The notes under the pieces were generated by a model that saw only the letters and a list, made by a program, of their open reading frames with translations, searched no databases and had not been told where the DNA came from. Positions 1 through 64,000 of a stretch of DNA of 64,000 nt are shown piece by piece. How positions within the stretch are numbered: position 1 is the first letter of the stretch; each line of letters begins with the position of its first letter. The DNA is from Cyanobacterium aponinum PCC 10605 (lineage in GTDB: Bacteria > Cyanobacteriota > Cyanobacteriia > Cyanobacteriales > Cyanobacteriaceae): positions 1,302,001 to 1,366,000 of the forward strand of contig NC_019776.1 in assembly GCF_000317675.1 (NCBI RefSeq), read 5' to 3'. The position numbers and the translations under genes are program-made.

Positions 1-2
1 CC

Positions 3-365
3 GAAATAGGGGAGTTTCTGGAAACATCTTTGACTCAAGTGCGTTCTGTACCAGTAAAAACTGGTAAGATAGATTTATCAGATTTAAAAATTCGCCCTCC
101 GAAAAAGAAAGAAATGACTACGGTAGAGGCTTCTTTAAGGTTGGATGCGATCGCATCTTTTGGTTTTGGCATTTCCCGCAGTAAAATGGCCGATGCGATT
201 AATAATGGAGATGTAAGGGTTAATTGGAAAGAAATTACACAACCCAGTTATAATGTCAAAGATGGCGATTTAGTCTCTTTTCGTGGTAAGGGTAGATTAG
301 AAATAGGTGCGATCGCACTTACTAAGAAAGAACGTTATCGCATTAATTTAACAAGGTTTGTATAG
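3..365 (+). CDS. S4-domain RNA-binding protein (YlmH / photosystem II S4 family), 3' part
   Basis: The reading frame is open from the window edge, so the gene starts upstream and only about 120 C-terminal residues are present. The last 70 residues form an S4 RNA-binding domain, with the core GFGISRSKMADAINNGDVRV followed by a GDLVSFRGKGR strand. This arrangement, with the S4 domain at the C-terminus, fits the YlmH-like proteins annotated in cyanobacteria as photosystem II S4 domain protein. A TTG at 30 could be taken as a start, but the upstream in-frame codons look coding. mntP follows after 20 bp on the same strand, suggesting co-transcription. Function in cyanobacteria is poorly defined; RNA or ribosome binding is inferred from the domain. 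Confidence 0.8.
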   Translation, partial: EIGEFLETSLTQVRSVPVKTGKIDLSDLKIRPPKKKEMTTVEASLRLDAIASFGFGISRSKMADAINNGDVRVNWKEITQPSYNVKDGDLVSFRGKGRLEIGAIALTKKERYRINLTRFV

Positions 366-385
366 GATTTATTTAGAGATATTTA

Positions 386-943
386 ATGAGTTTAATTACT
401 ATTTTTTTGACTTCTTTTGGACTGGCAATGGATGCTTTTGCTGTTTCTGTGGGTAGCGGGATTAGCCTCAAAAAAGTAACTCTGAAAGATGCTATCATTA
501 TCGGTACGTTTTTTGGCGGATTTCAGTTTTTTATGCCCTTAGTTGGCTGGTTTGCAGGGTTAAGTTTTCGGGAATTTATTGTTAGTTTTGATCATTGGAT
601 TGCCTTTGGTTTATTAAGCATCATTGGTGGTAAAATGCTTTATGAGGCTTGGCAAGAAGAAGATGAAGAAGAAGTAGGTACAGACTTCCGCAACTTATAT
701 GTTTTGTTAACCTTGGCCATTGCTACCAGCATAGATGCTTTAGCTATAGGTTTGGGTTTTTCTGTGATTAAAACTCCCATTATTACTGCCGCCGTCATTA
801 TTGGTATTATCACCTTTTTGCTTTCTTTTTCAGGTGTATTTTTAGGAAGTAAATTCGGTCATTTATTTGAGAAACAAGCGGAAATAATTGGTGGTTTTGT
901 ACTGATAGGCATTGGTTTTAAAATTTTATTAGAACATCTTTAG
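386..943 (+). CDS. mntP: Manganese efflux pump MntP
   Basis: A 185-residue integral membrane protein of the MntP (DUF204/YebN) family, which exports Mn2+ across the plasma membrane. It has the usual length and six hydrophobic segments. The family's internal repeat is visible as two membrane motifs with conserved aspartates, AMDAFAVS near residue 15 and SIDALAIG near residue 115. An acidic stretch (EEDEEE) lies in the central loop. It follows the S4 gene after 20 bp, so no riboswitch or promoter fits directly upstream. Family assignment is confident; substrate is by homology. Confidence 0.9.
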   Translation: MSLITIFLTSFGLAMDAFAVSVGSGISLKKVTLKDAIIIGTFFGGFQFFMPLVGWFAGLSFREFIVSFDHWIAFGLLSIIGGKMLYEAWQEEDEEEVGTDFRNLYVLLTLAIATSIDALAIGLGFSVIKTPIITAAVIIGIITFLLSFSGVFLGSKFGHLFEKQAEIIGGFVLIGIGFKILLEHL

Positions 944-996
944 AAATTTATATTCATTTCAACATTTTTTGTTTTTTAAACAGACTAAAAATATAG

Positions 997-1887
997 TTAG
1001 CTCACTTTTTCTAACCATTTTTCAAAATCAGATATATTTTCAAAATCGAATAAATCTTCTGCTAAAGATTCTAATTGAGGAATAGAGAGCGATCGCACTT
1101 TCTGTTTTTGATTTTCAGTTAAACTACCGAAACGGCGATTTAATTGACGAATCAGCAAATTGGCTTCTCCTTCTTCTAAACCTTTTTGTATGCCCTCTTC
1201 TAAACCTTTTTGTATCCCTTCTTCTTTAGCCTTATCTTGCCAGTATTTGACTAAGGTTTCGTAGGCATCTAATTTGGGCATAGTGGCAGTTTTTAAATCA
1301 AACATAGTCAATATATCCTCTGTTTTTAATTGCGGTAATTTACTTTTTAGTATAGCTTCGATTAAGGTGAATTGTCTCTGGAAGTCTTCTTCTGTTTTAG
1401 CACTACTTAACACAAGATTTCCTAAATGTTTTATCTCAGAATTTGGACTAACAATTAATCTGAGTAAAGCTAAATTAGGGCTTAATTTTTCTATATTTGA
1501 TAATTCTTCTAAGTATAATCTAGTAATATTATTATTCAATAATATTTGATAAGGAACTTCTGAACCTAAATCATTATTTTTGTTTTTTAGTATTAATAAA
1601 CCTTTCCATGGTCTCTTGATTTCATATTGACTTAAATAGAGAAATATTTCTGCGAAATATCGATGATAGAATTTTATATCTTTTTGCATTTGTGCTTCTA
1701 AAAAGACTAATGGAATATTTTTATCATCAGATAAAGGAGTTAAGAGTCCGTCTAAACGAAATTCTGTATCTTTAACGACTGGTGCTGTATATTCAAATTG
1801 ACAGTTACTGGGAATTTCAGGTAATAATTCGTTAATTAAACTAGGTTGATTAATAAATATTTGGTAAAAAAGTTTATCAGTTTTCAT
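997..1887 (-). CDS. Rpn-family putative nuclease (DUF2887 plus DUF4351)
   Basis: A 296-residue protein with the N-terminal PD-(D/E)XK-like fold of the Rpn recombination-promoting nuclease/putative transposase family: D46 in FRLDGLL and E64-x-Q66 in VFLEAQMQKD, followed by FYHRYFAEIF. Residues about 220-241 contain two tandem GIQKGLEE units, and the C-terminus (RQLNRRFGSL onward) matches DUF4351. The start codon overlaps the 3' end of the upstream epimerase gene by 11 bp, implying translational coupling or a later insertion behind it. Members are abundant in cyanobacteria and often decay; a broken relative lies at about 5.3 kb. Endonuclease activity is inferred from family knowledge. Confidence 0.85.
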   Translation of the reverse strand: MKTDKLFYQIFINQPSLINELLPEIPSNCQFEYTAPVVKDTEFRLDGLLTPLSDDKNIPLVFLEAQMQKDIKFYHRYFAEIFLYLSQYEIKRPWKGLLILKNKNNDLGSEVPYQILLNNNITRLYLEELSNIEKLSPNLALLRLIVSPNSEIKHLGNLVLSSAKTEEDFQRQFTLIEAILKSKLPQLKTEDILTMFDLKTATMPKLDAYETLVKYWQDKAKEEGIQKGLEEGIQKGLEEGEANLLIRQLNRRFGSLTENQKQKVRSLSIPQLESLAEDLFDFENISDFEKWLEKVS

Positions 1888-2848
1888 TTTTTATCATTTC
1901 ATTAAACCAATCCGCTGTCATTTTTATCCCTTCATCTACGGTATAAGGAGGTTGCCAATTAAGGATTTTTCTAATCTTACCACTATCCACCTGCAATGAT
2001 CCTAAGAGGCGATCGCCCGCTTCTCCTTTTCCTAGTAATTTTGTTCCTATTTTTATCAAACTAGAAGGTATAGGTAATAATAAGGGAGTTTTATTCATGG
2101 CTTTCCCAATGCATCTTATTAACTCAGGGGTTGACAAATCTTCTCCGTCACTGACGATAAAAGTCTGATTTTGAGCTTGAGGGGAGTCAATGCAAGTGAT
2201 AATAGCATCAACTAAATTGCCCACGTAAACAAGACTACGAGAGTTATTTATGCCTCCTAACGGAAGGGGTAAACCTTTACTAATAATTTTCATTAGTTGG
2301 AGAAAATTGGCTTTAACTCCTGCACCATAAACCAGAGGAGGGCGAATAATTACTACTTCTAAGCTTGTTTTCTCTGCTAATTTGAGTAACTCCTGTTCCG
2401 CTTCCCATTTACTTTGCCCATAAGGATCAACTGGATTTGGTTTATCATCTTCTCTATAGGGTGTCTTGAAAGTACCTTCGCCATTAACTTTAATGGAACT
2501 AAGATAAATAAAGCGTTTAACTCCATTTTTAACCCCTTGTTTTGCCAAAGAAATTGGAGCGTAAGTATTAATTTCTCTATATGCTTCAAGAGATGAGAAG
2601 GTGCGATCGTTCATTTGATGCACTCTAGCTGCTAAATAAATAATAACCTCTTGATTTTGTAAAAAGTCTGAAGGTAAGGTATCATTCAAAGAATTAACAA
2701 TAAAAGAGTTAACATTTTCAGGTAACTTATTTTTATCCTCTGCTTTGCGAATTATTGCTGACATGCTACAATTATCTTTCACTAATTCCTTAACGAGATA
2801 TTGTCCGACAAATCCAGTCGCACCAGTAATAAGTATAGATTGTGACAT
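1877..2848 (-). CDS. NAD-dependent sugar epimerase/dehydratase (extended SDR)
   Basis: A 323-residue extended short-chain dehydrogenase. The NAD(P)-binding GxxGxxG is at residues 9-15 (GATGFVG) and the catalytic Tyr-Lys pair at Y143 and K147 (DPYGQSKWEAE), with S117/S118 upstream. The SSIKVNGE segment and overall length resemble WbpV/WreQ-type 4-reductases or UDP-sugar 4-epimerases of surface polysaccharide pathways. It probably modifies a nucleotide sugar for the polysaccharide locus beginning 4 kb away, from which it is separated by transposon debris. The Rpn gene overlaps its 3' end. The exact substrate cannot be read from the sequence. Confidence 0.8.
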   Translation of the reverse strand: MSQSILITGATGFVGQYLVKELVKDNCSMSAIIRKAEDKNKLPENVNSFIVNSLNDTLPSDFLQNQEVIIYLAARVHQMNDRTFSSLEAYREINTYAPISLAKQGVKNGVKRFIYLSSIKVNGEGTFKTPYREDDKPNPVDPYGQSKWEAEQELLKLAEKTSLEVVIIRPPLVYGAGVKANFLQLMKIISKGLPLPLGGINNSRSLVYVGNLVDAIITCIDSPQAQNQTFIVSDGEDLSTPELIRCIGKAMNKTPLLLPIPSSLIKIGTKLLGKGEAGDRLLGSLQVDSGKIRKILNWQPPYTVDEGIKMTADWFNEMIKNEN

Positions 2849-3042
2849 ATTTCTTTTTTGTTATATGAGATAAGAAAATATTAACTTAAATCAAGGAAAA
2901 AATAATTACTCACCATCAATTAATTTCATTAAAAAATTAATGTAGGATTCCAATTCTAAACAAATTAAAGGCACTAATTTCTCATAAACTTTTTTAAGAT
3001 AATCCAGTTTTAGCTAATCATAATCATTAATCAAAATAGTAT
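2849..3042. other. Non-coding gap with a minus-strand coding relic
   Basis: No intact gene. On the minus strand a short open stretch (2906 to about 3016) reads LDYLKKVYEKLVPLICLELE and onward to a stop, with no start codon and a stop just upstream. It looks like the C-terminal tail of a lost gene of unknown identity. The segment ends where the IS-like repeat at 3043 begins. Confidence 0.3.
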
Positions 3043-3140
3043 AGTAATTTCAAATAAGAAAGTTACATTTAATTTGTGCAATAATCACGAATAATTTCAT
3101 CTAAAGATGTTCCTGAAGGAACATATACTTACAATTCTGA
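3043..3140 (+). repeat. IS-end-like repeat, copy 1
   Basis: About 80-95 bp starting ATAGTAATTTCAAATAAGAA recur in inverted orientation at about 6450-6545. Roughly 95 percent of the aligned core matches by eye. Copy 1 lies just upstream of a transposase reading frame, so the repeat is most simply the left end of that insertion sequence. The right end of the element was not recognised. Confidence 0.6.
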
Positions 3141-3218
3141 AAATGGCTGAAAAGCTGAAAGTGTTAAGAATCAAACCGTATGCTTAAATGAAAATGCCCA
3201 AAATATTTTTCCTAAATC

Positions 3219-3893
3219 ATGAAATTTCATCTATCTAGCATAATTCAGATTTTCTTTGTCAGATTTAATAGATTATTTCGCTCTCATAAAATTGAAGCAT
3301 TTGAAGCTATTATGATTTTAGCAATCAGTCATGCTTATGGCTATTTTAATCCTAAACAATTGGCAGATTTCTTAGGAGTTAATCATCAAAAAATATATGC
3401 AGAAATTTCTTCATGGACATTATACAAGCTCCAAAAAGTTTTAAAATTATTGATGGTCAATGTGGCAGTAGAACAGTTACAAATTATTGAAAAAAAGAGT
3501 AATTCTACACAGTCAAGGGTAAAGATAACACTTGCTGTAGATGATAGTGTTATTGACAGAGTAGGAAAGAGGTTACGCTGTACATTTACTTGGTATAGTG
3601 GACGTTGGAAAAAAGTGGTAAATGGACAAAATATATTAGGAATCATATTAACAATCAATGGAAAAGCAATACCCATTGGATTAAAATATTGCTCCAAACA
3701 GGGAAGAAAAAATACGCATAAACCAAGTATTTTAATTGCGATGTTAAAGGAAATTAAAGAAGAATGTCTCAAAGAAAATATCAATATTAGTAAATATCCT
3801 ATTACTCTCGATTCTTGGGATGTATCAAAACAATTAAAAGAACAATTAGATGAACTAGGATTCACCAAAATTATTTTAATTTTCAATTATTAG
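3219..3893 (+). pseudogene. Transposase fragment (N-terminal part, DDE type)
   Basis: A 224-codon frame coding for the N-terminal part of a DDE transposase. A helix-turn-helix-like region (residues about 40-60) is followed by a candidate first catalytic Asp in TLAVDDSVIDR (D108/D109) and a second Asp in TLDSWDVSK near 198. The protein stops shortly after ELGFTKII where a different, IS5-like transposase fragment begins, so the C-terminal catalytic part is missing here. A possible continuation lies at about 4623-4940. The IS family is not certain; IS4/IS701-like is a guess. It is probably inactive. Confidence 0.6.
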
Positions 3894-4591
3894 CACTAAT
3901 GTTTAAAATTAGTGAAAGTACCGCTCATAATATTTTTCATAAATGGCAAAAATGTATGGAATCTGCACTGCCATGTTCTCTGTTAGAACAGGTAAAAAAG
4001 TCCGAAGAAAATCTGGAAGAAATGGAGCAAATATTGACTCATTATGAATTAATTGTAGATAGCGAAGAACAAGAAATAGAAAGAAGTTTAGACTATGAAC
4101 AGCAAAAAAAGCATACTTTTAAAAACCAGATAATTTGTTTACCAAGAGGAGAAGATATTGTGGATGTAGTAGCAGGAGAGCAAGGTCGGAAAGCTGACAT
4201 AACTATTTGGCGAGAAAATGCGAATAAATTTGATGAAAAACAAAAATTTAGTGGGGATAAAGCTTATGTAGGTGAACCGCAAATAAGAACTCCTAAAAAG
4301 AAACCTAAAAATGGGGAATTAACTCAGGAAGAAAAAGAGCAAAACAAAGAAATATCTTCAGAAAGAATATTTGTAGAACATTTAATTAGAATAATAAAAG
4401 TATTTAAGGTTATGGGAGAAAGATTTAGATTAAAAAAAGAAGAATATGAATCAGTTTTTTTAAGCGTATGTGGACTGGTAAGATTAAGAATGAAAACTTT
4501 AATAATTAAATATCAGAAAAAAAAAGAAATAGGAGAAGTAATAGATGTTTTATTAACCCATATTTTTTCGTCTAAATTGAGTTTTTCTTAA
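3872..4591 (+). pseudogene. IS5-family-like transposase fragment, N-terminally truncated
   Basis: The reading frame is open from about 3872, where it encodes FQLLALMFKISESTAHNIFH, an internal start relative to intact relatives; the ATG at 3899 is not the natural N-terminus. Counting from that ATG, the DDE triad is plausible: D54 (IVDSEEQ), D100 (GRKADI) and E160 (IFVEH). Compared with the family as I remember it, a few residues are missing between EQQKK and HTFKNQ, a further in-frame deletion. The fragment begins exactly where the preceding transposase frame ends, pointing to insertion of one element into another. No terminal repeats were recognised. Confidence 0.6.
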
Positions 4592-4622
4592 TTTTTGACG
4601 AAGTAATAGGATTTTAAAGAAA

Positions 4623-4940
4623 CGATCGCCCTATCAAAAAAAACCTCTAAACATTTATGGTAAAACGTTTATAAATTTTTGGAGATGTCTATTAGTATAT
4701 AGTTGGTCAACATTTAGCGGTGAGGAAATAAAAAGAAAAGGAATAAGTGAATACTTAGTTGGACTGAAGGAAAAAGGAAGAAGTTATAAAAGATATAGTG
4801 ATTTCTTCATTGGTTTTAATGGGCTAAATTTTCTTCAGGGAGTCTCAGTTTTTGAGGAACAATGGCAAGAATTGACCTCTTTATTTCCTCAGAAAAGCCG
4901 GTATTATCATCAAGGGATGAGAGCTATAAGGCTTATATAA
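4623..4940 (+). pseudogene. Possible C-terminal remnant of the outer transposase
   Basis: One frame stays open across this stretch and encodes YSWSTFSGEEIKRKGISEYL and then a Gly/Phe-rich segment ending MRAIRLI-stop. It has no start codon of its own. Its position directly after the IS5-like fragment suggests it is the 3' remainder of the element whose 5' part is at 3219-3893. The family match is not certain. Shorter overlapping frames here look spurious. Confidence 0.3.
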
Positions 4941-5244
4941 TAAGCTTTTTGAGTTCTTTGTCGCCTCGACAGGATAATTTTTTGAAACGAATTAAATCAA
5001 GAAAAAAATCTGTTAAATCTTCCAAATCTCCTAACATTTGTAAACATTTAATGGATTCAATTTCCTCCACGGCTAAATCAATATCAAAGGCTTTGAAAAA
5101 GTATTTTGACTCCAAAAATGAACCCCATTGAATAATTTTTTTTGGTTGATATTTTTTAATAATTATGTTAGTAATTTTTCATAATCCTGTTTAATTTGTT
5201 GCTACAAATTAAACCTTTTTGCTTTTTGTCGTTGATAATTTCTA
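4941..5244. other. Gap without recognisable gene
   Basis: AT-rich DNA between the transposase debris and the Rpn relic. Small frames on both strands (about 60-90 codons) overlap here but none resembles a known family. I see no hairpin or repeat of note. Confidence 0.4.
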
Positions 5245-5399
5245 GCGGCGCTATAATAAAAGACCAAGGTAAATTATCGTTGGAAATCTTCTTTTGTTTT
5301 TGCACTATTCAAAACCGATTATTCTAAGTTTTTTACCTCTAAATTTTTAGCTGCAATCGACTTTAGCAAAACTAAATAAGGACTAAGATTTTTATCTTT
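5245..5399 (-). pseudogene. Rpn-family (DUF2887) relic
   Basis: Read on the minus strand, this short stretch gives LSPYLVLLKSIAA, then NLE-stop-SVLNSAKTKEDFQR-stop-FTLV. That aligns with LSPNLALLRLIVS and LVLSSAKTEEDFQRQFTLI in the intact Rpn protein at 997-1887. There are two in-frame stops and no start, so only a central fragment survives. It adjoins the 3' end of the GT2 gene. It shows that a second Rpn-type gene once sat here. Confidence 0.7.
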
Positions 5400-6141
5400 T
5401 AATTAATTGAAAAACTTTGGTAAAGTATTTAAGAAAAACCTTATATATATTGGTTTTTATTCCATTTTCTCGACAAGCTTTAACAATTTCTTGGTTTAGA
5501 ATTAAATTACTTTTTAAATTAGCAGTACTCTTTCCTCCTGTTCTCATTTTTACAAAAACTTCAGGAATATAAGCATAACGAATATTATATTTAGCAATAA
5601 ACCTAGTTAAGATTTCGTAATCAGCAGCAATTTGATAGTCTGTTTTAAAATAACCATATTTTTCATATATATTTCTTTTGAGAAAACAGCTAGGATGAGC
5701 TGGCATCCAACCCCAAGCAAATTTTTTAGGGGTAAAGTTTGCAGAACTATAATATCTTGTGATTTTGTCCAAATTTTGAGAGTTAACATAAACAATATCA
5801 CCAAAAACTAAATCTACTCTAGTCTTTTCAAAGTAGGAAACTATCCTAGAAATAATAGAATTATTGACATAGAAATCATCTGAGTTAAGAATACCAACGA
5901 TGTCACCCGTTGCTAATTTCAGTCCTTTATTCATTGCATCATAAATTCCTTTATCAGGTTCTGAAATAAAATGATCAATACGATCTTGATAAGGTTTTAT
6001 TTTTTCAATAGTACCATCTGTTGATTGCCCGTCTATGATAATATATTCTACTTTGGGATAGTTTTGAGATAAAACCGAGTTTATGGCACATTCAATTGTT
6101 GATTTATTGTTATAAACAACCGTGATAATAGAAACTTTCAT
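5392..6141 (-). CDS. Glycosyltransferase family 2
   Basis: A 249-residue GT-A fold transferase, a usual length for the single-domain family. The N-terminal SIITVVYNN strand, the nucleotide-binding DGQSTDGT (37-44), the EPDKGIYDAMNKG segment (61-73) and the metal-binding NSDD (86-89) are all present. These features match the WcaA-like group that adds a sugar to a lipid-linked polysaccharide repeat unit on the cytoplasmic face of the membrane. It lies downstream of a glycosyltransferase pseudogene and in the same direction as the polysaccharide operon, so it probably belonged to that locus. It appears intact although surrounded by relics. Donor and acceptor are unknown. Confidence 0.85.
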   Translation of the reverse strand: MKVSIITVVYNNKSTIECAINSVLSQNYPKVEYIIIDGQSTDGTIEKIKPYQDRIDHFISEPDKGIYDAMNKGLKLATGDIVGILNSDDFYVNNSIISRIVSYFEKTRVDLVFGDIVYVNSQNLDKITRYYSSANFTPKKFAWGWMPAHPSCFLKRNIYEKYGYFKTDYQIAADYEILTRFIAKYNIRYAYIPEVFVKMRTGGKSTANLKSNLILNQEIVKACRENGIKTNIYKVFLKYFTKVFQLIKR

Positions 6142-6159
6142 TATGAATATCTTTTTTAT

Positions 6160-6631
6160 TTAATACTTTAGTTTTTCAGCAATGGTTTCAAAATAGTGAA
6201 AACGACCAATATTTCCTGAGTGAAATACCATAAATTTTTTATCTAAACCATATGTGATAGCAAACTCATATTTTTTTCATTTGAATAATTCAATAGGTGC
6301 GATTGAACAATTCTCAATGAGGGGTTTTGATTTTTCAGAATTAGAAGGAGTACCCGTATAAACCTTAGTTTCTAAATCTTTAGTAAATATAGTAGTTTTA
6401 ATTAAGATTGTAACAATAATATAATTAAATAAATATTGATTTCTCTCACAACGTTAAACTATATGCCCCTTCAGGAACATCTTTAGATAAAATATCCGTG
6501 ATTATTGCACAAATTAAATGTAACTTTCTTATTTGAAATTACTATAAGTTTTCCACTAAGTCAGTTAATAACTGAGAATTAGAGACTTCACTAGGATAAA
6601 AATATTGACTAATAATGATAAGAGAGGGCAT
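6160..6631 (-). pseudogene. Glycosyltransferase (GT4/WcaI-like) pseudogene
   Basis: On the minus strand an ATG at 6631 starts MPSLIIISQYFYPSEVSNSQ, a typical N-terminus of a WcaI-like GT4 enzyme, which ends at TDLVENL-stop. After about 130 bp containing the IS-end-like repeat, the coding sense resumes with TKDLETKVYTGTPSNSE, a stop after PIELFK, then KKFMVFHSGNIGRFHYFETI before a final stop at 6160. The inserted repeat, the extra stop and the loss of the C-terminal half make it non-functional. Confidence 0.75.
6450..6545 (-). repeat. IS-end-like repeat, copy 2, inside the glycosyltransferase pseudogene
   Basis: This is the inverted counterpart of the repeat at 3043-3140. The two copies share a long, nearly identical core (including TTATTTGAAATTACTAT and the TTCAGGAACATCTTTAGAT block) and differ by a 1-bp indel. 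It splits the N-terminal coding part of the pseudogene. No transposase lies next to it, so it is a solo end or internally deleted derivative. Confidence 0.65.
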
Positions 6632-6660
6632 AAATTCGATGAATCAATATAAACAAAACC

Positions 6661-7824
6661 TTATATTTTAATATTATCATCTTCGCAAATTAAAGATATT
6701 AAGCGTTTTAAATGAACTTCTCTAGTAAAGTGATCTTGAAAGTGTTTAATAGCATTTTTACTGAGTGTACTGTAATTATCTGGTGATTTAATTCCCTTTA
6801 AAATAGCGTCAATAATTTCCTGAGGATCATTAGTTTTTATTAAATAACCATTATACTCATCCTTCACCTGTTCAGGAATTCCTTTGTGATAAGTACTAAT
6901 AATAGGCGTTCCAAAAGCAAGGGCTTCAATTATACTTAAGGGTTGTCCTTCCCACGAATAAAATGTTGGCAAAACAAAAAAGTTAGCTTCTCTTAACATT
7001 TTCTCTTTTTTTTCCCCTGATACCCTGCCATGGTAGATAATATAATCTTCTAAACCAGCTTGTTTTATTTTGAAAAAAAAGTCTTCTTTTTGTTTTTTTA
7101 CATCCAAAGATTTATCGTCAACGACTGTTAAAGAAAAGTCTCCGCAAAAATCACAGATTAGTCTAATACCATGATTTTTAATTAATTTGATACAAGCATC
7201 AAGCAAAATAAGATAGCCTTTAGAAGGAATTAAATTGGATAAATATAGTAATCGAAGACATTGATCCGTCGATGGCAAGGATTTCACCTTTGCTAAATTA
7301 GTATTTAAGTTTGTTGTTAAACCGTTGGGTATAAATTTTATTTTTCCGTCAATATCTGGAACGAAATAAAATTGGTCTCGTAATAACTCTCCTAAAACAA
7401 CGATATGAGTACTTTTCGCCAAAGTAGAACGAATTAATTTTTGAAATAAAGATGATTGACCAAGATAAAAATCCTTGTAACCTCCACCGTGAAGATGTAG
7501 AATAACTCGCTTTTTAAAAAACCAAGCAAACCAAATAATCATCATGTCTCGAATAAAACCCAATTTCGATGAGGAAATTGTCATATAAATAACTTCTTGA
7601 TTGGGAATTTTTTGCAACGCCTCAAAAATAGCTTTTAGGGAGTCTTTGACACGAGTGAGAGAAAAACTACCGTATGTAGCAGATTTCCGAGAATCAACGA
7701 TATATATGACTTCAGGTTGATAATCTATTAGCTTAAACCCATCAATAAGAGAATCAAAACTTAAAGACACACCTGAAGCCATATTTTGAGAAGAATAACC
7801 AATTAACAATATATTTTCATTCAT
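6661..7824 (-). CDS. Glycosyltransferase family 4 (GT-B)
   Basis: A GT-B enzyme of about 387 residues with the C-terminal nucleotide-sugar site EGQPLSIIEALAFGTPII carrying the E-x7-E pair, and an N-terminal acceptor domain with a basic amphipathic patch (FKKRVILHLHGGGY) for membrane contact. The frame can start at 7866, overlapping wzy by 14 bp, but homologous sequence begins at MNENILLIGY, so I prefer ATG 7824. It is the last gene of the minus-strand polysaccharide operon before the relic zone. The role is adding one sugar to the repeat unit; the sugar is unknown. Confidence 0.85.
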   Translation of the reverse strand: MNENILLIGYSSQNMASGVSLSFDSLIDGFKLIDYQPEVIYIVDSRKSATYGSFSLTRVKDSLKAIFEALQKIPNQEVIYMTISSSKLGFIRDMMIIWFAWFFKKRVILHLHGGGYKDFYLGQSSLFQKLIRSTLAKSTHIVVLGELLRDQFYFVPDIDGKIKFIPNGLTTNLNTNLAKVKSLPSTDQCLRLLYLSNLIPSKGYLILLDACIKLIKNHGIRLICDFCGDFSLTVVDDKSLDVKKQKEDFFFKIKQAGLEDYIIYHGRVSGEKKEKMLREANFFVLPTFYSWEGQPLSIIEALAFGTPIISTYHKGIPEQVKDEYNGYLIKTNDPQEIIDAILKGIKSPDNYSTLSKNAIKHFQDHFTREVHLKRLISLICEDDNIKI

Positions 7825-7852
7825 AATATTCAAAGACAAAGATAAAAAAAAA

Positions 7853-9316
7853 TTAGACGCGATCATTCAAGGGATATTTTATGGATTTTTTCCCAAGAAA
7901 GTATGATAAAATCTTGGGAGAAATATAAATCAAAAACCAAGACCACAAAATGGTACGAGAAACCAGAGAAAACTCATTTCTAACCCAAATAGTCATAGAA
8001 TAAAAAACAATTAAAATCATTGACAAGTCTATCGTCGTTAACATTTTGTTTCTTAAAAGAGACCAATATTTTCCCATTAAATTTCCTAAAAAAGTGAATA
8101 CGACTATTATACCTATCCAAGAAAAATTTAGGTAAGATTCTGCAATTGCCAAAAAACCAATTCCAGCGACGGTGTTTGGTGCGATATATTCTTTTACCCA
8201 CTGACTATTTGACGGTGCCATCCCAGAATTGAATGGGATTGCGGACAATATTGAAAGTAGATAATCAATTCCCCATCTATAATCTTCCATAAAATTAATC
8301 TGCATGAGAGTCCCCATTAAAGTTTCAATAGTTGACGAAAAAGGTTCAAAAAATGCTTGTAAATAGGTCGAAAAATACTTATCCGAATTTAGAATAATAT
8401 CTTGTAAAAGGATAAAATTCCATTGTGAAACGGGAATTCCCCTTAATACTTGAACAAGAGGAACTAACAAAAAAATAAAAATCAGAATTAATGACCATCT
8501 CAACCAATTAAATTTAGACACACTTATAGAATAAGATTGTATGTATATCAATAGAATTGGTAAAGCCGCTCCTCTATCTCCTGTAATCAATAATAAAGCA
8601 CAGGAAATAAAAATCCAAATAAAACTCATTCTGATGGATTTTGTACTACTAGAGCTTATGGCGAGTAGTGCAAGGGTTGACCAAGGAATTAACCAAGTTA
8701 AAGATGCAACTAAAAATTTTTGACTAAAATCATTTTTCTCAATTCTTGCAAATTCATGATAACCGCCTTGAATCATAACTGCTAATCCTTTTCCTTGTAA
8801 ATATAGGAAACCGATAAATCCTAAACAAAATAAGATAATGAACACACAAATTATAGATAAATAATACTCATGAAATTTCCTTTGATAATTATTAATTTGA
8901 AATAACTTAGATACCATACTTTTTTTTATTATCTGTTTTGATGTTTTTGATGTCAAAGTCCCCAATGAAAATGACACAAAAGCCATCGCAACTAAAGGTA
9001 CACTCATTGATAAATATTCATAGTTAACCAACCTTAATGCACTTAAGCCAAAAGAACCTAAAAATAGATAAAGAATAAAGGCAGAATTGGTAAAAAGATA
9101 AGTAATGAAGAGATATACACTAGGGAATGATAAAACACTTATCCTAGTTGCAATCAGTAAAAAGAAAATTTGCAAAGGACAAAAAATCACACTGAATAAA
9201 CAATAATCTCTAAAATTTGCCACGTCATATTTTTGATTAAGTAGAACAAACGTAATCAATAGTAGAAGTTCGGACAAATAGATAAGAAAACAAATTTTTT
9301 TAATCGTTTTATTCAT
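7853..9316 (-). CDS. Wzy-like O-antigen/exopolysaccharide polymerase
   Basis: A 487-residue polytopic membrane protein with about 12 hydrophobic segments and a long external loop between about residues 290 and 390, the layout of Wzy polymerases. The conserved GDRGAALPILL element near residue 245 is typical of oligosaccharide repeat-unit polymerases. Its partners in the same operon (glycosyltransferases, sulfotransferases, exporter) support a role in polymerising lipid-linked repeat units at the outer face of the plasma membrane. Wzy sequences diverge rapidly, so assignment rests on topology, this motif and context. Located 21 bp downstream of a sulfotransferase gene. Confidence 0.8.
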   Translation of the reverse strand: MNKTIKKICFLIYLSELLLLITFVLLNQKYDVANFRDYCLFSVIFCPLQIFFLLIATRISVLSFPSVYLFITYLFTNSAFILYLFLGSFGLSALRLVNYEYLSMSVPLVAMAFVSFSLGTLTSKTSKQIIKKSMVSKLFQINNYQRKFHEYYLSIICVFIILFCLGFIGFLYLQGKGLAVMIQGGYHEFARIEKNDFSQKFLVASLTWLIPWSTLALLAISSSSTKSIRMSFIWIFISCALLLITGDRGAALPILLIYIQSYSISVSKFNWLRWSLILIFIFLLVPLVQVLRGIPVSQWNFILLQDIILNSDKYFSTYLQAFFEPFSSTIETLMGTLMQINFMEDYRWGIDYLLSILSAIPFNSGMAPSNSQWVKEYIAPNTVAGIGFLAIAESYLNFSWIGIIVVFTFLGNLMGKYWSLLRNKMLTTIDLSMILIVFYSMTIWVRNEFSLVSRTILWSWFLIYISPKILSYFLGKKSIKYPLNDRV

Positions 9317-9337
9317 AAATCACTGTTAAAAACGTTA

Positions 9338-10123
9338 TTAAGAATAACGAAAATTTTGCAGACAATATTGATCAGCTAGACCATGATAATAAGATAAGTC
9401 TTGTTCCGAAAAATAATTTATCCAATCACCCACTGAACCTTTTCTAGTAAAAGCAAATCCTTCTTTATTCTCTTTTTCTTTATAGTGTTTTGTTTTTTCT
9501 TCATTATGTTTTACTTTTTCAAAACGAGAAAGAATAATTGCTTCAGAAATAATCGACTCAGGTAAAGATATTTCTAAAAAATTTAACATTCTAAAAAACT
9601 CATTCTTATCATTATTTTTTAACTCTTCATAAAAAATAGTCTCTTTATTTATATGTTCCCATGACTTATGATAACGAAACCACGATTGTAAACCAAATTT
9701 TTTATTTCTAATAAATTCTGAAAATGAGCCATCGAAATTAGTAGTTTTTTTATTGGAAGCAAAATAATAATATGAAACCATAACATCTCTTGGATCTCTC
9801 ATGATCAGAATGGTTTTTTTATCCGAAAAAAAAGGAAGATAAGATTTATGGGTTTTAATAATTCGTGGTAATTTCGTGTATTTCCATGGGTTCAATAGAT
9901 TATTGACACCAAATTCTGGCATCGTTTCGTCTAAAATCTTAAAGTTCACAATCTTACCATCCCAATAAATCAAACTAATTAGATTACAAAAGAAAAATCT
10001 AACCCATGTATTTCCTGACTTTGGAAAGGAGGTTAAGATGACATCTTGATTCTTAAAACCTAAAACACCAACAGCATGAGAATAAATTTTTGAAAACAAT
10101 TGTTGACGAGAAAAATAGTTCAT
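9338..10123 (-). CDS. Sulfotransferase (type 1 domain)
   Basis: A 261-residue PAPS-dependent sulfotransferase. The 5'-phosphosulfate loop is at residues 34-40 (PKSGNTW), the 3'-phosphate motif at about 109-117 (RDPRDVMVS), and the C-terminal RKGSVGDW matches the KGxxGDW PAPS-binding signature. All three hallmarks of the Sulfotransfer_1 family are intact. It sits between a GT4 gene and wzy, so it most likely sulfates a sugar of the repeat unit or polymer. It is one of three distinct sulfotransferases in this operon. Confidence 0.88.
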   Translation of the reverse strand: MNYFSRQQLFSKIYSHAVGVLGFKNQDVILTSFPKSGNTWVRFFFCNLISLIYWDGKIVNFKILDETMPEFGVNNLLNPWKYTKLPRIIKTHKSYLPFFSDKKTILIMRDPRDVMVSYYYFASNKKTTNFDGSFSEFIRNKKFGLQSWFRYHKSWEHINKETIFYEELKNNDKNEFFRMLNFLEISLPESIISEAIILSRFEKVKHNEEKTKHYKEKENKEGFAFTRKGSVGDWINYFSEQDLSYYHGLADQYCLQNFRYS

Positions 10124-10158
10124 AAATTAATTTGATTTAGTTTTTATTTGTAATATTC

Positions 10159-11304
10159 CTAGGGTTTTTTTTTGGACATAAGTAATTCTTGATACAAATT
10201 TTCATAAGAACTAACCATGTTCCTATGATTTACAAGCTGTTGAACAAATTCTTGTCCATTTTGTGCTATGTATTTACGCAACTCTCCTAAAGAGTATAAT
10301 TCTTTAAGAGAATTTACTAAAGAGTCTAACCTGTTAACGTGAAAAAGATACGCATTTTTTTTATGCTCAACTAAAGCTTTTATTTCTGAAATGTCCGATA
10401 CTAAAACGGGAATTCCCAAAGCCATGGCTTCTAACATCACATTTGGCATTCCTTCTCTAATACTTGGTAGAACTAAAAGATCAGCTTTTTTAACTAAAAT
10501 ATGCCAATCTTTTCTATAACCCAAAAAAATAATTGAATCTTCTAATTTATGTTTTTCTACTAACTTTTTCAGAATCAGTGTTTCTCGCTCAGAACCATGA
10601 CCACAAACAAACAATACTACTGGATAATTTTCTTTTTTTAATATTCCTATTGCTTCAATAAGTAAGGGCAAACATTTTTGTTTGACGAATCTCCCAGTAA
10701 ACCATAATTTAAAAATTTTTTGCTCATCCAACAAGTCCGGAAAGACAAGGTTACTGGAAGTCAATTTTAATTCAATGGAATTGGGAATTGTAATACCTTT
10801 TTTTCGGTGGAAAAGAATACGATAAAACAAAGGTTCATTAATTGTATCAAAGTTTGTGACCAATCGATCTGCTAAAACATGTTGTATGTAACGACTACGA
10901 TCTCTAATCCATTGATACATACTACCACTATTATTGATGCTTCTCCTTTGTGCACTTAATATGGGAATACTATATAATTTGCCTACTATAGCTGAAGGAA
11001 TTGTCATAATTTCCGGTAGCCACAAATGCAAAATATCTGGCTGCCAAGAAACTATTGATTGGCGTATTGAATCCCAATGCCTAAATAAATTTATCTTATA
11101 ATAATCTTTTATTTGTAAAAGATCAATATCATCTCTTATATTTGGAATTTCAGAACCATAGCTAATAAATAATATTCCCATTTTATATACGGAGCGATCA
11201 GCATTATTAACAATTATCTGTAACTGACGTTCTGCTCCCCCTCTTTCTAATGCAGCAATAACATGAAGAACTCTCAATTTGTTGTTTTTAAATTTAACAC
11301 CCAT
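10159..11304 (-). CDS. Glycosyltransferase family 4 (GT-B)
   Basis: A GT4 enzyme with the N-terminal glycine-rich HVIAALERGGAERQLQII and the C-terminal donor site SIREGMPNVMLEAMALGIPV with the E-x7-E pair. The frame extends upstream to a TTG at 11400, which would overlap the methyltransferase gene by 29 bp and add a basic extension of 32 residues; no clear ribosome-binding site decides, and I prefer the ATG at 11304. Likely role is transfer of one sugar to the undecaprenyl-linked oligosaccharide. Donor sugar unknown. Confidence 0.85.
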   Translation of the reverse strand: MGVKFKNNKLRVLHVIAALERGGAERQLQIIVNNADRSVYKMGILFISYGSEIPNIRDDIDLLQIKDYYKINLFRHWDSIRQSIVSWQPDILHLWLPEIMTIPSAIVGKLYSIPILSAQRRSINNSGSMYQWIRDRSRYIQHVLADRLVTNFDTINEPLFYRILFHRKKGITIPNSIELKLTSSNLVFPDLLDEQKIFKLWFTGRFVKQKCLPLLIEAIGILKKENYPVVLFVCGHGSERETLILKKLVEKHKLEDSIIFLGYRKDWHILVKKADLLVLPSIREGMPNVMLEAMALGIPVLVSDISEIKALVEHKKNAYLFHVNRLDSLVNSLKELYSLGELRKYIAQNGQEFVQQLVNHRNMVSSYENLYQELLMSKKKP

Positions 11305-11371
11305 AAGTTTATTGTTTATTTTGTTGTTATATGTAGCCTTTTTAAGCCAAGATAGTAAAAAATACTTTATA

Positions 11372-12127
11372 TTACGACAAAATTTTTTCGTCACTAGCAA
11401 TTATGATATAAGACATAAAAAAACGATATAATAGAAAAATCAGGGGAATTTTTTCTCCCCATTTATAGAGAATTCTACCTCTTTGGCTAGGACTGTTTTT
11501 AAGATAGTATTTTTCTACAAAGTAGATATTTTTGAATAAAGAATTAAATTCTTTAATAACTTGTGAAATACTTAAATAGTTAGTATTAGACAATAAATAA
11601 GCTTGATTTTCCCTCGCTATTTCTTGTGGTTTTTTCCCTTTTTGAGTTGACTTACGAATCCCTAAAAAAGCCCAGAGTAAAAGATAATATTGGTTACGAA
11701 TAATAGAAGAAAATGGGACATAAACATGGGATTCTATTATTTTGTACTTTGAGGGAAAAATATGGCAGCAAACACCATTGGGCTTAAGAACTCGATAAAT
11801 TTCAGCTAAAGTTTCACCGTAGTTTTTGACGTGTTCCATTACTTGATTGCTAATTAGTATGTCAAACGTGTTATCAGGATAGGGTAATTTATAAGGATTA
11901 TCTGAAATTAGTTTAATATACCCTTGTTTGCTTAAAAAAGCAACGTGTTCACCATCCTTGAATTTGAAATCACAACCTTTAGCATTGTATCCCAAGTCTA
12001 ATAATTCTTTAACAGTATTACCATTCCCACATCCAAAATCGAGAATTCTTGATTGACTGGAAATTTCTATATTAAGGTCATTAAATATCGCTAAAAAAAT
12101 TGAACTATCGATTCTTCGTTTTTGCAT
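11372..12127 (-). CDS. SAM-dependent methyltransferase (class I)
   Basis: A 251-residue methyltransferase with SAM-binding motif I ILDFGCGNGNT (residues 28-38), the acidic motif II GCDFKF and the motif IV region DILISNQVMEHV, as in Methyltransf_11/UbiE-like enzymes. The hydrophobic C-terminus (PLIFLLYRFFMSYIIIA) could associate with the membrane. Its place between a glycosyltransferase and a sulfotransferase suggests O-methylation of a sugar in the polysaccharide, but substrate is inference only. Confidence 0.8.
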   Translation of the reverse strand: MQKRRIDSSIFLAIFNDLNIEISSQSRILDFGCGNGNTVKELLDLGYNAKGCDFKFKDGEHVAFLSKQGYIKLISDNPYKLPYPDNTFDILISNQVMEHVKNYGETLAEIYRVLKPNGVCCHIFPSKYKIIESHVYVPFSSIIRNQYYLLLWAFLGIRKSTQKGKKPQEIARENQAYLLSNTNYLSISQVIKEFNSLFKNIYFVEKYYLKNSPSQRGRILYKWGEKIPLIFLLYRFFMSYIIIASDEKILS

Positions 12128-12197
12128 TTTATTTGATTCCTCTCAAAGCCAACATTGACACCACAATTATTTTTTAGGCAATGTTATTGAAATGATA

Positions 12198-12914
12198 CTA
12201 TCTTTTTTTTGTTTTGTTAAATTTATTTTTCTTGACAAATTCAACCATAATTTTTGCCAATTTATTTCCCAAAAATGCTTGGCTTAAAATTTCGGAATAA
12301 AAATAGTTAGGAATATTATTTAAACCCGTGTTTCTTTTAACTTTGTAGTTTATCGGTCTATCTAATAAAATGATCTCCTGCTTAGAATTTTTATTGGGAA
12401 AAGGAGTTTCTGGTACTGGTTTGTTTAAAAAATAACATAATTCTTTCCAGCCATGACCTAAGCCCCAATCAACCACTAACAAATCATTTGGTCTATTTTT
12501 AAAATATTCAATGACATTTCTAGTATGTTGATCATAAATATATGAATAAGTACTTTCATGGAAACGGTCGCATCCAAAGATACTAATACGAATAGCATTG
12601 CCTAAATTATTTGAAGGCTCTTGATATTTCCAACGACAAGAATTGAGCCACTTTTCCTTGTCTCTTGTAGTCAGTATAAATTTACTATTCGGATATAGTT
12701 CGTCGAGTTGGGGATAAAAATGCTCCCCAAAATTGGTTAGGGCATCCCAATCACCTTCAAAAGAAAAAGATCCATTCAGTTTGTCCATTATATAGTAGGT
12801 AGGATGATGTAGGGATTTATAACCCAAAATAGATAAAGCCTGATTTAAACTTGAAGTTCCACTGCGAGGAAGTCCAATCCCGAAAATCTTATAAGTATTA
12901 GAATTCATAAGCAA
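12198..12914 (-). CDS. Sulfotransferase family protein (P-loop)
   Basis: A 238-residue protein with the 5'-phosphosulfate-binding loop GIGLPRSGTSSLNQAL (residues 13-28) and a later FILTTRDKEKWLNS segment at the position of the 3'-phosphate motif. This matches the short Sulfotransfer_4-type family rather than the type 1 enzyme three genes downstream. It is separated from the methyltransferase gene by 70 bp and from the next sulfotransferase gene by 21 bp. Likely sulfates a polysaccharide or lipid acceptor; the acceptor is unknown. Confidence 0.8.
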   Translation of the reverse strand: MLMNSNTYKIFGIGLPRSGTSSLNQALSILGYKSLHHPTYYIMDKLNGSFSFEGDWDALTNFGEHFYPQLDELYPNSKFILTTRDKEKWLNSCRWKYQEPSNNLGNAIRISIFGCDRFHESTYSYIYDQHTRNVIEYFKNRPNDLLVVDWGLGHGWKELCYFLNKPVPETPFPNKNSKQEIILLDRPINYKVKRNTGLNNIPNYFYSEILSQAFLGNKLAKIMVEFVKKNKFNKTKKR

Positions 12915-12935
12915 TACATTCTCACAAAAAATAAC

Positions 12936-13709
12936 TTAGAATTTATAATTAAAATAGTTGATTTCTTCAGCAAAAATTTTTTCTACCAAGGCACATTCCT
13001 CACTTTTATACCATTTACGATAATCATACCTGTGATTATTTTTTTTTGCTTGAGGAAACATATTAGGAGAAAAAGGAATGTTCAAAACAGAGCAAACCTT
13101 CGCCATATCATCAGTTAGATTCTCATAACGACCTATGAAATCAACAACTACAGTGTTGTTAATTGTGTACATAGACCAATTATCATAATTGACTGGTTTT
13201 ACCTTATGATGATTGGAATCGTCATCGAGGATACGCAAATATTCAAGGAAACTTACATTGTGAACATTTTTTGTTTTAGTACGCCATAGATAATCAGAGA
13301 CAACTCTTTCATAAGGATTTCTAACAAAACAAAACTTATAATATTTCTTCCATGCTTCCGGGTTGTAATGCTTAATACAAGAAGCTGTTGGGTGAGGCGG
13401 ATTATTTCCCAATGATTTTTTGTATTTTTCTTTCTGAGCCGCATTAATAGCTAGTATTAATTTTTTTTTCTGAAACAGGGTACTAGGCTCAACCATTATA
13501 CGTTCAATCATTTTCACGGTAGATAATGGATAGAGTAGGTCTAGAAAACATCTCAGATTGGGTAGAACCCCCAAGTCGAAGGAATCACCCCATGCTCCTA
13601 TTTGGAGATCAAAGCGACCCAACTTGTTGGATAAAAATGCAGAGATTGAACTACCAGCAACCTTTCGACAATGAATAAAGATAAATTTATGTTTATGACT
13701 GATAATCAT
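12936..13709 (-). CDS. Sulfotransferase family 2 domain protein
   Basis: A 257-residue protein of the Sulfotransfer_2 family (carbohydrate sulfotransferase-like). FIHCRKVAGSS (residues 11-21) is the 5'-phosphosulfate loop and CFVRNPYERVVSDY (127-140) the 3'-phosphate motif, both intact. It is distinct from the other two sulfotransferases of the operon. It is the first gene of the tight cluster after the ABC exporter, 67 bp downstream of it. Polysaccharide sulfation is inferred from family and context. Confidence 0.83.
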   Translation of the reverse strand: MIISHKHKFIFIHCRKVAGSSISAFLSNKLGRFDLQIGAWGDSFDLGVLPNLRCFLDLLYPLSTVKMIERIMVEPSTLFQKKKLILAINAAQKEKYKKSLGNNPPHPTASCIKHYNPEAWKKYYKFCFVRNPYERVVSDYLWRTKTKNVHNVSFLEYLRILDDDSNHHKVKPVNYDNWSMYTINNTVVVDFIGRYENLTDDMAKVCSVLNIPFSPNMFPQAKKNNHRYDYRKWYKSEECALVEKIFAEEINYFNYKF

Positions 13710-13776
13710 ATTGATTTAGATAAAACTTTAACACATGGACTATTAAAACAGTGAATTTAGATTAAAAATGGTGAAC

Positions 13777-15612
13777 TTAGATTGCTGTTGTCATATGTCT
13801 AAATTTAGTTGATTTATCAAGCAATTCTTGGTATGTACCTTCTGTGATTACTTGTCCTTGACTTAATTCAAAAATGCGATCGCATTTTTCTACGGTACTC
13901 AGTCTATGGGCAATCATAATGATGGTGAAATTATGACTTAAAGATTCGATCGCTTTCATAACCTCCTTTTCTGTGGCATTATCTAAAGCACTGGTTGCCT
14001 CGTCAAATACTATCACAGAAGCGTCTCCATATAAAGCCCTAGCAATACCAATTCTTTGACGTTGCCCTCCACTGAGACGGATTCCTCTTTCCCCCACATA
14101 GGTATCATATTGAGCGGGTAAATATTCAATAAACTCAGCGATTTGAGCTAGTCTAGCGGCTTTTTTGACTTGTTCTAAGTCAATTTTCTCATGGGGAACT
14201 CCAAAAGCTATATTTTCTGCAATTGTACCATCACACAGGAAAATTGATTGAGGTACATGGGCAATATTTTTTTGCCACCGATATAACCTTTCTCCTTCTA
14301 AGGGTAAATCATCCACCAGAATACTTCCTTTTTGAGGTTGTAAAAGCCCTAAAATTAAATCTGCAGTGGTGCTTTTTCCACTGCCAGTACTACCTACAAA
14401 TGCAACAGTAGTTTTTGCTTGAATAGTTAAATTTAAGTTTTGTAAAACCCAATCAGTTTCTTCGGAATAACGAAACCAAATTTCTTCCAATTTCAACTCC
14501 TTTTTAAGGGGAAGGGGAGTCAGTGATTGAATAGCAGAAATTTTCAGCTGATTATTAACTTGTCTTCTTAAACCTATTAAAACCCTTGTGATAGATGCTT
14601 TTGAACCTTGAATTTTTGCCAAAGAATTAAATGTTTCCTGTAAAGTAGGTAATAATTTTTTCGCCCCTAAAGCAAGACTACCTAAAATGGGAATAACTCT
14701 ACTAAAGTCGCCATTTTTCCCTAGACTTAATGCTAATAAAGCAATGGCAGATAGCGCCAAGGCTTCAATGAAAAATTTAGGAGACTGAGCAATAACATTA
14801 TTAGTTGCTTTAGCTTTTTTCAAGGAATACTCAGATTTTTGATAGACTTTTTCAAAAAATTCTTGATTATGACTCAATAAAATATCTCTAACTCCCCCAA
14901 TTCCTTCTTGAACCACTTTTATCTTTTTCTGTCCCGCCTCAGTTATGATTTTACTATTTCGTGTTAATAATTTGCGACGAGTTCTATAAATGATTATATA
15001 AGCTCCCCCCAAAAGAATAGCAGTTCCAAAAGCAATAGTGCCGTCAATAAAAATAAAAGTGGTTATGAGAGCAGGTATAATGAAAGCATTATTAATTAAC
15101 GTAGCAAGAGGAATTAATACGTTTTGAGTAAGATTATCTGTATCGACAGTTACTGTTTGAATTAAATGACTGGAATTTTGTGAAACGTGGAAAATATAAG
15201 ATTGTTGTAAAGTTTTATGGTAAATTTGATTGCTAATATCCGCACCTACTGCTGACGCAAAACGAATTCTAAAATGAACGGTGATTAATCTTATTCCATT
15301 CGCTATTATTACCGTCAAAATAAATCCTGTGGCTAATAAGGTAATTAATTCAATGGGTGTTTCAATGGAAAAAACATCAAAAATTAGTTTTAGTTTTGGA
15401 TTGTTAAGGATATTTTCTGGATTACTGAATGCACTGAGAAAAGGAAATATAGAACCTACACTTACCATTTCGCCAAGAGAGGATAATAGCATTAAAATAA
15501 GCAACAAAAACATTTGCCTTTGACGACGGGGAGGAAGATAAGTCCATAACTCCTTTAATTGAGACATCAAAGAATCATTCCTTTTTATTAATGGTTTTTT
15601 GCTTTGTATCAT
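13777..15612 (-). CDS. ABC transporter, fused permease and ATPase (PglK/MsbA type)
   Basis: A 611-residue half-transporter. Six membrane segments span about residues 30-320. The ATPase domain has Walker A GSTGSGKST near 400, signature LSGGQRQRIGIARAL near 505, Walker B VIVFDEATSALD and the H-loop IMIAHRLSTV. Homologues flip lipid-linked oligosaccharides (PglK) or lipids (MsbA). No Wzx flippase is visible in the window, so this protein may take that role for the polysaccharide made by the downstream genes. It heads the minus-strand operon, with a 480-bp divergent gap to the dehydratase gene. Confidence 0.85.
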   Translation of the reverse strand: MIQSKKPLIKRNDSLMSQLKELWTYLPPRRQRQMFLLLILMLLSSLGEMVSVGSIFPFLSAFSNPENILNNPKLKLIFDVFSIETPIELITLLATGFILTVIIANGIRLITVHFRIRFASAVGADISNQIYHKTLQQSYIFHVSQNSSHLIQTVTVDTDNLTQNVLIPLATLINNAFIIPALITTFIFIDGTIAFGTAILLGGAYIIIYRTRRKLLTRNSKIITEAGQKKIKVVQEGIGGVRDILLSHNQEFFEKVYQKSEYSLKKAKATNNVIAQSPKFFIEALALSAIALLALSLGKNGDFSRVIPILGSLALGAKKLLPTLQETFNSLAKIQGSKASITRVLIGLRRQVNNQLKISAIQSLTPLPLKKELKLEEIWFRYSEETDWVLQNLNLTIQAKTTVAFVGSTGSGKSTTADLILGLLQPQKGSILVDDLPLEGERLYRWQKNIAHVPQSIFLCDGTIAENIAFGVPHEKIDLEQVKKAARLAQIAEFIEYLPAQYDTYVGERGIRLSGGQRQRIGIARALYGDASVIVFDEATSALDNATEKEVMKAIESLSHNFTIIMIAHRLSTVEKCDRIFELSQGQVITEGTYQELLDKSTKFRHMTTAI

Positions 15613-16092
15613 GAAATTATGATCTAAAAATATATAGGTATTTTTGATTAAGATAATATTTGTTGTTAATCTTTAACTAATCTTCATAAACAGAGACTTA
15701 TTATTTTTTTTTGTGCATATTTCGGTTTTATTTTGAAATTTATCTTTATATCGGAGATTATAAACTATTCCTACAAAAATTGTTTTGATTTCGGATACAT
15801 AAATAAAATATCGATATTGTTTAGCTTAATTTACTAAAGCATTGTCTTTTGCTTTCTCACAAATTAATATCGATTCTAGTATTTAGATTTCCCGTTTTGG
15901 GTAGAAAATTGAGGGAATAAGCTATACTTAAGTTATTTTTTATGGAACCATTACCTACAAAATAATTATCTTGCGGTGCATCACTAAACATTAAAATAAT
16001 TGAAATAGTTAAAAAATTGGACAAGGTATCAGTTAGTCAAATCAAAATCATATATATTTTTAGTTATATTTAGTTTCAATACCTAATCACCA
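15613..16092. other. Divergent intergenic region, presumed promoters
   Basis: 480 bp of AT-rich DNA between divergently transcribed polysaccharide genes. It should hold promoters for both operons, but I could not identify a convincing -35/-10 pair, operator or hairpin. A TATACT hexamer occurs near 15922 without a matching -35. Confidence 0.35.
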
Positions 16093-18060
16093 ATGCTAAA
16101 AAGTGATTATTTAGTTTCTCAGTCCTGCAAATTTATATCCATGACTTCAATAAAAATGTTTACAAATGCTATTCTTCGTTATAGTCCAAAATATAATGAT
16201 ATATCCCGATCGCACCGAAGACTAATACTTTTTTGTTTAGATACGATTGTATGTATTTTGTCTTTGCTATTCGCCCTGAGCAACTTTTATGGTATTTCTC
16301 AGGGTATTTTTTTATCTAGCCGTTTTTTGCCGCTACTGCTGATTTATATTGCTATCAAATTATTATTTTTAGGATTGTCAGGTTTATATCGTTCCGTAGT
16401 TAGATACACTGACTTAGGATTGGTATCAACTATCACGAAATCAGTTATCTTGAGTAGTTTATTTGGCATCTTATTAATTTTTCTCTTTGCTTCAGAGTAT
16501 ATTGCTGAATCAGTAATAGTTGTGGATGGACTCACCACAATTATTGGCTTACTTTTACTACGCTTTACCGTTTATTCCCTAATTAAGTCTTTAAATAGCT
16601 ACTATGAAATTAACCAAGAAAGAAAAGAAAAACTCGTTATTTATGGGGCGGGTTCTGCTGGTTATCAGCTATCTAAAAGCCTTGAATACCAAGCTGAATA
16701 TGAACTAATTGCTTTTGTCGATGATAATCCTGAATTAGAGGGAAGGATCATCTCTGGAGTGCCTATTTATCGTCCGAGATATTTGTTTAATCTTATCAGA
16801 CAACAACCCATTGATAGTATTATTTTCGCCATTCCTAACTTAACAACATTAAGAAAACGGGAAATTATTGAAGGGTTACAATCCTTACCTGTTAAGTTTA
16901 AAACGATTCCCAATATGAAAGATTTGATTTCTCAAGGTGGTTCGCCACCCCAATTGGGAAATATTGATGTCAAATCCTTATTAGGCAGGGAAGAAATTAA
17001 TCCTAAACAAAATTTACTGGGGCTTAATATCACAAATAAAGTAGTTTTAGTAACTGGTGCAGGAGGCTCGATCGGATCTGAATTGTGTCGGCAAATTATT
17101 CAGTTACAACCCCAAGCGCTGATTTTATTTGAGTTGAGTGAATTTGCTTTATATACTATCGATCTGGAATTAAAAGCTACAGATTTTGATGTGCCTATTT
17201 ATACATATTTGGGAACTATTACCGATGAGCTTTATTTTAAAACTATTCTCCTCAAACATCAAGTGGACACCATTTATCATGCGGCCGCTTATAAGCACGT
17301 TCCCTTGGTAGAAATCAACCCTTGTGTAGGTATATACAACAATGTCTTTGGTACTTTTGTAACTGCTCAAAGTGCTGTTCATTGTAGAGTAAAAAATTAT
17401 GTTTTAATTTCTACTGACAAAGCCGTTAGACCTACAAACATTATGGGGGCGAGCAAAAGAGTCGCCGAGTTAATTATACAGGCTTTTGCCGCCAGAGAAA
17501 GCACTAAAACTATTATGACTATGGTACGTTTTGGTAATGTATTAGGAAGTAGCGGTTCTGTTGTGCCCCGTTTTCGTAAACAGATTAGCGAAGGAAAACC
17601 AATTACCCTTACCCATCGAGATATTACTCGTTATTTTATTTCCATTCCTGAAGCCGTCAGTTTAGTCATTCAAGCTGGTGCCATGGCAAAAGGAGGGGAG
17701 ATTTACTTATTAGATATGGGTAAGCCTGTTAAAATCTATGATTTAGCGGTGAAAATGATCAAATTAAGTGGCATGATTCCAGAAAAAGATATTCCTATTC
17801 AAATCGTGGGTTTAAGACCAGGGGAAAAGTTGTATGAGGAATTGCTAATAGATACAGACAAGAGTAGTCCTACTCAACATCCTCAAATATTTTCTGGTTC
17901 CGAACCGATGATGGAATGGGAAACTCTTAAGCCTCATTTGGATAATCTTTTAAGTTTTGCGCAAGAAGGGAACTGCGAGGAAGTTGTCAGATTACTTAAA
18001 ATTCTCGTTCCTGAATATCAACCGCAAAGGGAAAAGGAAAAATTAAAGTTGTTAAATTAA
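16093..18060 (+). CDS. Membrane-bound nucleotide-sugar dehydratase (CapD/WbpM/PglF type)
   Basis: A 655-residue two-part protein. About four membrane segments occupy residues 40-165; a CoA-binding-like domain follows (VIYGAGSAGYQL), then a Rossmann domain with GAGGSIGSE near 322 and the catalytic region STDKAVRPTN near 440 followed by MGASKR. This is the layout of UDP-N-acetylglucosamine 4,6-dehydratases that make precursors of deoxy-amino sugars. The usual Ser-Thr-Asp-Lys motif is intact. It stands alone on the plus strand, divergent from the exporter operon and 396 bp upstream of the tyrosine kinase gene. A second ATG at 16141 is an alternative start. Confidence 0.88.
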   Translation: MLKSDYLVSQSCKFISMTSIKMFTNAILRYSPKYNDISRSHRRLILFCLDTIVCILSLLFALSNFYGISQGIFLSSRFLPLLLIYIAIKLLFLGLSGLYRSVVRYTDLGLVSTITKSVILSSLFGILLIFLFASEYIAESVIVVDGLTTIIGLLLLRFTVYSLIKSLNSYYEINQERKEKLVIYGAGSAGYQLSKSLEYQAEYELIAFVDDNPELEGRIISGVPIYRPRYLFNLIRQQPIDSIIFAIPNLTTLRKREIIEGLQSLPVKFKTIPNMKDLISQGGSPPQLGNIDVKSLLGREEINPKQNLLGLNITNKVVLVTGAGGSIGSELCRQIIQLQPQALILFELSEFALYTIDLELKATDFDVPIYTYLGTITDELYFKTILLKHQVDTIYHAAAYKHVPLVEINPCVGIYNNVFGTFVTAQSAVHCRVKNYVLISTDKAVRPTNIMGASKRVAELIIQAFAARESTKTIMTMVRFGNVLGSSGSVVPRFRKQISEGKPITLTHRDITRYFISIPEAVSLVIQAGAMAKGGEIYLLDMGKPVKIYDLAVKMIKLSGMIPEKDIPIQIVGLRPGEKLYEELLIDTDKSSPTQHPQIFSGSEPMMEWETLKPHLDNLLSFAQEGNCEEVVRLLKILVPEYQPQREKEKLKLLN

Positions 18061-18456
18061 AACTTATTATTTAGTATGTATAAGAAACCATTTTTGTGGT
18101 TAAATCACACATTTCAATCAAAAAAAAGTCATGAAAGCTCTTTTTAAGATGCAAATTAAGAATAATTTTTTATTTGATCCTCAGACCAATTTTATATAAT
18201 TATTTATCAGGAAGAAAAGACTACTTTGAGAGGTGATCACTTTGAATAATAATGTGCGATCGCACATTAGTGGGCTATGGCAAATACTGTTTTAATTCAG
18301 AAACAAAGTAAGTCCATCCTTCCATAAGACAATTTAAGTATAAAGTGGTAGGTATTTTCACCAATAGTCAAAGCATCGTTATATACAGTAACTTTATGAC
18401 ACAAATATAAGTAACTAATCTAATCAAAATAAATCTTATTACATATAATTCTAATT
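18061..18456. other. Intergenic region with 20-bp palindrome around HIP1
   Basis: 396 bp between the dehydratase and kinase genes. At 18250-18269 lies a perfect 20-bp palindrome, TAATGTGCGATCGCACATTA, which contains the HIP1 octamer; a GTGATCAC palindrome lies 10 bp upstream at 18233-18240. No T-tract follows, so it is not an intrinsic terminator. It could be an operator for the kinase gene or simply an extended HIP1 site. Confidence 0.5.
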
Positions 18457-20733
18457 ATGTTTCTGAACAACCCTAATAACCCTGAAAACTTAGTTCCACA
18501 AAATCAACCTCCCAATAAATTAGTTTATTTGAACTCGAATGATATTGATGACGACGATGAAATAGATATAAGTGAGCTACTGAGACTAATCAGGAGAAGA
18601 GGACTAATTATCATGGGTACAACTGCCGCTTTAGCGATAAGTCTGTCGGCATGGGTATTGTCAAAACCGCCAGTTTATCAGGGCTCAGTAAAACTTTTGG
18701 TTGAACCCTTAAATAAGGATAATGCTGATTTAAGTTTCTTAAGTGATATAGCAGGACCTGGAGCATTAAAAGGCAATGAGTTAGACTATCAAAGTCAAAT
18801 TGATGTCTTAAAAAGTCCTTCTGTAATGAATTCTATCGTAGAACAAATCAGAACCCGTTATCCAGAGATAATTTATCAACCCCCCGAAGATGAAACTCAA
18901 GAAAACTTAAGGGAAAAATTGAATGTCACACAGGCAGGAGATACTAAAATTATTGAGGTTAGTTATAAAGATAAGTCTGAAGAGAAAATACTTTTTATCC
19001 TTAATCAAATAGTTGATGGTTATTTAGATTACCAAGCAAAAGAATACGTAAGTAATCTTTCTCAAGCTATTGATTTTAGTGAAGAACAAATTACTAGGGT
19101 TCGTTTGGAAGTTGCCGCTTTAGAGTCACAGTTAGAAAATTTCCAACAAAATAATAACTTAATCGATCCAAATTCTCGCAACGAAGCCTTAACAACTCAA
19201 GCAACGTTTCTGGCAGAAGAAAGTGAAAAGGTTCAAATAGAACTTGATGGGATGAAAAAATTAGCTCAAGAGTTAGAACAAAAATTAAATTTAACACCGC
19301 AACAAGGGGTTATCGTATCTCGTCTTAATACAGAACCTTACTACACAAAGCTAATCGAGCAAATTAAGGAAACTGAAACCCAAATCGCTTTAGAAGGTTT
19401 GCGTTTTGGTTTTGAACATCCCAGTGTGAAAGCGTTAGTGGCAAAAAAAGATGAATTAGTTGCTTTGTTGAATCGGGAAACTCGCAAAATTCTAGGCTCT
19501 GGAAACTCTAATCTTTCTCTCGATTTTTTAACTTCTGTTTCTAATAATGTAGAAACTACTCAGCAGTTTTTTGATGTCAATAATCAAATTCAAGTTTTGG
19601 AAGCCAAACAAAGAGGTTTAGATGAGGCTTGGGAAAGACTTAATTCTCAAATCAAAAATTTATCTACTACTAACAAAGAGTATTTTCAACTTCAAAGAGA
19701 ATTAACTACGGCAAACGAGAGTTTAAATCGACTTTTAGCGCTGAACGAAAATTTACAAATAGAGGTTGCAAGGCAGTCTTCTCCTTGGAAATTAATTACC
19801 CCCATAAATGAAACTATTATTGAAGATGTATCTGGCACATTGAGAAAAATAGCATTAATTAGTATTGCTAGTTTGTTTTCCGGGGCCATGTTGGGCTTAT
19901 TAGTTGACAAGTTAGATTCCTCTTTCCATACAGTAGAAGATGTTAAAAGTAGTGTTAATTTACCTTTATTGGGAGTGATACCCCACAACAAGTTTTTAAC
20001 AGAAATTACTGACAAGAAGAAAAAACGATCTGATAGCATTCCTAGTTTGAGTCGTAAAAGTATCTTTGATGATGAGTCGATTACTTTTAGTTTGGATAGC
20101 TATTGCTCTTTATACACTAATATAAATCTATTAAGTTCAGATACTTCTATTCGTTCGATTGTGGTGGGTGCGGCAGAGGCTAGTGAAGGAAAATCAACTA
20201 CATCTTTATTTTTAGCAAAGGCGGCGGCACTTTTAGGGCAAAAAGTTTTAATTGTGGATGCGGATATGCGGAAACCAAAAATTCATACTTATTTGGGGAT
20301 CAAAAATAAAATTGGCTTGAGTAATTTAATCGCTGAAGATATACTTCCTGAAGATGTTATTCAGTCTTTTGATGATGGTCTTTCTGTTATTACTGCGGGT
20401 TCAAAACCGCCTAATCCTACTCGCCTAATCGCTTCTCGTAAGTGGCAAACTTTGATGCAGAAATTTAAGCAGGATTTCGATTTTGTAATTTATGATACTC
20501 CTCCTTTGATGGGTTTTTCTGATGGTAAAATATTGACTCCTCTTACAGATGGTTTAGTTTTTGTAGTCAGAATGGGTAAAACTCGTCGTCCTAATGTACA
20601 ACAGGTAATTAATGATTTACAGGTTTCTAAGTTGACAGTTTTGGGAATGGTGGCTAATGGTGTTAAAAATTATATGGGGGGTGCTTATTATGGTTATTAC
20701 AATTACAAGAACTATTACAATGATGAGCGTTAG
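18457..20733 (+). CDS. Polysaccharide co-polymerase / tyrosine autokinase (Wzc-type)
   Basis: A 758-residue BY-kinase. The N-terminal Wzz domain runs from a membrane segment near residue 55 through coiled coils to a second one near 465. The cytoplasmic kinase domain has Walker A SEGKSTT near 576, Walker A' VDADMRKPK near 600 and Walker B VIYDTPP near 677. The C-terminus is a tyrosine cluster (GAYYGYYNYKNYYNDER) for autophosphorylation. Such proteins control chain length and export of polymer together with Wzy and an outer-membrane Wza, which is not in the window. It supports a Wzy-dependent route for the adjacent locus. Confidence 0.9.
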   Translation: MFLNNPNNPENLVPQNQPPNKLVYLNSNDIDDDDEIDISELLRLIRRRGLIIMGTTAALAISLSAWVLSKPPVYQGSVKLLVEPLNKDNADLSFLSDIAGPGALKGNELDYQSQIDVLKSPSVMNSIVEQIRTRYPEIIYQPPEDETQENLREKLNVTQAGDTKIIEVSYKDKSEEKILFILNQIVDGYLDYQAKEYVSNLSQAIDFSEEQITRVRLEVAALESQLENFQQNNNLIDPNSRNEALTTQATFLAEESEKVQIELDGMKKLAQELEQKLNLTPQQGVIVSRLNTEPYYTKLIEQIKETETQIALEGLRFGFEHPSVKALVAKKDELVALLNRETRKILGSGNSNLSLDFLTSVSNNVETTQQFFDVNNQIQVLEAKQRGLDEAWERLNSQIKNLSTTNKEYFQLQRELTTANESLNRLLALNENLQIEVARQSSPWKLITPINETIIEDVSGTLRKIALISIASLFSGAMLGLLVDKLDSSFHTVEDVKSSVNLPLLGVIPHNKFLTEITDKKKKRSDSIPSLSRKSIFDDESITFSLDSYCSLYTNINLLSSDTSIRSIVVGAAEASEGKSTTSLFLAKAAALLGQKVLIVDADMRKPKIHTYLGIKNKIGLSNLIAEDILPEDVIQSFDDGLSVITAGSKPPNPTRLIASRKWQTLMQKFKQDFDFVIYDTPPLMGFSDGKILTPLTDGLVFVVRMGKTRRPNVQQVINDLQVSKLTVLGMVANGVKNYMGGAYYGYYNYKNYYNDER

Positions 20734-20762
20734 GGGTATTTAAAAATTAAGGATAGAAATTT

Positions 20763-21410
20763 TTAGTTTTTGAGCCTTTGTACGATCGCACTTAATTTTC
20801 GTAAACTAATGAGGGCATTTTTGATTAATTTTACTGCCTTCCAAGGTTCTTTTAAAAATGCGATCGCAACTTTCCTGTTATTCAATTTGCCATCAAAAGT
20901 AATAGCTGAATTTAAGTCAGGTAAATCATCATCATAATTATCGCTAACAACCCTAATCACCGAAACCGACTGGAAATAATTTAAAAGAGCAAAACTTTCC
21001 ATATCCACGATAGAAGCACTGGTTTTTTGAAACAGACTCTTTTTTTGACTGGATTGGCTAATTAATGTGTCAGTAGTTAATCCCTTTACCAAAGGACAAT
21101 TTAACCTATCTCTTAAATACTTATTTAACTGTGAATCACAATTTTTAGTTACTAAATTATCATCATCTAAATAACAACAACTTTCATAAATAACCACATC
21201 TCCCACTGAATAATTAGGGGATAAACTTCCTCCCAAACCGATTAAAAGAATGGATTTTTCTCTAGGGATTCGATTATTTTTTAAGAGATTATTAACTGGA
21301 TTAATTCCTATGGGAATAGGAAAAATTTTACTCTTTAAATCAGATGAAAACAAACTTTTTTGAAGGGCTTTTAACTCTTCTCCATCACACACGAAAATAT
21401 AATCAATCAT
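20763..21410 (-). CDS. Nucleoside phosphorylase-like protein (MTA/SAH nucleosidase or HpnG type)
   Basis: About 215 residues with the phosphorylase glycine motif LIGLGGSLSPNYSVGDVV and the ribose-binding IVDMESFAL of the PNP/UDP phosphorylase superfamily. Sequence and size fit the cyanobacterial group related to HpnG, which releases adenine from adenosylhopane, or to MTA/SAH nucleosidases; I cannot separate these. The ATG at 21410 is preferred over 21431, because the extra codons lie inside a MITE-like repeat whose end is at 21411. That repeat thus forms the immediate 5' leader of this gene. Confidence 0.65.
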   Translation of the reverse strand: MIDYIFVCDGEELKALQKSLFSSDLKSKIFPIPIGINPVNNLLKNNRIPREKSILLIGLGGSLSPNYSVGDVVIYESCCYLDDDNLVTKNCDSQLNKYLRDRLNCPLVKGLTTDTLISQSSQKKSLFQKTSASIVDMESFALLNYFQSVSVIRVVSDNYDDDLPDLNSAITFDGKLNNRKVAIAFLKEPWKAVKLIKNALISLRKLSAIVQRLKN

Positions 21411-21600
21411 GGCTCTCTTACTGCTCGTCATGTAAATTATTGGTTAGGAAAAGGTGTCAGATGTCAGGTGGCAGGTTTGACGGTTAAATAATAAATATTA
21501 ACTTATAACAATTAATTTTTTTTATTATTAATCTCTTGTTTTACACAGCTTATGGCAATTATTTTTTATTAATTGATCATAGCTACTGTAGAAGAGCCTT
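21411..21600. repeat. MITE-like repeat family 2, copy a
   Basis: Begins GGCTCTCTTACT, then ATGTAAATTATTGGTTAGG, a GGTGTCAG stretch, and ends CATAGCTACTGTAGAAGAGCC. The two ends are imperfect inverted repeats (GGCTCT...AGAGCC). Related copies occur at 24241-24400 and, inverted, at 37144-37298. Its left end touches the start codon of the phosphorylase gene. Confidence 0.6.
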
Positions 21601-21658
21601 ATTTTATATTAAATTATCATAACTATTGCCAAAGAGTAAAAGACCTGATTTATTTTTC

Positions 21659-22939
21659 TCAACTCATATAGTAATCCCTTGTACCTTTAGCGGACATAGC
21701 CATATTTAAACGATTTAAACCATGAATGTAAGCACAAGTGCGGAAAGAAACCCCTAATTCTTGATGAATTTTCCAAACTGCTTCTGCTTCCTCAATCATC
21801 TTTTCTTTTAATTTTTCTTGAACCTCTTTTAAAGTCCAATATAAGCCATTGCGATTTTGTACCCACTCCAAATAACTAACTGTAACTCCTCCTGCATTAA
21901 TCAGAATATCGGGGAAAACATGAATACCTTTTGCTTCTAGTATCTTATCCGCCTCGGAAGTAATCGGACCATTTGCCACTTCAAAAATAAATTTTGCCCT
22001 TACTCCAGAAGCATTTTCTACGGTTATTTGTTTTTCCAATGCCGCAGGAATCAACACATCCACATCAAGGGTTAAAAGTTGTTCATTCGTAATGTTTTCA
22101 TGCTCAACTATATTGCAAACGGTGTTATGACAATAGACTCCTTTTATGGAAAGATGCTTTCTTTTGTATTCTCTGATGCTAGAAATATCTAATCCGTGAG
22201 GAGAATAAATCCCCCCCTGAGAATCGCTAACCGCAACCACTTTATAACCAGATTTAGCCAATAAATGGGCAATTTCCGCTCCTGCATTACCAAATCCTTG
22301 TACTGCAACCGTTGTTGTTTCAGGTTTTTGATTAAATTGAGGTAAAACGCTGTTGATGACGTAAAAAGCCCCTGTGGCTGTGGCCGTATCCCTTCCCTGA
22401 GAACCTCCCATGGTTAAAGGTTTTCCTGTCACTACCCCGGGGGAAATGCGACGGCGAATAATACTATATTGATCCATCATCCACCCCATAATCATCTCAT
22501 TGGTGTAAACATCTGGGGCTAAAATATCCACATCTGGCCCAATAAAATCTGCGATCGCCTCTATATAACCTCTGCTTAACCTTTCTAATTCAGCTTTAGA
22601 TAATAATTTTGGATTAACGGTAATTCCTCCCTTCGCACCTCCAAAAGGTAAATTAAGTAAGGCACACTTAAACGTCATCCAAAAAGCCAGAGACTGTACT
22701 TCATCTAAACACACAGAAGGATGATAACGAACACCTCCTTTTCCCGGGCCTCTTGTATCATCATAACGAACCCGATAACCCTGAAAAATTTTTAAAGAAC
22801 CATCATCCATTCTCACGGGAATAGAAACACTAAGACTAGCTTTAGGATACTTTAATCTTTCACTTGCGTCCTCAGAAATAGTGACATATTGTAAGGCTTT
22901 TTCCAATCTGAGACTTGCATCGGCAAATAGAGAGGACAT
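21659..22939 (-). CDS. gdhA: Glutamate dehydrogenase (Glu/Leu/Phe/Val family)
   Basis: A 426-residue enzyme with the substrate-binding block GKGGVRYHP and LPFGGAKGGITVNP containing the catalytic lysine region, and the dinucleotide-binding glycine motif VQGFGNAGAEIA near residue 217. Length fits the hexameric bacterial/archaeal class near 420 residues. It interconverts glutamate and 2-oxoglutarate plus ammonium. It is a single gene with MITE-like sequence downstream and 220 bp of featureless DNA upstream. Distinction from a leucine or valine dehydrogenase is by length and overall similarity only. Confidence 0.85.
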   Translation of the reverse strand: MSSLFADASLRLEKALQYVTISEDASERLKYPKASLSVSIPVRMDDGSLKIFQGYRVRYDDTRGPGKGGVRYHPSVCLDEVQSLAFWMTFKCALLNLPFGGAKGGITVNPKLLSKAELERLSRGYIEAIADFIGPDVDILAPDVYTNEMIMGWMMDQYSIIRRRISPGVVTGKPLTMGGSQGRDTATATGAFYVINSVLPQFNQKPETTTVAVQGFGNAGAEIAHLLAKSGYKVVAVSDSQGGIYSPHGLDISSIREYKRKHLSIKGVYCHNTVCNIVEHENITNEQLLTLDVDVLIPAALEKQITVENASGVRAKFIFEVANGPITSEADKILEAKGIHVFPDILINAGGVTVSYLEWVQNRNGLYWTLKEVQEKLKEKMIEEAEAVWKIHQELGVSFRTCAYIHGLNRLNMAMSAKGTRDYYMS

Positions 22940-23159
22940 AAATTTAGATCTACCAAATTTAACATGGATAAATCTATAATAACCCCAGTTCGTTGTAAAT
23001 TCGGAGTAAATTTCCCCAGTTATGTTAAAGTAAAGGGCTTTGTTTTATATTAGATTACCTAGCTATTAAATAAATTTCCAATAAGTTTCAAGTACAATTA
23101 GAAGATGCGATCTCATTCTAACTAAAATCGCTGTAGTCAAAGAGTTTGCCACTTCCGCC

Positions 23160-23579
23160 ATGAAATTATGTAAAAATCCCCCTCATTTAACCATTACTTG
23201 GCAAGAATGTAGCAATTTATAGCAACAATCCCTTTATTATTTAAAATCTATTCCTTTAGAAGATACAGATTATTTAGAAACCCAAAAACTATTAAGTAAC
23301 TATACAACTAATCTAGCAAAAATAAAAATCCAAGAGACAAAAGAAACAGAATCTTTAGAATACTTAAATCAAGCAGAAAAAGGAGTAGAAACACTACTAA
23401 AAAGTAACAATAATCAGCCTAATTATATCGCTAGTCAACTACAAGCTATTACCAATGATTTGGAAAAAGTTCAACCTGAAACAACTGCTTATCAAAAGTC
23501 CCAAGAATTACAAAAATTTGCAAAAGAAAGAAAAATTAAAACAATTTCAATAACTGATGTTACTGTCAAAATACTGTAA
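23160..23579 (+). pseudogene. Broken gene with in-frame amber stop, repeat-type hypothetical
   Basis: From the ATG at 23160 the frame reads MKLCKNPPHLTITWQECSNL, then TAG at 23220-23222, then QQSLYYLKSIPLEDTDYL and a further ~110 residues to the stop at 23579. The distal part has no start codon of its own. The TAG most simply arose from TGG, since WQQ-A/S-L-YL-IP is a common start of helical repeats in cyanobacterial proteins with Y-EAQ-LL repeats, somewhat like the protein at 59020. Function unknown; probably a fragment of a larger lost gene. Confidence 0.6.
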
Positions 23580-23609
23580 ACTAAAAATCTAGCATCAATT
23601 CAACCAATA

Positions 23610-23850
23610 AATTTATCTCGTTGACGTAAGATTCCCATTAAATAACGAGTAGGGGTCAACGTTATGATATAATTGATTGTGTGGAGTTAACGTCCACCTA
23701 CAGGGGGTCACCTCGAAAGTTGCGGTTAACCATGAATCGTCATGGTGTCTAGGTTTCCTAGATGGATATACGACCCAGTAAGGTAAGTACCAGTCAGCAT
23801 AACAACCCCCGTAAGAGAGGGGAGAATTGCAAGTAATTGCAGTTCAGAAT
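23610..23850 (+). ncRNA. Structured RNA candidate resembling HEARO / IscB omega RNA, without iscB
   Basis: About 240 bp with an unusual density of perfect stems: CTCGTT/AACGAG (23617-23649), GTGGA/TCCAC (23681-23697), CCATGA-ATCG-TCATGG (23730-23745), CTAGG-TTT-CCTAG (23749-23761), CCCC/GGGG near 23807-23822 and TGCAA-GTAA-TTGCA (23828-23841). Base composition is far less AT-biased than its surroundings. The CACCTCGAAAGTTGCGG core between stems resembles, from memory, the HEARO RNA motif found upstream of HNH-nuclease (IscB) genes, frequent in cyanobacteria. No iscB reading frame follows; the next gene is DUF3593. If the identity is right, this is an orphan element. The structure is seen in the sequence; the family name is inference. 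Confidence 0.5.
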
Positions 23851-23909
23851 TTTCTATTACAATCTTTGATTTAATGGTGAGAGTCGTCAAATATCAAATT
23901 ATTCCCAAC

Positions 23910-24233
23910 ATGGAAAGCATCATAAACAATCTTCTCAGTAAAGAAAACTTATTTGCTATATCCTTATTTCCTTATCTAGGCTTTTTATGGTTTCTCACTA
24001 AATCAGGAAAAGTACCCAAATTAGCTTTAATTGGTTTTTATCTTCTTCTCCTTTTTGTTGCTATTACTATTCCTGCCGGGCTGTATGCTGAAAATCATTA
24101 TCATACCACTCTCGCTAATGTTGACTGGTTACACGGAGGGGCAGAATTTTTCTTAACTTTATCAAATATTTTCGTGGTTTTGGGATTTCGTAAAATGGTA
24201 ATTACCGCAGAAAATCAAAACAATACTCAGTAA
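23910..24233 (+). CDS. DUF3593 membrane protein
   Basis: About 107 residues from ATG 23910 (an upstream ATG at 23874 would add 12). Three hydrophobic segments are visible: SLFPYLGFLWFL, ALIGFYLLLLFVAITI and FFLTLSNIFVVLGF. The AENHYHTTLANVDWLHGGAE stretch is the conserved centre of DUF3593, a family found in cyanobacteria and plastids with no defined function. The structured RNA region ends only about 30-60 bp upstream and may form part of its leader. No clear ribosome-binding site decides the start. Confidence 0.7.
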   Translation: MESIINNLLSKENLFAISLFPYLGFLWFLTKSGKVPKLALIGFYLLLLFVAITIPAGLYAENHYHTTLANVDWLHGGAEFFLTLSNIFVVLGFRKMVITAENQNNTQ

Positions 24234-24240
24234 AATTAGT

Positions 24241-24400
24241 GGCTCTCTTATTTCGAGTATGTAAATTATTGATTAAATTAGGCTGAGGGGCAACAGGGGA
24301 TTTTAAATAGTAAAAGATAAAATTTTAATCAATTACTTTTGTGATAATAATTTGAAGCTCTTACTTTTTATTAAATTATCATAACTACTGTAAAAGATCT
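24241..24400. repeat. MITE-like repeat family 2, copy b
   Basis: Starts GGCTCTCTTATTT, then GTATGTAAATTATTGATTA, and ends AAATTATCATAACTACTGTAAAAGAT. Both ends match copy a at 21411-21600, while the interior is diverged and shorter. It directly follows the stop codon of the DUF3593 gene. Confidence 0.55.
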
Positions 24401-24485
24401 GAAAAATCCCGCTTATGAAGCTAAGAATAACTTATTAATTTACACTTCTTACTAACTCTTAAAAAAGACTATTAATTTTATTTTA

Positions 24486-25313
24486 TCATTGCCATATTCT
24501 GGATTTAAAAGTACCATCTAAACCCTTTTTGTCTCTTAAAAATTGCCAAATAAGAGTAAAGTATTCTTTAGCGGCACTGACGGAATCACCCATATAACGA
24601 CACAATAACCCCTGTTGTAAAGCAGTTATTCCTATTCCTATATTTTCGTCATATTTTTCTTTTATCAAATGGCGTAAATTGGAAATATATTGATCAATAT
24701 TTTCTGACCCTATATAAACTAAATTACCCACCACTGGATTTCCCCCTAAACCATTGGAAGCGTAAAATAAAGGACTATTTCCCATAAAATATTGCCTATC
24801 AATCCAAATCGGTTTGTTTTCTCGCCAAATCTCTAAATAATTTAACCAATTACCCCCACTAAAAATTTCCCCCCTTGCACTTCTACCGAAACGAATTATT
24901 TCCCATCCTAACCAACTAGCATTATCTTCTAAATCAACTCTCATTTTTTGCTCAAAATTAGCATTGTTAAAAACAATCATTTCTTGTGGTAAATATTCTA
25001 AATAAGCATTTTTTTCCAGCTTAATTTTTACTTCTTGAATAGCTTTTTTTCCCTTAGAACCATATATTTTTGTTGCCGCAGGGGTCGTTATTAAAACCTG
25101 AGAACTATTTGCTAGACAAATATTTTGCGAGAGAATATCATCTCCAGCTATTCCTCCAGCAGTATGTAAAATAACACTGTGACAAACGGATTTCCCTTCA
25201 GGATAAAAAGAATTTTGAAACTTAAAAGGTGCTTGACTAAATACTGATTTTATTGTCGTTTCTTGTTTTTGATGTTCATATACCAGATTTATTATTCCTT
25301 GCCAGTGTTTCAT
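24486..25313 (-). CDS. ureD: Urease accessory protein UreD (UreH)
   Basis: A 275-residue UreD. The family block HTAGGIAGDDILSQN followed by LITTPAATKIYGSKG is intact near residues 50-90. UreD scaffolds the UreD-UreF-UreG complex that loads nickel into apo-urease in the cytoplasm. No structural urease genes or ureE/F/G lie in the window, so the urease system is dispersed on this chromosome, as in many cyanobacteria. The gene stands alone with repeats on one side and a non-coding gap on the other. Confidence 0.92.
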   Translation of the reverse strand: MKHWQGIINLVYEHQKQETTIKSVFSQAPFKFQNSFYPEGKSVCHSVILHTAGGIAGDDILSQNICLANSSQVLITTPAATKIYGSKGKKAIQEVKIKLEKNAYLEYLPQEMIVFNNANFEQKMRVDLEDNASWLGWEIIRFGRSARGEIFSGGNWLNYLEIWRENKPIWIDRQYFMGNSPLFYASNGLGGNPVVGNLVYIGSENIDQYISNLRHLIKEKYDENIGIGITALQQGLLCRYMGDSVSAAKEYFTLIWQFLRDKKGLDGTFKSRIWQ

Positions 25314-25547
25314 TAATTAATATCTATTTACTAAAAATTATTAAGAATTTTTTATACTAATAAAAATACCATTTATTCTATTCTAATTATTGTATTTTTC
25401 TTGCTCTCTTAGCTTAGTTGATAGCAATTATCCCTTAAAAAATTGTTTGGAGTTCGGAGTAATATTTTTAATTATCAACTATTCACTTTTGCCCCTTACC
25501 CTCTTATCTTTTCCCATAAGACAATTTACACAACTCAAATAGAATTG

Positions 25548-26018
25548 TTATGTCCTCCATTGTGAAAAAGGATTATTGACTAGATAAGAGTTATAGTAAC
25601 GCAAATCGTCAGTTACTTCCTCTCCTATCCATTCAGGGAGAATAATATCTTGATTTTCCTCGGTCAATTCTACTTCTGCCATTGTCAAACCTTTGTTCTC
25701 CCCTAAAAATTCATCTACTTCCCAAGTTAAATTACCTACAAGTATTTTATAGCGTATTTTTTCAATAAAGGGGCGATCGCACAAAGTTTGTAACATTTCC
25801 TCAGCTTCTTCCACAGGAATAGAATATTCAAATTCTGATCTCGTCTGACCTTTTGTTTTACCCTTAAGAGTGAGATAACCCTGCGCACCAACAATCCGAA
25901 CCCTCACAGTATTACCACTGATAGTATAAATATATCCCTGCCGATAAACCAAACCATTGTCAGGGGGAAACCACTTATCCAGGTTAACTAAAAATTTTCT
26001 CTCAATTTCGATACCCAT
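25548..26018 (-). CDS. CYTH domain protein (triphosphatase family)
   Basis: A 156-residue single-domain CYTH protein. The defining ExExK motif is at the N-terminus (GIEIERKFLV), and alternating acidic/basic residues continue along the strands (VRVRIVGAQGYLTLKGK, KIRYKILVG, EVDEFLG, AEVEL) forming the triphosphate tunnel. Short bacterial members hydrolyse inorganic tripolyphosphate; some bind nucleotides. The gene is transcribed away from the tRNA-Cys gene, starting 54 bp from it. Substrate is by family inference. Confidence 0.88.
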   Translation of the reverse strand: MGIEIERKFLVNLDKWFPPDNGLVYRQGYIYTISGNTVRVRIVGAQGYLTLKGKTKGQTRSEFEYSIPVEEAEEMLQTLCDRPFIEKIRYKILVGNLTWEVDEFLGENKGLTMAEVELTEENQDIILPEWIGEEVTDDLRYYNSYLVNNPFSQWRT

Positions 26019-26069
26019 TTTCTTGCCAAGAAAAATAAATTAATGTTATACTAACAAAGTATCAAAAAT

Positions 26070-26144
<75 letters not shown>

Positions 26145-26328
26145 CTTAAGTAAGACTATTTTATTATAGACTCTTAGGTTCTAACCTCTAAACCTTGAAC
26201 TCCAAATCCTGCATCCTGAACCTCTAACTCTTTCTTTATTAATAGTTGTGTAGAAATGATAAGTAATCTAAGTTTGTTGGGTTATATTGAAAAATAAACT
26301 TGGACTTATTGTAAAGGAGAAGGCGATT

Positions 26329-27441
26329 ATGGAGATAATGATTGAAGATTTGATGGAGCAGTTAGTAGAGTTAGGGGGGTCAGATATGCACATTCAGGCA
26401 GGAGCCCCCGTCTATTTCCGTATTAGCGGTAAACTAACCCCCATTGGAGATGAACCCCTTAATGCTCAAGAGTGCCAAAAATTAATTTTTAGTATGCTCA
26501 ATAATACTCAACGTAAAACATTAGAGCAAGAATGGGAGTTAGACTGTTCCTACGGGGTAAAAGGCTTGGCTCGATTTCGTGTAAATGTTTATAAGGAAAG
26601 GGGTTGTTATGCCGCTTGTTTAAGGGCTTTATCTTCCAAAATTCCCAATTTTGATCAATTAGGCTTACCAGATATTGTCAAGGAGATGTCCGAACGCCCT
26701 AGGGGTATGATTTTAGTGACGGGGCAGACAGGTTCTGGAAAAACTACTACTTTAGCGGCAATGTTGGACTTAATTAACCGCACTCGTGCAGAACACATCT
26801 TAACAGTAGAAGATCCGATCGAGTATGTTTTTCCCAATATTAACAGTCTATTTCACCAACGTCAAAAAGGAGAAGATACTAAAAGTTTTGCCAATGCCTT
26901 AAAAGCGGCGTTAAGGGAAGATCCAGATATTATTCTAGTGGGTGAGATGCGCGACTTAGAAACTATTTCCTTGGCGATTACGGCGGCGGAAACTGGACAC
27001 CTTGTCTTTGGTACTTTACATACTAGCTCTGCGGCGGGAACAATTGATCGTATTATTGATGTATTTCCTTCGGCAGAACAAGCCCAAATTAGAGCAATGT
27101 TATCTAACTCTTTATTGGCAGTATTTGCTCAAACTTTGGCTAAAAAGAAAAATCCCAAACCGGGCGAATTTGGTAGGGCAATGGCTCAAGAAATCATGAT
27201 TGTGACACCTGCGATCGCAAACTTAATTAGAGAAGCAAAAGCCCCACAAATTTATTCTGCGATTCAAACAGGGGGTAAATTAGGAATGCAAACCATGGAA
27301 CAGGCTTTAGCAAATTTGGTGAAAACAGGTACAATTGCAGTGGAAGAAGCCCTTGCCAAGAGCAGTAAACCAGATGAATTGAAACGCTTATTAGGTTCTT
27401 CTATGGATAGCGGGATGGTTACTCCTAGCAAACGTCGTTAA
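26329..27441 (+). CDS. pilT: Type IV pilus retraction ATPase PilT
   Basis: About 370 residues from ATG 26329, chosen over an upstream TTG at 26287 because AAAGGAGAAGG lies 6 bp in front. The N-terminal GGSDMHIQAGAP block, Walker A GQTGSGKTT, Asp box VEDPIEY, Walker B DPDIILVGEMRD and the His-box ETGHLVFGTLHTSSA are all intact. PilT is the cytoplasmic hexameric ATPase that retracts type IV pili for phototaxis and DNA uptake. pilC follows after 31 bp. The usual upstream partner pilB is absent here; tRNA-Cys and a CYTH gene lie upstream instead. Confidence 0.93.
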   Translation: MEIMIEDLMEQLVELGGSDMHIQAGAPVYFRISGKLTPIGDEPLNAQECQKLIFSMLNNTQRKTLEQEWELDCSYGVKGLARFRVNVYKERGCYAACLRALSSKIPNFDQLGLPDIVKEMSERPRGMILVTGQTGSGKTTTLAAMLDLINRTRAEHILTVEDPIEYVFPNINSLFHQRQKGEDTKSFANALKAALREDPDIILVGEMRDLETISLAITAAETGHLVFGTLHTSSAAGTIDRIIDVFPSAEQAQIRAMLSNSLLAVFAQTLAKKKNPKPGEFGRAMAQEIMIVTPAIANLIREAKAPQIYSAIQTGGKLGMQTMEQALANLVKTGTIAVEEALAKSSKPDELKRLLGSSMDSGMVTPSKRR

Positions 27442-27472
27442 TATTTGTTTGAATGAAAGGAAGGATTAAATC

Positions 27473-28687
27473 ATGGCTACTTTTATAGTTCAAGTTAAAG
27501 ATAAAACAGGAAATGTTTTAGAGGAAAGGGTTGTTGCTAATTCTCAAGATGAAGCTCGTCGTATTCTTCGCAAACGTTATGCGGCAGTGGGCAAAATTCG
27601 CAAAGCAGGAATGGACTTTGATTTAGCTTCTATTGAAGCGGCATTAAGTAAGGTTTCTGTTAAAGATAAGGCTATTTTTTCCCGTCAATTTGCCGTATTG
27701 GTTAATGCGGGGGTTGCAATTGTTCGCTCTTTGTCAGTATTGGCAGAGCAATCAGGAAATCCTAAGTTTAAGAAGGCTCTAACTACTATTGGAGAGGATG
27801 TTCAACAGGGGGTTAATTTATCTGAAGCAATGGCAAAGCATCCCGACTGTTTTGATAGGCTATATGTGAGTATGGTAGAAGCAGGAGAAACAGGGGGGGT
27901 TTTAGACGAAGTCATGAATCGTCTTGCTAAACTTCTCGAAGATGTTGCTCGTTTGCAAAACCAAATTAAATCAGCAATGGCTTATCCTGTCACTGTTGGT
28001 ATTTTTGCGGTGATTGCTTTTTTGGGTATGACCATTTTCTTGATTCCTGTATTTGCTGGTATTTTCGACCAATTGGGTGCAGAATTGCCGGCTTTGACTC
28101 AATTTATGGTTACTCTTAGTGATTTTTTGCGTAGCTGGAAAGCAATTATTCCCGTGGGTGTGATTATTGGGGTTGTTTTTGCCTTCCGTCAATATTATAA
28201 AACTCCGGCTGGACGTTTACAAATAGATACGATCGCACTTAAAGCTCCTATTTTTGGGGACTTAAATGAAAAAAGTGCTGTTGCTCGTTTTTGTCGTATT
28301 TTTGGTACTTTAACCCGTTCTGGTGTGCCCATCTTACAATGTTTAGAAATATCTCAAGAGACTATCCCTAATAAAGTAATTTCTAATGCCATTGGCGCTG
28401 CAAAAGATTCTATTTTAGAAGGAGGTATGTTAAGTGTTGCGATCTCGGAAAGAAAGGTTTTTCCCTCTATGGCAATTCAAATGATGATGATTGGTGAAGA
28501 AACGGGGGAATTAGATGCAATGATGATGAAAGTTGCAGATTTTTATGAAGATGAAGTAGAACAAGCAGTTAAGGCATTAACCAGCGTCATCGAGCCTTTA
28601 ATGATGGTTTTAATTGCGGGTATGGTCGGTACAATTCTTTTATCGATGTATTTGCCAATGTTCTCTATTTTCGATCAACTAGGATAA
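27473..28687 (+). CDS. pilC: Type IV pilus inner-membrane platform protein PilC
   Basis: A 404-residue GspF/PilC protein with two T2SF domains (about 68-195 and 270-395) and three membrane segments: VGIFAVIAFLGMTIFLIPVF, AIIPVGVIIGVVFAF and PLMMVLIAGMVGTILLSMYL. The repeated GVPIL/GVAIV...LSVLAEQ-type helices are evident in both halves. A strong ribosome-binding site (AAGGAAGG) precedes ATG. It anchors the PilB/PilT motor to the pilus base and is co-transcribed with pilT. Confidence 0.93.
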   Translation: MATFIVQVKDKTGNVLEERVVANSQDEARRILRKRYAAVGKIRKAGMDFDLASIEAALSKVSVKDKAIFSRQFAVLVNAGVAIVRSLSVLAEQSGNPKFKKALTTIGEDVQQGVNLSEAMAKHPDCFDRLYVSMVEAGETGGVLDEVMNRLAKLLEDVARLQNQIKSAMAYPVTVGIFAVIAFLGMTIFLIPVFAGIFDQLGAELPALTQFMVTLSDFLRSWKAIIPVGVIIGVVFAFRQYYKTPAGRLQIDTIALKAPIFGDLNEKSAVARFCRIFGTLTRSGVPILQCLEISQETIPNKVISNAIGAAKDSILEGGMLSVAISERKVFPSMAIQMMMIGEETGELDAMMMKVADFYEDEVEQAVKALTSVIEPLMMVLIAGMVGTILLSMYLPMFSIFDQLG

Positions 28688-28756
28688 CAACAATTAAGAG
28701 TTAGTAATTAGAAATTAGTAATTGTTAGAACTACCTACACACTCATTATCTTATTA

Positions 28757-28765
28757 TGGTATAAT
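28757..28765 (+). promoter_or_regulatory. Extended -10 promoter for rplU-rpmA
   Basis: TGGTATAAT is a perfect -10 hexamer (28760-28765) with the TGn extension; no good -35 is seen, as expected for extended -10 promoters. It would start transcription near 28772, giving a leader of about 100 nt before rplU. Confidence 0.55.
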
Positions 28766-28779
28766 GGTAGTCTGTGTCT

Positions 28780-28865
28780 TGCAACCTGTTCGGATCAGGT
28801 AAGGGCATTTATAAAGCAGAACTAAATAAAATCTCTGCTACCTGTACGGCAGTATATAAAGGAAA
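28780..28865 (+). promoter_or_regulatory. Structured rplU (L21) leader with competing pairings
   Basis: ACCTG (28784-28788) pairs with CAGGT (28796-28800) around a TTCGGAT loop, and GCAGA (28816-28820) pairs with TCTGC (28834-28838). A second ACCTG at 28840-28844, in the similar context ACCTGTACGG, could pair with the same CAGGT, giving an alternative fold just upstream of the ribosome-binding site AAAGGAAA. This suggests an autoregulated ribosomal-protein leader. Not assigned to a known family. Confidence 0.45.
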
Positions 28866-28870
28866 TTAAT

Positions 28871-29254
28871 ATGACTTACGCAGTAATTGAAATCTGTGGA
28901 AAACAACTTAAAGTTGAACCAGGCAGATTTTACGATATAGACAGAATCAATCAAGAATCAGAAACCGAAGTATCCATCGATAAGGTACTTTTAGTTAGTC
29001 ATGACAATGATATTCATGTAGGACAACCTTACGTGGAAAGTGCGACAGTAAGCGGTACAATCATTGATCATCGTCGGGGCAAAAAAGTTTTGGTCTACAA
29101 AATGAAGCCCAAAAAGAAAACTCGCAAAAAAAGAGGTCATAGACAAGAATTAACACGCTTAATGATCGATTCTATTCGTATTGGTGGCAATGTAATTGCA
29201 GAAAAAACCTCTGAATCTAAATCTGTAGAAACAGAAGTTGCGATCGAGGCTTAA
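28871..29254 (+). CDS. rplU: 50S ribosomal protein L21
   Basis: 127 residues. The N-terminal MTYAVIEICGKQLKVEPGRF and the basic KMKPKKKTRKKRGHRQELTR block are characteristic of bL21, which binds 23S rRNA in the large subunit. A C-terminal extension of about 25 residues, ending in a TEVAIEA-like tail, is common in cyanobacteria. It is first in the rplU-rpmA operon behind an extended -10 promoter and a foldable leader. Confidence 0.95.
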   Translation: MTYAVIEICGKQLKVEPGRFYDIDRINQESETEVSIDKVLLVSHDNDIHVGQPYVESATVSGTIIDHRRGKKVLVYKMKPKKKTRKKRGHRQELTRLMIDSIRIGGNVIAEKTSESKSVETEVAIEA

Positions 29255-29319
29255 AATAAAGCACAATAAAAAAATATTTAATCTTATTTAACCTTAAATT
29301 TTGCTTAGGAGTATTTAAA

Positions 29320-29574
29320 ATGGCACATAAGAAAGGTACTGGTAGTACTAGAAACGGAAGAGATTCTAATTCCAAGCGTCTAGGTGTAAAACGTTATAGT
29401 GGAGAAACAGTAACCGCAGGAAGCATTTTAGTGCGTCAGCGTGGGACAAAAGTTTATCCTGGTAATAATGTTGGTATCGGTAAAGATGATACTCTTTTTG
29501 CCTTAATTGAAGGAGTTGTTAAATTTGAAAATAAAACCACCAGTCGTAAGAAAGTAAGCGTCTATCCTGTTTAG
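29320..29574 (+). CDS. rpmA: 50S ribosomal protein L27
   Basis: 84 residues, beginning [20 protein letters not shown], the typical bL27 N-terminus that reaches the peptidyl-transferase centre; no N-terminal cleavable extension of the Firmicute type is present. [10 protein letters not shown] and [13 protein letters not shown] follow as expected. Preceded by a TTAGGAG ribosome-binding site and 65 bp downstream of rplU. An intrinsic terminator follows about 60 bp after the stop. Confidence 0.96.
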
Positions 29575-29632
29575 ATTTACGATTGAGTGTGAACTAACTA
29601 AAACTTAGTTTCCACTAAGAATAAGTAAAGGA

Positions 29633-29658
29633 AAGGGGCTTAAGCCCCTTATTTTTTT
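29633..29658 (+). terminator. Intrinsic terminator of rplU-rpmA
   Basis: The perfect palindrome AAGGGGCTTAAGCCCCTT (29633-29650) is followed directly by ATTTTTTTA. This is a textbook Rho-independent terminator. Confidence 0.9.
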
Positions 29659-29733
29659 ATTTCTAACTGGTTTGTTTACTTACTGCTAACCAGAAAACTT
29701 ATTCCTAAAAATACGACAAATGAGAACAGAAAA

Positions 29734-30462
29734 TTAATCTCTGCCGTTTATGGCAATTAATAAACGTAAAATAAAGATAAATAAGTTGATATAAGTGAGA
29801 TACATAGAAAGGGCGGCACATAAGTATTGCTCATCCCGATAAGCGCGAGGGAGAAGATAAAAGTCAACTACAGACGCTCCCGCAAAAAGCAACACTCCTA
29901 AACCAGAAATACCGACTTCCAACCAACTAGGAGTAAAAACACCAAAAAATCCCAATACAACTTGCAACAGAATTACGACGAATAATCCCATAATACCAAG
30001 CTGTACTGTTTTAGTTAGGGCTAATCCATCCTCTTCACCTAAGTTAGAACCAACATTTCGGGCAATCACAAAAGTTACACCACATCCCAAGGCGGCAATG
30101 CCCACTCCTTGAAGTCCTACTCCTGCTGTACCTAAAGCAACAAAAACAATACCACTGAGGGTATATCCTGAAAGAAGACTATAGACAGCTAAAAGAGGTA
30201 AGGCGGTGCCATTATCTGCCCTTTCTGCGATGCCTCTAACTACGAAAAATAAAACTAACTCGGCAATCATTGCCCCAAAAAAGGTAGGCATGAATATACC
30301 GGGGTTGGATTGAATTACTCCTAAACCGCCATAAACACCTACTGCGGTTAAAACTAAACCTCCACCTAGATAAGGTAAGGCTTTATTGATAACATTAGGT
30401 CCTACAAGGGCTTGACCTTGAGCCTTTTTGATTGCATTTCTAAAGTTACTGGTTGTTGCCAT
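29734..30462 (-). CDS. Bax inhibitor-1/YccA family membrane protein
   Basis: 242 residues with seven hydrophobic segments. The C-terminal signature DFYLLPRAYRDEQYLCAALS followed by MYLTYINLFIFILRLL is typical of the BI-1 family, as is the short charged pre-helix at the N-terminus. Bacterial BI-1 homologues form pH-sensitive calcium leak channels; cyanobacterial function is undefined. It is transcribed toward the rpmA terminator from the opposite strand and follows the PhzF gene by 30 bp, so the two may be co-transcribed. Confidence 0.85.
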   Translation of the reverse strand: MATTSNFRNAIKKAQGQALVGPNVINKALPYLGGGLVLTAVGVYGGLGVIQSNPGIFMPTFFGAMIAELVLFFVVRGIAERADNGTALPLLAVYSLLSGYTLSGIVFVALGTAGVGLQGVGIAALGCGVTFVIARNVGSNLGEEDGLALTKTVQLGIMGLFVVILLQVVLGFFGVFTPSWLEVGISGLGVLLFAGASVVDFYLLPRAYRDEQYLCAALSMYLTYINLFIFILRLLIAINGRD

Positions 30463-30492
30463 AAATTCTCTCTATTTAATAATTCGTTAATT

Positions 30493-31401
30493 TTATATTT
30501 TTTCTTTCAAGTGGAGATAACCTTCTGTAATAATTACACACTCTCCTTTTACCTTTATATCTTTTATTATGCCCTTTTGTTTAGTAGCGATCGCCGTAAT
30601 TTTACTATTTCTTCCGATTTCGATACCTTGTTCAATTAACCACTGCCAACTACCATCAGTTTCCTGTTGAGATTGAACTAAATAAGCCGCAAAAGCCGTT
30701 GCCGCCGAGCCTGTGGCGGGGTCTTCTATTATATTCAAAGCAGGGGCAAACATTCTCACTCGCCAAAGATTTTTACTGACAGGGTAGCAAGGGTAAACAT
30801 GAGGGAAAAGAGTATTTCTTAGGGTTTTTTCCCAATGAGATAAATTTATTTTTGCTTCTGATAACGCTTTCTGACTATTTAGAGGAATAATCATAAAAGG
30901 TAAACCGCAGGAAACAGCTTGAGGACTAAAATCAGAATGTAAGTCTGTCTCAGATAATGATAAAACCTCTGCTAAGGCTTTTTTTGAAGGAATATTATGG
31001 AAAAATTCGGGAGGATTAGGAGCAGTTAATTCTGATGATTTAACGATACCATTGTCCGTATAAATATTAACGGGTACAAGACCAACTTTTTCCTCAAGAA
31101 TAATTTGTGTTGCAGAAGATTTGAGAGTAACCATGCCCAAATGAGCTAATAGGAAAGCTGTACCAATGGTTGGATGTCCAGCAAAGGGTATTTCTCCACC
31201 TGGGGTAAAGATTCTGACTTGATAGTCTGCCTGAGAATTAGAGGCAGGAAAGACAAAAACTGTTTCTGAAAAATTAAACTCAACGGCTATTTTTCTCATT
31301 ATGTCGGAAGATAAACCTTCGCTATGGGGGAAAACCGCCAATTGATTACCCGCAAAAGGTTGATTTGTAAAAACGTCTAAGGTATAAAACTGATATTTCA
31401 T
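30493..31401 (-). CDS. PhzF-family isomerase
   Basis: 302 residues with the family's two-domain layout. FTNQPFAGNQLAVF at the N-terminus, the catalytic glutamate in FNFSETVFV, GGEIPFAGHPTIGTAFLL and the C-terminal EDPATGSAATAFAAYL are intact. Members catalyse isomerisation or epimerisation of small metabolites; PhzF itself acts in phenazine synthesis, but no phenazine genes are here, so the substrate is unknown. The BI-1 gene lies 30 bp downstream. Confidence 0.88.
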   Translation of the reverse strand: MKYQFYTLDVFTNQPFAGNQLAVFPHSEGLSSDIMRKIAVEFNFSETVFVFPASNSQADYQVRIFTPGGEIPFAGHPTIGTAFLLAHLGMVTLKSSATQIILEEKVGLVPVNIYTDNGIVKSSELTAPNPPEFFHNIPSKKALAEVLSLSETDLHSDFSPQAVSCGLPFMIIPLNSQKALSEAKINLSHWEKTLRNTLFPHVYPCYPVSKNLWRVRMFAPALNIIEDPATGSAATAFAAYLVQSQQETDGSWQWLIEQGIEIGRNSKITAIATKQKGIIKDIKVKGECVIITEGYLHLKEKI

Positions 31402-31608
31402 TCAGAAATTTATGGTAATTAATAACAGGTCTGATTTTTAAATTTTTTATGGCTAAAGCCATTACTACAAACTATAGAACTCTGAAAGTCAGTGGGGCAA
31501 TACTTACTATCTCAATTAGGATTTATTGATACTCATTCAACAACTTATTTAGCATAGCTATATGATTGAATGAAAAGAAGTAAATTCATTCGAGGGGGAT
31601 ATATTTCC

Positions 31609-32184
31609 ATGGTGACATTAATCACGAATAAAACTACCAATCAAACTATAAGTTTAGAGGAATTTCTACAACTTCCAGAAACAAAACCCGTCCGAGAATA
31701 TTTTGATAATAAAATTACACAAAAACCCATGCCCCAAGCAAAACATAGCCGTATTCAAGGTAAATTAACTAAAGTTATTAACGATGTAGTAGAAGAATCC
31801 AAAATAGCTTTAGCTTTTCCTGAATTACGATGTACTTTTAACGATAAATCCATCGTGCCAGACATTGTGGTTTTAACTTATAATCACATCCCTAAAGATG
31901 AAAATGGCGAACTTACTAACACGATTTCTATTCCTCCTGATTGGATGATCGAAATTCTTTCTCCTGATCAAAGTCAAACACTTATCATAAAAAAAATCTT
32001 ACGTTGTCTCGAATCTGGTTGTCAATTAGCATGGATAATTGATCCTGAAGAAAAAATTATCTTTGTCTATTCTCTACAAAAAGTGTCTTATTTCGAATTA
32101 GATAGCGATGTTTTACCTATGCCTGATTTTATGGCTGATTTTAGCTTAACTTTAGGAGATATTTTTGGTTGGTTAAAGTTTTAA
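31609..32184 (+). CDS. Uma2-family putative endonuclease
   Basis: About 191 residues from ATG 31609, chosen over 31570 because GAGGGGG sits about 10 bp upstream. It carries the Uma2 PD-(D/E)XK fold: SLEEFLQLPETKPVREYFDN, then VPDIVVLTYN with the metal-binding Asp, WMIEILSPDQ with Glu, and CQLAWIIDPEEKIIFVY. Uma2 proteins are numerous in cyanobacteria and of unknown physiological role. It converges with clpB, whose terminator lies between them. Confidence 0.85.
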   Translation: MVTLITNKTTNQTISLEEFLQLPETKPVREYFDNKITQKPMPQAKHSRIQGKLTKVINDVVEESKIALAFPELRCTFNDKSIVPDIVVLTYNHIPKDENGELTNTISIPPDWMIEILSPDQSQTLIIKKILRCLESGCQLAWIIDPEEKIIFVYSLQKVSYFELDSDVLPMPDFMADFSLTLGDIFGWLKF

Positions 32185-32327
32185 ATGTATTTTGGAAGAT
32201 AATAACTTGATTTAAGTGAAAATCGGCAACAGGCAACATTTTTTTTACATCAAAATATAACCTTTACTATTATAATTGTTGATGATAAACGTGATAAACA
32301 TGATACAACTACGCTATTATACACCCC

Positions 32328-32356
32328 GATAAAAAAGTAGGGTGAGTAACACCCAC
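32328..32356 (-). terminator. Intrinsic terminator of clpB
   Basis: On the minus strand, GGGTG-TTACT-CACCC forms a 5-bp GC-rich stem just past the clpB stop and is followed by TACTTTTTTAT. Confidence 0.7.
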
Positions 32357-32364
32357 CCCATCAA

Positions 32365-34986
32365 TTAAGATTTAATTAATAAGTCATCAGGCAAACGCTT
32401 TAAACTCAATCTCTCGTCTTCTACATCCACAAAAATGGTGTCTCCGTCTTTAAATTCACCTTTTAATATAGATTTTGCGATCGCAGTTTCCAAGTATTTT
32501 TGTACTGCACGTTTGAGAGGTCTAGCACCATAAACAGGATCATAGCCAATTTCTGCAAGGAAGTCTAAAGCAGATTCAGATAAAGAGAGAGATAATTTTT
32601 GTTCTGCTAAACGAGTTTCTAAACGGGCAACTTGCAATTTAACGATATGACGTAGCTGGGATTTTTCCAAACTATGGAAGATGATAATTTCATCAATACG
32701 GTTAAGGAATTCTGGACGGAAATTCGCTCTCATCGCATCCATTACTCGGCTACGCATCTGTTCATATTTACTATCATCCCCTGACACATCAAGGATAAAT
32801 TGCGATCCAATATTGGAGGTCATGATAATAATGGTATTAGAAAAGTCCACAGTGCGTCCCTGAGAATCCGTCAATCTGCCATCATCAAGAATCTGCAACA
32901 TGACGTTAAACACATCAGGATGGGCTTTTTCAATTTCATCAAATAATACCACCGAGTAAGGGCGACGGCGAATGGCTTCGGTTAATTGCCCTCCTTCTTC
33001 ATAACCTACATACCCCGGAGGCGCTCCCATTAAACGGGAAACAGTGTGTTTCTCCATATATTCAGACATATCAATACGCACGATCGCCTCTTCAGTGTCA
33101 AAGAGAATACCAGCTAAAGCCTTCGCTAATTCCGTTTTACCGACACCCGTAGGACCTAAAAAGATAAAACTAGCGGTAGGGCGATTAGGATCGCTTAAAC
33201 CAGCACGAGAGCGTTGTATAGCCTCAGAAACAGCGATAACTGCTTCATCTTGCCCAATTACTCGCTCATGAAGTTGAGATTCAAGGTGCAATAATTTTTC
33301 TTTTTCTGATTCAACTAATTTACTAATGGGAATACCAGTCCATTTTGAGATAATTTCCGCAATGTCTGATTCTTCCACTTCTTCCCGCAAGAGGGATTTA
33401 CCTGTAGTTTGTTTTTCTGCTAGGGCAGTTTCTTTATCTTTGATTTGCTGTTGTAAATCGTTTAATTTGCCGTAACGCAACTCGGCGGCTTTATTATAAT
33501 CATAATCTCTTTCCGCCTGTTGAATTTCCACATTAACTCTTTCTATCGATTCCCGTAAATTGCGAATTTCATCGATAATATCCTTTTCAGACTGCCATTG
33601 AGCATTAAAAGCTGATTGTTGCTCTTTCAAATTTCCTAATTCTTGCTCTAGCTTTGCTAATCTCTCTTTTGATGCAGGATCATCTTCTTTTTTCAATGAT
33701 AATCTTTCCATCTCTAATTGGAGGATTTTGCGATCGACTTCGTCCAATTCTTCGGGTTTAGAAGTTATTTCCATTTTCAACTTTGCCGCCGATTCATCCA
33801 CTAAATCAATGGCTTTATCTGGCAAAAAGCGATCTGTAATATAGCGATTCGACAACATTGCCGCCGCTACGAGGGCATTGTCAGCAATTTTAACCCCATG
33901 ATGTACTTCATAACGTTCTTTTAATCCCCTTAAAATAGAGATAGTATCAATGACATTAGGTTCGCCTACATATACCGATTGAAAACGTCTTTCTAGTGCT
34001 GCATCTTTCTCAATATATTTACGGTATTCATCGAGAGTTGTCGCCCCGATACAACGTAATTCTCCCCTTGCTAACATCGGTTTTAAGAGGTTTCCTGCAT
34101 CCATTGCCCCTTGAGTCGCTCCTGCACCGACAACGGTATGTATCTCATCGATAAAAAGGATGATATTACCCTCGGATTCGGTAACTTCTTTCAAGACGGC
34201 TTTGAGTCTTTCTTCAAATTCTCCTCGATATTTCGCCCCTGCAATCAATGCACCCATGTCTAAGGCAATAAGAGTGCGATCGAGCAATGATTCGGGTACA
34301 TCTCGGTTTATAATACGTTGGGCTAATCCTTCTACAATCGCAGTTTTTCCTACCCCCGGCTCACCAATTAACACAGGGTTATTTTTCGTGCGACGGGACA
34401 GAATTTGAATAGTACGACGGACTTCATCATCTCTACCGATAACGGGATCTAACTTCCCTTGTCTTGCCAATTCTGTTAAATCTCGACCATATTTAGTCAA
34501 AGATTCGTATTTTCCTTCAGGATTTTGATCGGTCACTTTCTGGCTTCCTCTAATTTCTTTAATGATAGTTTTTAGTTGATTTTCATCGAGATTAAATTCT
34601 CTTAATAAATTTTTCCCAAAACGTTCGTCTTGGGCATAACCTAAGATAATATGTTCAATGGAAATGAAATCATCTTCAAATTCTTTGCGGTATTTTTCTG
34701 CCCTATCTAAAAGAGTATCAAGGCTTTTTCCTAAATATACCGAGTCAGAAACGTTTTTAACCTTCGGTTGACGATTGATAAATTCATCGGTGCGATCGCG
34801 CAAACGAGTTAAACTAATATCAGCTTTATTAAAGATACTTGTAGCTAATCCCTGTTGTTCTAAAAGAGATTTTAACAGATGCTCTGACTCAATTTGCTGG
34901 TGTTGACTTTGTTTGGCAATGTCGGGAGTTTTGACTATTGCCTCCCATGCTTTTTCTGTAAATTGTTGTGGATTTGTTGGTTGCAT
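32365..34986 (-). CDS. clpB: ATP-dependent disaggregase ClpB
   Basis: 873 residues, full length. Clp N domain (residues 1-150), first AAA+ module with Walker [10 protein letters not shown] near 206, the coiled-coil middle domain (about 410-530, [15 protein letters not shown] and following heptads) and a second AAA+ module with Walker [10 protein letters not shown] near 607. The middle domain separates it from ClpC and indicates DnaK-dependent protein disaggregation in the cytoplasm. Cyanobacteria usually have two ClpB paralogues; which one this is I cannot say. No heat-shock promoter element was recognised upstream. Confidence 0.95.
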
Positions 34987-35461
34987 TTTTTTTATTTCCT
35001 AATAAGAATAATGATAAAAATAGCTTGTTTATTTAACCTGAGTTCGGGATAAGCTGAAAGCATTATTTTCTCCTAGTCAGAAAACCTTATAGCTTCTTAG
35101 AAACAACGATAAAATTGCCTTAATCCGAACTGACTTAAACAAGGGGCTTAAGCCCCTTGCTAAAAACCCCTACCACCTGCAACCTGCAACCTGCAACCTG
35201 ACACCTAACCTTGTTGGATATTCTTAAACCGAACTGAGGTTTATTTAATAAGTAAAATTACAACAATTATATTATTCAGTTATCTAAACATGATTATAAA
35301 ACAATATAAATATTATCTTAGTTGGGAATACTCTACTAATTTAGTGGGGATTAAATCACCTATTGAGTTAGGGATTTTTGAAGAAATAGACATCATAAGA
35401 AATAAAGCATAAGCGGAAAATTAATCTATAATGACGTAACAGCTATCAATAAGAAAAAACC
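34987..35461. other. Intergenic region with MITE-like repeat and small ORF
   Basis: 475 bp between clpB and the second Uma2 gene. It holds repeat family 1 copy A (35036-35240) and then a 40-codon frame at 35290-35412 (MIIKQYKYYLSWEYSTNLVG onward) of unknown nature, possibly a gene relic. No obvious promoter motif. Confidence 0.45.
35036..35240 (-). repeat. MITE-like repeat family 1, copy A
   Basis: Bounded by ACCTGAGTTCGGGATAAG and TTCTTAAACCGAACTGAGGT, which are imperfect inverted repeats of each other. Inside are the perfect palindrome CAAGGGGCTTAAGCCCCTTG (35140-35159) and a short tandem array of ACCTGCA units (about 35173-35207). Related copies are at 49563, 58728 and, degenerate, 62418 and 57765. 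Confidence 0.65.
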
Positions 35462-36046
35462 ATGATTGCTCAACTAGAAAAAACTTGTTACTCGGTAGAA
35501 GAATATTTTGAGTTAGAAGAAACCGCCGAATATAAAAGCGAATACCATGATGGAGAAATTATCCCCATGACAGGAGGCACAACTAATCACAACAAAATAG
35601 CAGGTAATTTTTATTTTTATTTTAAATCTGCTTTCAGAAGACAAAATTACGATATTTATATCAATGATGTGCGTCTTTCTATTCCTCTCCAGAGACGTTA
35701 TACTTACCCTGATATTATGATTATTCAAGATCAACCAATCTATGAAGGGGATAAACAAACAACCATCACAAATCCCCTCATAATTATTGAAGTTTTATCA
35801 AATTCAACGGAAAATTATGATAAGGGAGAGAAATTTAAAAGCTATCGTTCTATTAAATCTTTTCAAGAATATATATTAATAGATCAGTATAGTTTTTCTG
35901 TGGAACAATTTATCAAAGAATCTGAAGGAGAATGGAAATTTAAGGAGTATTTAGGAGAAAATCAGGTGTTAAAATTAGGTAAAATTGATTTTGAACTATC
36001 TTTTTCTGATATTTATGAAGGGGTTAATTTTGTTGAAAGTATTTAA
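35462..36046 (+). CDS. Uma2-family putative endonuclease
   Basis: 194 residues. VEEYFELEETAEYKSEYHDG at the N-terminus, the metal-ligand YPDIMII, and IIEVLSNSTENYDKGEKFKS followed by FQEYILIDQ are the conserved Uma2 segments, more canonical than in the copy at 31609. The two copies flank clpB. A small membrane-protein gene follows after 18 bp on the same strand. Function beyond a predicted nuclease fold is unknown. Confidence 0.88.
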   Translation: MIAQLEKTCYSVEEYFELEETAEYKSEYHDGEIIPMTGGTTNHNKIAGNFYFYFKSAFRRQNYDIYINDVRLSIPLQRRYTYPDIMIIQDQPIYEGDKQTTITNPLIIIEVLSNSTENYDKGEKFKSYRSIKSFQEYILIDQYSFSVEQFIKESEGEWKFKEYLGENQVLKLGKIDFELSFSDIYEGVNFVESI

Positions 36047-36064
36047 AATTGTCGATAGCAACTG

Positions 36065-36433
36065 ATGGAAATTATCTATCAAATTTTGTTAAAACTTTCT
36101 CAATTTCAAGTAAGAGTAGTTGGAGATCATCATGGTAGTTTATTTATGGCATTGATAGAGATTTATATCCCTATAAATCTTACTTTAATATCTTCTAAAG
36201 ATAAGATAGAAATTCCTGCTATTATTACATTTTTAATGTTAATTTCTGCAATCTTTTTTATTCTTTTTTCTATTGTAGTTTCTAGCCCACAGTTTTGGAT
36301 TGCTTTATTACAAAATTCAAGCAAGAATTGGTTTAAAATTATTCTGATACAGCTATGGTTTGTGTGCTTATTATTTATATGGATTACTGCTTTAAAATAC
36401 ACAATCCAAAGATTTTTGTTAAATTCTAATTAG
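36065..36433 (+). CDS. Small hypothetical membrane protein
   Basis: 122 residues, no family recognised. Two clear hydrophobic segments, IITFLMLISAIFFILFSIVV (about 53-72) and IILIQLWFVCLLFIWITAL (about 91-110), plus a weaker N-terminal one around LFMALIEIYIPINLTL. It begins 18 bp after the Uma2 gene and converges with pth. The composition matches its neighbours. It could be a real small inner-membrane protein, but no independent support is visible. Confidence 0.5.
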   Translation: MEIIYQILLKLSQFQVRVVGDHHGSLFMALIEIYIPINLTLISSKDKIEIPAIITFLMLISAIFFILFSIVVSSPQFWIALLQNSSKNWFKIILIQLWFVCLLFIWITALKYTIQRFLLNSN

Positions 36434-36447
36434 TATTTTGCTTTTAG

Positions 36448-37050
36448 TTAAATAATTGATTTTTTATTATAAAGACTCATAGTTTTTTCAACACCATCTG
36501 TTAAACTAGATGCGATCGCATCATATACTAACAACATTAAACTATTCATTTCCTTTCTTTCTTCGGCGGAAAACTTGCCTAAAACATGACCAATAGTAGC
36601 GTCTTTATGACCAGATTTTCCAATACCAATGCGAAAACGAGGAAAATCCTGACCTCCTACATGAGAAATAATCGATTTCATCCCATTATGCCCTCCTGCA
36701 GAACCAGATAAACGCAATCTAATTCTACCAAACTCCAAATCCATATCATCATAAACCACTAAAATGGATTCTCTAGTCAGCTTATACCAGTCTAAAACCG
36801 CCCTCACCGACTGCCCCGATTTATTCATATAAGTTAAAGGTTTAACTAGCTTAATTTTCTGCCGATTGGGAGTAACAACTTCACAAAATAAAGCATTAAA
36901 TTTCGTATTTTTTTGCAAACTTCCCCCCCATTTATCCGCTAAAAAATCCACTACTTCAAAGCCGATATTATGCCTAGTTTGTTCGTATTTTTTTTCAGGA
37001 TTTCCTAAACCAATAATAACTTCGGGAATAACCAATTTTTTTTCATTCAT
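36448..37050 (-). CDS. pth: Peptidyl-tRNA hydrolase
   Basis: 200 residues. VIIGLGNPEKKYEQTRHNIG contains the catalytic His27; VKPLTYMNKSGQSV, VVYDDMDLEFGRIR and GSAGGHNGMKSI hold the remaining active-site Asn and Asp residues. Pth recycles tRNA from peptidyl-tRNAs released by stalled ribosomes. Length is normal. It is convergent with the small membrane protein gene, with a family 2 repeat upstream. Confidence 0.95.
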   Translation of the reverse strand: MNEKKLVIPEVIIGLGNPEKKYEQTRHNIGFEVVDFLADKWGGSLQKNTKFNALFCEVVTPNRQKIKLVKPLTYMNKSGQSVRAVLDWYKLTRESILVVYDDMDLEFGRIRLRLSGSAGGHNGMKSIISHVGGQDFPRFRIGIGKSGHKDATIGHVLGKFSAEERKEMNSLMLLVYDAIASSLTDGVEKTMSLYNKKSII

Positions 37051-37143
37051 GGTCTAAAATTTTAAACTATAATCTATGAATTATATGAATAATTTTCGTA
37101 AGCTAATCTACTGATTTTTTATCTTAAATCATTAATTATTTTA

Positions 37144-37298
37144 TGGCTTTTCTACAGTAGTCATGATCAAATTTTAGAAAAGTTTATAAAATATGAGATA
37201 AAATATGACAAAAACAAATTTTTTATTAATTAACAGTTTTTATTTCACCTGACACCTTTTCCTAAGCAATAATTTACATACTTAAAGTAAGAGAACCT
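37144..37298 (-). repeat. MITE-like repeat family 2, copy c
   Basis: Inverted relative to copies a and b. Read on the minus strand it begins AGGTTCTCTTACTTTAAG, continues GTATGTAAATTATTGCTTAG and AAAAGGTGTCAGGTG, and ends CATGACTACTGTAGAAAAGCC. The outer 50 bp match copy a closely. It lies in the pth to 37314 gap. Confidence 0.6.
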
Positions 37299-37313
37299 AT
37301 TTTATTTCCCTAT

Positions 37314-38222
37314 TTAATCATCAATCCAACTCGATCTCCAAGCGGATTCTGCTAAGGCAATTTGATACTGTTGATATTTATTTTGGTACTCATCATCAAG
37401 GTTATTTAAACTTTGAAAAATTCTACTAATTTTTTGCCGATTCTGATTTAATAAAGGATCATTAAATTCAATTTCATTAATTCTTAAACATAATGCCACA
37501 ACAGGGGTAATATTCACATCCTCTGATTTATCATCTTTTTCAATCAAAAGACTTAACAGATTTGGCGCACCACTAATTAAAGATGTATTTTCTTCCGCTT
37601 GTAGGGCAACTTCTAAAATTTTAGCAGGAATGTTTTTAGGCAAGATTCCAATTTCCTGTAAATACTTATTTACCTGATGAGATAATTTTATCAAACACTC
37701 TTCGATCGCATCATCTACTTCCACCTGTAACTGAATAAGATTTTCAGGACAAATTTCTAATAAATTATCATCTTTTAAGAGACTATCATTTTGATGATTA
37801 CCTTCTAAAATATTATCTTTATCAAAAGTTTCTGTTTCATTTTCTTTTGATTCAGTTAATAAAGTAACATCATTTTGATAAGGAACAGATGCTAAGATAC
37901 GACTCTTTAAATTGTGTAAAAAAATATTATCTATTATTTCTATCTCAGAAATTTTCCCATATAAATCTTTAGGAAAAAATGAATGTAAATCTTTAATATG
38001 TTTCTGTAAATTAACTTTATCCTGATAACTTAAAGCTAAAAAAGCGGAGGGATATTTTTGAGTGCAAACTTGATAAGTGGCTAAAATTAACTGACGTTTA
38101 ACAACTGCAATTAACTGAGGAAAATAATCTTGATATAAACTTTGTAATTCTGTCGCTAAATCCTTGATTTTAACATTTAAAATGCCCAAATCATTTCTTA
38201 ATTGTTTAATTGATCTAGTCAT
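37314..38222 (-). CDS. Conserved cyanobacterial hypothetical protein
   Basis: 302 residues, soluble, largely helical, with no motif that I recognise. The N-terminus (SIKQLRNDLGILNVKIKDLA) suggests a short coiled coil; a low-complexity acidic stretch rich in Asp, Asn and Leu lies at about 125-165. It is followed downstream by the 3'-side of a family 2 repeat and preceded by tsf 180 bp away. The gene has proper coding composition and no stops, so it is likely real. Function unknown. Confidence 0.6.
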   Translation of the reverse strand: MTRSIKQLRNDLGILNVKIKDLATELQSLYQDYFPQLIAVVKRQLILATYQVCTQKYPSAFLALSYQDKVNLQKHIKDLHSFFPKDLYGKISEIEIIDNIFLHNLKSRILASVPYQNDVTLLTESKENETETFDKDNILEGNHQNDSLLKDDNLLEICPENLIQLQVEVDDAIEECLIKLSHQVNKYLQEIGILPKNIPAKILEVALQAEENTSLISGAPNLLSLLIEKDDKSEDVNITPVVALCLRINEIEFNDPLLNQNRQKISRIFQSLNNLDDEYQNKYQQYQIALAESAWRSSWIDD

Positions 38223-38402
38223 TATTTCATTTGCAATCTATTTCAATCAGAAATTAGGAATTAAGAGAAGGCAATTCGGAATTAATAATTAGTAATTAAC
38301 AACCAGAAACGAAGAATGAAGAGTTAGCTTACCCCTCTCCACTCTCCACTCATCTCTCCTTCTCCCTAATCAAATTACTTATTACTCATTACTTATTAAT
38401 CA

Positions 38403-39062
38403 TTACTTCATACCAGCTTGAGCGGCAACTTCCTCAGCAAAATTAGTTTCTTCTTTCTCAATGCCCTCACCTAAGATAAAGCGTTGGAAACGACGCACTT
38501 GGATATTTTCACCGATTTTCGCAATTTGCTGGGTGATTAATTCCTCTACGGTAATACCTTGGTCTCTGATGTAAGGCTGAGAAAGCAAACACATTTCACC
38601 TAAACGCTTATTAATTCTACCGTCAACAATTTTTTCACGGATATTTTCAGGCTTACTTGCTAAGTCTTCTCTACCCATTTCAATTTCTTTTTCCTTAGCA
38701 ACTACATCTTCAGGAATGTCACTAATTTTAATATATTCAACATTAGGACAAGCCGCAATTTGCATCGCAATGTTTTTCGCTAAGGCTTGGAAATCTTCAC
38801 GACGGGCAACGAAGTCGGTTTCGCAGTTAACTTCTACTAAAACTCCGATTCTACCACCAGTGTGAATGTAGCTTTCTACAATACCCTCAGCGGCAACTCT
38901 ACCAGATTTTTTCTCCGCAGAAGTAATACCTTTTTGGCGTAACCATTCCATGGCTTTAGCCATATCACCATCATTTTCTGCAAGGGCTTTTTTACAATCC
39001 ATCATCCCTGCATTAGTCTTATCTCTTAATTCTTTTACCAGTTTTGCGCTTATTTCTGCCAT
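38403..39062 (-). CDS. tsf: Elongation factor Ts
   Basis: 219 residues. The N-terminal UBA-like domain ([20 protein letters not shown]) and the TDFV motif in [13 protein letters not shown], which contacts EF-Tu, are intact, and the C-terminal part is the short single-core form usual in cyanobacteria. It exchanges GDP for GTP on EF-Tu. rpsB lies 193 bp upstream in the same direction, the standard rpsB-tsf order. Confidence 0.96.
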
Positions 39063-39158
39063 AGTACTTTTTTGTATAAAAATTTAATAACTGACCATCA
39101 ATAATAATGACATGATTTGCCCCAGATGAAAATTAGGAAAATCATTACTAGATGACTA

Positions 39159-39175
39159 GGTGGGCATTGCCCACC
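39159..39175 (-). promoter_or_regulatory. Hairpin between rpsB and tsf
   Basis: GGTGGGC-ATT-GCCCACC is a perfect 7-bp stem without a following T-tract on the minus strand. It may attenuate read-through into tsf or protect mRNA ends. The same GTGGGC core is used as the groEL terminator. Confidence 0.45.
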
Positions 39176-39255
39176 ATTATTGGGGAAGATTGATAACTTT
39201 TAAGAAAAAATAGTTGAGGATAATTTAGAAGTGTACTCAGATTATAATATTATAA

Positions 39256-40074
39256 CTACTCTTCTTCGCCTTCAGAGTCGCTATCGTCTTCATAATCTTC
39301 ATCGTCATAATCTTCGTCATCATCATAGTCGTATTCAGCTTCCGCAGATACAGATTCCATAAACTCATCTAATTTACCTTCTGCGGCGGCTTTACCATAA
39401 CGCCCTTCATAAATCGCATCGGCTAATTTCCCGATAATTAATTTGATGGAGCGAATAGCGTCATCGTTAGCAGGAATAGGGTAATCTACCAATTCAGGAT
39501 TACAGTTAGTATCTAACATGGAGATAACGCTTAAACCTAATTTTTCGCATTCTTTAACGGCATTATGCTCTCTACGAATGTCGATAATTACTACAATGTC
39601 TGGCACTCGACGCATATCTTTAATCCCGCCGAGGTATCTTTGTAACTTGGTTAATTCACGACGAAGAACAGAGGCTTCTTTTTTAGGGCGTAAATTAATT
39701 GCACCGCTTTCTTCTAATTCTTCTAATTCTTTTAAACGTCCAACACGGGATTTAATGGTTTCCCAGTTAGTTAGCATACCACCTAACCAACGCTGATTGA
39801 TATAAAAAGCTCCACAACGGGCGGCTTCTTGAGCGATGATTCCTGCGGCTTGACGTTTTGTACCTACGAATAAAACTTTTTTACCGTTTTCGGCGGCTTT
39901 TTTGAGATAAGCGTAAGCCTCTTCTAATAATTGCGCGGTTTGCACTAAATCAATAATATGTACCCCATTTCTAGCAGTGTAGATGTAGGGTGACATTTTT
40001 GGATTCCAACGGCGGGTTTGATGCCCAAAGTGGACACCTGAGTCTAAAAGCTCTTTTAAGCTGACTACAGACAT
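39256..40074 (-). CDS. rpsB: 30S ribosomal protein S2
   Basis: 272 residues. [20 protein letters not shown] at the N-terminus, [16 protein letters not shown] and [12 protein letters not shown] are the conserved uS2 blocks. A very acidic C-terminal tail of about 30 residues ([20 protein letters not shown]) extends beyond the common bacterial length and is not needed for family fold. The gene starts behind AAAAAAGGAG and a leader able to form a pseudoknot. Confidence 0.96.
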
Positions 40075-40080
40075 TATTTT

Positions 40081-40160
40081 CTCCTTTTTTCGGGTTAATC
40101 CTCCATCTAAGGTTGTTTAATTTCTTTGGCTAGAAACACCCGATGCCTTAGATGTGCGAA
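40081..40160 (-). promoter_or_regulatory. rpsB leader with H-type pseudoknot (putative S2 autoregulatory element)
   Basis: On the minus strand, in order: CATCTAAGG (40154-40146), TCGGGT (40143-40138), CCTTAGATG (40112-40104) and ACCCGA (40095-40090). The first pairs with the third (9 bp) and the second with the fourth (6 bp), which interleave as a pseudoknot. The last strand directly precedes the ribosome-binding site AAAAAAGGAG, so folding would block initiation. This fits feedback control by S2, known for rpsB leaders in other bacteria. Confidence 0.7.
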
Positions 40161-40557
40161 TTTTGACAACTTTTCTAGTATATCATTGTCTTTTTTTTTT
40201 TCCAGATTTACCCCTTGTTTTATTTTCTTGATGGAAGTTAAGATCTTTTTAGGGTCATCTCATTTAACAGTTAGTTATAGGGAAAATTGGCGATGTAATC
40301 ACCAATAAGATTAAGCGTAATATCAAAAATGCGATCGGCGTAGCCGCACCTTCGGTGACTGCATGGCTGTATTTTATATGAAAGCAAAGCACTACCTTAC
40401 AATGACAACATCCGTAACACTGTTAATATTAGATAAATGTAGTTATTCTGTCTATAAAAAAATACCAAAAACAAAAATATTGACTTGCATAATTATCGTT
40501 TTTTAACTGGATGTACTAATTAAGAAACCTAATTTTTTTTAAGATTAAGAACATATA
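40161..40557. other. Intergenic region with small palindromic repeat
   Basis: Besides the rpsB promoter region, which I could not define, it contains a 34-bp repeat at 40329-40362 (TGCGATCGGCGTAGCCGCAC then a CACC-TTC-GGTG hairpin). This type of small palindromic, HIP1-related repeat is common in cyanobacteria. Nothing else is recognisable. Confidence 0.45.
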
Positions 40558-40845
40558 ATGAAAGATAATCGAAAGCAAATACACATAGGAGACGCTGTCA
40601 AAGTTAAAGGAAAACTTTATTTAGTCTGGGATATAAAAGGAAATCATATTTTTGGTCGTCAATTTACATTTACAAAAACAGGACGTTTTCAATATTATCA
40701 AGACCGTATTTTTTCCGTTAATATTTGCCAATTAGCCAATCAAAAAGAAAAGCAAATTATCAATGAACAAAGGAAACAGGCAAGTATTCAACAAAAATCC
40801 TATTCTCCCATTGGCGATAACTATACCCGTCATTTAATTCGTTGA
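40558..40845 (+). CDS. Small hypothetical protein (KOW-like start)
   Basis: 95 residues, basic, without membrane segments. The first half (IHIGDAVKVKGKLYLVWDIK) resembles a small beta-barrel; the second half is Gln/Lys-rich. No family recognised. It precedes the sigma-like gene by 22 bp on the same strand, and the three genes 40558-43683 appear to be one operon. An RNA- or DNA-binding role is only a guess. Confidence 0.55.
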   Translation: MKDNRKQIHIGDAVKVKGKLYLVWDIKGNHIFGRQFTFTKTGRFQYYQDRIFSVNICQLANQKEKQIINEQRKQASIQQKSYSPIGDNYTRHLIR

Positions 40846-40867
40846 AAAAATATGGATAACTTTAGCT

Positions 40868-42301
40868 ATGAGAATAACAAGAAATAGTACTGTTAATAAA
40901 TTCTCTACTTTTGTCTTTTTTCCTGATGAGAATAATCAATTTTTTTGCTGGCAAACAGATTTATTATTAAAGCGAAATATAGAAAAAATTGTTGCTGAGA
41001 AGAAAAAGCAATCTTGTGAGAAGATAGCCCGTTCTTTTTTATCTTCTATTTTAAATAAGCATGATAAAATCAAACAAAATCACCTTTCTGCTTACCTACA
41101 AGAAACTTGTTTATGGAGTGCGAGAATAATTTATGAGCGTCTATACTTAACATTAAAATTACTCACTTTAGAAGAATGTTTTTCATCGGGGAATCTAGCA
41201 TTAATTCAACCAGAAAAATTACTAAAAAATTATCAAGTTAAATATGGGACGAAAATCACAACTTATGCTCAAACAAGATTAAACACTATTATTAAAGATA
41301 CTGTTTATCGTAATCGCCAATGGAAATTATTAAGTGACTGGGGTTTATTGACAAAAATAGGAATCAAACGAGCAGAAAGTATATTAACAATTCAAGGAGG
41401 TTTAAAAGATAACAAATTGCAAGAATGTCTTTTAGCTTGGCAATGCTATCTTGATAATTATCAAACTTGTGGCATAAGAAAAAATAAAGTATTATCAGAG
41501 CCAAATTCGACACATTTACAGTTAATGGTTCAACAATACAATTTACAAATTAAACAACTTAATCAAACACAAATTACTCCCGATGAATTAAAACAAAAAC
41601 TCAAATTTTGTATTGAAATGGCAAGATTAGCCACAAATCCAATTACTGTTATGTATGAAGAAAATGACCACTCTCTAATAGAAGCAAATTCTGATAATTA
41701 TATTGATGATTTAGCAATAGAAAAGGAAAGTCAGGAAATTAAAAATATAATCATTAATAGTTTTCAAAACCAAGAAAGTATTAATCAAGCAATTTTATAT
41801 TTCATTTTTAGTTTAAATCTAACTCAAGGAGAAATTATTACAATAATCAATCAAAGTTATCCTGATTTTATTAAACAACAATATCAGTTATCTCGCAAAA
41901 TTAACAGTATAAAAAAATCAATTATTGATGAAATTATAAAAATAAAAAATCTTCCTAAAAATCAAACGTCAGCGAAGGAAATCAAACCTCTTATCTCTCT
42001 TTTAGATGCTTGTATTCAAGAGTATATAGAAGATGATATTTTTACATTAATTGATCAATGTTATAAAAATCTTAATTCGGAACAGCAAAAATATTTAGAA
42101 CAACAATACTTTAAGGAAACAAAAAATAGCAATAAAAATAAAAATTCCTTTAATCATAATAATGAAATTATCATCGATAATGTTAGAAAAAAACTGGCAA
42201 ATAAGTTAAATATTTTTATTCCTAAAATATCTATGATTGATAATAACATCAATATGCAAATTCAAAAATTTTGTGAAAATTATTTTAATAGAATTAACTA
42301 A
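40868..42301 (+). CDS. Putative sigma-70-like protein of the DUF1822 operon type
   Basis: 477 residues. The segment CLWSARIIYERLYLTLKLLT to YAQTRLNTIIKDTVYRNRQW has the spacing of sigma region 2 helices, in which the chain ...TTYAQTRL-N-I-...-R is reminiscent of the sigma motif for core RNA polymerase binding. A second helical domain lies at 330-450. Proteins of this kind precede DUF1822 genes in cyanobacteria, as here, where the stop and the next start are separated by 2 bp. The match is weak and memory-based; an alternative is an unclassified helical protein. Confidence 0.5.
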   Translation: MRITRNSTVNKFSTFVFFPDENNQFFCWQTDLLLKRNIEKIVAEKKKQSCEKIARSFLSSILNKHDKIKQNHLSAYLQETCLWSARIIYERLYLTLKLLTLEECFSSGNLALIQPEKLLKNYQVKYGTKITTYAQTRLNTIIKDTVYRNRQWKLLSDWGLLTKIGIKRAESILTIQGGLKDNKLQECLLAWQCYLDNYQTCGIRKNKVLSEPNSTHLQLMVQQYNLQIKQLNQTQITPDELKQKLKFCIEMARLATNPITVMYEENDHSLIEANSDNYIDDLAIEKESQEIKNIIINSFQNQESINQAILYFIFSLNLTQGEIITIINQSYPDFIKQQYQLSRKINSIKKSIIDEIIKIKNLPKNQTSAKEIKPLISLLDACIQEYIEDDIFTLIDQCYKNLNSEQQKYLEQQYFKETKNSNKNKNSFNHNNEIIIDNVRKKLANKLNIFIPKISMIDNNINMQIQKFCENYFNRIN

Positions 42302-42303
42302 TT

Positions 42304-43683
42304 ATGAATATCATAAACTTTATTTCCGACTGCTACGCCAATGAATTAAAAATTGCCTTAGATGAAAATATTAAACGTCAAACATGGCAGGAGGTTAAAA
42401 ATTTAAGTACCGAAATTAATCGTCATTGTGGTTATATTAATCTTCTTTCTCGTAAATATTTTATTCAATGGCTAAATTTAGTTTGTAATATTAATATTAC
42501 AGACACAAACAACATAATTGACTATATCACTATTTGGGAGTTTATTAATGGTAATGCGATCAATGTGAATAATAATCGCTTAGTTTTAATACCAACGGAA
42601 ACCCAAGATAGAGTTAGTATTTCTATTCCTAAAGAATGGTTAAAAATTCCTGAATGGGTTGGTAGTTATTATGTGATAGTGGGAGTTAACTTAGAGGAAA
42701 ATTATTTAGATTTTTGGGGTTATATTAACTACGATAATTTGCAAGAAAATGGGGAAACAGATAATTTAAACCATACAGTTAATTTACCCTATGAATGTTT
42801 GGAAACTGACTTAAATTTAATGGCTCTGGAGTATGAATATAGTTGGGAAAATATCCCTCAAGTTTCTCCATTAAAATGTTTATCACCTCAAATACAAAAA
42901 AATTTAATTACAGAGTTGGAAAATAGTTTCTTTCCACGTCTTAGTCTTGATTTTAGTGATTGGTTGAGTTTAGTTAGTATTGCTGATGCCCGTTATAAAT
43001 TATATTCCCATCGTCAAAGTATAAGTTTAGGCGATTTATTGAAAAACAAAACAGAGAATATTTTGAGAAAAGGATGGCAAAGTTTACAAGATTTTATCAA
43101 AGATAATTTTGAGACTGATTTCGATTTAAAGATGTCTCCTGCTTTTCGCTCTATTTCACCCCAAGAGGGTTTAAATGTCTTAGTCAAAAATGATAATTAT
43201 GGACAAATATTAGAAATTTTAAACACTATTCCTAATTGGCAAATAAGGGAAAATTTACAACAGGAATTTATTAGGGTTTTAGTTGACCTAATTAATAATA
43301 CTAATGACGAAGAAATTCTTTGGAGTAGTGTTTTCGCTTTAGAGTCTTTACAAGCAAATCATTCTTTATGTTCTAAAGGATATGGAAAATTAATCAATTT
43401 CAATGAAGAAAATAAAAATTATGGTTTATTAATTAATATTTTACCCAGAAATTTTGGGCAAATTAGTATTTTTGTGAGAGTTTCCGTTTTAAGTAATGAG
43501 GATAATTTACCAGAAAGTTTATCTTTGAAAATATTAGATGAAAATGAAGATCTTTTTCAAGCAATTATTAGTGAAAAGGGCGATAATACTATTCAGTATA
43601 AATTTTGGGCAGATGAAGGAGAAACTTTTAAGATTCAAGTCAGTTGTAATAATAATTATATAGAAGATACATTCAAGGTATAA
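42304..43683 (+). CDS. DUF1822 family protein
   Basis: 459 residues. LVLIPTETQDRVSISIPKEW then VGSYYVIVGVNLEENYLDFW are the conserved early blocks of DUF1822, followed by LPYECLETDLNLM. The family is cyanobacterial, typically next to a sigma-like gene and a CHAT-protease gene. The CHAT gene is missing here; groES follows instead. Role unknown. Translation is probably coupled to the preceding gene. Confidence 0.75.
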   Translation: MNIINFISDCYANELKIALDENIKRQTWQEVKNLSTEINRHCGYINLLSRKYFIQWLNLVCNINITDTNNIIDYITIWEFINGNAINVNNNRLVLIPTETQDRVSISIPKEWLKIPEWVGSYYVIVGVNLEENYLDFWGYINYDNLQENGETDNLNHTVNLPYECLETDLNLMALEYEYSWENIPQVSPLKCLSPQIQKNLITELENSFFPRLSLDFSDWLSLVSIADARYKLYSHRQSISLGDLLKNKTENILRKGWQSLQDFIKDNFETDFDLKMSPAFRSISPQEGLNVLVKNDNYGQILEILNTIPNWQIRENLQQEFIRVLVDLINNTNDEEILWSSVFALESLQANHSLCSKGYGKLINFNEENKNYGLLINILPRNFGQISIFVRVSVLSNEDNLPESLSLKILDENEDLFQAIISEKGDNTIQYKFWADEGETFKIQVSCNNNYIEDTFKV

Positions 43684-43699
43684 GTGTCATTAAAAATAC

Positions 43700-43715
43700 G
43701 TTCGGAAACCCGTAC
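43700..43715 (+). promoter_or_regulatory. K-box upstream of groESL
   Basis: GTTCGG-AAAC-CCGTAC fits the published cyanobacterial K-box consensus GTTCGG-NNAN-CCNNAC exactly. The K-box is linked to light-responsive expression of groESL in cyanobacteria. Confidence 0.75.
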
Positions 43716-43754
43716 AAAACAACCTATTGCTATCTCTAATGAATTTCGGTTAAA

Positions 43755-43781
43755 TTAGCACTCGTAAGGTGAGAGCGCTAA
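43755..43781 (+). promoter_or_regulatory. CIRCE operator (HrcA site) of groESL
   Basis: TTAGCACTC, a 9-bp spacer GTAAGGTGA, then GAGCGCTAA: the CIRCE inverted repeat with one mismatch to the GAGTGCTAA consensus. HrcA binds it to repress groESL without heat stress. Confidence 0.9.
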
Positions 43782-43838
43782 AAACTAAGCTCTGACCCTC
43801 AAAATAACTAATCTTTGAGAAATTGGAGTAAACAATCT

Positions 43839-45885
<2,047 letters not shown>

Positions 45886-45912
45886 AATCTAACTTAATTA
45901 AATAAGTCTGAG

Positions 45913-45934
45913 GTGGGCATTGCCCACTTTTTTT
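45913..45934 (+). terminator. Intrinsic terminator of groESL
   Basis: GTGGGC-ATT-GCCCAC stem directly followed by seven T residues. Confidence 0.9.
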
Positions 45935-45978
45935 ATGCTTAAAATGAAGTTAGATCATGATTAATTACTACCAGAGAG

Positions 45979-46617
45979 ATGAGCTTAATTATTTATTTTT
46001 TGAGGCACGGAGAAACAACTGCCAGTACGACAGGGGGTTATTGTGGTGTTTTGGATTTAGATTTAACTCCAGAAGGCTATCTTATGGCGGAAGACTTTGC
46101 TAAAGCCTATAAAAGCATTCCTTGGCAGGGTATTTTTTCTAGTCCCCTCACAAGGACGATCGCAACTGCTACTCCTTTAGCTAAAACTATCGGTATGGGA
46201 ATTCAACAACGGGATGGATTGAGGGAAATTGCTTACGGTAATTGGGAGGGAAAAACCCCAGATGAGGTTAATCAACTCTATCACGACGAATATGTGCGTT
46301 GGTTAGCAGATCCGGGTTGGAATGCACCGACAGGGGGTGAAAAAGGAATTGATATTGCTCGTCGTAGCAATGAAGTGTTAGAAGAAATTGAACGTAATTA
46401 CCCTACTGGTAATGTGTTAATTGTTTCTCATAAAGCTACTATTAGGATTATGTTATGCTCTCTTTTAGGAATTGATATTGGACGTTATCGCGATCGCATC
46501 TCGATGCCTGTGGCTTCTGTGACAACGGTGACTTTAACGGATCGAGGTCCTCGTTTAGATACTTTGTGCGATCGCACCCATTTACGTCCAGAATTACACG
46601 CTAGAAAAGGAACTTAA
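45979..46617 (+). CDS. Histidine phosphatase family protein
   Basis: 212 residues of the phosphoglycerate mutase/histidine phosphatase superfamily. FLRHGETTAS carries the phosphorylated His, with SSPLTRTIATATPLA (Arg), EIAYGNWEGKTPDEV (catalytic Glu) and VLIVSHKATIRIM (second His). All catalytic residues are present. Substrate unknown; related cyanobacterial enzymes act on phosphosugars or phosphoglycerate. It stands alone after the groEL terminator. Confidence 0.88.
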   Translation: MSLIIYFLRHGETTASTTGGYCGVLDLDLTPEGYLMAEDFAKAYKSIPWQGIFSSPLTRTIATATPLAKTIGMGIQQRDGLREIAYGNWEGKTPDEVNQLYHDEYVRWLADPGWNAPTGGEKGIDIARRSNEVLEEIERNYPTGNVLIVSHKATIRIMLCSLLGIDIGRYRDRISMPVASVTTVTLTDRGPRLDTLCDRTHLRPELHARKGT

Positions 46618-46622
46618 TCAGA

Positions 46623-46658
46623 GTTGAGAGTTTGAGCTTAGTTGAGAGTTTGAGCTTA
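46623..46658. repeat. 18-bp tandem duplication
   Basis: GTTGAGAGTTTGAGCTTA occurs twice head to tail with no spacer, just after the phosphatase stop codon. A third, partial unit precedes it. Confidence 0.85.
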
Positions 46659-46787
46659 GGAGATTTAAGAAGATAGGTTTTTGACTATAGTACAGTTTAT
46701 TAAACGAATGGAGTGAAGTGAACTGAATATCAAAAACTAAATCTAGCATTACAATAAAAGAAAAATAACTTTTATCATAGGTCGATT

Positions 46788-47969
46788 ATGGCTTATAAAC
46801 CTTTAACTTTATCAACTCCTAAACCCGTTTTGTCATGGGCTGGTCATGATTTAGCCAGTCAAGAAATGCAAATGGCGAAAAATGTGGCTTCTTTACCTTT
46901 TGTTTTCAAGCACGTTGCATTAATGCCTGATGTACATTTAGGAAAAGGGGCTTTAGTGGGTTCGGTTATTGCCACGAAAGATGCGATTATACCTGCGGCG
47001 GTGGGAGTTGATATTGGTTGTGGAATGTGTGCGATTAAAACACCTTTTCAGGCAAATCAATTGGAAGGAAAATTAAAAAAAATTCGTCAGGAAATAGAGG
47101 CAATTATCCCTGTAGGTTTTAATGAAAATAAGGAAGTAGAAACAAAAGTAACTAATTGGCAAGGATGGAGAAATTTTAGTGATTTACATTCAGGGGTGCA
47201 AAGATTAGAAACTAAAGCCCTTAAACAAATGGGGTCTTTAGGAGGAGGAAATCACTTTATTGAATTATGCTTAGATACCGATGAGCAAGTATGGTTAATG
47301 TTACATTCTGGTTCTCGTCATATTGGCAATAAACTGGCAGAATGTCATATTCATACAGGGAAAGAGTTGGCTAAATTAGCAGGTTTAAAACTTCCTGATC
47401 CTGATTTAGCTTATTTTGTGGCGAATACTCCCGAATTTGATGCTTACTGGAGAGATTTACAATGGGCTCAAAACTATGCCCGTTTTAATCGGGATGTGAT
47501 GATGAGTCGCTTTAAAGGTATTGTTGAAAAATACTTAGCAGGAGGTAAACCTTGTAAACCTTTACTAAAGGTTAATTGTCATCACAACTATGCAGAAAAA
47601 GAAATTCATTTTGGTGAAGATGTTTATGTTACCCGCAAAGGTGCTGTAAGGGCAACTCAAGAGGATTATGGTATCATACCTGGTTCAATGGGAGCAAAGT
47701 CCTTTATTGTCAAAGGTAAGAGTAATCATGACAGTTTTTGTAGTTGTAGTCATGGGGCAGGAAGAAAAATGTCTCGGGCGAAAGCAAAAAAAGAATTTGA
47801 TGTTGCCGATTTAATTCAACAAACTGAAGGTATTGAGTGCCGTAAGGATAGTGGGGTTATTGATGAAATTCCTAGTGCCTACAAACCCATTGAAGAAGTA
47901 ATGAATCAGCAAACCGATTTAGTGGAAATCGTGGCTACCTTAAAGCAAGTTATTTGTGTTAAAGGATAA
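46788..47969 (+). CDS. rtcB: RtcB-family RNA ligase
   Basis: 393 residues. PDVHLGKGALVG, GVDIGCGMCAIK with the metal-binding Cys, FARDVMMSRF-like and VNCHHNYAEKE with His ligands, and CSCSHGAGRKMSRAKA with the guanylylated His are present. This is the shorter bacterial form (about 390 residues versus 408-480). RtcB joins 2',3'-cyclic phosphate and 5'-OH RNA ends with GTP and Mn2+. No archease or RtcR is nearby, so the role in repair is by inference. Confidence 0.9.
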   Translation: MAYKPLTLSTPKPVLSWAGHDLASQEMQMAKNVASLPFVFKHVALMPDVHLGKGALVGSVIATKDAIIPAAVGVDIGCGMCAIKTPFQANQLEGKLKKIRQEIEAIIPVGFNENKEVETKVTNWQGWRNFSDLHSGVQRLETKALKQMGSLGGGNHFIELCLDTDEQVWLMLHSGSRHIGNKLAECHIHTGKELAKLAGLKLPDPDLAYFVANTPEFDAYWRDLQWAQNYARFNRDVMMSRFKGIVEKYLAGGKPCKPLLKVNCHHNYAEKEIHFGEDVYVTRKGAVRATQEDYGIIPGSMGAKSFIVKGKSNHDSFCSCSHGAGRKMSRAKAKKEFDVADLIQQTEGIECRKDSGVIDEIPSAYKPIEEVMNQQTDLVEIVATLKQVICVKG

Positions 47970-47977
47970 ACAGAGTT

Positions 47978-48016
47978 CAGGGTTCGGGGTTCGGGGTTCG
48001 GGGTTCGGGGCTTAGG
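47978..48016. repeat. Tandem 7-bp GGGGTTC-type repeat
   Basis: Four consecutive TTCGGGG units flanked by degenerate units (TTCAGGG before, CTTAGGG after). Located between rtcB and recA, with G-rich sequence able to form slipped or quadruplex structures in principle. Confidence 0.8.
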
Positions 48017-48065
48017 GTTTTGGGGTGGTGTGGGTTGAATATATTTAACGTCAGTTGCCCTTCTC

Positions 48066-48090
48066 CCCTTAAAAGGGGAGACACAGAGGG
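48066..48090. terminator. Hairpin between convergent rtcB and recA
   Basis: CTCCCCTT-AA-AAGGGGAG is an 8-bp stem in the gap between convergent genes. It lacks a good T-tract on either side, so a terminator role is only possible. Confidence 0.4.
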
Positions 48091-48155
48091 GTTTGCCCTC
48101 CCCCCTAAATAAGTGGGATAAAGGGGGTTTTGCTCTTTGCCCAGAGAGTTGTCAA

Positions 48156-49226
48156 CTACTCATCCATGTCAAAATTATCATCATCGGAATCATCCCCTGA
48201 ACTTCCGAAACTGACGTTATTAATCTCTAATTCAGCTTTGACTTTTTCCTCAATGGCCTCGGCAATTTCGAGATTTTCCTCTAAGTATTTGACGGCATTA
48301 TCTCGACCTTGAGCAATGTTATCACCTTCATAGCTGTACCATGCCCCTTTTCGGTTAACAATGTTGGTTTTTTCGGCTAAGTCTAACAAACAACCAATAC
48401 GAGAAATACCAGACCCAAAAATAATGTCAAATTCAGCTATGCGAAAAGGTGGAGCAACTTTATTTTTAGCCACTTTTACTTTTGCCCGAATTCCGTATTC
48501 CCCTTCGCTACCCTTTTTCAAGGTTTGAATACGACGAATATCTAAACGGACAGAAGCATAAAATTTTAAAGCTGTACCTCCTGTAGTTACTTCTGGACTG
48601 CCGTAGCTAATACCGATTTTCTGACGTAGTTGGTTTAAAAAGATGACTGTTGCTCCAGATTTACCAATATTTCCCGCAACTTTTCTTAATGCCTTACTCA
48701 TCAAACGAGCTTGTAAGCCTACTTGTAAATCTCCCATTTCTCCTTCTATTTCTGCACGAGGCACAAGAGCGGCAACGGAGTCAACTACAACAATATCTAC
48801 GGCGGAACTACGTACTAATTGATCGACAATTTCTAAAGCAGATTCACCGTTGTCAGGTTGAGCTACAAGTAAATTGTCAATGTCCACTCCTAAAGCGGCA
48901 GAGTAAGTAGGATCTAATGCGTGTTCTGCATCTACAAAGGCGGCGATGCCACCAGCTTTTTGAACTTCTGCGATCGCATGAAGGGCAAGGGTTGTTTTAC
49001 CTGAGCTTTCAGGACCATAGATTTCAATAATACGACCTTTAGGCAAACCGCCACCGAGGGCGAGATCCAAGGTTAAAGCACCGCTAGAGATGGTTTCTAC
49101 CTTCATTTTTGCGGCATCTCCAAGACGCATTATTGAGCCTTTGCCAAAACTACGCTCAATCTGATTGAGGACGAGGTTTAATGCTTTTTCCTTATCGGGG
49201 TTTTGAGCCATTGTACTTGTAGCCAT
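48156..49226 (-). CDS. recA: Recombinase RecA
   Basis: 356 residues. Walker [18 protein letters not shown] at about 70, VDAEHALDP, the L2 region [14 protein letters not shown] and Walker [12 protein letters not shown] are conserved. The acidic C-terminus ([12 protein letters not shown]) is typical. RecA catalyses homologous strand exchange. No LexA-box-like site was identified upstream. It converges with rtcB. Confidence 0.97.
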
Positions 49227-49828
49227 AGGTTTTTTCTGCTGTCTAACTCTCTCAATGATAATGTAATTTTTTTCTCTATGTGACCTTTATTTCAGTCTCA
49301 ATATTTTTGAATTTTATCTTATTTGGTACATAGGTATTGTCCTTCTATCTTAGCTTATTTTTTCCCAAGCAAAAGATTTTTATGGTTCTTTTTTTGAGTT
49401 AGATGTTATGGGGGGATGAGGGGAGAGGGTGAGAGGAGGAAATTAACTCTTAACTCTCAATTTTTAACTGAAATTTATTCACTATTCACTATAAACTATT
49501 TACCTTTGCCCCTTGCCCTTTGACCTTTTTTCTTTGTCCCTTAACTCAAAAGTTTCATATCGACCTCAGTTCGGTTTAAGAATATTGGATAAGGGTAGGT
49601 GTCAGGTTTCAGGTTGCAGGTTGCAGGTGTTGAGAGAAAGTAATAAGTAACGAGTAATGAGTAATAAATAATGAGTGTTCGGGGTTTTTAATTCCTAATT
49701 CTTAATTATCAACTATTCACTATTTACCTTCGCCCATTGTCCTTTTAAATTTTCTCCTTGCCCTTTGCCTTTTTCTCCATCATTCATAGATGAAAATTTA
49801 TCCCGAACTCAGGTATATCGAACAGAAG
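49227..49828. other. Intergenic region with family 1 repeat and A/T-rich tracts
   Basis: 602 bp between recA and the split kinase gene. Repeat family 1 copy B occupies 49563-49814. The rest is AT-rich with stretches like TAATGAGTAATAAATAATGA and CTTGCCCTTTG, of the kind scattered in this genome. The recA promoter was not identified. Confidence 0.45.
49563..49814 (+). repeat. MITE-like repeat family 1, copy B
   Basis: Starts ACCTCAGTTCGGTTTAAG and ends TTTATCCCGAACTCAGGT, imperfect inverted repeats. A block of AGGTTGCAGGTTGCAGGTG (an inverted ACCTGCA array) lies near the left end. Opposite orientation to copies A and C. Confidence 0.65.
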
Positions 49829-52759
49829 TTAAGTTAATAATTCTCGAATTTTGAGATTTAATTCTTTTAGCCGAATCGGCTTACTTAAATACATATCTGC
49901 CCCTGCCTCTAAACATTTTTGCTCATCTCCTTTCATGGCTAGGGCAGTTAACACAATTATTTTACATTGATCTAAAAGGGGATTTTGGCGAATGATTTTA
50001 ATTAATTCTATGCCCGAAATATTTGGCATTTGAATGTCTGTAATGATTAAATCAGGATAGTGAGTATTGAGAATATTTAAGGCTTCTTCTCCGCTATTGG
50101 CACAGACTAAAGAAAATCCATTAGCTTCTAAATAACTGTAAGTGGTAAGCAGATTAGGACAATTATCATCCACTAATAAGATAGATATTTGTTGATTATT
50201 TTCTCCTTGAGAGTTTTGTGAAAGGGAATCTTTTGATTTTTGCGAAGAAATATTAGTATCGAGTTGATTAATTTCATAGGGAAAATCGACCATAAAGCAA
50301 CTACCAACCCCAAACTCACTGCTTAATCCTACTTTTCCTCCATGTAAATCAAGAATTTGTTTCACTAGAACTAATCCTAAGCCTGTACCCTCAAACTGAC
50401 GATTTAATGAAGCATCTAATTGTACAAAAGATTGAAACAGTTTACCTATATGTTCTTTTTTAATACCAATTCCCGTATCCTTAATGGCAAAACGCAAATA
50501 GTTTTTCGTTCTCTCTTTATCTTCTTCTGAAATTACTGACACTTTAAGAGTAACTTTTCCCCCTTCTGGAGTGAATTTGACAGCGTTATTAAGTAAATTA
50601 ATTAAAACTTGACCTGTACGTCTTTCATCTGCCATAAAAGGAGTTAGATTTTCAGGAATCTGGCTAGTAATTGTGATATTTTTTTTCAGGGCTTGTTGTT
50701 TAACGAAAGATAAACTATAAGAGCATATTTGTTTGACATTCAAGGGTTTTATGTCTAGCTCCATTCGATTGGATTCAATTTTGGCAAGGTCGAGAATATC
50801 ATTAATTAAGGAAAGTAAATGAGAACCTGCGGTTTCAATGGTTTTAAGTGCTTTACTTTGTCGAGGATTGATCTCACCATATACTTGATCTTGCAAAATT
50901 TCAGTCATGCCTAAAATCGCATTGAGAGGAGTTCGCAATTCATGACTCATATTGGCTAAAAACTCACTTTTAGATCTATTAGCTATTTCTGCTTTTTCTG
51001 TCGCTATTTGCAATTCTTCATTTTTTTGACATAATTCTTCTTGAGCTTTTTTCTCTTCTGTTATGTCGCTATTAATCCCCACCAGAGTAGCAGGATTTCC
51101 TTCCCTATCCCTTTGTATTTGTGCGATCGCCTTTATCCAACGAATTTCACCATCAGGGCGAAGAATGCGAAACTGGGCAGAAAAATCTCTTTTTTCTCGT
51201 AAAACCAAAGCAAATTTATTTTCGACGAGGGAAATATCTTCGTGATACACACAGGCAATGAAATCAGCGTAAGTGAGAGAAGATTGTCGCTCACCCATGC
51301 CAAAAATTTCATACATTTGTTGATCCCAGTGTAAACTAAAACTTTTAAGATCTAGCTCCCAAATGCCATAAGCTCCTGCTTTCAGAGCTATACGGAGGCG
51401 ATGGGTTAAATCTTTTAATTGATTTTCTGCTTTCAGACGCTTAGTAATATCTTGAACAATACCCAAAACACCAATTAATCGTCCTTGAAGATTTCGTAGA
51501 GGTACTTTACTGGTTTCTAAGCAAATATTCGTGTCATCAACTAAAGAAACATTCTGTAATTTGAATAAAAAACTATCTCCAGATCCGATCACTTGTAAAT
51601 CTTCTTCTTGAATCTTTTGAACAGTAATTTCATCCCAGAGCAAATCTGCATCGGTTTTACCAATTATCATTTCAGGATTATCAATATCCAAAATCTGTGC
51701 GGCCGCAGAATTCATTCCCTGATAAACTAACTGATTATCTTTCCAAAAAACCCCAATGGGTAAAGTTTTTAAGATGGTGTCCAGTAAATTTCTTGATTCT
51801 TGGAGAGCTTTTTCTGTATTAATTCTATCTGTAATATCTGTCGAAATTCCGCAAATACCATATACTTCTCCCGCTAAATTCCGAAGGGCAAACTTATTCG
51901 ATAAAAAATGCCGTTTTTCACCATCAGATAATACTGTTTCTTCAAATTGTAGCCTTCCACCAGACTCAATTAATTGTTGATCATTTGCCATAATGACATT
52001 CGCCATTTCTGGGGGAAAAATTGCCTTATCTGTTTTGCCTAAAATATCATCAGCTTTACATTTTGCACAATCTAAAAAGGCTTGATTAACTAAAATATGC
52101 TTTCCCTGTAAGTCTTTAACATAAATAACAGAAGGAGAATAATTGAGAATTGCTTGTAATTTTGCCTCACTGTCAAAGAGTTCTTGTTCAGTTTGTTTTC
52201 TCTGGCTAATATCTGTAAAGTAACCTAAGATTTCAATGGGTTTTTCTTCGCTATCCCGAATAACAATTAATTCATCTGAAATCCAAACATAATGACCATC
52301 CTTGTGACGCAAACGATATTCGTGGGTCATAGAATTAGAAATAAATACTTGTTCAATATTAGCAAAAACTCTGTTTTTGTCTTCAGGGTGGAGTAAATCT
52401 AGCCAAAGGGTAGGGTGATTAGTAAAATCAAGGGGGCTATATCCTAAAACTTGGGAAACTCTTTCACTAATAAAAGTACATTGATAATTATTATTGGGTT
52501 TTGTGCTGTAAATAACAGCAGGACAGGAGTTTAAAAGATAAGCAAAACGTTTTTTCAAGGCAATAATTTTTTGCTCTGCTCGTTTGCGTTCACTAATATC
52601 AATAATGGTGCTACGACTACGAATATAGTTACCATTATCATCAGTGATTATCTTAGTGCTAATGGAAACAGGCAGAATAGTACCATCTTTGATAATCATT
52701 TCCAATTCCGTATCTTTGATGTCGTTTAAGCATTCTTTTTGTTGCATTAGACGGAAAAT
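49829..52759 (-). pseudogene. Downstream half of a split PAS hybrid histidine kinase
   Basis: 972 codons from the first ATG (52747) after the IS605-type element. It begins in the middle of a PAS domain, then carries about four more PAS/PAC units (FRRAEQ-, SQRKQTEQE-type linkers), HisKA with phospho-accepting His in NMSHELRTPLN near residue 602, HATPase with GTGLGLVLVKQIL, and a C-terminal receiver with Asp in LIITDIQMP near 904. It may still be expressed as a truncated kinase. The N-terminal half is at 54561-56086; removing the insert restores one frame. Confidence 0.85.
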
Positions 52760-52767
52760 ATTATGAA

Positions 52768-54021
52768 CTACGCATTTCCGCTACGCTGAGAAATGCGTTT
52801 CTGACGCTTCTTCGCCCCAATTTGCCTCATGTTTCCACACTCGGTAGAGCTTGACGACTCTGCGTCTAAAGAGGCACGTTCCATACCCCTGATGTAATTT
52901 TCGATGACCATAGCGGCAGCAGTATCACGATTAGTAGTAAATCCACAGTTTTCGCACTTATGCACCCTCTCAGATAAAGATTTTTTCTTTTGATGTCCAC
53001 ATTTAGGACAAGTCTGAGAGGGTTTTACTTTGCGAGTAGGAATTTCTATGTACATTCCTCCTGCTTCTGTTACCTTATAAGCAATCATGGACTTGAGTTC
53101 TCCTATCCCTACATCTAAGATAGAGCGATTAAGTCCTGTTTTTTGCTTTTTACGTTTACTACCTTTTTTAGCTTTTTTGGTCATTCCCTTGATGTTAAGT
53201 TGCTCTGTACCGATGAAGCTATTACGGCTAACGATTTCTACCGATACTTGATGATGCCAATTGTGCCGTTGACGAGCAACTTTACTTTGAATTTTACCTA
53301 CGGCTTTAGCAGACTTTTTCCATCTACAAGAGGCTTTTATCCCTTTACGGGGATTTCTTTTTTTCCTAGCTTTCTTTGCAACTTTATTGATTTTTTGTTG
53401 AGATTCTTTTAAAAATCGAGGATTTTCGATAAAATTCCCCGATGAATCTGCTATAGCATCATTTACCCCAAAATCAAGCCCTATTACTCCCTTATCCGTT
53501 TGATAGCGAGTAGGGATACACTCTACCGTGATTGATGCGTACCATTTTCCTTGTTTGTACAGAATCGTACAGGTTTTAGGTTCACCCCAATCTCTAGCTT
53601 GTCCACGCATCTTAATTTCTCCTAAATTTGAGATTTTAAGCCTACCGTGCTTTCCGTTACTTAGAGCCTTCCATCCTGCTTTACAAGGATATGTCCATCC
53701 TCTGTAATGTCTAGCAGACTTGTACTTTGGATAACCCGACTTTAGTTTAAAAAATCGCTGAAAGGCAAAGTCAACACGCTTTACCGTTGCTTGGAGAGCA
53801 TGAGAACCTAGCTTCTTGTATTCTATCCATACTTCTTTAAACTCAGGTAAAGAATTTTGTTGCTCAAAATAAGTCACACTTCTACCATATCGCTTATATT
53901 GCTCCCTGCGATGAGTGATACACGCATTATAGAGATCCTTGTGCAATCTCCGCCAATAGTGCATTTTCTCGTTTTGAGCTTTATTCGGATATAGTCTAAA
54001 TGTAACTCTTTTTATAGCCAT
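52768..54021 (-). CDS. tnpB: TnpB RNA-guided endonuclease (IS605 OrfB)
   Basis: 417 residues with the RuvC triad intact: D183 (GLDFGVND), E273 (GTEQLNI) and D366 (TNRDTAAA). The zinc ribbon is C338-x2-C341...C356-x2-C359. The N-terminal OrfB_IS605 helix-turn-helix is present. TnpB cuts DNA guided by omega RNA made from the 3' end of its own gene and the right end of the element; the right-end hairpin overlaps the last codons here, as expected. Divergent from tnpA by 41 bp. Likely active as judged by residues. Confidence 0.9.
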   Translation of the reverse strand: MAIKRVTFRLYPNKAQNEKMHYWRRLHKDLYNACITHRREQYKRYGRSVTYFEQQNSLPEFKEVWIEYKKLGSHALQATVKRVDFAFQRFFKLKSGYPKYKSARHYRGWTYPCKAGWKALSNGKHGRLKISNLGEIKMRGQARDWGEPKTCTILYKQGKWYASITVECIPTRYQTDKGVIGLDFGVNDAIADSSGNFIENPRFLKESQQKINKVAKKARKKRNPRKGIKASCRWKKSAKAVGKIQSKVARQRHNWHHQVSVEIVSRNSFIGTEQLNIKGMTKKAKKGSKRKKQKTGLNRSILDVGIGELKSMIAYKVTEAGGMYIEIPTRKVKPSQTCPKCGHQKKKSLSERVHKCENCGFTTNRDTAAAMVIENYIRGMERASLDAESSSSTECGNMRQIGAKKRQKRISQRSGNA

Positions 54022-54062
54022 CTATAATCAAAAAGTTTTGCTAAGATATTCGTTATTATATC

Positions 54063-54491
54063 ATGCAGTTGGGGGATTGTGTATTGAAACCCAGAAAAAG
54101 CTCTCATAGTGTTTTTAGCGTTCACTTACATCTAGTTTTTGTCACTCATTATCGGAGAAAAGTATTAACAAAAGAAATGATTGTAAGACTAGGAGAAATG
54201 TTAGAACAAGTAGCAAAAAAGTTAGATTGCTTTATCTTAGAATTTAACGGTGAACCAGACCATGTACATATTTTGCTAGACTTGCATCCTAAAAATGCTA
54301 TCTCCACAGTCGTCGCTTGTCTAAAAAGCTCAACGGCTAGAATGCTAAAAAAGGAATTTCCTCAAGAAGTAAAAAAATACTATTGGGGGAAAGTGTCTTT
54401 CTGGTCTGGTTCTTATTACGTAGCTAGTACGGGTGGTGCGACTATCGAAAAGCTCAAAGAATATATAAAAAATCAGGAAGGGGGAAAATAA
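54063..54491 (+). CDS. tnpA: TnpA Y1 transposase (IS200/IS605)
   Basis: 142 residues. The HUH pair is in GEPDHVHILLDL (H67, H69) and the catalytic tyrosine in KLKEYIKNQ (Y134). The YYWGKVSFWSGSYYVAST segment is typical. It acts on single-stranded DNA hairpin ends, without target duplication. All key residues present, so it may be active. Its stop lies only 2 bp from the reading frame of the kinase's split 5' half on the other strand. Confidence 0.9.
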   Translation: MQLGDCVLKPRKSSHSVFSVHLHLVFVTHYRRKVLTKEMIVRLGEMLEQVAKKLDCFILEFNGEPDHVHILLDLHPKNAISTVVACLKSSTARMLKKEFPQEVKKYYWGKVSFWSGSYYVASTGGATIEKLKEYIKNQEGGK

Positions 54492-54493
54492 AA

Positions 54494-56086
54494 TTAGGTG
54501 TTGCTATCCTTCCCCAATCCGCTTACAGCTGAGATTGGGGACTGCCGCAACGGACGTTCAAAAATAATACGACTTTTTTCGCTCAGAAAAGAAGTAAAAG
54601 GTTGTCCAATCATTTCTTCTCGACTGTAACCAAGCCATGTTAATTCTGTGTCATTAACTCGAATAAATTTTCCTTCTCGATCTAGGGAATGATAACCACA
54701 AGGAGCGTTATTATAAAGATCTTTAATATCTGCGATAACCTTCGTCTTTTCTGCCTCCTGTCTTTTTCTTTCTGATATATCAGTGAAGTGGCCCACAACT
54801 TCCATTGGATTACCAGAATCATCCCTAATTAAAACTAATTCGTCTCTAACCCAAACATAGTGCCCTTCTCTGTGACGTAAGCGATATTCTCGTTTCAGGT
54901 ATCCATGTTCAAATAAATCAGTAATTTCTGCAAAGACTCTTGAAGCGTCGTGGGGATTAATATTTTCCTGTAAAAAATCTTTTTTCTCTAGTAAATATTG
55001 AGGAGAATAGCCTAATAAATTTTCTACGCCCTTACTAACATAAGTATATTGATAGTTTTCTTCAATTTGTGAGCTATAAATTGTGGCGGGAGTGTTCTCC
55101 AATATAAATTTAAGACGTTCTCTCAGTTCTTGATTTTCTAATTCTATTTGTTTTTTTTGGGTAATATCTTTTGACACCCCCAATAAGCCGATAACTTGAC
55201 CCTGTTTGTCTTTTACTACGGATAAACGTAATTCTACGTGAACGACATTACCATTTTTATGGCGACAGGCAAGTTCTAGTTGATGATTTCCTCTTTCCAG
55301 TAAGACGGGAATTATATCTTTTGTTGGTGTTTCTGAGTCATAGTAGATAATACCTACTGGTTGACCGATAGCTTCATCTTTACCGTAGCCGTAAACTTCT
55401 TCGGCTCGATGATTCCAGTCGGTAATAATACCATTGATATTTGTTGCAATTAAGATGTTATCTGTGTCTCGCAGAATATTCTCCTGAAAGTATTTCCGAG
55501 ATATTTTGTTCTTGGATTTAAACGGTTTTTGTTGGGATATTTGAGGAAACGGCGATCGCTTCTTTTCTATAATTTGCTTAATTTCTGTGGCTATTTGCTG
55601 AGGGGATTGGGAAGGATTAAAAATAATTCCTCCTGCACTTTTAAGGATTTGTAGTCCCCTTTTGCCGTCTTCGGTTTGGGATGATAGTTTTATGGCAAAA
55701 GTGTTAATAGCCTGTTCTTGGGCGAAAGAATCTAAAAGAATATCATTGGGAAAATTAAAAGGAAGTGCGATCGCTTCTTCCGCATTAAGTCTTGTTAAAA
55801 CACCATCTTTAACGACGTATTTATGATTATTGGACAATAAGTATATGCTGCCCACTTCTATAGAGTTAGAGGTTGTTGGTTTGACTAACTGATAGTTATT
55901 GCAGTCTATAAAAGAATCTAAATCATAACCATCACCATATGAGAATGAAGAAGCACCATGTTGAGTAATAATTATAGAGATATTTTGAGCTAAAAATAAA
56001 GAAGATAAATTAGCTAATAACTCTTCAAAGTAATTATAATTTTCAAAAGAAATATTTGGGATGACCAAATAAAATTGCTCCATCAT
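54494..56086 (-). pseudogene. Upstream half of the split hybrid kinase, CheB-like domain plus PAS domains
   Basis: 530 codons; the last 22 (after KSRIIF) come from the insertion element. Residues 1-170 resemble a degenerate CheB methylesterase domain (IEVGSIYLLSNNHKYVV and DGKRGLQILKSAGGIIF) without the catalytic Ser near the N-terminus. PAS/PAC units follow (about 200-320, 325-440, 455 on). Joining CGTATTATT at the left junction to TTCCGTCTAATG at the right gives KSRIIFRLMQQ in frame, so the original protein had about 1480 residues. Confidence 0.8.
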
Positions 56087-56640
56087 TCTCTTCTCGCTCC
56101 ATGATTTTTTGATGGATTATCATTAATTTATATTATAGTAGATACTTGATTGATTGTAAAAAGTTGAACAACTATAACGTAGGATTGTCTTGGTGTGATC
56201 TAAAAATATAATTCAGAAAAGAAAACTTAATTTTCTATTTTTTCAAACAATGAAAATACATGATCATACCTAATTAGGGGTTAGAATTAAGATAAAAAAA
56301 TATGGACAAAAAAAGTATATAATTTGGGCAGTTAAGTTTTTTCTCTTTATTTTTATGAGAGTAGGCTAAGAAGTATGAATTTCAATTTTTATTAATTCTT
56401 AAAATGATTCAACCGCTTATCTGTTGCCTGTTGCTCGTTACCTGTGTTGTTCATCAGCCTACCACCCCTTGACGACTTAGATGCGTTCTAGCTTATTAGA
56501 CCTCTTGCAAAATAGAAATTAAAATAAAATGTGGACATTTTCATAGTGAATCTTATCACTGTTCCCTGTTTCTTCTTTCCTGACTTCTGAAAGAAGTCTA
56601 TTGATTTATCTGATTGCTTATCTTCACTGGTATCAAGTTT
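56087..56640. other. Intergenic region, no gene recognised
   Basis: About 550 bp between the kinase and cofH. GACCTCTTGCAAAA at 56499-56512 resembles terminal sequences of some cyanobacterial insertion elements, but no transposase or second end is present. The rest is AT-rich without notable structure. Confidence 0.35.
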
Positions 56641-57747
56641 ATGATTTTAAAGACGGTTTCTCCTTTTATTTCCTTTTCCGAGGGTGTTAATTTACTTCAA
56701 TCAAATCTTCAGGAGCATAAACAGTGGTTACAAAATACTGCTGATGAAATGAGACATCAACAAGTGGGAGATACAGTAACCTATGTAGTTAATCGTAATA
56801 TTAATTTTACGAATATTTGTGAACAACATTGTAGTTTTTGTGCTTTTCGACGTGATCAAGGAGAAAAGGGGGCTTTTTGGCTAGAAATTGAGGATATTAT
56901 TGCTAAATCAACGTTAGCGGTGGAAAAGGGAGCAACGGAAATTTGTATGCAAGGGGGTTTAAATCCTTTGGCAAAGGTTGATGGTAGCAGTTTGAAATAC
57001 TATTTAAAACTTGTTAGTGCAATCAAAAAATCTTTTCCTCAACTACATTTACACGCTTTTTCACCCCAAGAAATACAGTTTATCGCCCGTGAGGATGGTT
57101 TAACTTATGATGATGTAATTGTTGCTTTACGTGATGGAGGAGTCAATTCGTTACCCGGTACAGCGGCTGAAATTTTAGATGATACTGTGCGAAAAATTAT
57201 TTGTCCTGAAAAAATAGATAGTCAGACATGGATGGATATTATCTCTAAAGCCCATCGTTGGGGATTATACACTACTAGCACAATGTTATGTGGTCATATT
57301 GAAACTTATGAGCAGGAAATGTTACATTTGACAAAAGTGCGATCGCTTCAAGAATTAGCTTTAGAAAAAGGTTATCCTGCCAGAATTACAGAGTTTATTT
57401 TGTTGCCCTTTGTGGGGGAATACGCTCCTCAACCCCTAAGAAAAAGAGTCGGTAAAATTCAACCTGATTTAGAGGCCACTCTCAAATTAACAGCCGTTGC
57501 CCGTTTATTTCTCGGTGATATTATTCCCAATCATCAGCCCAGTTGGGTTAAATTAGGTTTACATGGTGCAATAGAAGCTCTTTCATGGGGTTGTAATGAT
57601 ATTGGTGGTACTCTTATGGAAGAGCATATTACCACTATGGCTGGTGCAAAAGGTGGTACTTGTTTGGAAGTTAAAGAAATACAAGATGCGATCGCATCTA
57701 TTAATCGCCCTTTCCGTCAAAGAAATACCCTTTATACCTTAGTTTGA
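56641..57747 (+). CDS. cofH: FO synthase subunit 2 (CofH), radical SAM
   Basis: About 368 residues from ATG 56641; a TTG at 56614 is an alternative. The radical-SAM cluster motif [10 protein letters not shown] is followed by [12 protein letters not shown] and LHAFSPQEI, the CofH/MqnE-like pattern. CofH transfers a tyrosine-derived radical to the flavin precursor during synthesis of deazaflavin FO, a photolyase cofactor in cyanobacteria. cofG is not in the window. Confusion with MqnC/MqnE is possible, but the overall length and motif fit CofH. Confidence 0.88.
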
Positions 57748-57764
57748 AAGGAGAATATCTAATT

Positions 57765-57970
57765 GAACCTAAGTTCGGAGTTAGGAAAGAAGTGTCAGGT
57801 TGTTGTAGGTGATGGAGGGATGAGGGGATAGGGGGAAGTAGGGGCGAATGGCCATTCGCCCGTACAGGAGCAATGATTGTTCAGAGTTTTTAATTCTTAA
57901 TTTTTAATTTTTGATTATCAACTATTCACTATTCATTATTCACTATTCACCTTTGCCTCTTGCCCTTGGT
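57765..57970. repeat. Degenerate family 1-related repeat with 20-bp palindrome
   Basis: Begins AACCTAAGTTCGGAGTTAGG, resembling the family 1 end, followed by a GTGTCAGGT element. It contains the perfect palindrome GGGCGAATGGCCATTCGCCC at 57842-57861, a sequence recurrent in cyanobacterial genomes, and ends in TATTCACTATTCACCTTTG-type tracts shared with copy B. Confidence 0.5.
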
Positions 57971-57980
57971 GTGAGAAAAA

Positions 57981-58619
57981 TTAGACTAACTCATTTTGAA
58001 TTGCCCAGCGAGATAATTCTGTGCGATTATGTAAACCTGTCTTGTTTAACATATTAGACACATGACTTTCTACAGTTCTTTGACTAACACCTAATTCTTG
58101 AGAGATTTCTTTATTAGACAAACCTCTAGCCACCAGATTTACAACTCTAGTTTCTGTGGGGGTTAATTCTACACTTTTTGGTACTTGAATTCTTAGAGCC
58201 GGGTCAATTTTTTTCTGACTGCTTCCCATTAAGCGCATTGTTTGATTTAGTGTTGACTTTACTTGGGCGACTAATTCATCAGGCTCAAAAGGCTTCACCA
58301 TATAAACATCTGCCCCTTGAGTTAAGCCTTTAATTCTGTCTTTACTTTGCCCTTTTGCTGAGAGAAAAATAACAGGTAACCATTCTAAACTCGGATTTTG
58401 TCTGATTTCTTGAACGAAGTTATAACCATCCATTTCAGGCATCATCACGTCACAAATGATTAAATCTGGAGTGTCTTGTTCAAGAATTTTTATTGCTTCT
58501 CTACCATGATTAGCTGTGATTACTTCATAACCATTAAATTCGAGATAGTCTTTGACTAATAGAATTAGGTTAGGATCATCATCTATAAGGAGTAATTTTT
58601 TAGTTTCTGAGTCTTTCAT
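57981..58619 (-). CDS. LuxR-type response regulator (Rre1/Ycf29-like)
   Basis: 212 residues. Receiver domain with acidic D13-D15, phospho-accepting D57 (LIICDVMMPE), and the Lys in VYMVKPFEPDE; a LuxR-type helix-turn-helix at about 145-205 (LTPTETRVVNLVARGLSNKE, VSQRTVESHVSNML). The order and linker resemble cyanobacterial Rre1 (plastid Ycf29), a NarL-type regulator. The resemblance is from memory. No cognate kinase gene adjoins it, apart from the split kinase 1.9 kb away. It is transcribed toward the degenerate repeat. Confidence 0.8.
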   Translation of the reverse strand: MKDSETKKLLLIDDDPNLILLVKDYLEFNGYEVITANHGREAIKILEQDTPDLIICDVMMPEMDGYNFVQEIRQNPSLEWLPVIFLSAKGQSKDRIKGLTQGADVYMVKPFEPDELVAQVKSTLNQTMRLMGSSQKKIDPALRIQVPKSVELTPTETRVVNLVARGLSNKEISQELGVSQRTVESHVSNMLNKTGLHNRTELSRWAIQNELV

Positions 58620-59019
58620 GATTTTCGTAATCAGTTTTCTTCATTTTTAGTATCTTCAAGACAAAGTTGTGATGTGTCTGAAAATGGCCAAGGATGTTTA
58701 TGAAACACATATTCTTTTACCATTTTAACCTGAGTTAGGGATAAATTTTCATCTATGAATGATGGAAAAAAGGGCAAGGGGCAAAGGTAAATAGTGTTGG
58801 GGTGAATAGTTGATAATTACTCGTTACTCATTACTCCCTTAAACCTAACACCTGCAACCTGCAACCTGAAACCTGACATCTATCCTTATCCAATATTCTT
58901 AAACCGAATTGAGGTTAACTATTTGTTATCCCTATTTCCTCTCATTCGTTTTCATGTTAGGATGTGCTAAGAAAATTAAAAGCTGAACAATCAATAGCTT
59001 AATTCTTTAAGAACTGATT
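58620..59019. other. Intergenic region with family 1 repeat
   Basis: 400 bp between divergent genes. Repeat family 1 copy C occupies 58728-58915. The remainder should hold both promoters; no clear motif was seen. Confidence 0.45.
58728..58915 (-). repeat. MITE-like repeat family 1, copy C
   Basis: Starts ACCTGAGTTAGGGATAAA and ends TTCTTAAACCGAATTGAGGT, the same ends as copy A. The ACCTGCA-type tandem block is at about 58846-58880 (ACACCTGCAACCTGCAACCT). Confidence 0.65.
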
Positions 59020-60879
59020 ATGACTACAAAAATTGAGGGTAGTAACTGGAAAGTCTCATGGCAATTTTTAAGCCTGATTTTAGCGTTGACTTTCGGAGGC
59101 ATCGGTTTCGCCGCTACTTCTGTACTGTTGCGATTGCCCACTAATCCTAGTTGTAGTAAGGTTTCCCTTTTTTTTAGTTCCGCTACTAATCGTATCTACT
59201 GTGCCCAATTGAAAGCGGAAAAAAATACTGTTGATGATTTATTAGATGCGATCGCACTTTTGCAGGTACTATCGGAAGATCATCCTTTAAGAAATGAAAT
59301 AAATCGTCACATTAGTGAATGGTCTAATGATATTTTGATTCTGGCACAAAGTAAATTTGATCAAGGAAATTTAGAAGAAGCGATCGCAATTGCCCGTAAA
59401 ATACCCGAAGATGTGGCAAATCGCACCATGATAGAGGAAAAAATCAGTGAATGGGGTGAAATTTGGCAAAGTGCGGAAAAAATCCAGGAAGATGTAGAAG
59501 CAAAATTAAGAGAATCCCAGTGGAATCAGGCATTCTTAGAAGCCGTTAACTTGTTGAATGTAGATAACGAATACTGGCAAACCACCAAGTATCAAGAAAT
59601 TGTCAAAACCATTAATCTTGCTAGAGAAGAAAGCAAACAATTAGATGGTGCATATGTTGCCCTAAGACAAGGAGGAGTTGATAATCTGCTCAAAACCATT
59701 GAAATAGCATCCATCATTCCAGCAACTAGCTATTCCTACAATGAAGCAAATAAGTTAATCGAAGAAGCAGAAAATAAAATTGTGGTCATAGTAGAAGAAT
59801 ATTTAGTAGATAACGATTGGAATAATCTCAGTAACCTAGCCAGTCAAATTCCTGAAAAAAGTCGTCTTAAAAATCAGGCAAGAGATTGGAATATTTTAGC
59901 CAGTGCAGGAAGAAATGCTAATCTTGGCACAGTTTCGTCTATGGAATTAGCCATTGCCGAAGCCGAACAAATTCCTAGCGATAGTAAGCTATATCTTCAA
60001 AGTCGAGAATTAATACAAAATTGGATTGCCCAAAAAGAAGATTTGGTTTATCTTGCTAGTGCCAGAGAAATAGCGAGATCTGGAGAAATAGAAGATTTAA
60101 ACGCTGCGATCGCCAAAGCAGAGTTAATTGGCTCAGAAAATCCCCTTTATCGAGAATCTAGGCGAGAAATAAATAAATGGCAAAGAGAAATACAAGTCAT
60201 ACAAGATCGCCCTATTTTGATTCAAGCCAGACAAATAGCTGAGGGTGGCAATGTTCAATCATGGCAAAATGCTATCAATACAGCCACTCAAATCAAATCC
60301 AATCGAGCCTTATACAGTGAAGCTAGTGATCTAATTCGTCAATGGCGTCGTAATATAGAAAGAGTCGAAGATCGTCCCATACTAGATCAGGCGATCGCAC
60401 TTGGTAGCAACAACAACTATCAACAAGCCATAAATGTAGCCAGTCGTATAGGTAGAGGCAGAGCTTTATATTCCGAGGCTCAAACCAATATTCGTAATTG
60501 GCGCCGAGAAATAAATGCCCAAGAAGACTTAGAAAATGCTTATCAAATAGCACAAAACAGCGATCCTCAATCCTTACTCCAAGCCATAAATATAGCCCGT
60601 AGAATCCCCTCTAATAGTTCTGTGGGATACCAAAGTCGTCAGGCAGTTGAACAATGGTCAGAACAACTACTTAATAATGCGATGAGAATTGCTGAAACTT
60701 ACTCCCTGTCGGCTTTAGAAGATGCTATAAACATCGCCCAAATGATACCGAGAGGCACTCCTGCTTATAATACAGCTCAACAACGAATCAAAACTTGGAA
60801 AAGAAATTTATTTCCGGGTTTTAACGGTGAAAATCCCTCTAATATTGAAGAAGTTCCCTTACAAGAAACAAGTTACTAA
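59020..60879 (+). CDS. Membrane-anchored repeat protein, hypothetical
   Basis: 619 residues. A membrane segment at about 15-37 (FLSLILALTFGGIGFAATSV) is followed by a periplasm- or cytoplasm-exposed all-helical region made of about 10 degenerate units of 45-50 residues. Each unit has the pattern L-A-I-A-IP-x-S-Y-EA-x-I-W, e.g. AINTATQIKSNRALYSEASD and AINVASRIGRGRALYSEAQT. These look like TPR-related helical repeats. Similar cyanobacterial proteins are often mislabelled chromosome segregation ATPases, but no P-loop is present. Function unknown. Confidence 0.7.
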   Translation: MTTKIEGSNWKVSWQFLSLILALTFGGIGFAATSVLLRLPTNPSCSKVSLFFSSATNRIYCAQLKAEKNTVDDLLDAIALLQVLSEDHPLRNEINRHISEWSNDILILAQSKFDQGNLEEAIAIARKIPEDVANRTMIEEKISEWGEIWQSAEKIQEDVEAKLRESQWNQAFLEAVNLLNVDNEYWQTTKYQEIVKTINLAREESKQLDGAYVALRQGGVDNLLKTIEIASIIPATSYSYNEANKLIEEAENKIVVIVEEYLVDNDWNNLSNLASQIPEKSRLKNQARDWNILASAGRNANLGTVSSMELAIAEAEQIPSDSKLYLQSRELIQNWIAQKEDLVYLASAREIARSGEIEDLNAAIAKAELIGSENPLYRESRREINKWQREIQVIQDRPILIQARQIAEGGNVQSWQNAINTATQIKSNRALYSEASDLIRQWRRNIERVEDRPILDQAIALGSNNNYQQAINVASRIGRGRALYSEAQTNIRNWRREINAQEDLENAYQIAQNSDPQSLLQAINIARRIPSNSSVGYQSRQAVEQWSEQLLNNAMRIAETYSLSALEDAINIAQMIPRGTPAYNTAQQRIKTWKRNLFPGFNGENPSNIEEVPLQETSY

Positions 60880-60980
60880 GATTAATTTTTTTTAACAATT
60901 AGAGTCATTATTGAGGGTTTTTTCCGTGTAATATATACAATGATTAACCATCGGCGACTATTTATTAATAGCTAGAAATT

Positions 60981-62447
60981 ATGAATATTTTAATCAAAAA
61001 ACCGATTTTAGTTGCAGGCATTAGTCTTTCCTTTCTACTATGGATAGGACAAAAATTGACTAATTATTGGGATGAAATCGGGAATGTCAGTATTTTTAGC
61101 TTAATTTGTCTTGGTGGTTTATCTTATTTTTTACAACAAATTGGTCGGAAAAAATCAGTTAATCAGCTTAATTTGTTAGATATTACCATCAATGATTTAA
61201 CCGCAAAAATAGCATCTATCAAAAATCAAATAGAAGCCTTAAATTGTGAACTAAATGAAATAGAAGAGAAGGATAATCAAGACGCAAAAATTAATATAAA
61301 AATCAACAATTTTCAGCAACAATTAAATACTATCCAACAGTCATTTCCTCGGAATAATCTTAACATTGCCATTTTAAATTTAAGTCAAAATACTAATTCT
61401 TTTGCTCTGTCTCAAGATATAGAGAAAAAAGTTAAAACTCTAGTTAATTTTCATGGAATAAATGATGTTTTAGAAACTTTTAATAACGCAAATAATTTAA
61501 CTAACTTAGTTTTGGAATATGATTTATTGTTATTAATTATTAGTGAAGATTTAACCCAATCCCAAAAGGAAATAATTTCTTACTGTAAAAACCAACAACA
61601 GAATTTAATTATAGTTTTTGATGATATTAATTACACTTTACAAGAAGAAAAGAAACTAATTTTGAATAGTCTTAAAAAAGCTCTTGATTCAGTTATAGAA
61701 GAAAAATATATCATCCCCATATCCAGTAAAAAACAAACTATCAAGGTAAGAAGATATGAAGAAAATAGTACCTATAAAGAATGGGAAGAAACTTTCAATG
61801 CAGATCATGAAAAACTTATCGAAACTCTCTTAATATTAACGGAAAAAGAATTAGGTAAATTAACATTATCCACAACCTACAGACAAGCAATTAACGTAGA
61901 AAAACAGATAAGAGAAGAATTAAACGCTATCAGAAAAAACAAAAGTTTGAAAGTGGTGGAAAAATATCAAATGGTTGCGGCAACAGCTACGTTTGCAAAT
62001 CCCGTTTCGAGCTTAGACTTACTAGCAACTGCGGCTATTAATGCTCAAATGATAGTTGATTTAAGTAAAATTTATCAACATCCTCTATCTCTCAATCAAG
62101 CACAACAAATATCTTTAACATTGGCTAAAGTAATGCTTAAGTTAGGCATTGTGGAAATTTCTAGTCAAACCATTAGTGCTATTTTGAAGACCAACATGAT
62201 AACCTTTGTCGCAGGGGGATTAATTCAAGGTATTAGTGCCGCCTATCTAACTCGTGTTTGTGCTTTGAGTTTAATTGAATATTATGAAGTGGCGGACTTT
62301 ACTGTTAATGACAACATAAATATTAGTAAATTAAAAGAGAAAATACAACTAATTTTTGAGCAGAATAAAGAAAATAATTTCTTGAATCAATTTGTTAAAA
62401 AGACATCTTTATTACTAACCTCAGTTCAGCCTAAGAGTATTGGATAA
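60981..62447 (+). CDS. DUF697/YcjF-like protein with degenerate G-domain
   Basis: 488 residues. Two N-terminal membrane segments (about 10-60) and a coiled coil are followed by a GTPase-like core in which DLLLLIISEDLTQSQKEI matches the DxxG-to-G4 region, but no Walker A (GxxxxGKS) and no NKxD is found. The C-terminal part is DUF697 (SLDLLATAAINAQMIVDLSK, GGLIQGISAAYLTR). The last codons (TSVQPKSIG-stop) are supplied by a family 1 repeat that begins at 62418. The lost P-loop implies no GTP hydrolysis. Confidence 0.7.
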   Translation: MNILIKKPILVAGISLSFLLWIGQKLTNYWDEIGNVSIFSLICLGGLSYFLQQIGRKKSVNQLNLLDITINDLTAKIASIKNQIEALNCELNEIEEKDNQDAKINIKINNFQQQLNTIQQSFPRNNLNIAILNLSQNTNSFALSQDIEKKVKTLVNFHGINDVLETFNNANNLTNLVLEYDLLLLIISEDLTQSQKEIISYCKNQQQNLIIVFDDINYTLQEEKKLILNSLKKALDSVIEEKYIIPISSKKQTIKVRRYEENSTYKEWEETFNADHEKLIETLLILTEKELGKLTLSTTYRQAINVEKQIREELNAIRKNKSLKVVEKYQMVAATATFANPVSSLDLLATAAINAQMIVDLSKIYQHPLSLNQAQQISLTLAKVMLKLGIVEISSQTISAILKTNMITFVAGGLIQGISAAYLTRVCALSLIEYYEVADFTVNDNINISKLKEKIQLIFEQNKENNFLNQFVKKTSLLLTSVQPKSIG

Positions 62448-62660
62448 GGGCAAATAAATATTCGGTATTACCTTAGTTTTACTTAGGATTGCCAAAAGGG
62501 CAAAGGGCAAAGGGCAAAGGGCAAACCCCCCTTTATCCCCCCTCGAGAGGGGGGAGGGCAAAGGTAAATAGGTTATAGTTGATTATAAATAATAAAAAAC
62601 ACCTGACACCTGCAACCTGAAACCTGAAACCTATTTTATAGCTCCGAACTCCAAACACTG
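62418..62660. repeat. Degenerate family 1-related repeat, overlapping a gene end
   Basis: Starts ACCTCAGTTCAGCCTAAGAG within the DUF697 gene and contains GGGCAAA tandem units (four near 62500-62524), a CCCCCCTCGAGAGGGGGG near-palindrome and an ACCTGACACCTGCAACCTG block, then ends around TAGCTCCGAACTCCAAA. It fills the gap to fabH. Confidence 0.55.
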
Positions 62661-62667
62661 AAGCTAT

Positions 62668-63666
62668 TTAAAATCCCCAGCGAAAAACTGTTGCTCCCCA
62701 TGTTAAACCTGCACCAAATCCAGAGGTAACGATGGTGTCCCCCGTTCTAATTTTTCCTTTGCTAACGGCTTCATCTAAAGCTATGGGAATAGATGCGGCG
62801 GAGGTATTGCCATATTCGCTCAGATTTGAGATTACTTTCCATTTGGGGATATTAAGTCTTTCGGCTACTGCATCGAGTATTCTTTGGTTTGCCTGATGAA
62901 GAATCAACCAATCTATCTTTTCTGTGGTTAAGTCTGCTTTGTAAAGAGCTTTTTCTATGACTTCGGGAACTTTATTGACGGCAAAACGATAAACTTCTCT
63001 TCCATTCATCGTAATGGGGTTATATTTTCCCTGAGTAACTTGATGATTATTACCTAATTTTTGAGTTTCTCCTGTAAAGGCAAGATTCAGACAACCGTTA
63101 AGTGTTCCGTTACTACACATTTCAAAGCCTAACAGGTTATCTTTTTCCTCGCTACTTTGACAGACTACTGCCCCAGCACCATCACCAAATAAGACACAAG
63201 TAGTGCGATCGCTCCAATCAACCCAACGAGATAAGCAATCAGCACCCACCACAAGGATATTCTGATAAACTCCATTGCGTAAAAATTGGGAAGCAGTATT
63301 TAAAGCAAAAACAAATCCTGAACAAGCGGCAGTTAAATCAAAAGCAACAGCACGGGAAGCCCCTAACATTCCTTGAACTTTACTAGCACTACCAAACAGA
63401 TCATCTGGAGTTGAAGTTGCTAATATAATCATATCAATGTCTTCGGAGGTTAAACCCGCATTGAGAATAGCTTTTTCCCCGGCTTTCACCGCTAAATCAC
63501 AAAGAGATTCAGAGGAACAAATATGGCGTTTTTGAATACCTGTACGAGTTTTAATCCAATCGTCAGAAGTATCAACTATTTTGCTTAAATCGTGATTATC
63601 TAGGATTTGTGGGCTAGTGGCTGAACCGCTACTGATGATCGTTACCCCTCGTTTTATTTGCTCCAA
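62668..63666 (-). CDS. fabH: Beta-ketoacyl-ACP synthase III (FabH)
   Basis: 332 residues. Catalytic Cys115 in FDLTAACSGFVFAL, the catalytic His in LILHQANQRI near 258 and the Asn in SEYGNTSAASIPIAL near 288 are intact, with the GFGAGLTWGATVFRW end. FabH condenses acetyl-CoA with malonyl-ACP to start type II fatty-acid synthesis. It is preceded by a 150-bp gap to the GAF gene on the other strand. Confidence 0.95.
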   Translation of the reverse strand: MEQIKRGVTIISSGSATSPQILDNHDLSKIVDTSDDWIKTRTGIQKRHICSSESLCDLAVKAGEKAILNAGLTSEDIDMIILATSTPDDLFGSASKVQGMLGASRAVAFDLTAACSGFVFALNTASQFLRNGVYQNILVVGADCLSRWVDWSDRTTCVLFGDGAGAVVCQSSEEKDNLLGFEMCSNGTLNGCLNLAFTGETQKLGNNHQVTQGKYNPITMNGREVYRFAVNKVPEVIEKALYKADLTTEKIDWLILHQANQRILDAVAERLNIPKWKVISNLSEYGNTSAASIPIALDEAVSKGKIRTGDTIVTSGFGAGLTWGATVFRWGF

Positions 63667-63817
63667 TGATTTTCTCCTTTTTTGCGATGATGTTAATTAT
63701 TAATTATCGATTATTATGGTTTTATATTAATTATTTAGACTATCATACCACCCTACTTTCACAACAGCGATAAAATGGTTTTAGATGGATTTTGATAACT
63801 AGGAAAAGTTAAAGCTA

Positions 63818-64000
63818 ATGAAAATCGCTCCCTTACCTAACAACGAGTCTGAGCGAATTGAAGCCCTATTAAGATACGATATTTTGGACACGGAATTTGA
63901 AAAAGCCTATGATGAGATTACTCAATTAGCCGCCGCCATTTGTGGCACTCCTGTCGCTTTGATTAGTTTCATAGATGGCGATCGCCAGTGGTTCAAATCA
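63818..64000 (+). CDS. GAF-domain protein, 5' part
   Basis: 61 codons to the window edge. [20 protein letters not shown] and [20 protein letters not shown] are the start of a GAF domain typical of cyanobacterial hybrid kinases or diguanylate cyclases (the conserved N-terminal ERxxALxxxxILDT pattern). The rest, including the output domain, lies beyond the window. The gene is divergent from fabH. Confidence 0.8.

Follow-up and report, generated by a model that had tools for sequence, protein, structure and literature searches.

Between an interrupted reading frame and a gene for a DUF3593 protein, the window (the whole 64,000-nucleotide stretch of Cyanobacterium aponinum PCC 10605 that was analysed) holds a GC-rich, structured island. 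GC content is 0.415 to 0.42 across 23600-23899, against 0.275 to 0.33 in two 200-base windows on each side. The stems are equally real. The core at 23698-23851 has a folding energy of −47.9 kcal/mol (z −3.38), which none of 200 shuffles matched, and the longer stretch 23681-23890 one of −59.9 kcal/mol (z −2.44), which 3 of 200 shuffles matched. A preliminary description, made from the sequence alone, had reported the island, its downstream DUF3593 gene and an inactivated gene just upstream, and all three hold up (Table 1). The span that it gave, 23610-23850, truncates the feature at its 3′ side. We find that the locus is very likely a gene-free mobile element of 274 bp that contains a standalone relative of the TnpB guide RNA (reRNA). 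Among the listed ORFs of at least 50 aa, the longest ATG/GTG/TTG frame across the core is 54 aa, on the minus strand, and the list holds no transposase gene inside the element. A tblastn search with the TnpB protein of locus L109, described below, found no tnpB homology within the 1618 nt upstream of the core. Because no tnpB lies in cis, we regard the RNA as a standalone variant, though it may work as a reRNA does. The 17-mer CACCTCGAAAGTTGCGG is located at 23709-23725.

Table 1. Features of the element and its surroundings (positions are those of the window)
Feature	Position	Strand	Basis
Neighbouring ORF with an in-frame stop, outside the element	23160-23579	+	Open in the fetched stretch of sister genome G001
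TTTAT flank, target- or TAM-like, outside the element	23612-23616	+	Present in the G001 empty site
Gene-free IS200/IS605-type element, 274 bp, from just past TTTAT up to TCAA	23617-23890	+	G001 empty site; ends common to other copies
Left end with inverted repeat (CGTTGAC 23619-23625, GTCAACG 23655-23661)	23617-23661	+	Sequence common to other copies and L010
TATAAT, predicted −10-like box, starting 30 nt upstream of the conserved core	23668-23673	+	Prediction from sequence only
First hairpin GTGGA...TCCAC, probable RNA 5′ end	23681-23697	+	Fold of 23681-23890
Conserved RNA core, 8 helices in the model, homologous to the tnpB 3′ end (reRNA scaffold)	23698-23851	+	R1 158.6 bits, the window copy being itself part of the model
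Right end: GAATT, subterminal hairpin, TCAA	23847-23890	+	Fold; ends common to other copies
Predicted guide in the flanking DNA; length of 16-20 nt assumed from ISDra2	23891-23910	+	Directly after TTTAT in the empty site
DUF3593 neighbour gene, outside the element	23910-24233	+	PF12159, 136.4 bits

The ends of the element are fixed by an empty site in G001, a genome of the same genus. The joined flanks of the window copy match it over 439 of 440 query bases, with 423 of 440 aligned columns identical. There, ...AATAAATTTAT is joined to ATATC..., exactly at the two ends of the element, which sits between TTTAT and ATATC without a target duplication. Given this clean junction, we take TTAT as the probable target motif and the DNA that follows TCAA as the predicted guide; the guide stretch has one extra A in G001. 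We also searched with the joined flanks of nine other copies and followed three of these up by alignment in six loci. A copy in G344 has a clean empty site in G292. Another, on contig C30 of G321, has an empty site in G356 that is clean at the junction, with a right flank that is weak beyond about 10 bases. Two sets of candidate sites were rejected as not clean: those of the G321_C143 copy in three relatives, which have an extra stretch in the left flank, and that of the G344 copy in G324, where the motif differs. In each of the three empty sites read across the junction, TTAT is followed by what is the right-hand flank of the occupied copy, so the copy carries a predicted guide that is valid for its own site.

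These ends recur. Of the 28 high-scoring gene-free copies with enough flanking DNA, 24 combine a left-end TTATC with a right-end TCAA, and element lengths range from 251 to 354 bp (the left end of one copy in this set, G292_C323_719768, is doubtful). Among 21 TnpB-borne loci inspected by eye, 11 have TTATC before the left end, with TCAA at the end. The left end of the L109 element in the window's own genome was looked for and not found. IS200/IS605 elements habitually insert, as seen here, 3′ of a short fixed motif and duplicate no target sequence, and TTAT may act as a TAM.

Further copies, for which the preliminary description had proposed a genome search, were readily found. Besides the window RNA, its own genome (G000) holds five more near-complete copies and scattered copies of the ends, while G036 has five related copies and G093 has one. 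When named genomes were scanned for the pattern, 19 stretches turned up, all cyanobacterial by title, including Crocosphaera, Prochloron and Halothece. Plasmids gave no match to the element, and its pattern was not found in viral contigs. One match in G053 (L034) is short, lies inside a coding gene and was taken as chance. Group II intron matches adjoin copies L005 and L006, off the RNA. We rejected the idea that the RNA is part of such an intron, because only two of the six own-genome copies adjoin one. In two own-genome copies (L132:5011-5308, plus strand; L101:1951-2329, minus strand), the right end differs and a group II intron domain 5 lies immediately 5′ of the RNA; the L101 copy also adjoins the right end of another TnpB element. 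The same genome has an element of about 100 bp, L010 (G000:C1:1059867), which is MITE-like and has the same two ends without the RNA.

To compare the RNA with other sequences, we used a covariance model, R1, built solely from 12 gene-free copies. Their alignment has 38 consensus pairs, 18 of which show changes on both sides with the pair kept. The window's own genome has 33 TnpB-domain matches. Of the 30 whose 3′ ends were inspected, L109 alone has the sequence blocks of the RNA, which extend across the end of its coding region and its right end. R1 scores 70-76 bits at three TnpB loci of G036 and 67.2 bits at L109 (E 1.3e-11). This search covered 89 sources, which included every one of the 33 TnpB-domain loci of G000, 16 of the 17 in G036 and 10 of the 34 in G093; beyond the gene-free copies, L109 and the three G036 loci, it gave no match at E ≤ 1. 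The window RNA is homologous to the reRNA, or omega RNA, at the tnpB 3′ end. No Rfam family matched at gathering level on the window RNA or across seven loci with relatives. The product of L109 (485 aa; G000:C1:2789550-2791004) is a TnpB (NF040570, 267.7 bits against a cut-off of 100). Its RuvC D, E and D residues align with those of 8h1j, a TnpB of solved structure, and of the designed nuclease 9yyg. ISDra2 TnpB has a third such residue, a D, besides D191 and E278, the two that PMC8612924 names.

Across the order, R1 matches occur in at least 44 of 388 genomes, a lower bound since up to seven candidates were scored per genome under stricter filters, and L109 itself went undetected. Of 386 genomes sampled from the phylum, 11 matched, all within the window's order. 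We classified 114 matches, L109 and 113 from the order-wide search, by using the L109 protein as a tblastn query. Of these, a lower bound for the order, 54 overlap tnpB-like coding sequence, at its C-terminal end. The other 60 lack tnpB homology and include all 31 that score above 100 bits, a score gap that exaggerates the split between gene-free and TnpB-borne copies because R1 was built on the former. Five of the 60 gene-free calls are less certain, their upstream DNA being shorter than 300 nt: three belong to the 31 (0, 188 and 296 nt) and two to the other 29 (32 and 236 nt).

Base pairing is conserved in both kinds of copy. In 100 model-aligned sequences (98 distinct; gene-free and TnpB-borne), 93.4% of cells pair, and two-sided changes occur in 36 of the 38 pairs. 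We counted 878 cells with two-sided changes, against at most 190 in slid-partner controls; the alignment was fitted to the structure and thus favours it, and the margin over the controls is wide.

The gene-free copies include lineages of their own. The tree, from an unguided alignment, holds 105 distinct sequences: 51 TnpB-borne, 28 high-scoring gene-free and 26 low-scoring gene-free. All 28 high-scoring copies, with two low-scoring ones, fall in one clade that has no TnpB-borne member (support 92.9/99). The model alignment gives a wider split, with a support of 0.947. This high-scoring clade spans five families (f1, f8, f13, f23 and f25). A second gene-free clade of 15 members is separate (99.8/99). 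Four low-scoring gene-free copies, three from G348 and one from G062, are nested among TnpB-borne sequences and look like simple tnpB loss. The deeper branches between the groups of the tree are weakly supported, and relaxed coding constraint could draw gene-free copies together by convergence. Members of the second clade (L221, L224-L226, L247-L251, L253, L255, L256 and others) occur in several cyanobacterial families. By eye, they show a partly conserved leader before the core, for example GTCAGTAcAAGACTTtAAAAC, and a −10-like box.

A promoter-like box precedes the core at a fixed distance. Of the 30 high-scoring gene-free copies that have upstream sequence, 25, from 8 of 10 genomes, have a TANNAT that starts 28-30 nt before the core, mostly in the context TGTGnTAnnAT or TATGnTAtnAT. 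The copies are not independent, because their 30 upstream stretches comprise only 27 distinct ones, and many copies are near-identical. Anywhere within the 40 nt upstream, TANNAT is found in 26 of 30 copies, compared with 21% of shuffles and 23 of 49 TnpB-borne copies. The fixed position is the stronger point than mere presence. The box is missing at that place in five copies: those of G093, G109_821014 and G164, which form one sub-lineage, one degenerate copy and one interrupted copy. Hairpins that resemble the first hairpin of the window element are visible by eye in many other copies. The element probably transcribes its RNA from its own promoter.

Potential partner proteins are encoded in the same genomes. 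Y1 TnpA is present in seven of the seven genomes searched, G000 included. A TnpB at least 68% identical to that of L109 occurs in 9 of the 10 genomes with gene-free copies above 100 bits, although in several of them it is incomplete or lies at the end of a contig. The exception is G093, which has a gene-free copy and whose best L109 match is just 35% identical. TnpB-borne R1 matches, counted as lower bounds, are found in at least 8 of the 10 genomes with high-scoring copies and in at least 22 of the 378 others (Fisher p 2e-8, uncorrected for kinship or for the limit on candidates per genome). The window's own genome has at least six gene-free copies and one TnpB gene of the L109 type. The window itself also contains a divergent tnpA/tnpB pair, with a TnpB match at 52903-53103 (minus strand; 417 aa) and a Y1 TnpA match at 54108-54476 (plus strand). 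Same-scoring matches to this pair lie at two other places in the genome, and its TnpB locus (L113) has no R1 match.

PMC8612924 describes how ISDra2 TnpB, bound to a reRNA that takes its final ~16 nt from the flank, cuts the donor joint beside the target motif, after which repair restores the transposon. The window element has the scaffold, right end, flank guide and motif in place, and we propose its mechanism by this analogy. It starts from homology to the TnpB guide RNA, conserved pairing, defined element ends, a clean site in a sister species, a separate gene-free lineage and a TnpB in the genome. To these it adds presumed transcription, TnpB loading, cleavage and a presumed retention benefit, and we consider the full in-trans scheme of a guide-RNA-only transposon rather probable. 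A non-autonomous IS200/IS605-type element, with neither tnpA nor tnpB, would carry a standalone TnpB guide RNA. Its transcript would begin near 23680, fold into a scaffold over 23681-23890 and run on into flanking DNA, the first 16-20 nt of which, from 23891, would be the guide. A TnpB from elsewhere, here the 485-aa product of L109, would bind the RNA in trans. Once loaded, it would cut the empty site (TTAT plus guide), either once the element has been excised or where a sister chromosome lacks it, and repair off the occupied copy would restore the element. Mobilisation would fall to the TnpA of other IS elements.

We give even chances to a broader proposal, that Cyanobacteria harbour at least two lineages of guide-RNA-only transposons. 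Each would have two hairpin ends, a promoter and a self-expressed guide that programs TnpB in trans, and each insertion would give rise to its own site-specific guide. So far, the guide RNAs of TnpB have been described as coming from the tnpB 3′ end and its mRNA. If our proposal is true, TnpB would be a shared service for gene-free elements, comparable to crRNA and tracrRNA genes that lie apart from cas genes. It would be a natural two-part TnpB system and would offer a testable reason for the persistence of tiny elements. It could also represent a step from one-piece OMEGA systems toward separately encoded guides.

The element may instead be a passenger, which we consider unlikely, if the most serious alternative. 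It would then be a MITE-like IS200/IS605 derivative whose reRNA region was kept by chance, with an inert RNA and ends that are moved by TnpA. The ends of IS200/IS605 elements alone suffice for TnpA, and TnpA by itself could account for the kept ends seen here. The RNA-less L010 in the same genome and two non-standard model pairs in the window copy also agree with a passenger. However, one high-scoring clade extends over five families, and pairing is nevertheless kept in the combined alignment with many two-sided changes. TnpA has no need of the −10-like box that 25 of 30 copies keep at a constant spacing from the core. The second gene-free clade of 15 members, with a similar box and leader by eye, argues against a passenger as well. 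The preliminary description had offered a degraded element or an RNA working in trans as the two options. We reject simple degradation in view of the clean insertion site, the kept pairing and ends and the −10-like box found in most copies, whereas action in trans is plausible.

A role as decoy or regulator is improbable. In that case the RNA would bind TnpB to titrate or redirect it, which would shield the host or compete with full TnpB elements, and would not retain the element. Its scaffold is the same as that of the TnpB-borne reRNA, and at least six gene-free copies face a single TnpB gene of the type in this genome; both points favour this reading. Nonetheless, the right flank follows TTAT in three empty sites, which makes the predicted guide valid for its own site and speaks against a decoy.

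The preliminary description was right about the kind of RNA, an orphan guide of a transposon nuclease that is mobile, lacks its nuclease and plausibly acts in trans, and wrong about the family. Its reading as a HEARO/IscB omega RNA that has lost the nuclease is extremely improbable: a HEARO-like motif and a chance-level match to the HEARO model RF02033 that lies antisense to one G036 copy (13.5 bits, E 4.5) are outweighed by strong homology to tnpB 3′ ends and by the silence of RF02033 and of PF14239 in the window's own genome. At gathering score, the Rfam comparison that it had suggested gave no RF02033 match in the window; six loci that contain own-genome copies gave none at E ≤ 1, and the whole of G000 gave none at E ≤ 10. 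In a comparison search of eight genomes, the same model exceeded its cut-off at 11 places in G053 (best 141 bits) and at one in G093 (128 bits), and reached 68 bits, under the cut-off, in G026, so it does work on relatives; it was at chance level in G010 (E 3.5), as in G036. The HEAROs of these relatives differ in sequence from the window RNA. PF14239 had 0 matches in G000, the 14 control genomes in the same search being likewise silent, and it scores 238 bits on the IscB of the relative G026. In the ORF list, no frame of IscB size beside the element was taken for IscB. We note that the HEARO RNAs over cut-off (11 in G053 and one in G093) lie among loci L044, L045, L049 and L051-L063, and that loci L046 and L050 belong to G026, where an IscB gene adjoins the below-cut-off match.

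Several known systems invite comparison. HEARO is an OMEGA-type guide RNA of a transposon nuclease, a general likeness to the window RNA. We reject it as the family here because it shows no significant match in sequence or structure, in contrast to the strong tnpB 3′-end homology. The palindrome-associated transposable elements and MITEs of the IS200/IS605 group are gene-free, have hairpin ends, make no target duplication and are presumably moved by TnpA in trans. The window element shares all of this and differs in its conserved, covarying guide-RNA region with a −10-like box. Guide RNAs away from their nuclease gene have precedents. Altae-Tran (2021) reportedly described trans-acting omega RNAs of IscB, and Meers (2023) may mention gene-free elements. 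Among the RAGATH-18 reRNAs of IS607 TnpB, 64% adjoin TnpB (PMC11061315). These cases involve another nuclease or another transposon family. Our literature search, which covered titles and abstract openings and mostly papers outside subscription, found no standalone TnpB guide RNA or RNA-only IS605 element. A further comparison is with the reRNA, or omega RNA, of IS200/IS605 TnpB (ISDra2 and relatives). Homologous sequence and helices lie at the 3′ end of the L109-type TnpB subfamily, and both systems have a right-end hairpin followed by TCAA, a flank that serves, or here is predicted to serve, as guide and a target motif before the left end. Known reRNAs coincide with the tnpB 3′ end and right end (PMC8612924) and can be cut from tnpB mRNA (PMC10278001). 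The window element, unlike these, has no tnpB, bears a −10-like box upstream and places its RNA in a separate clade.
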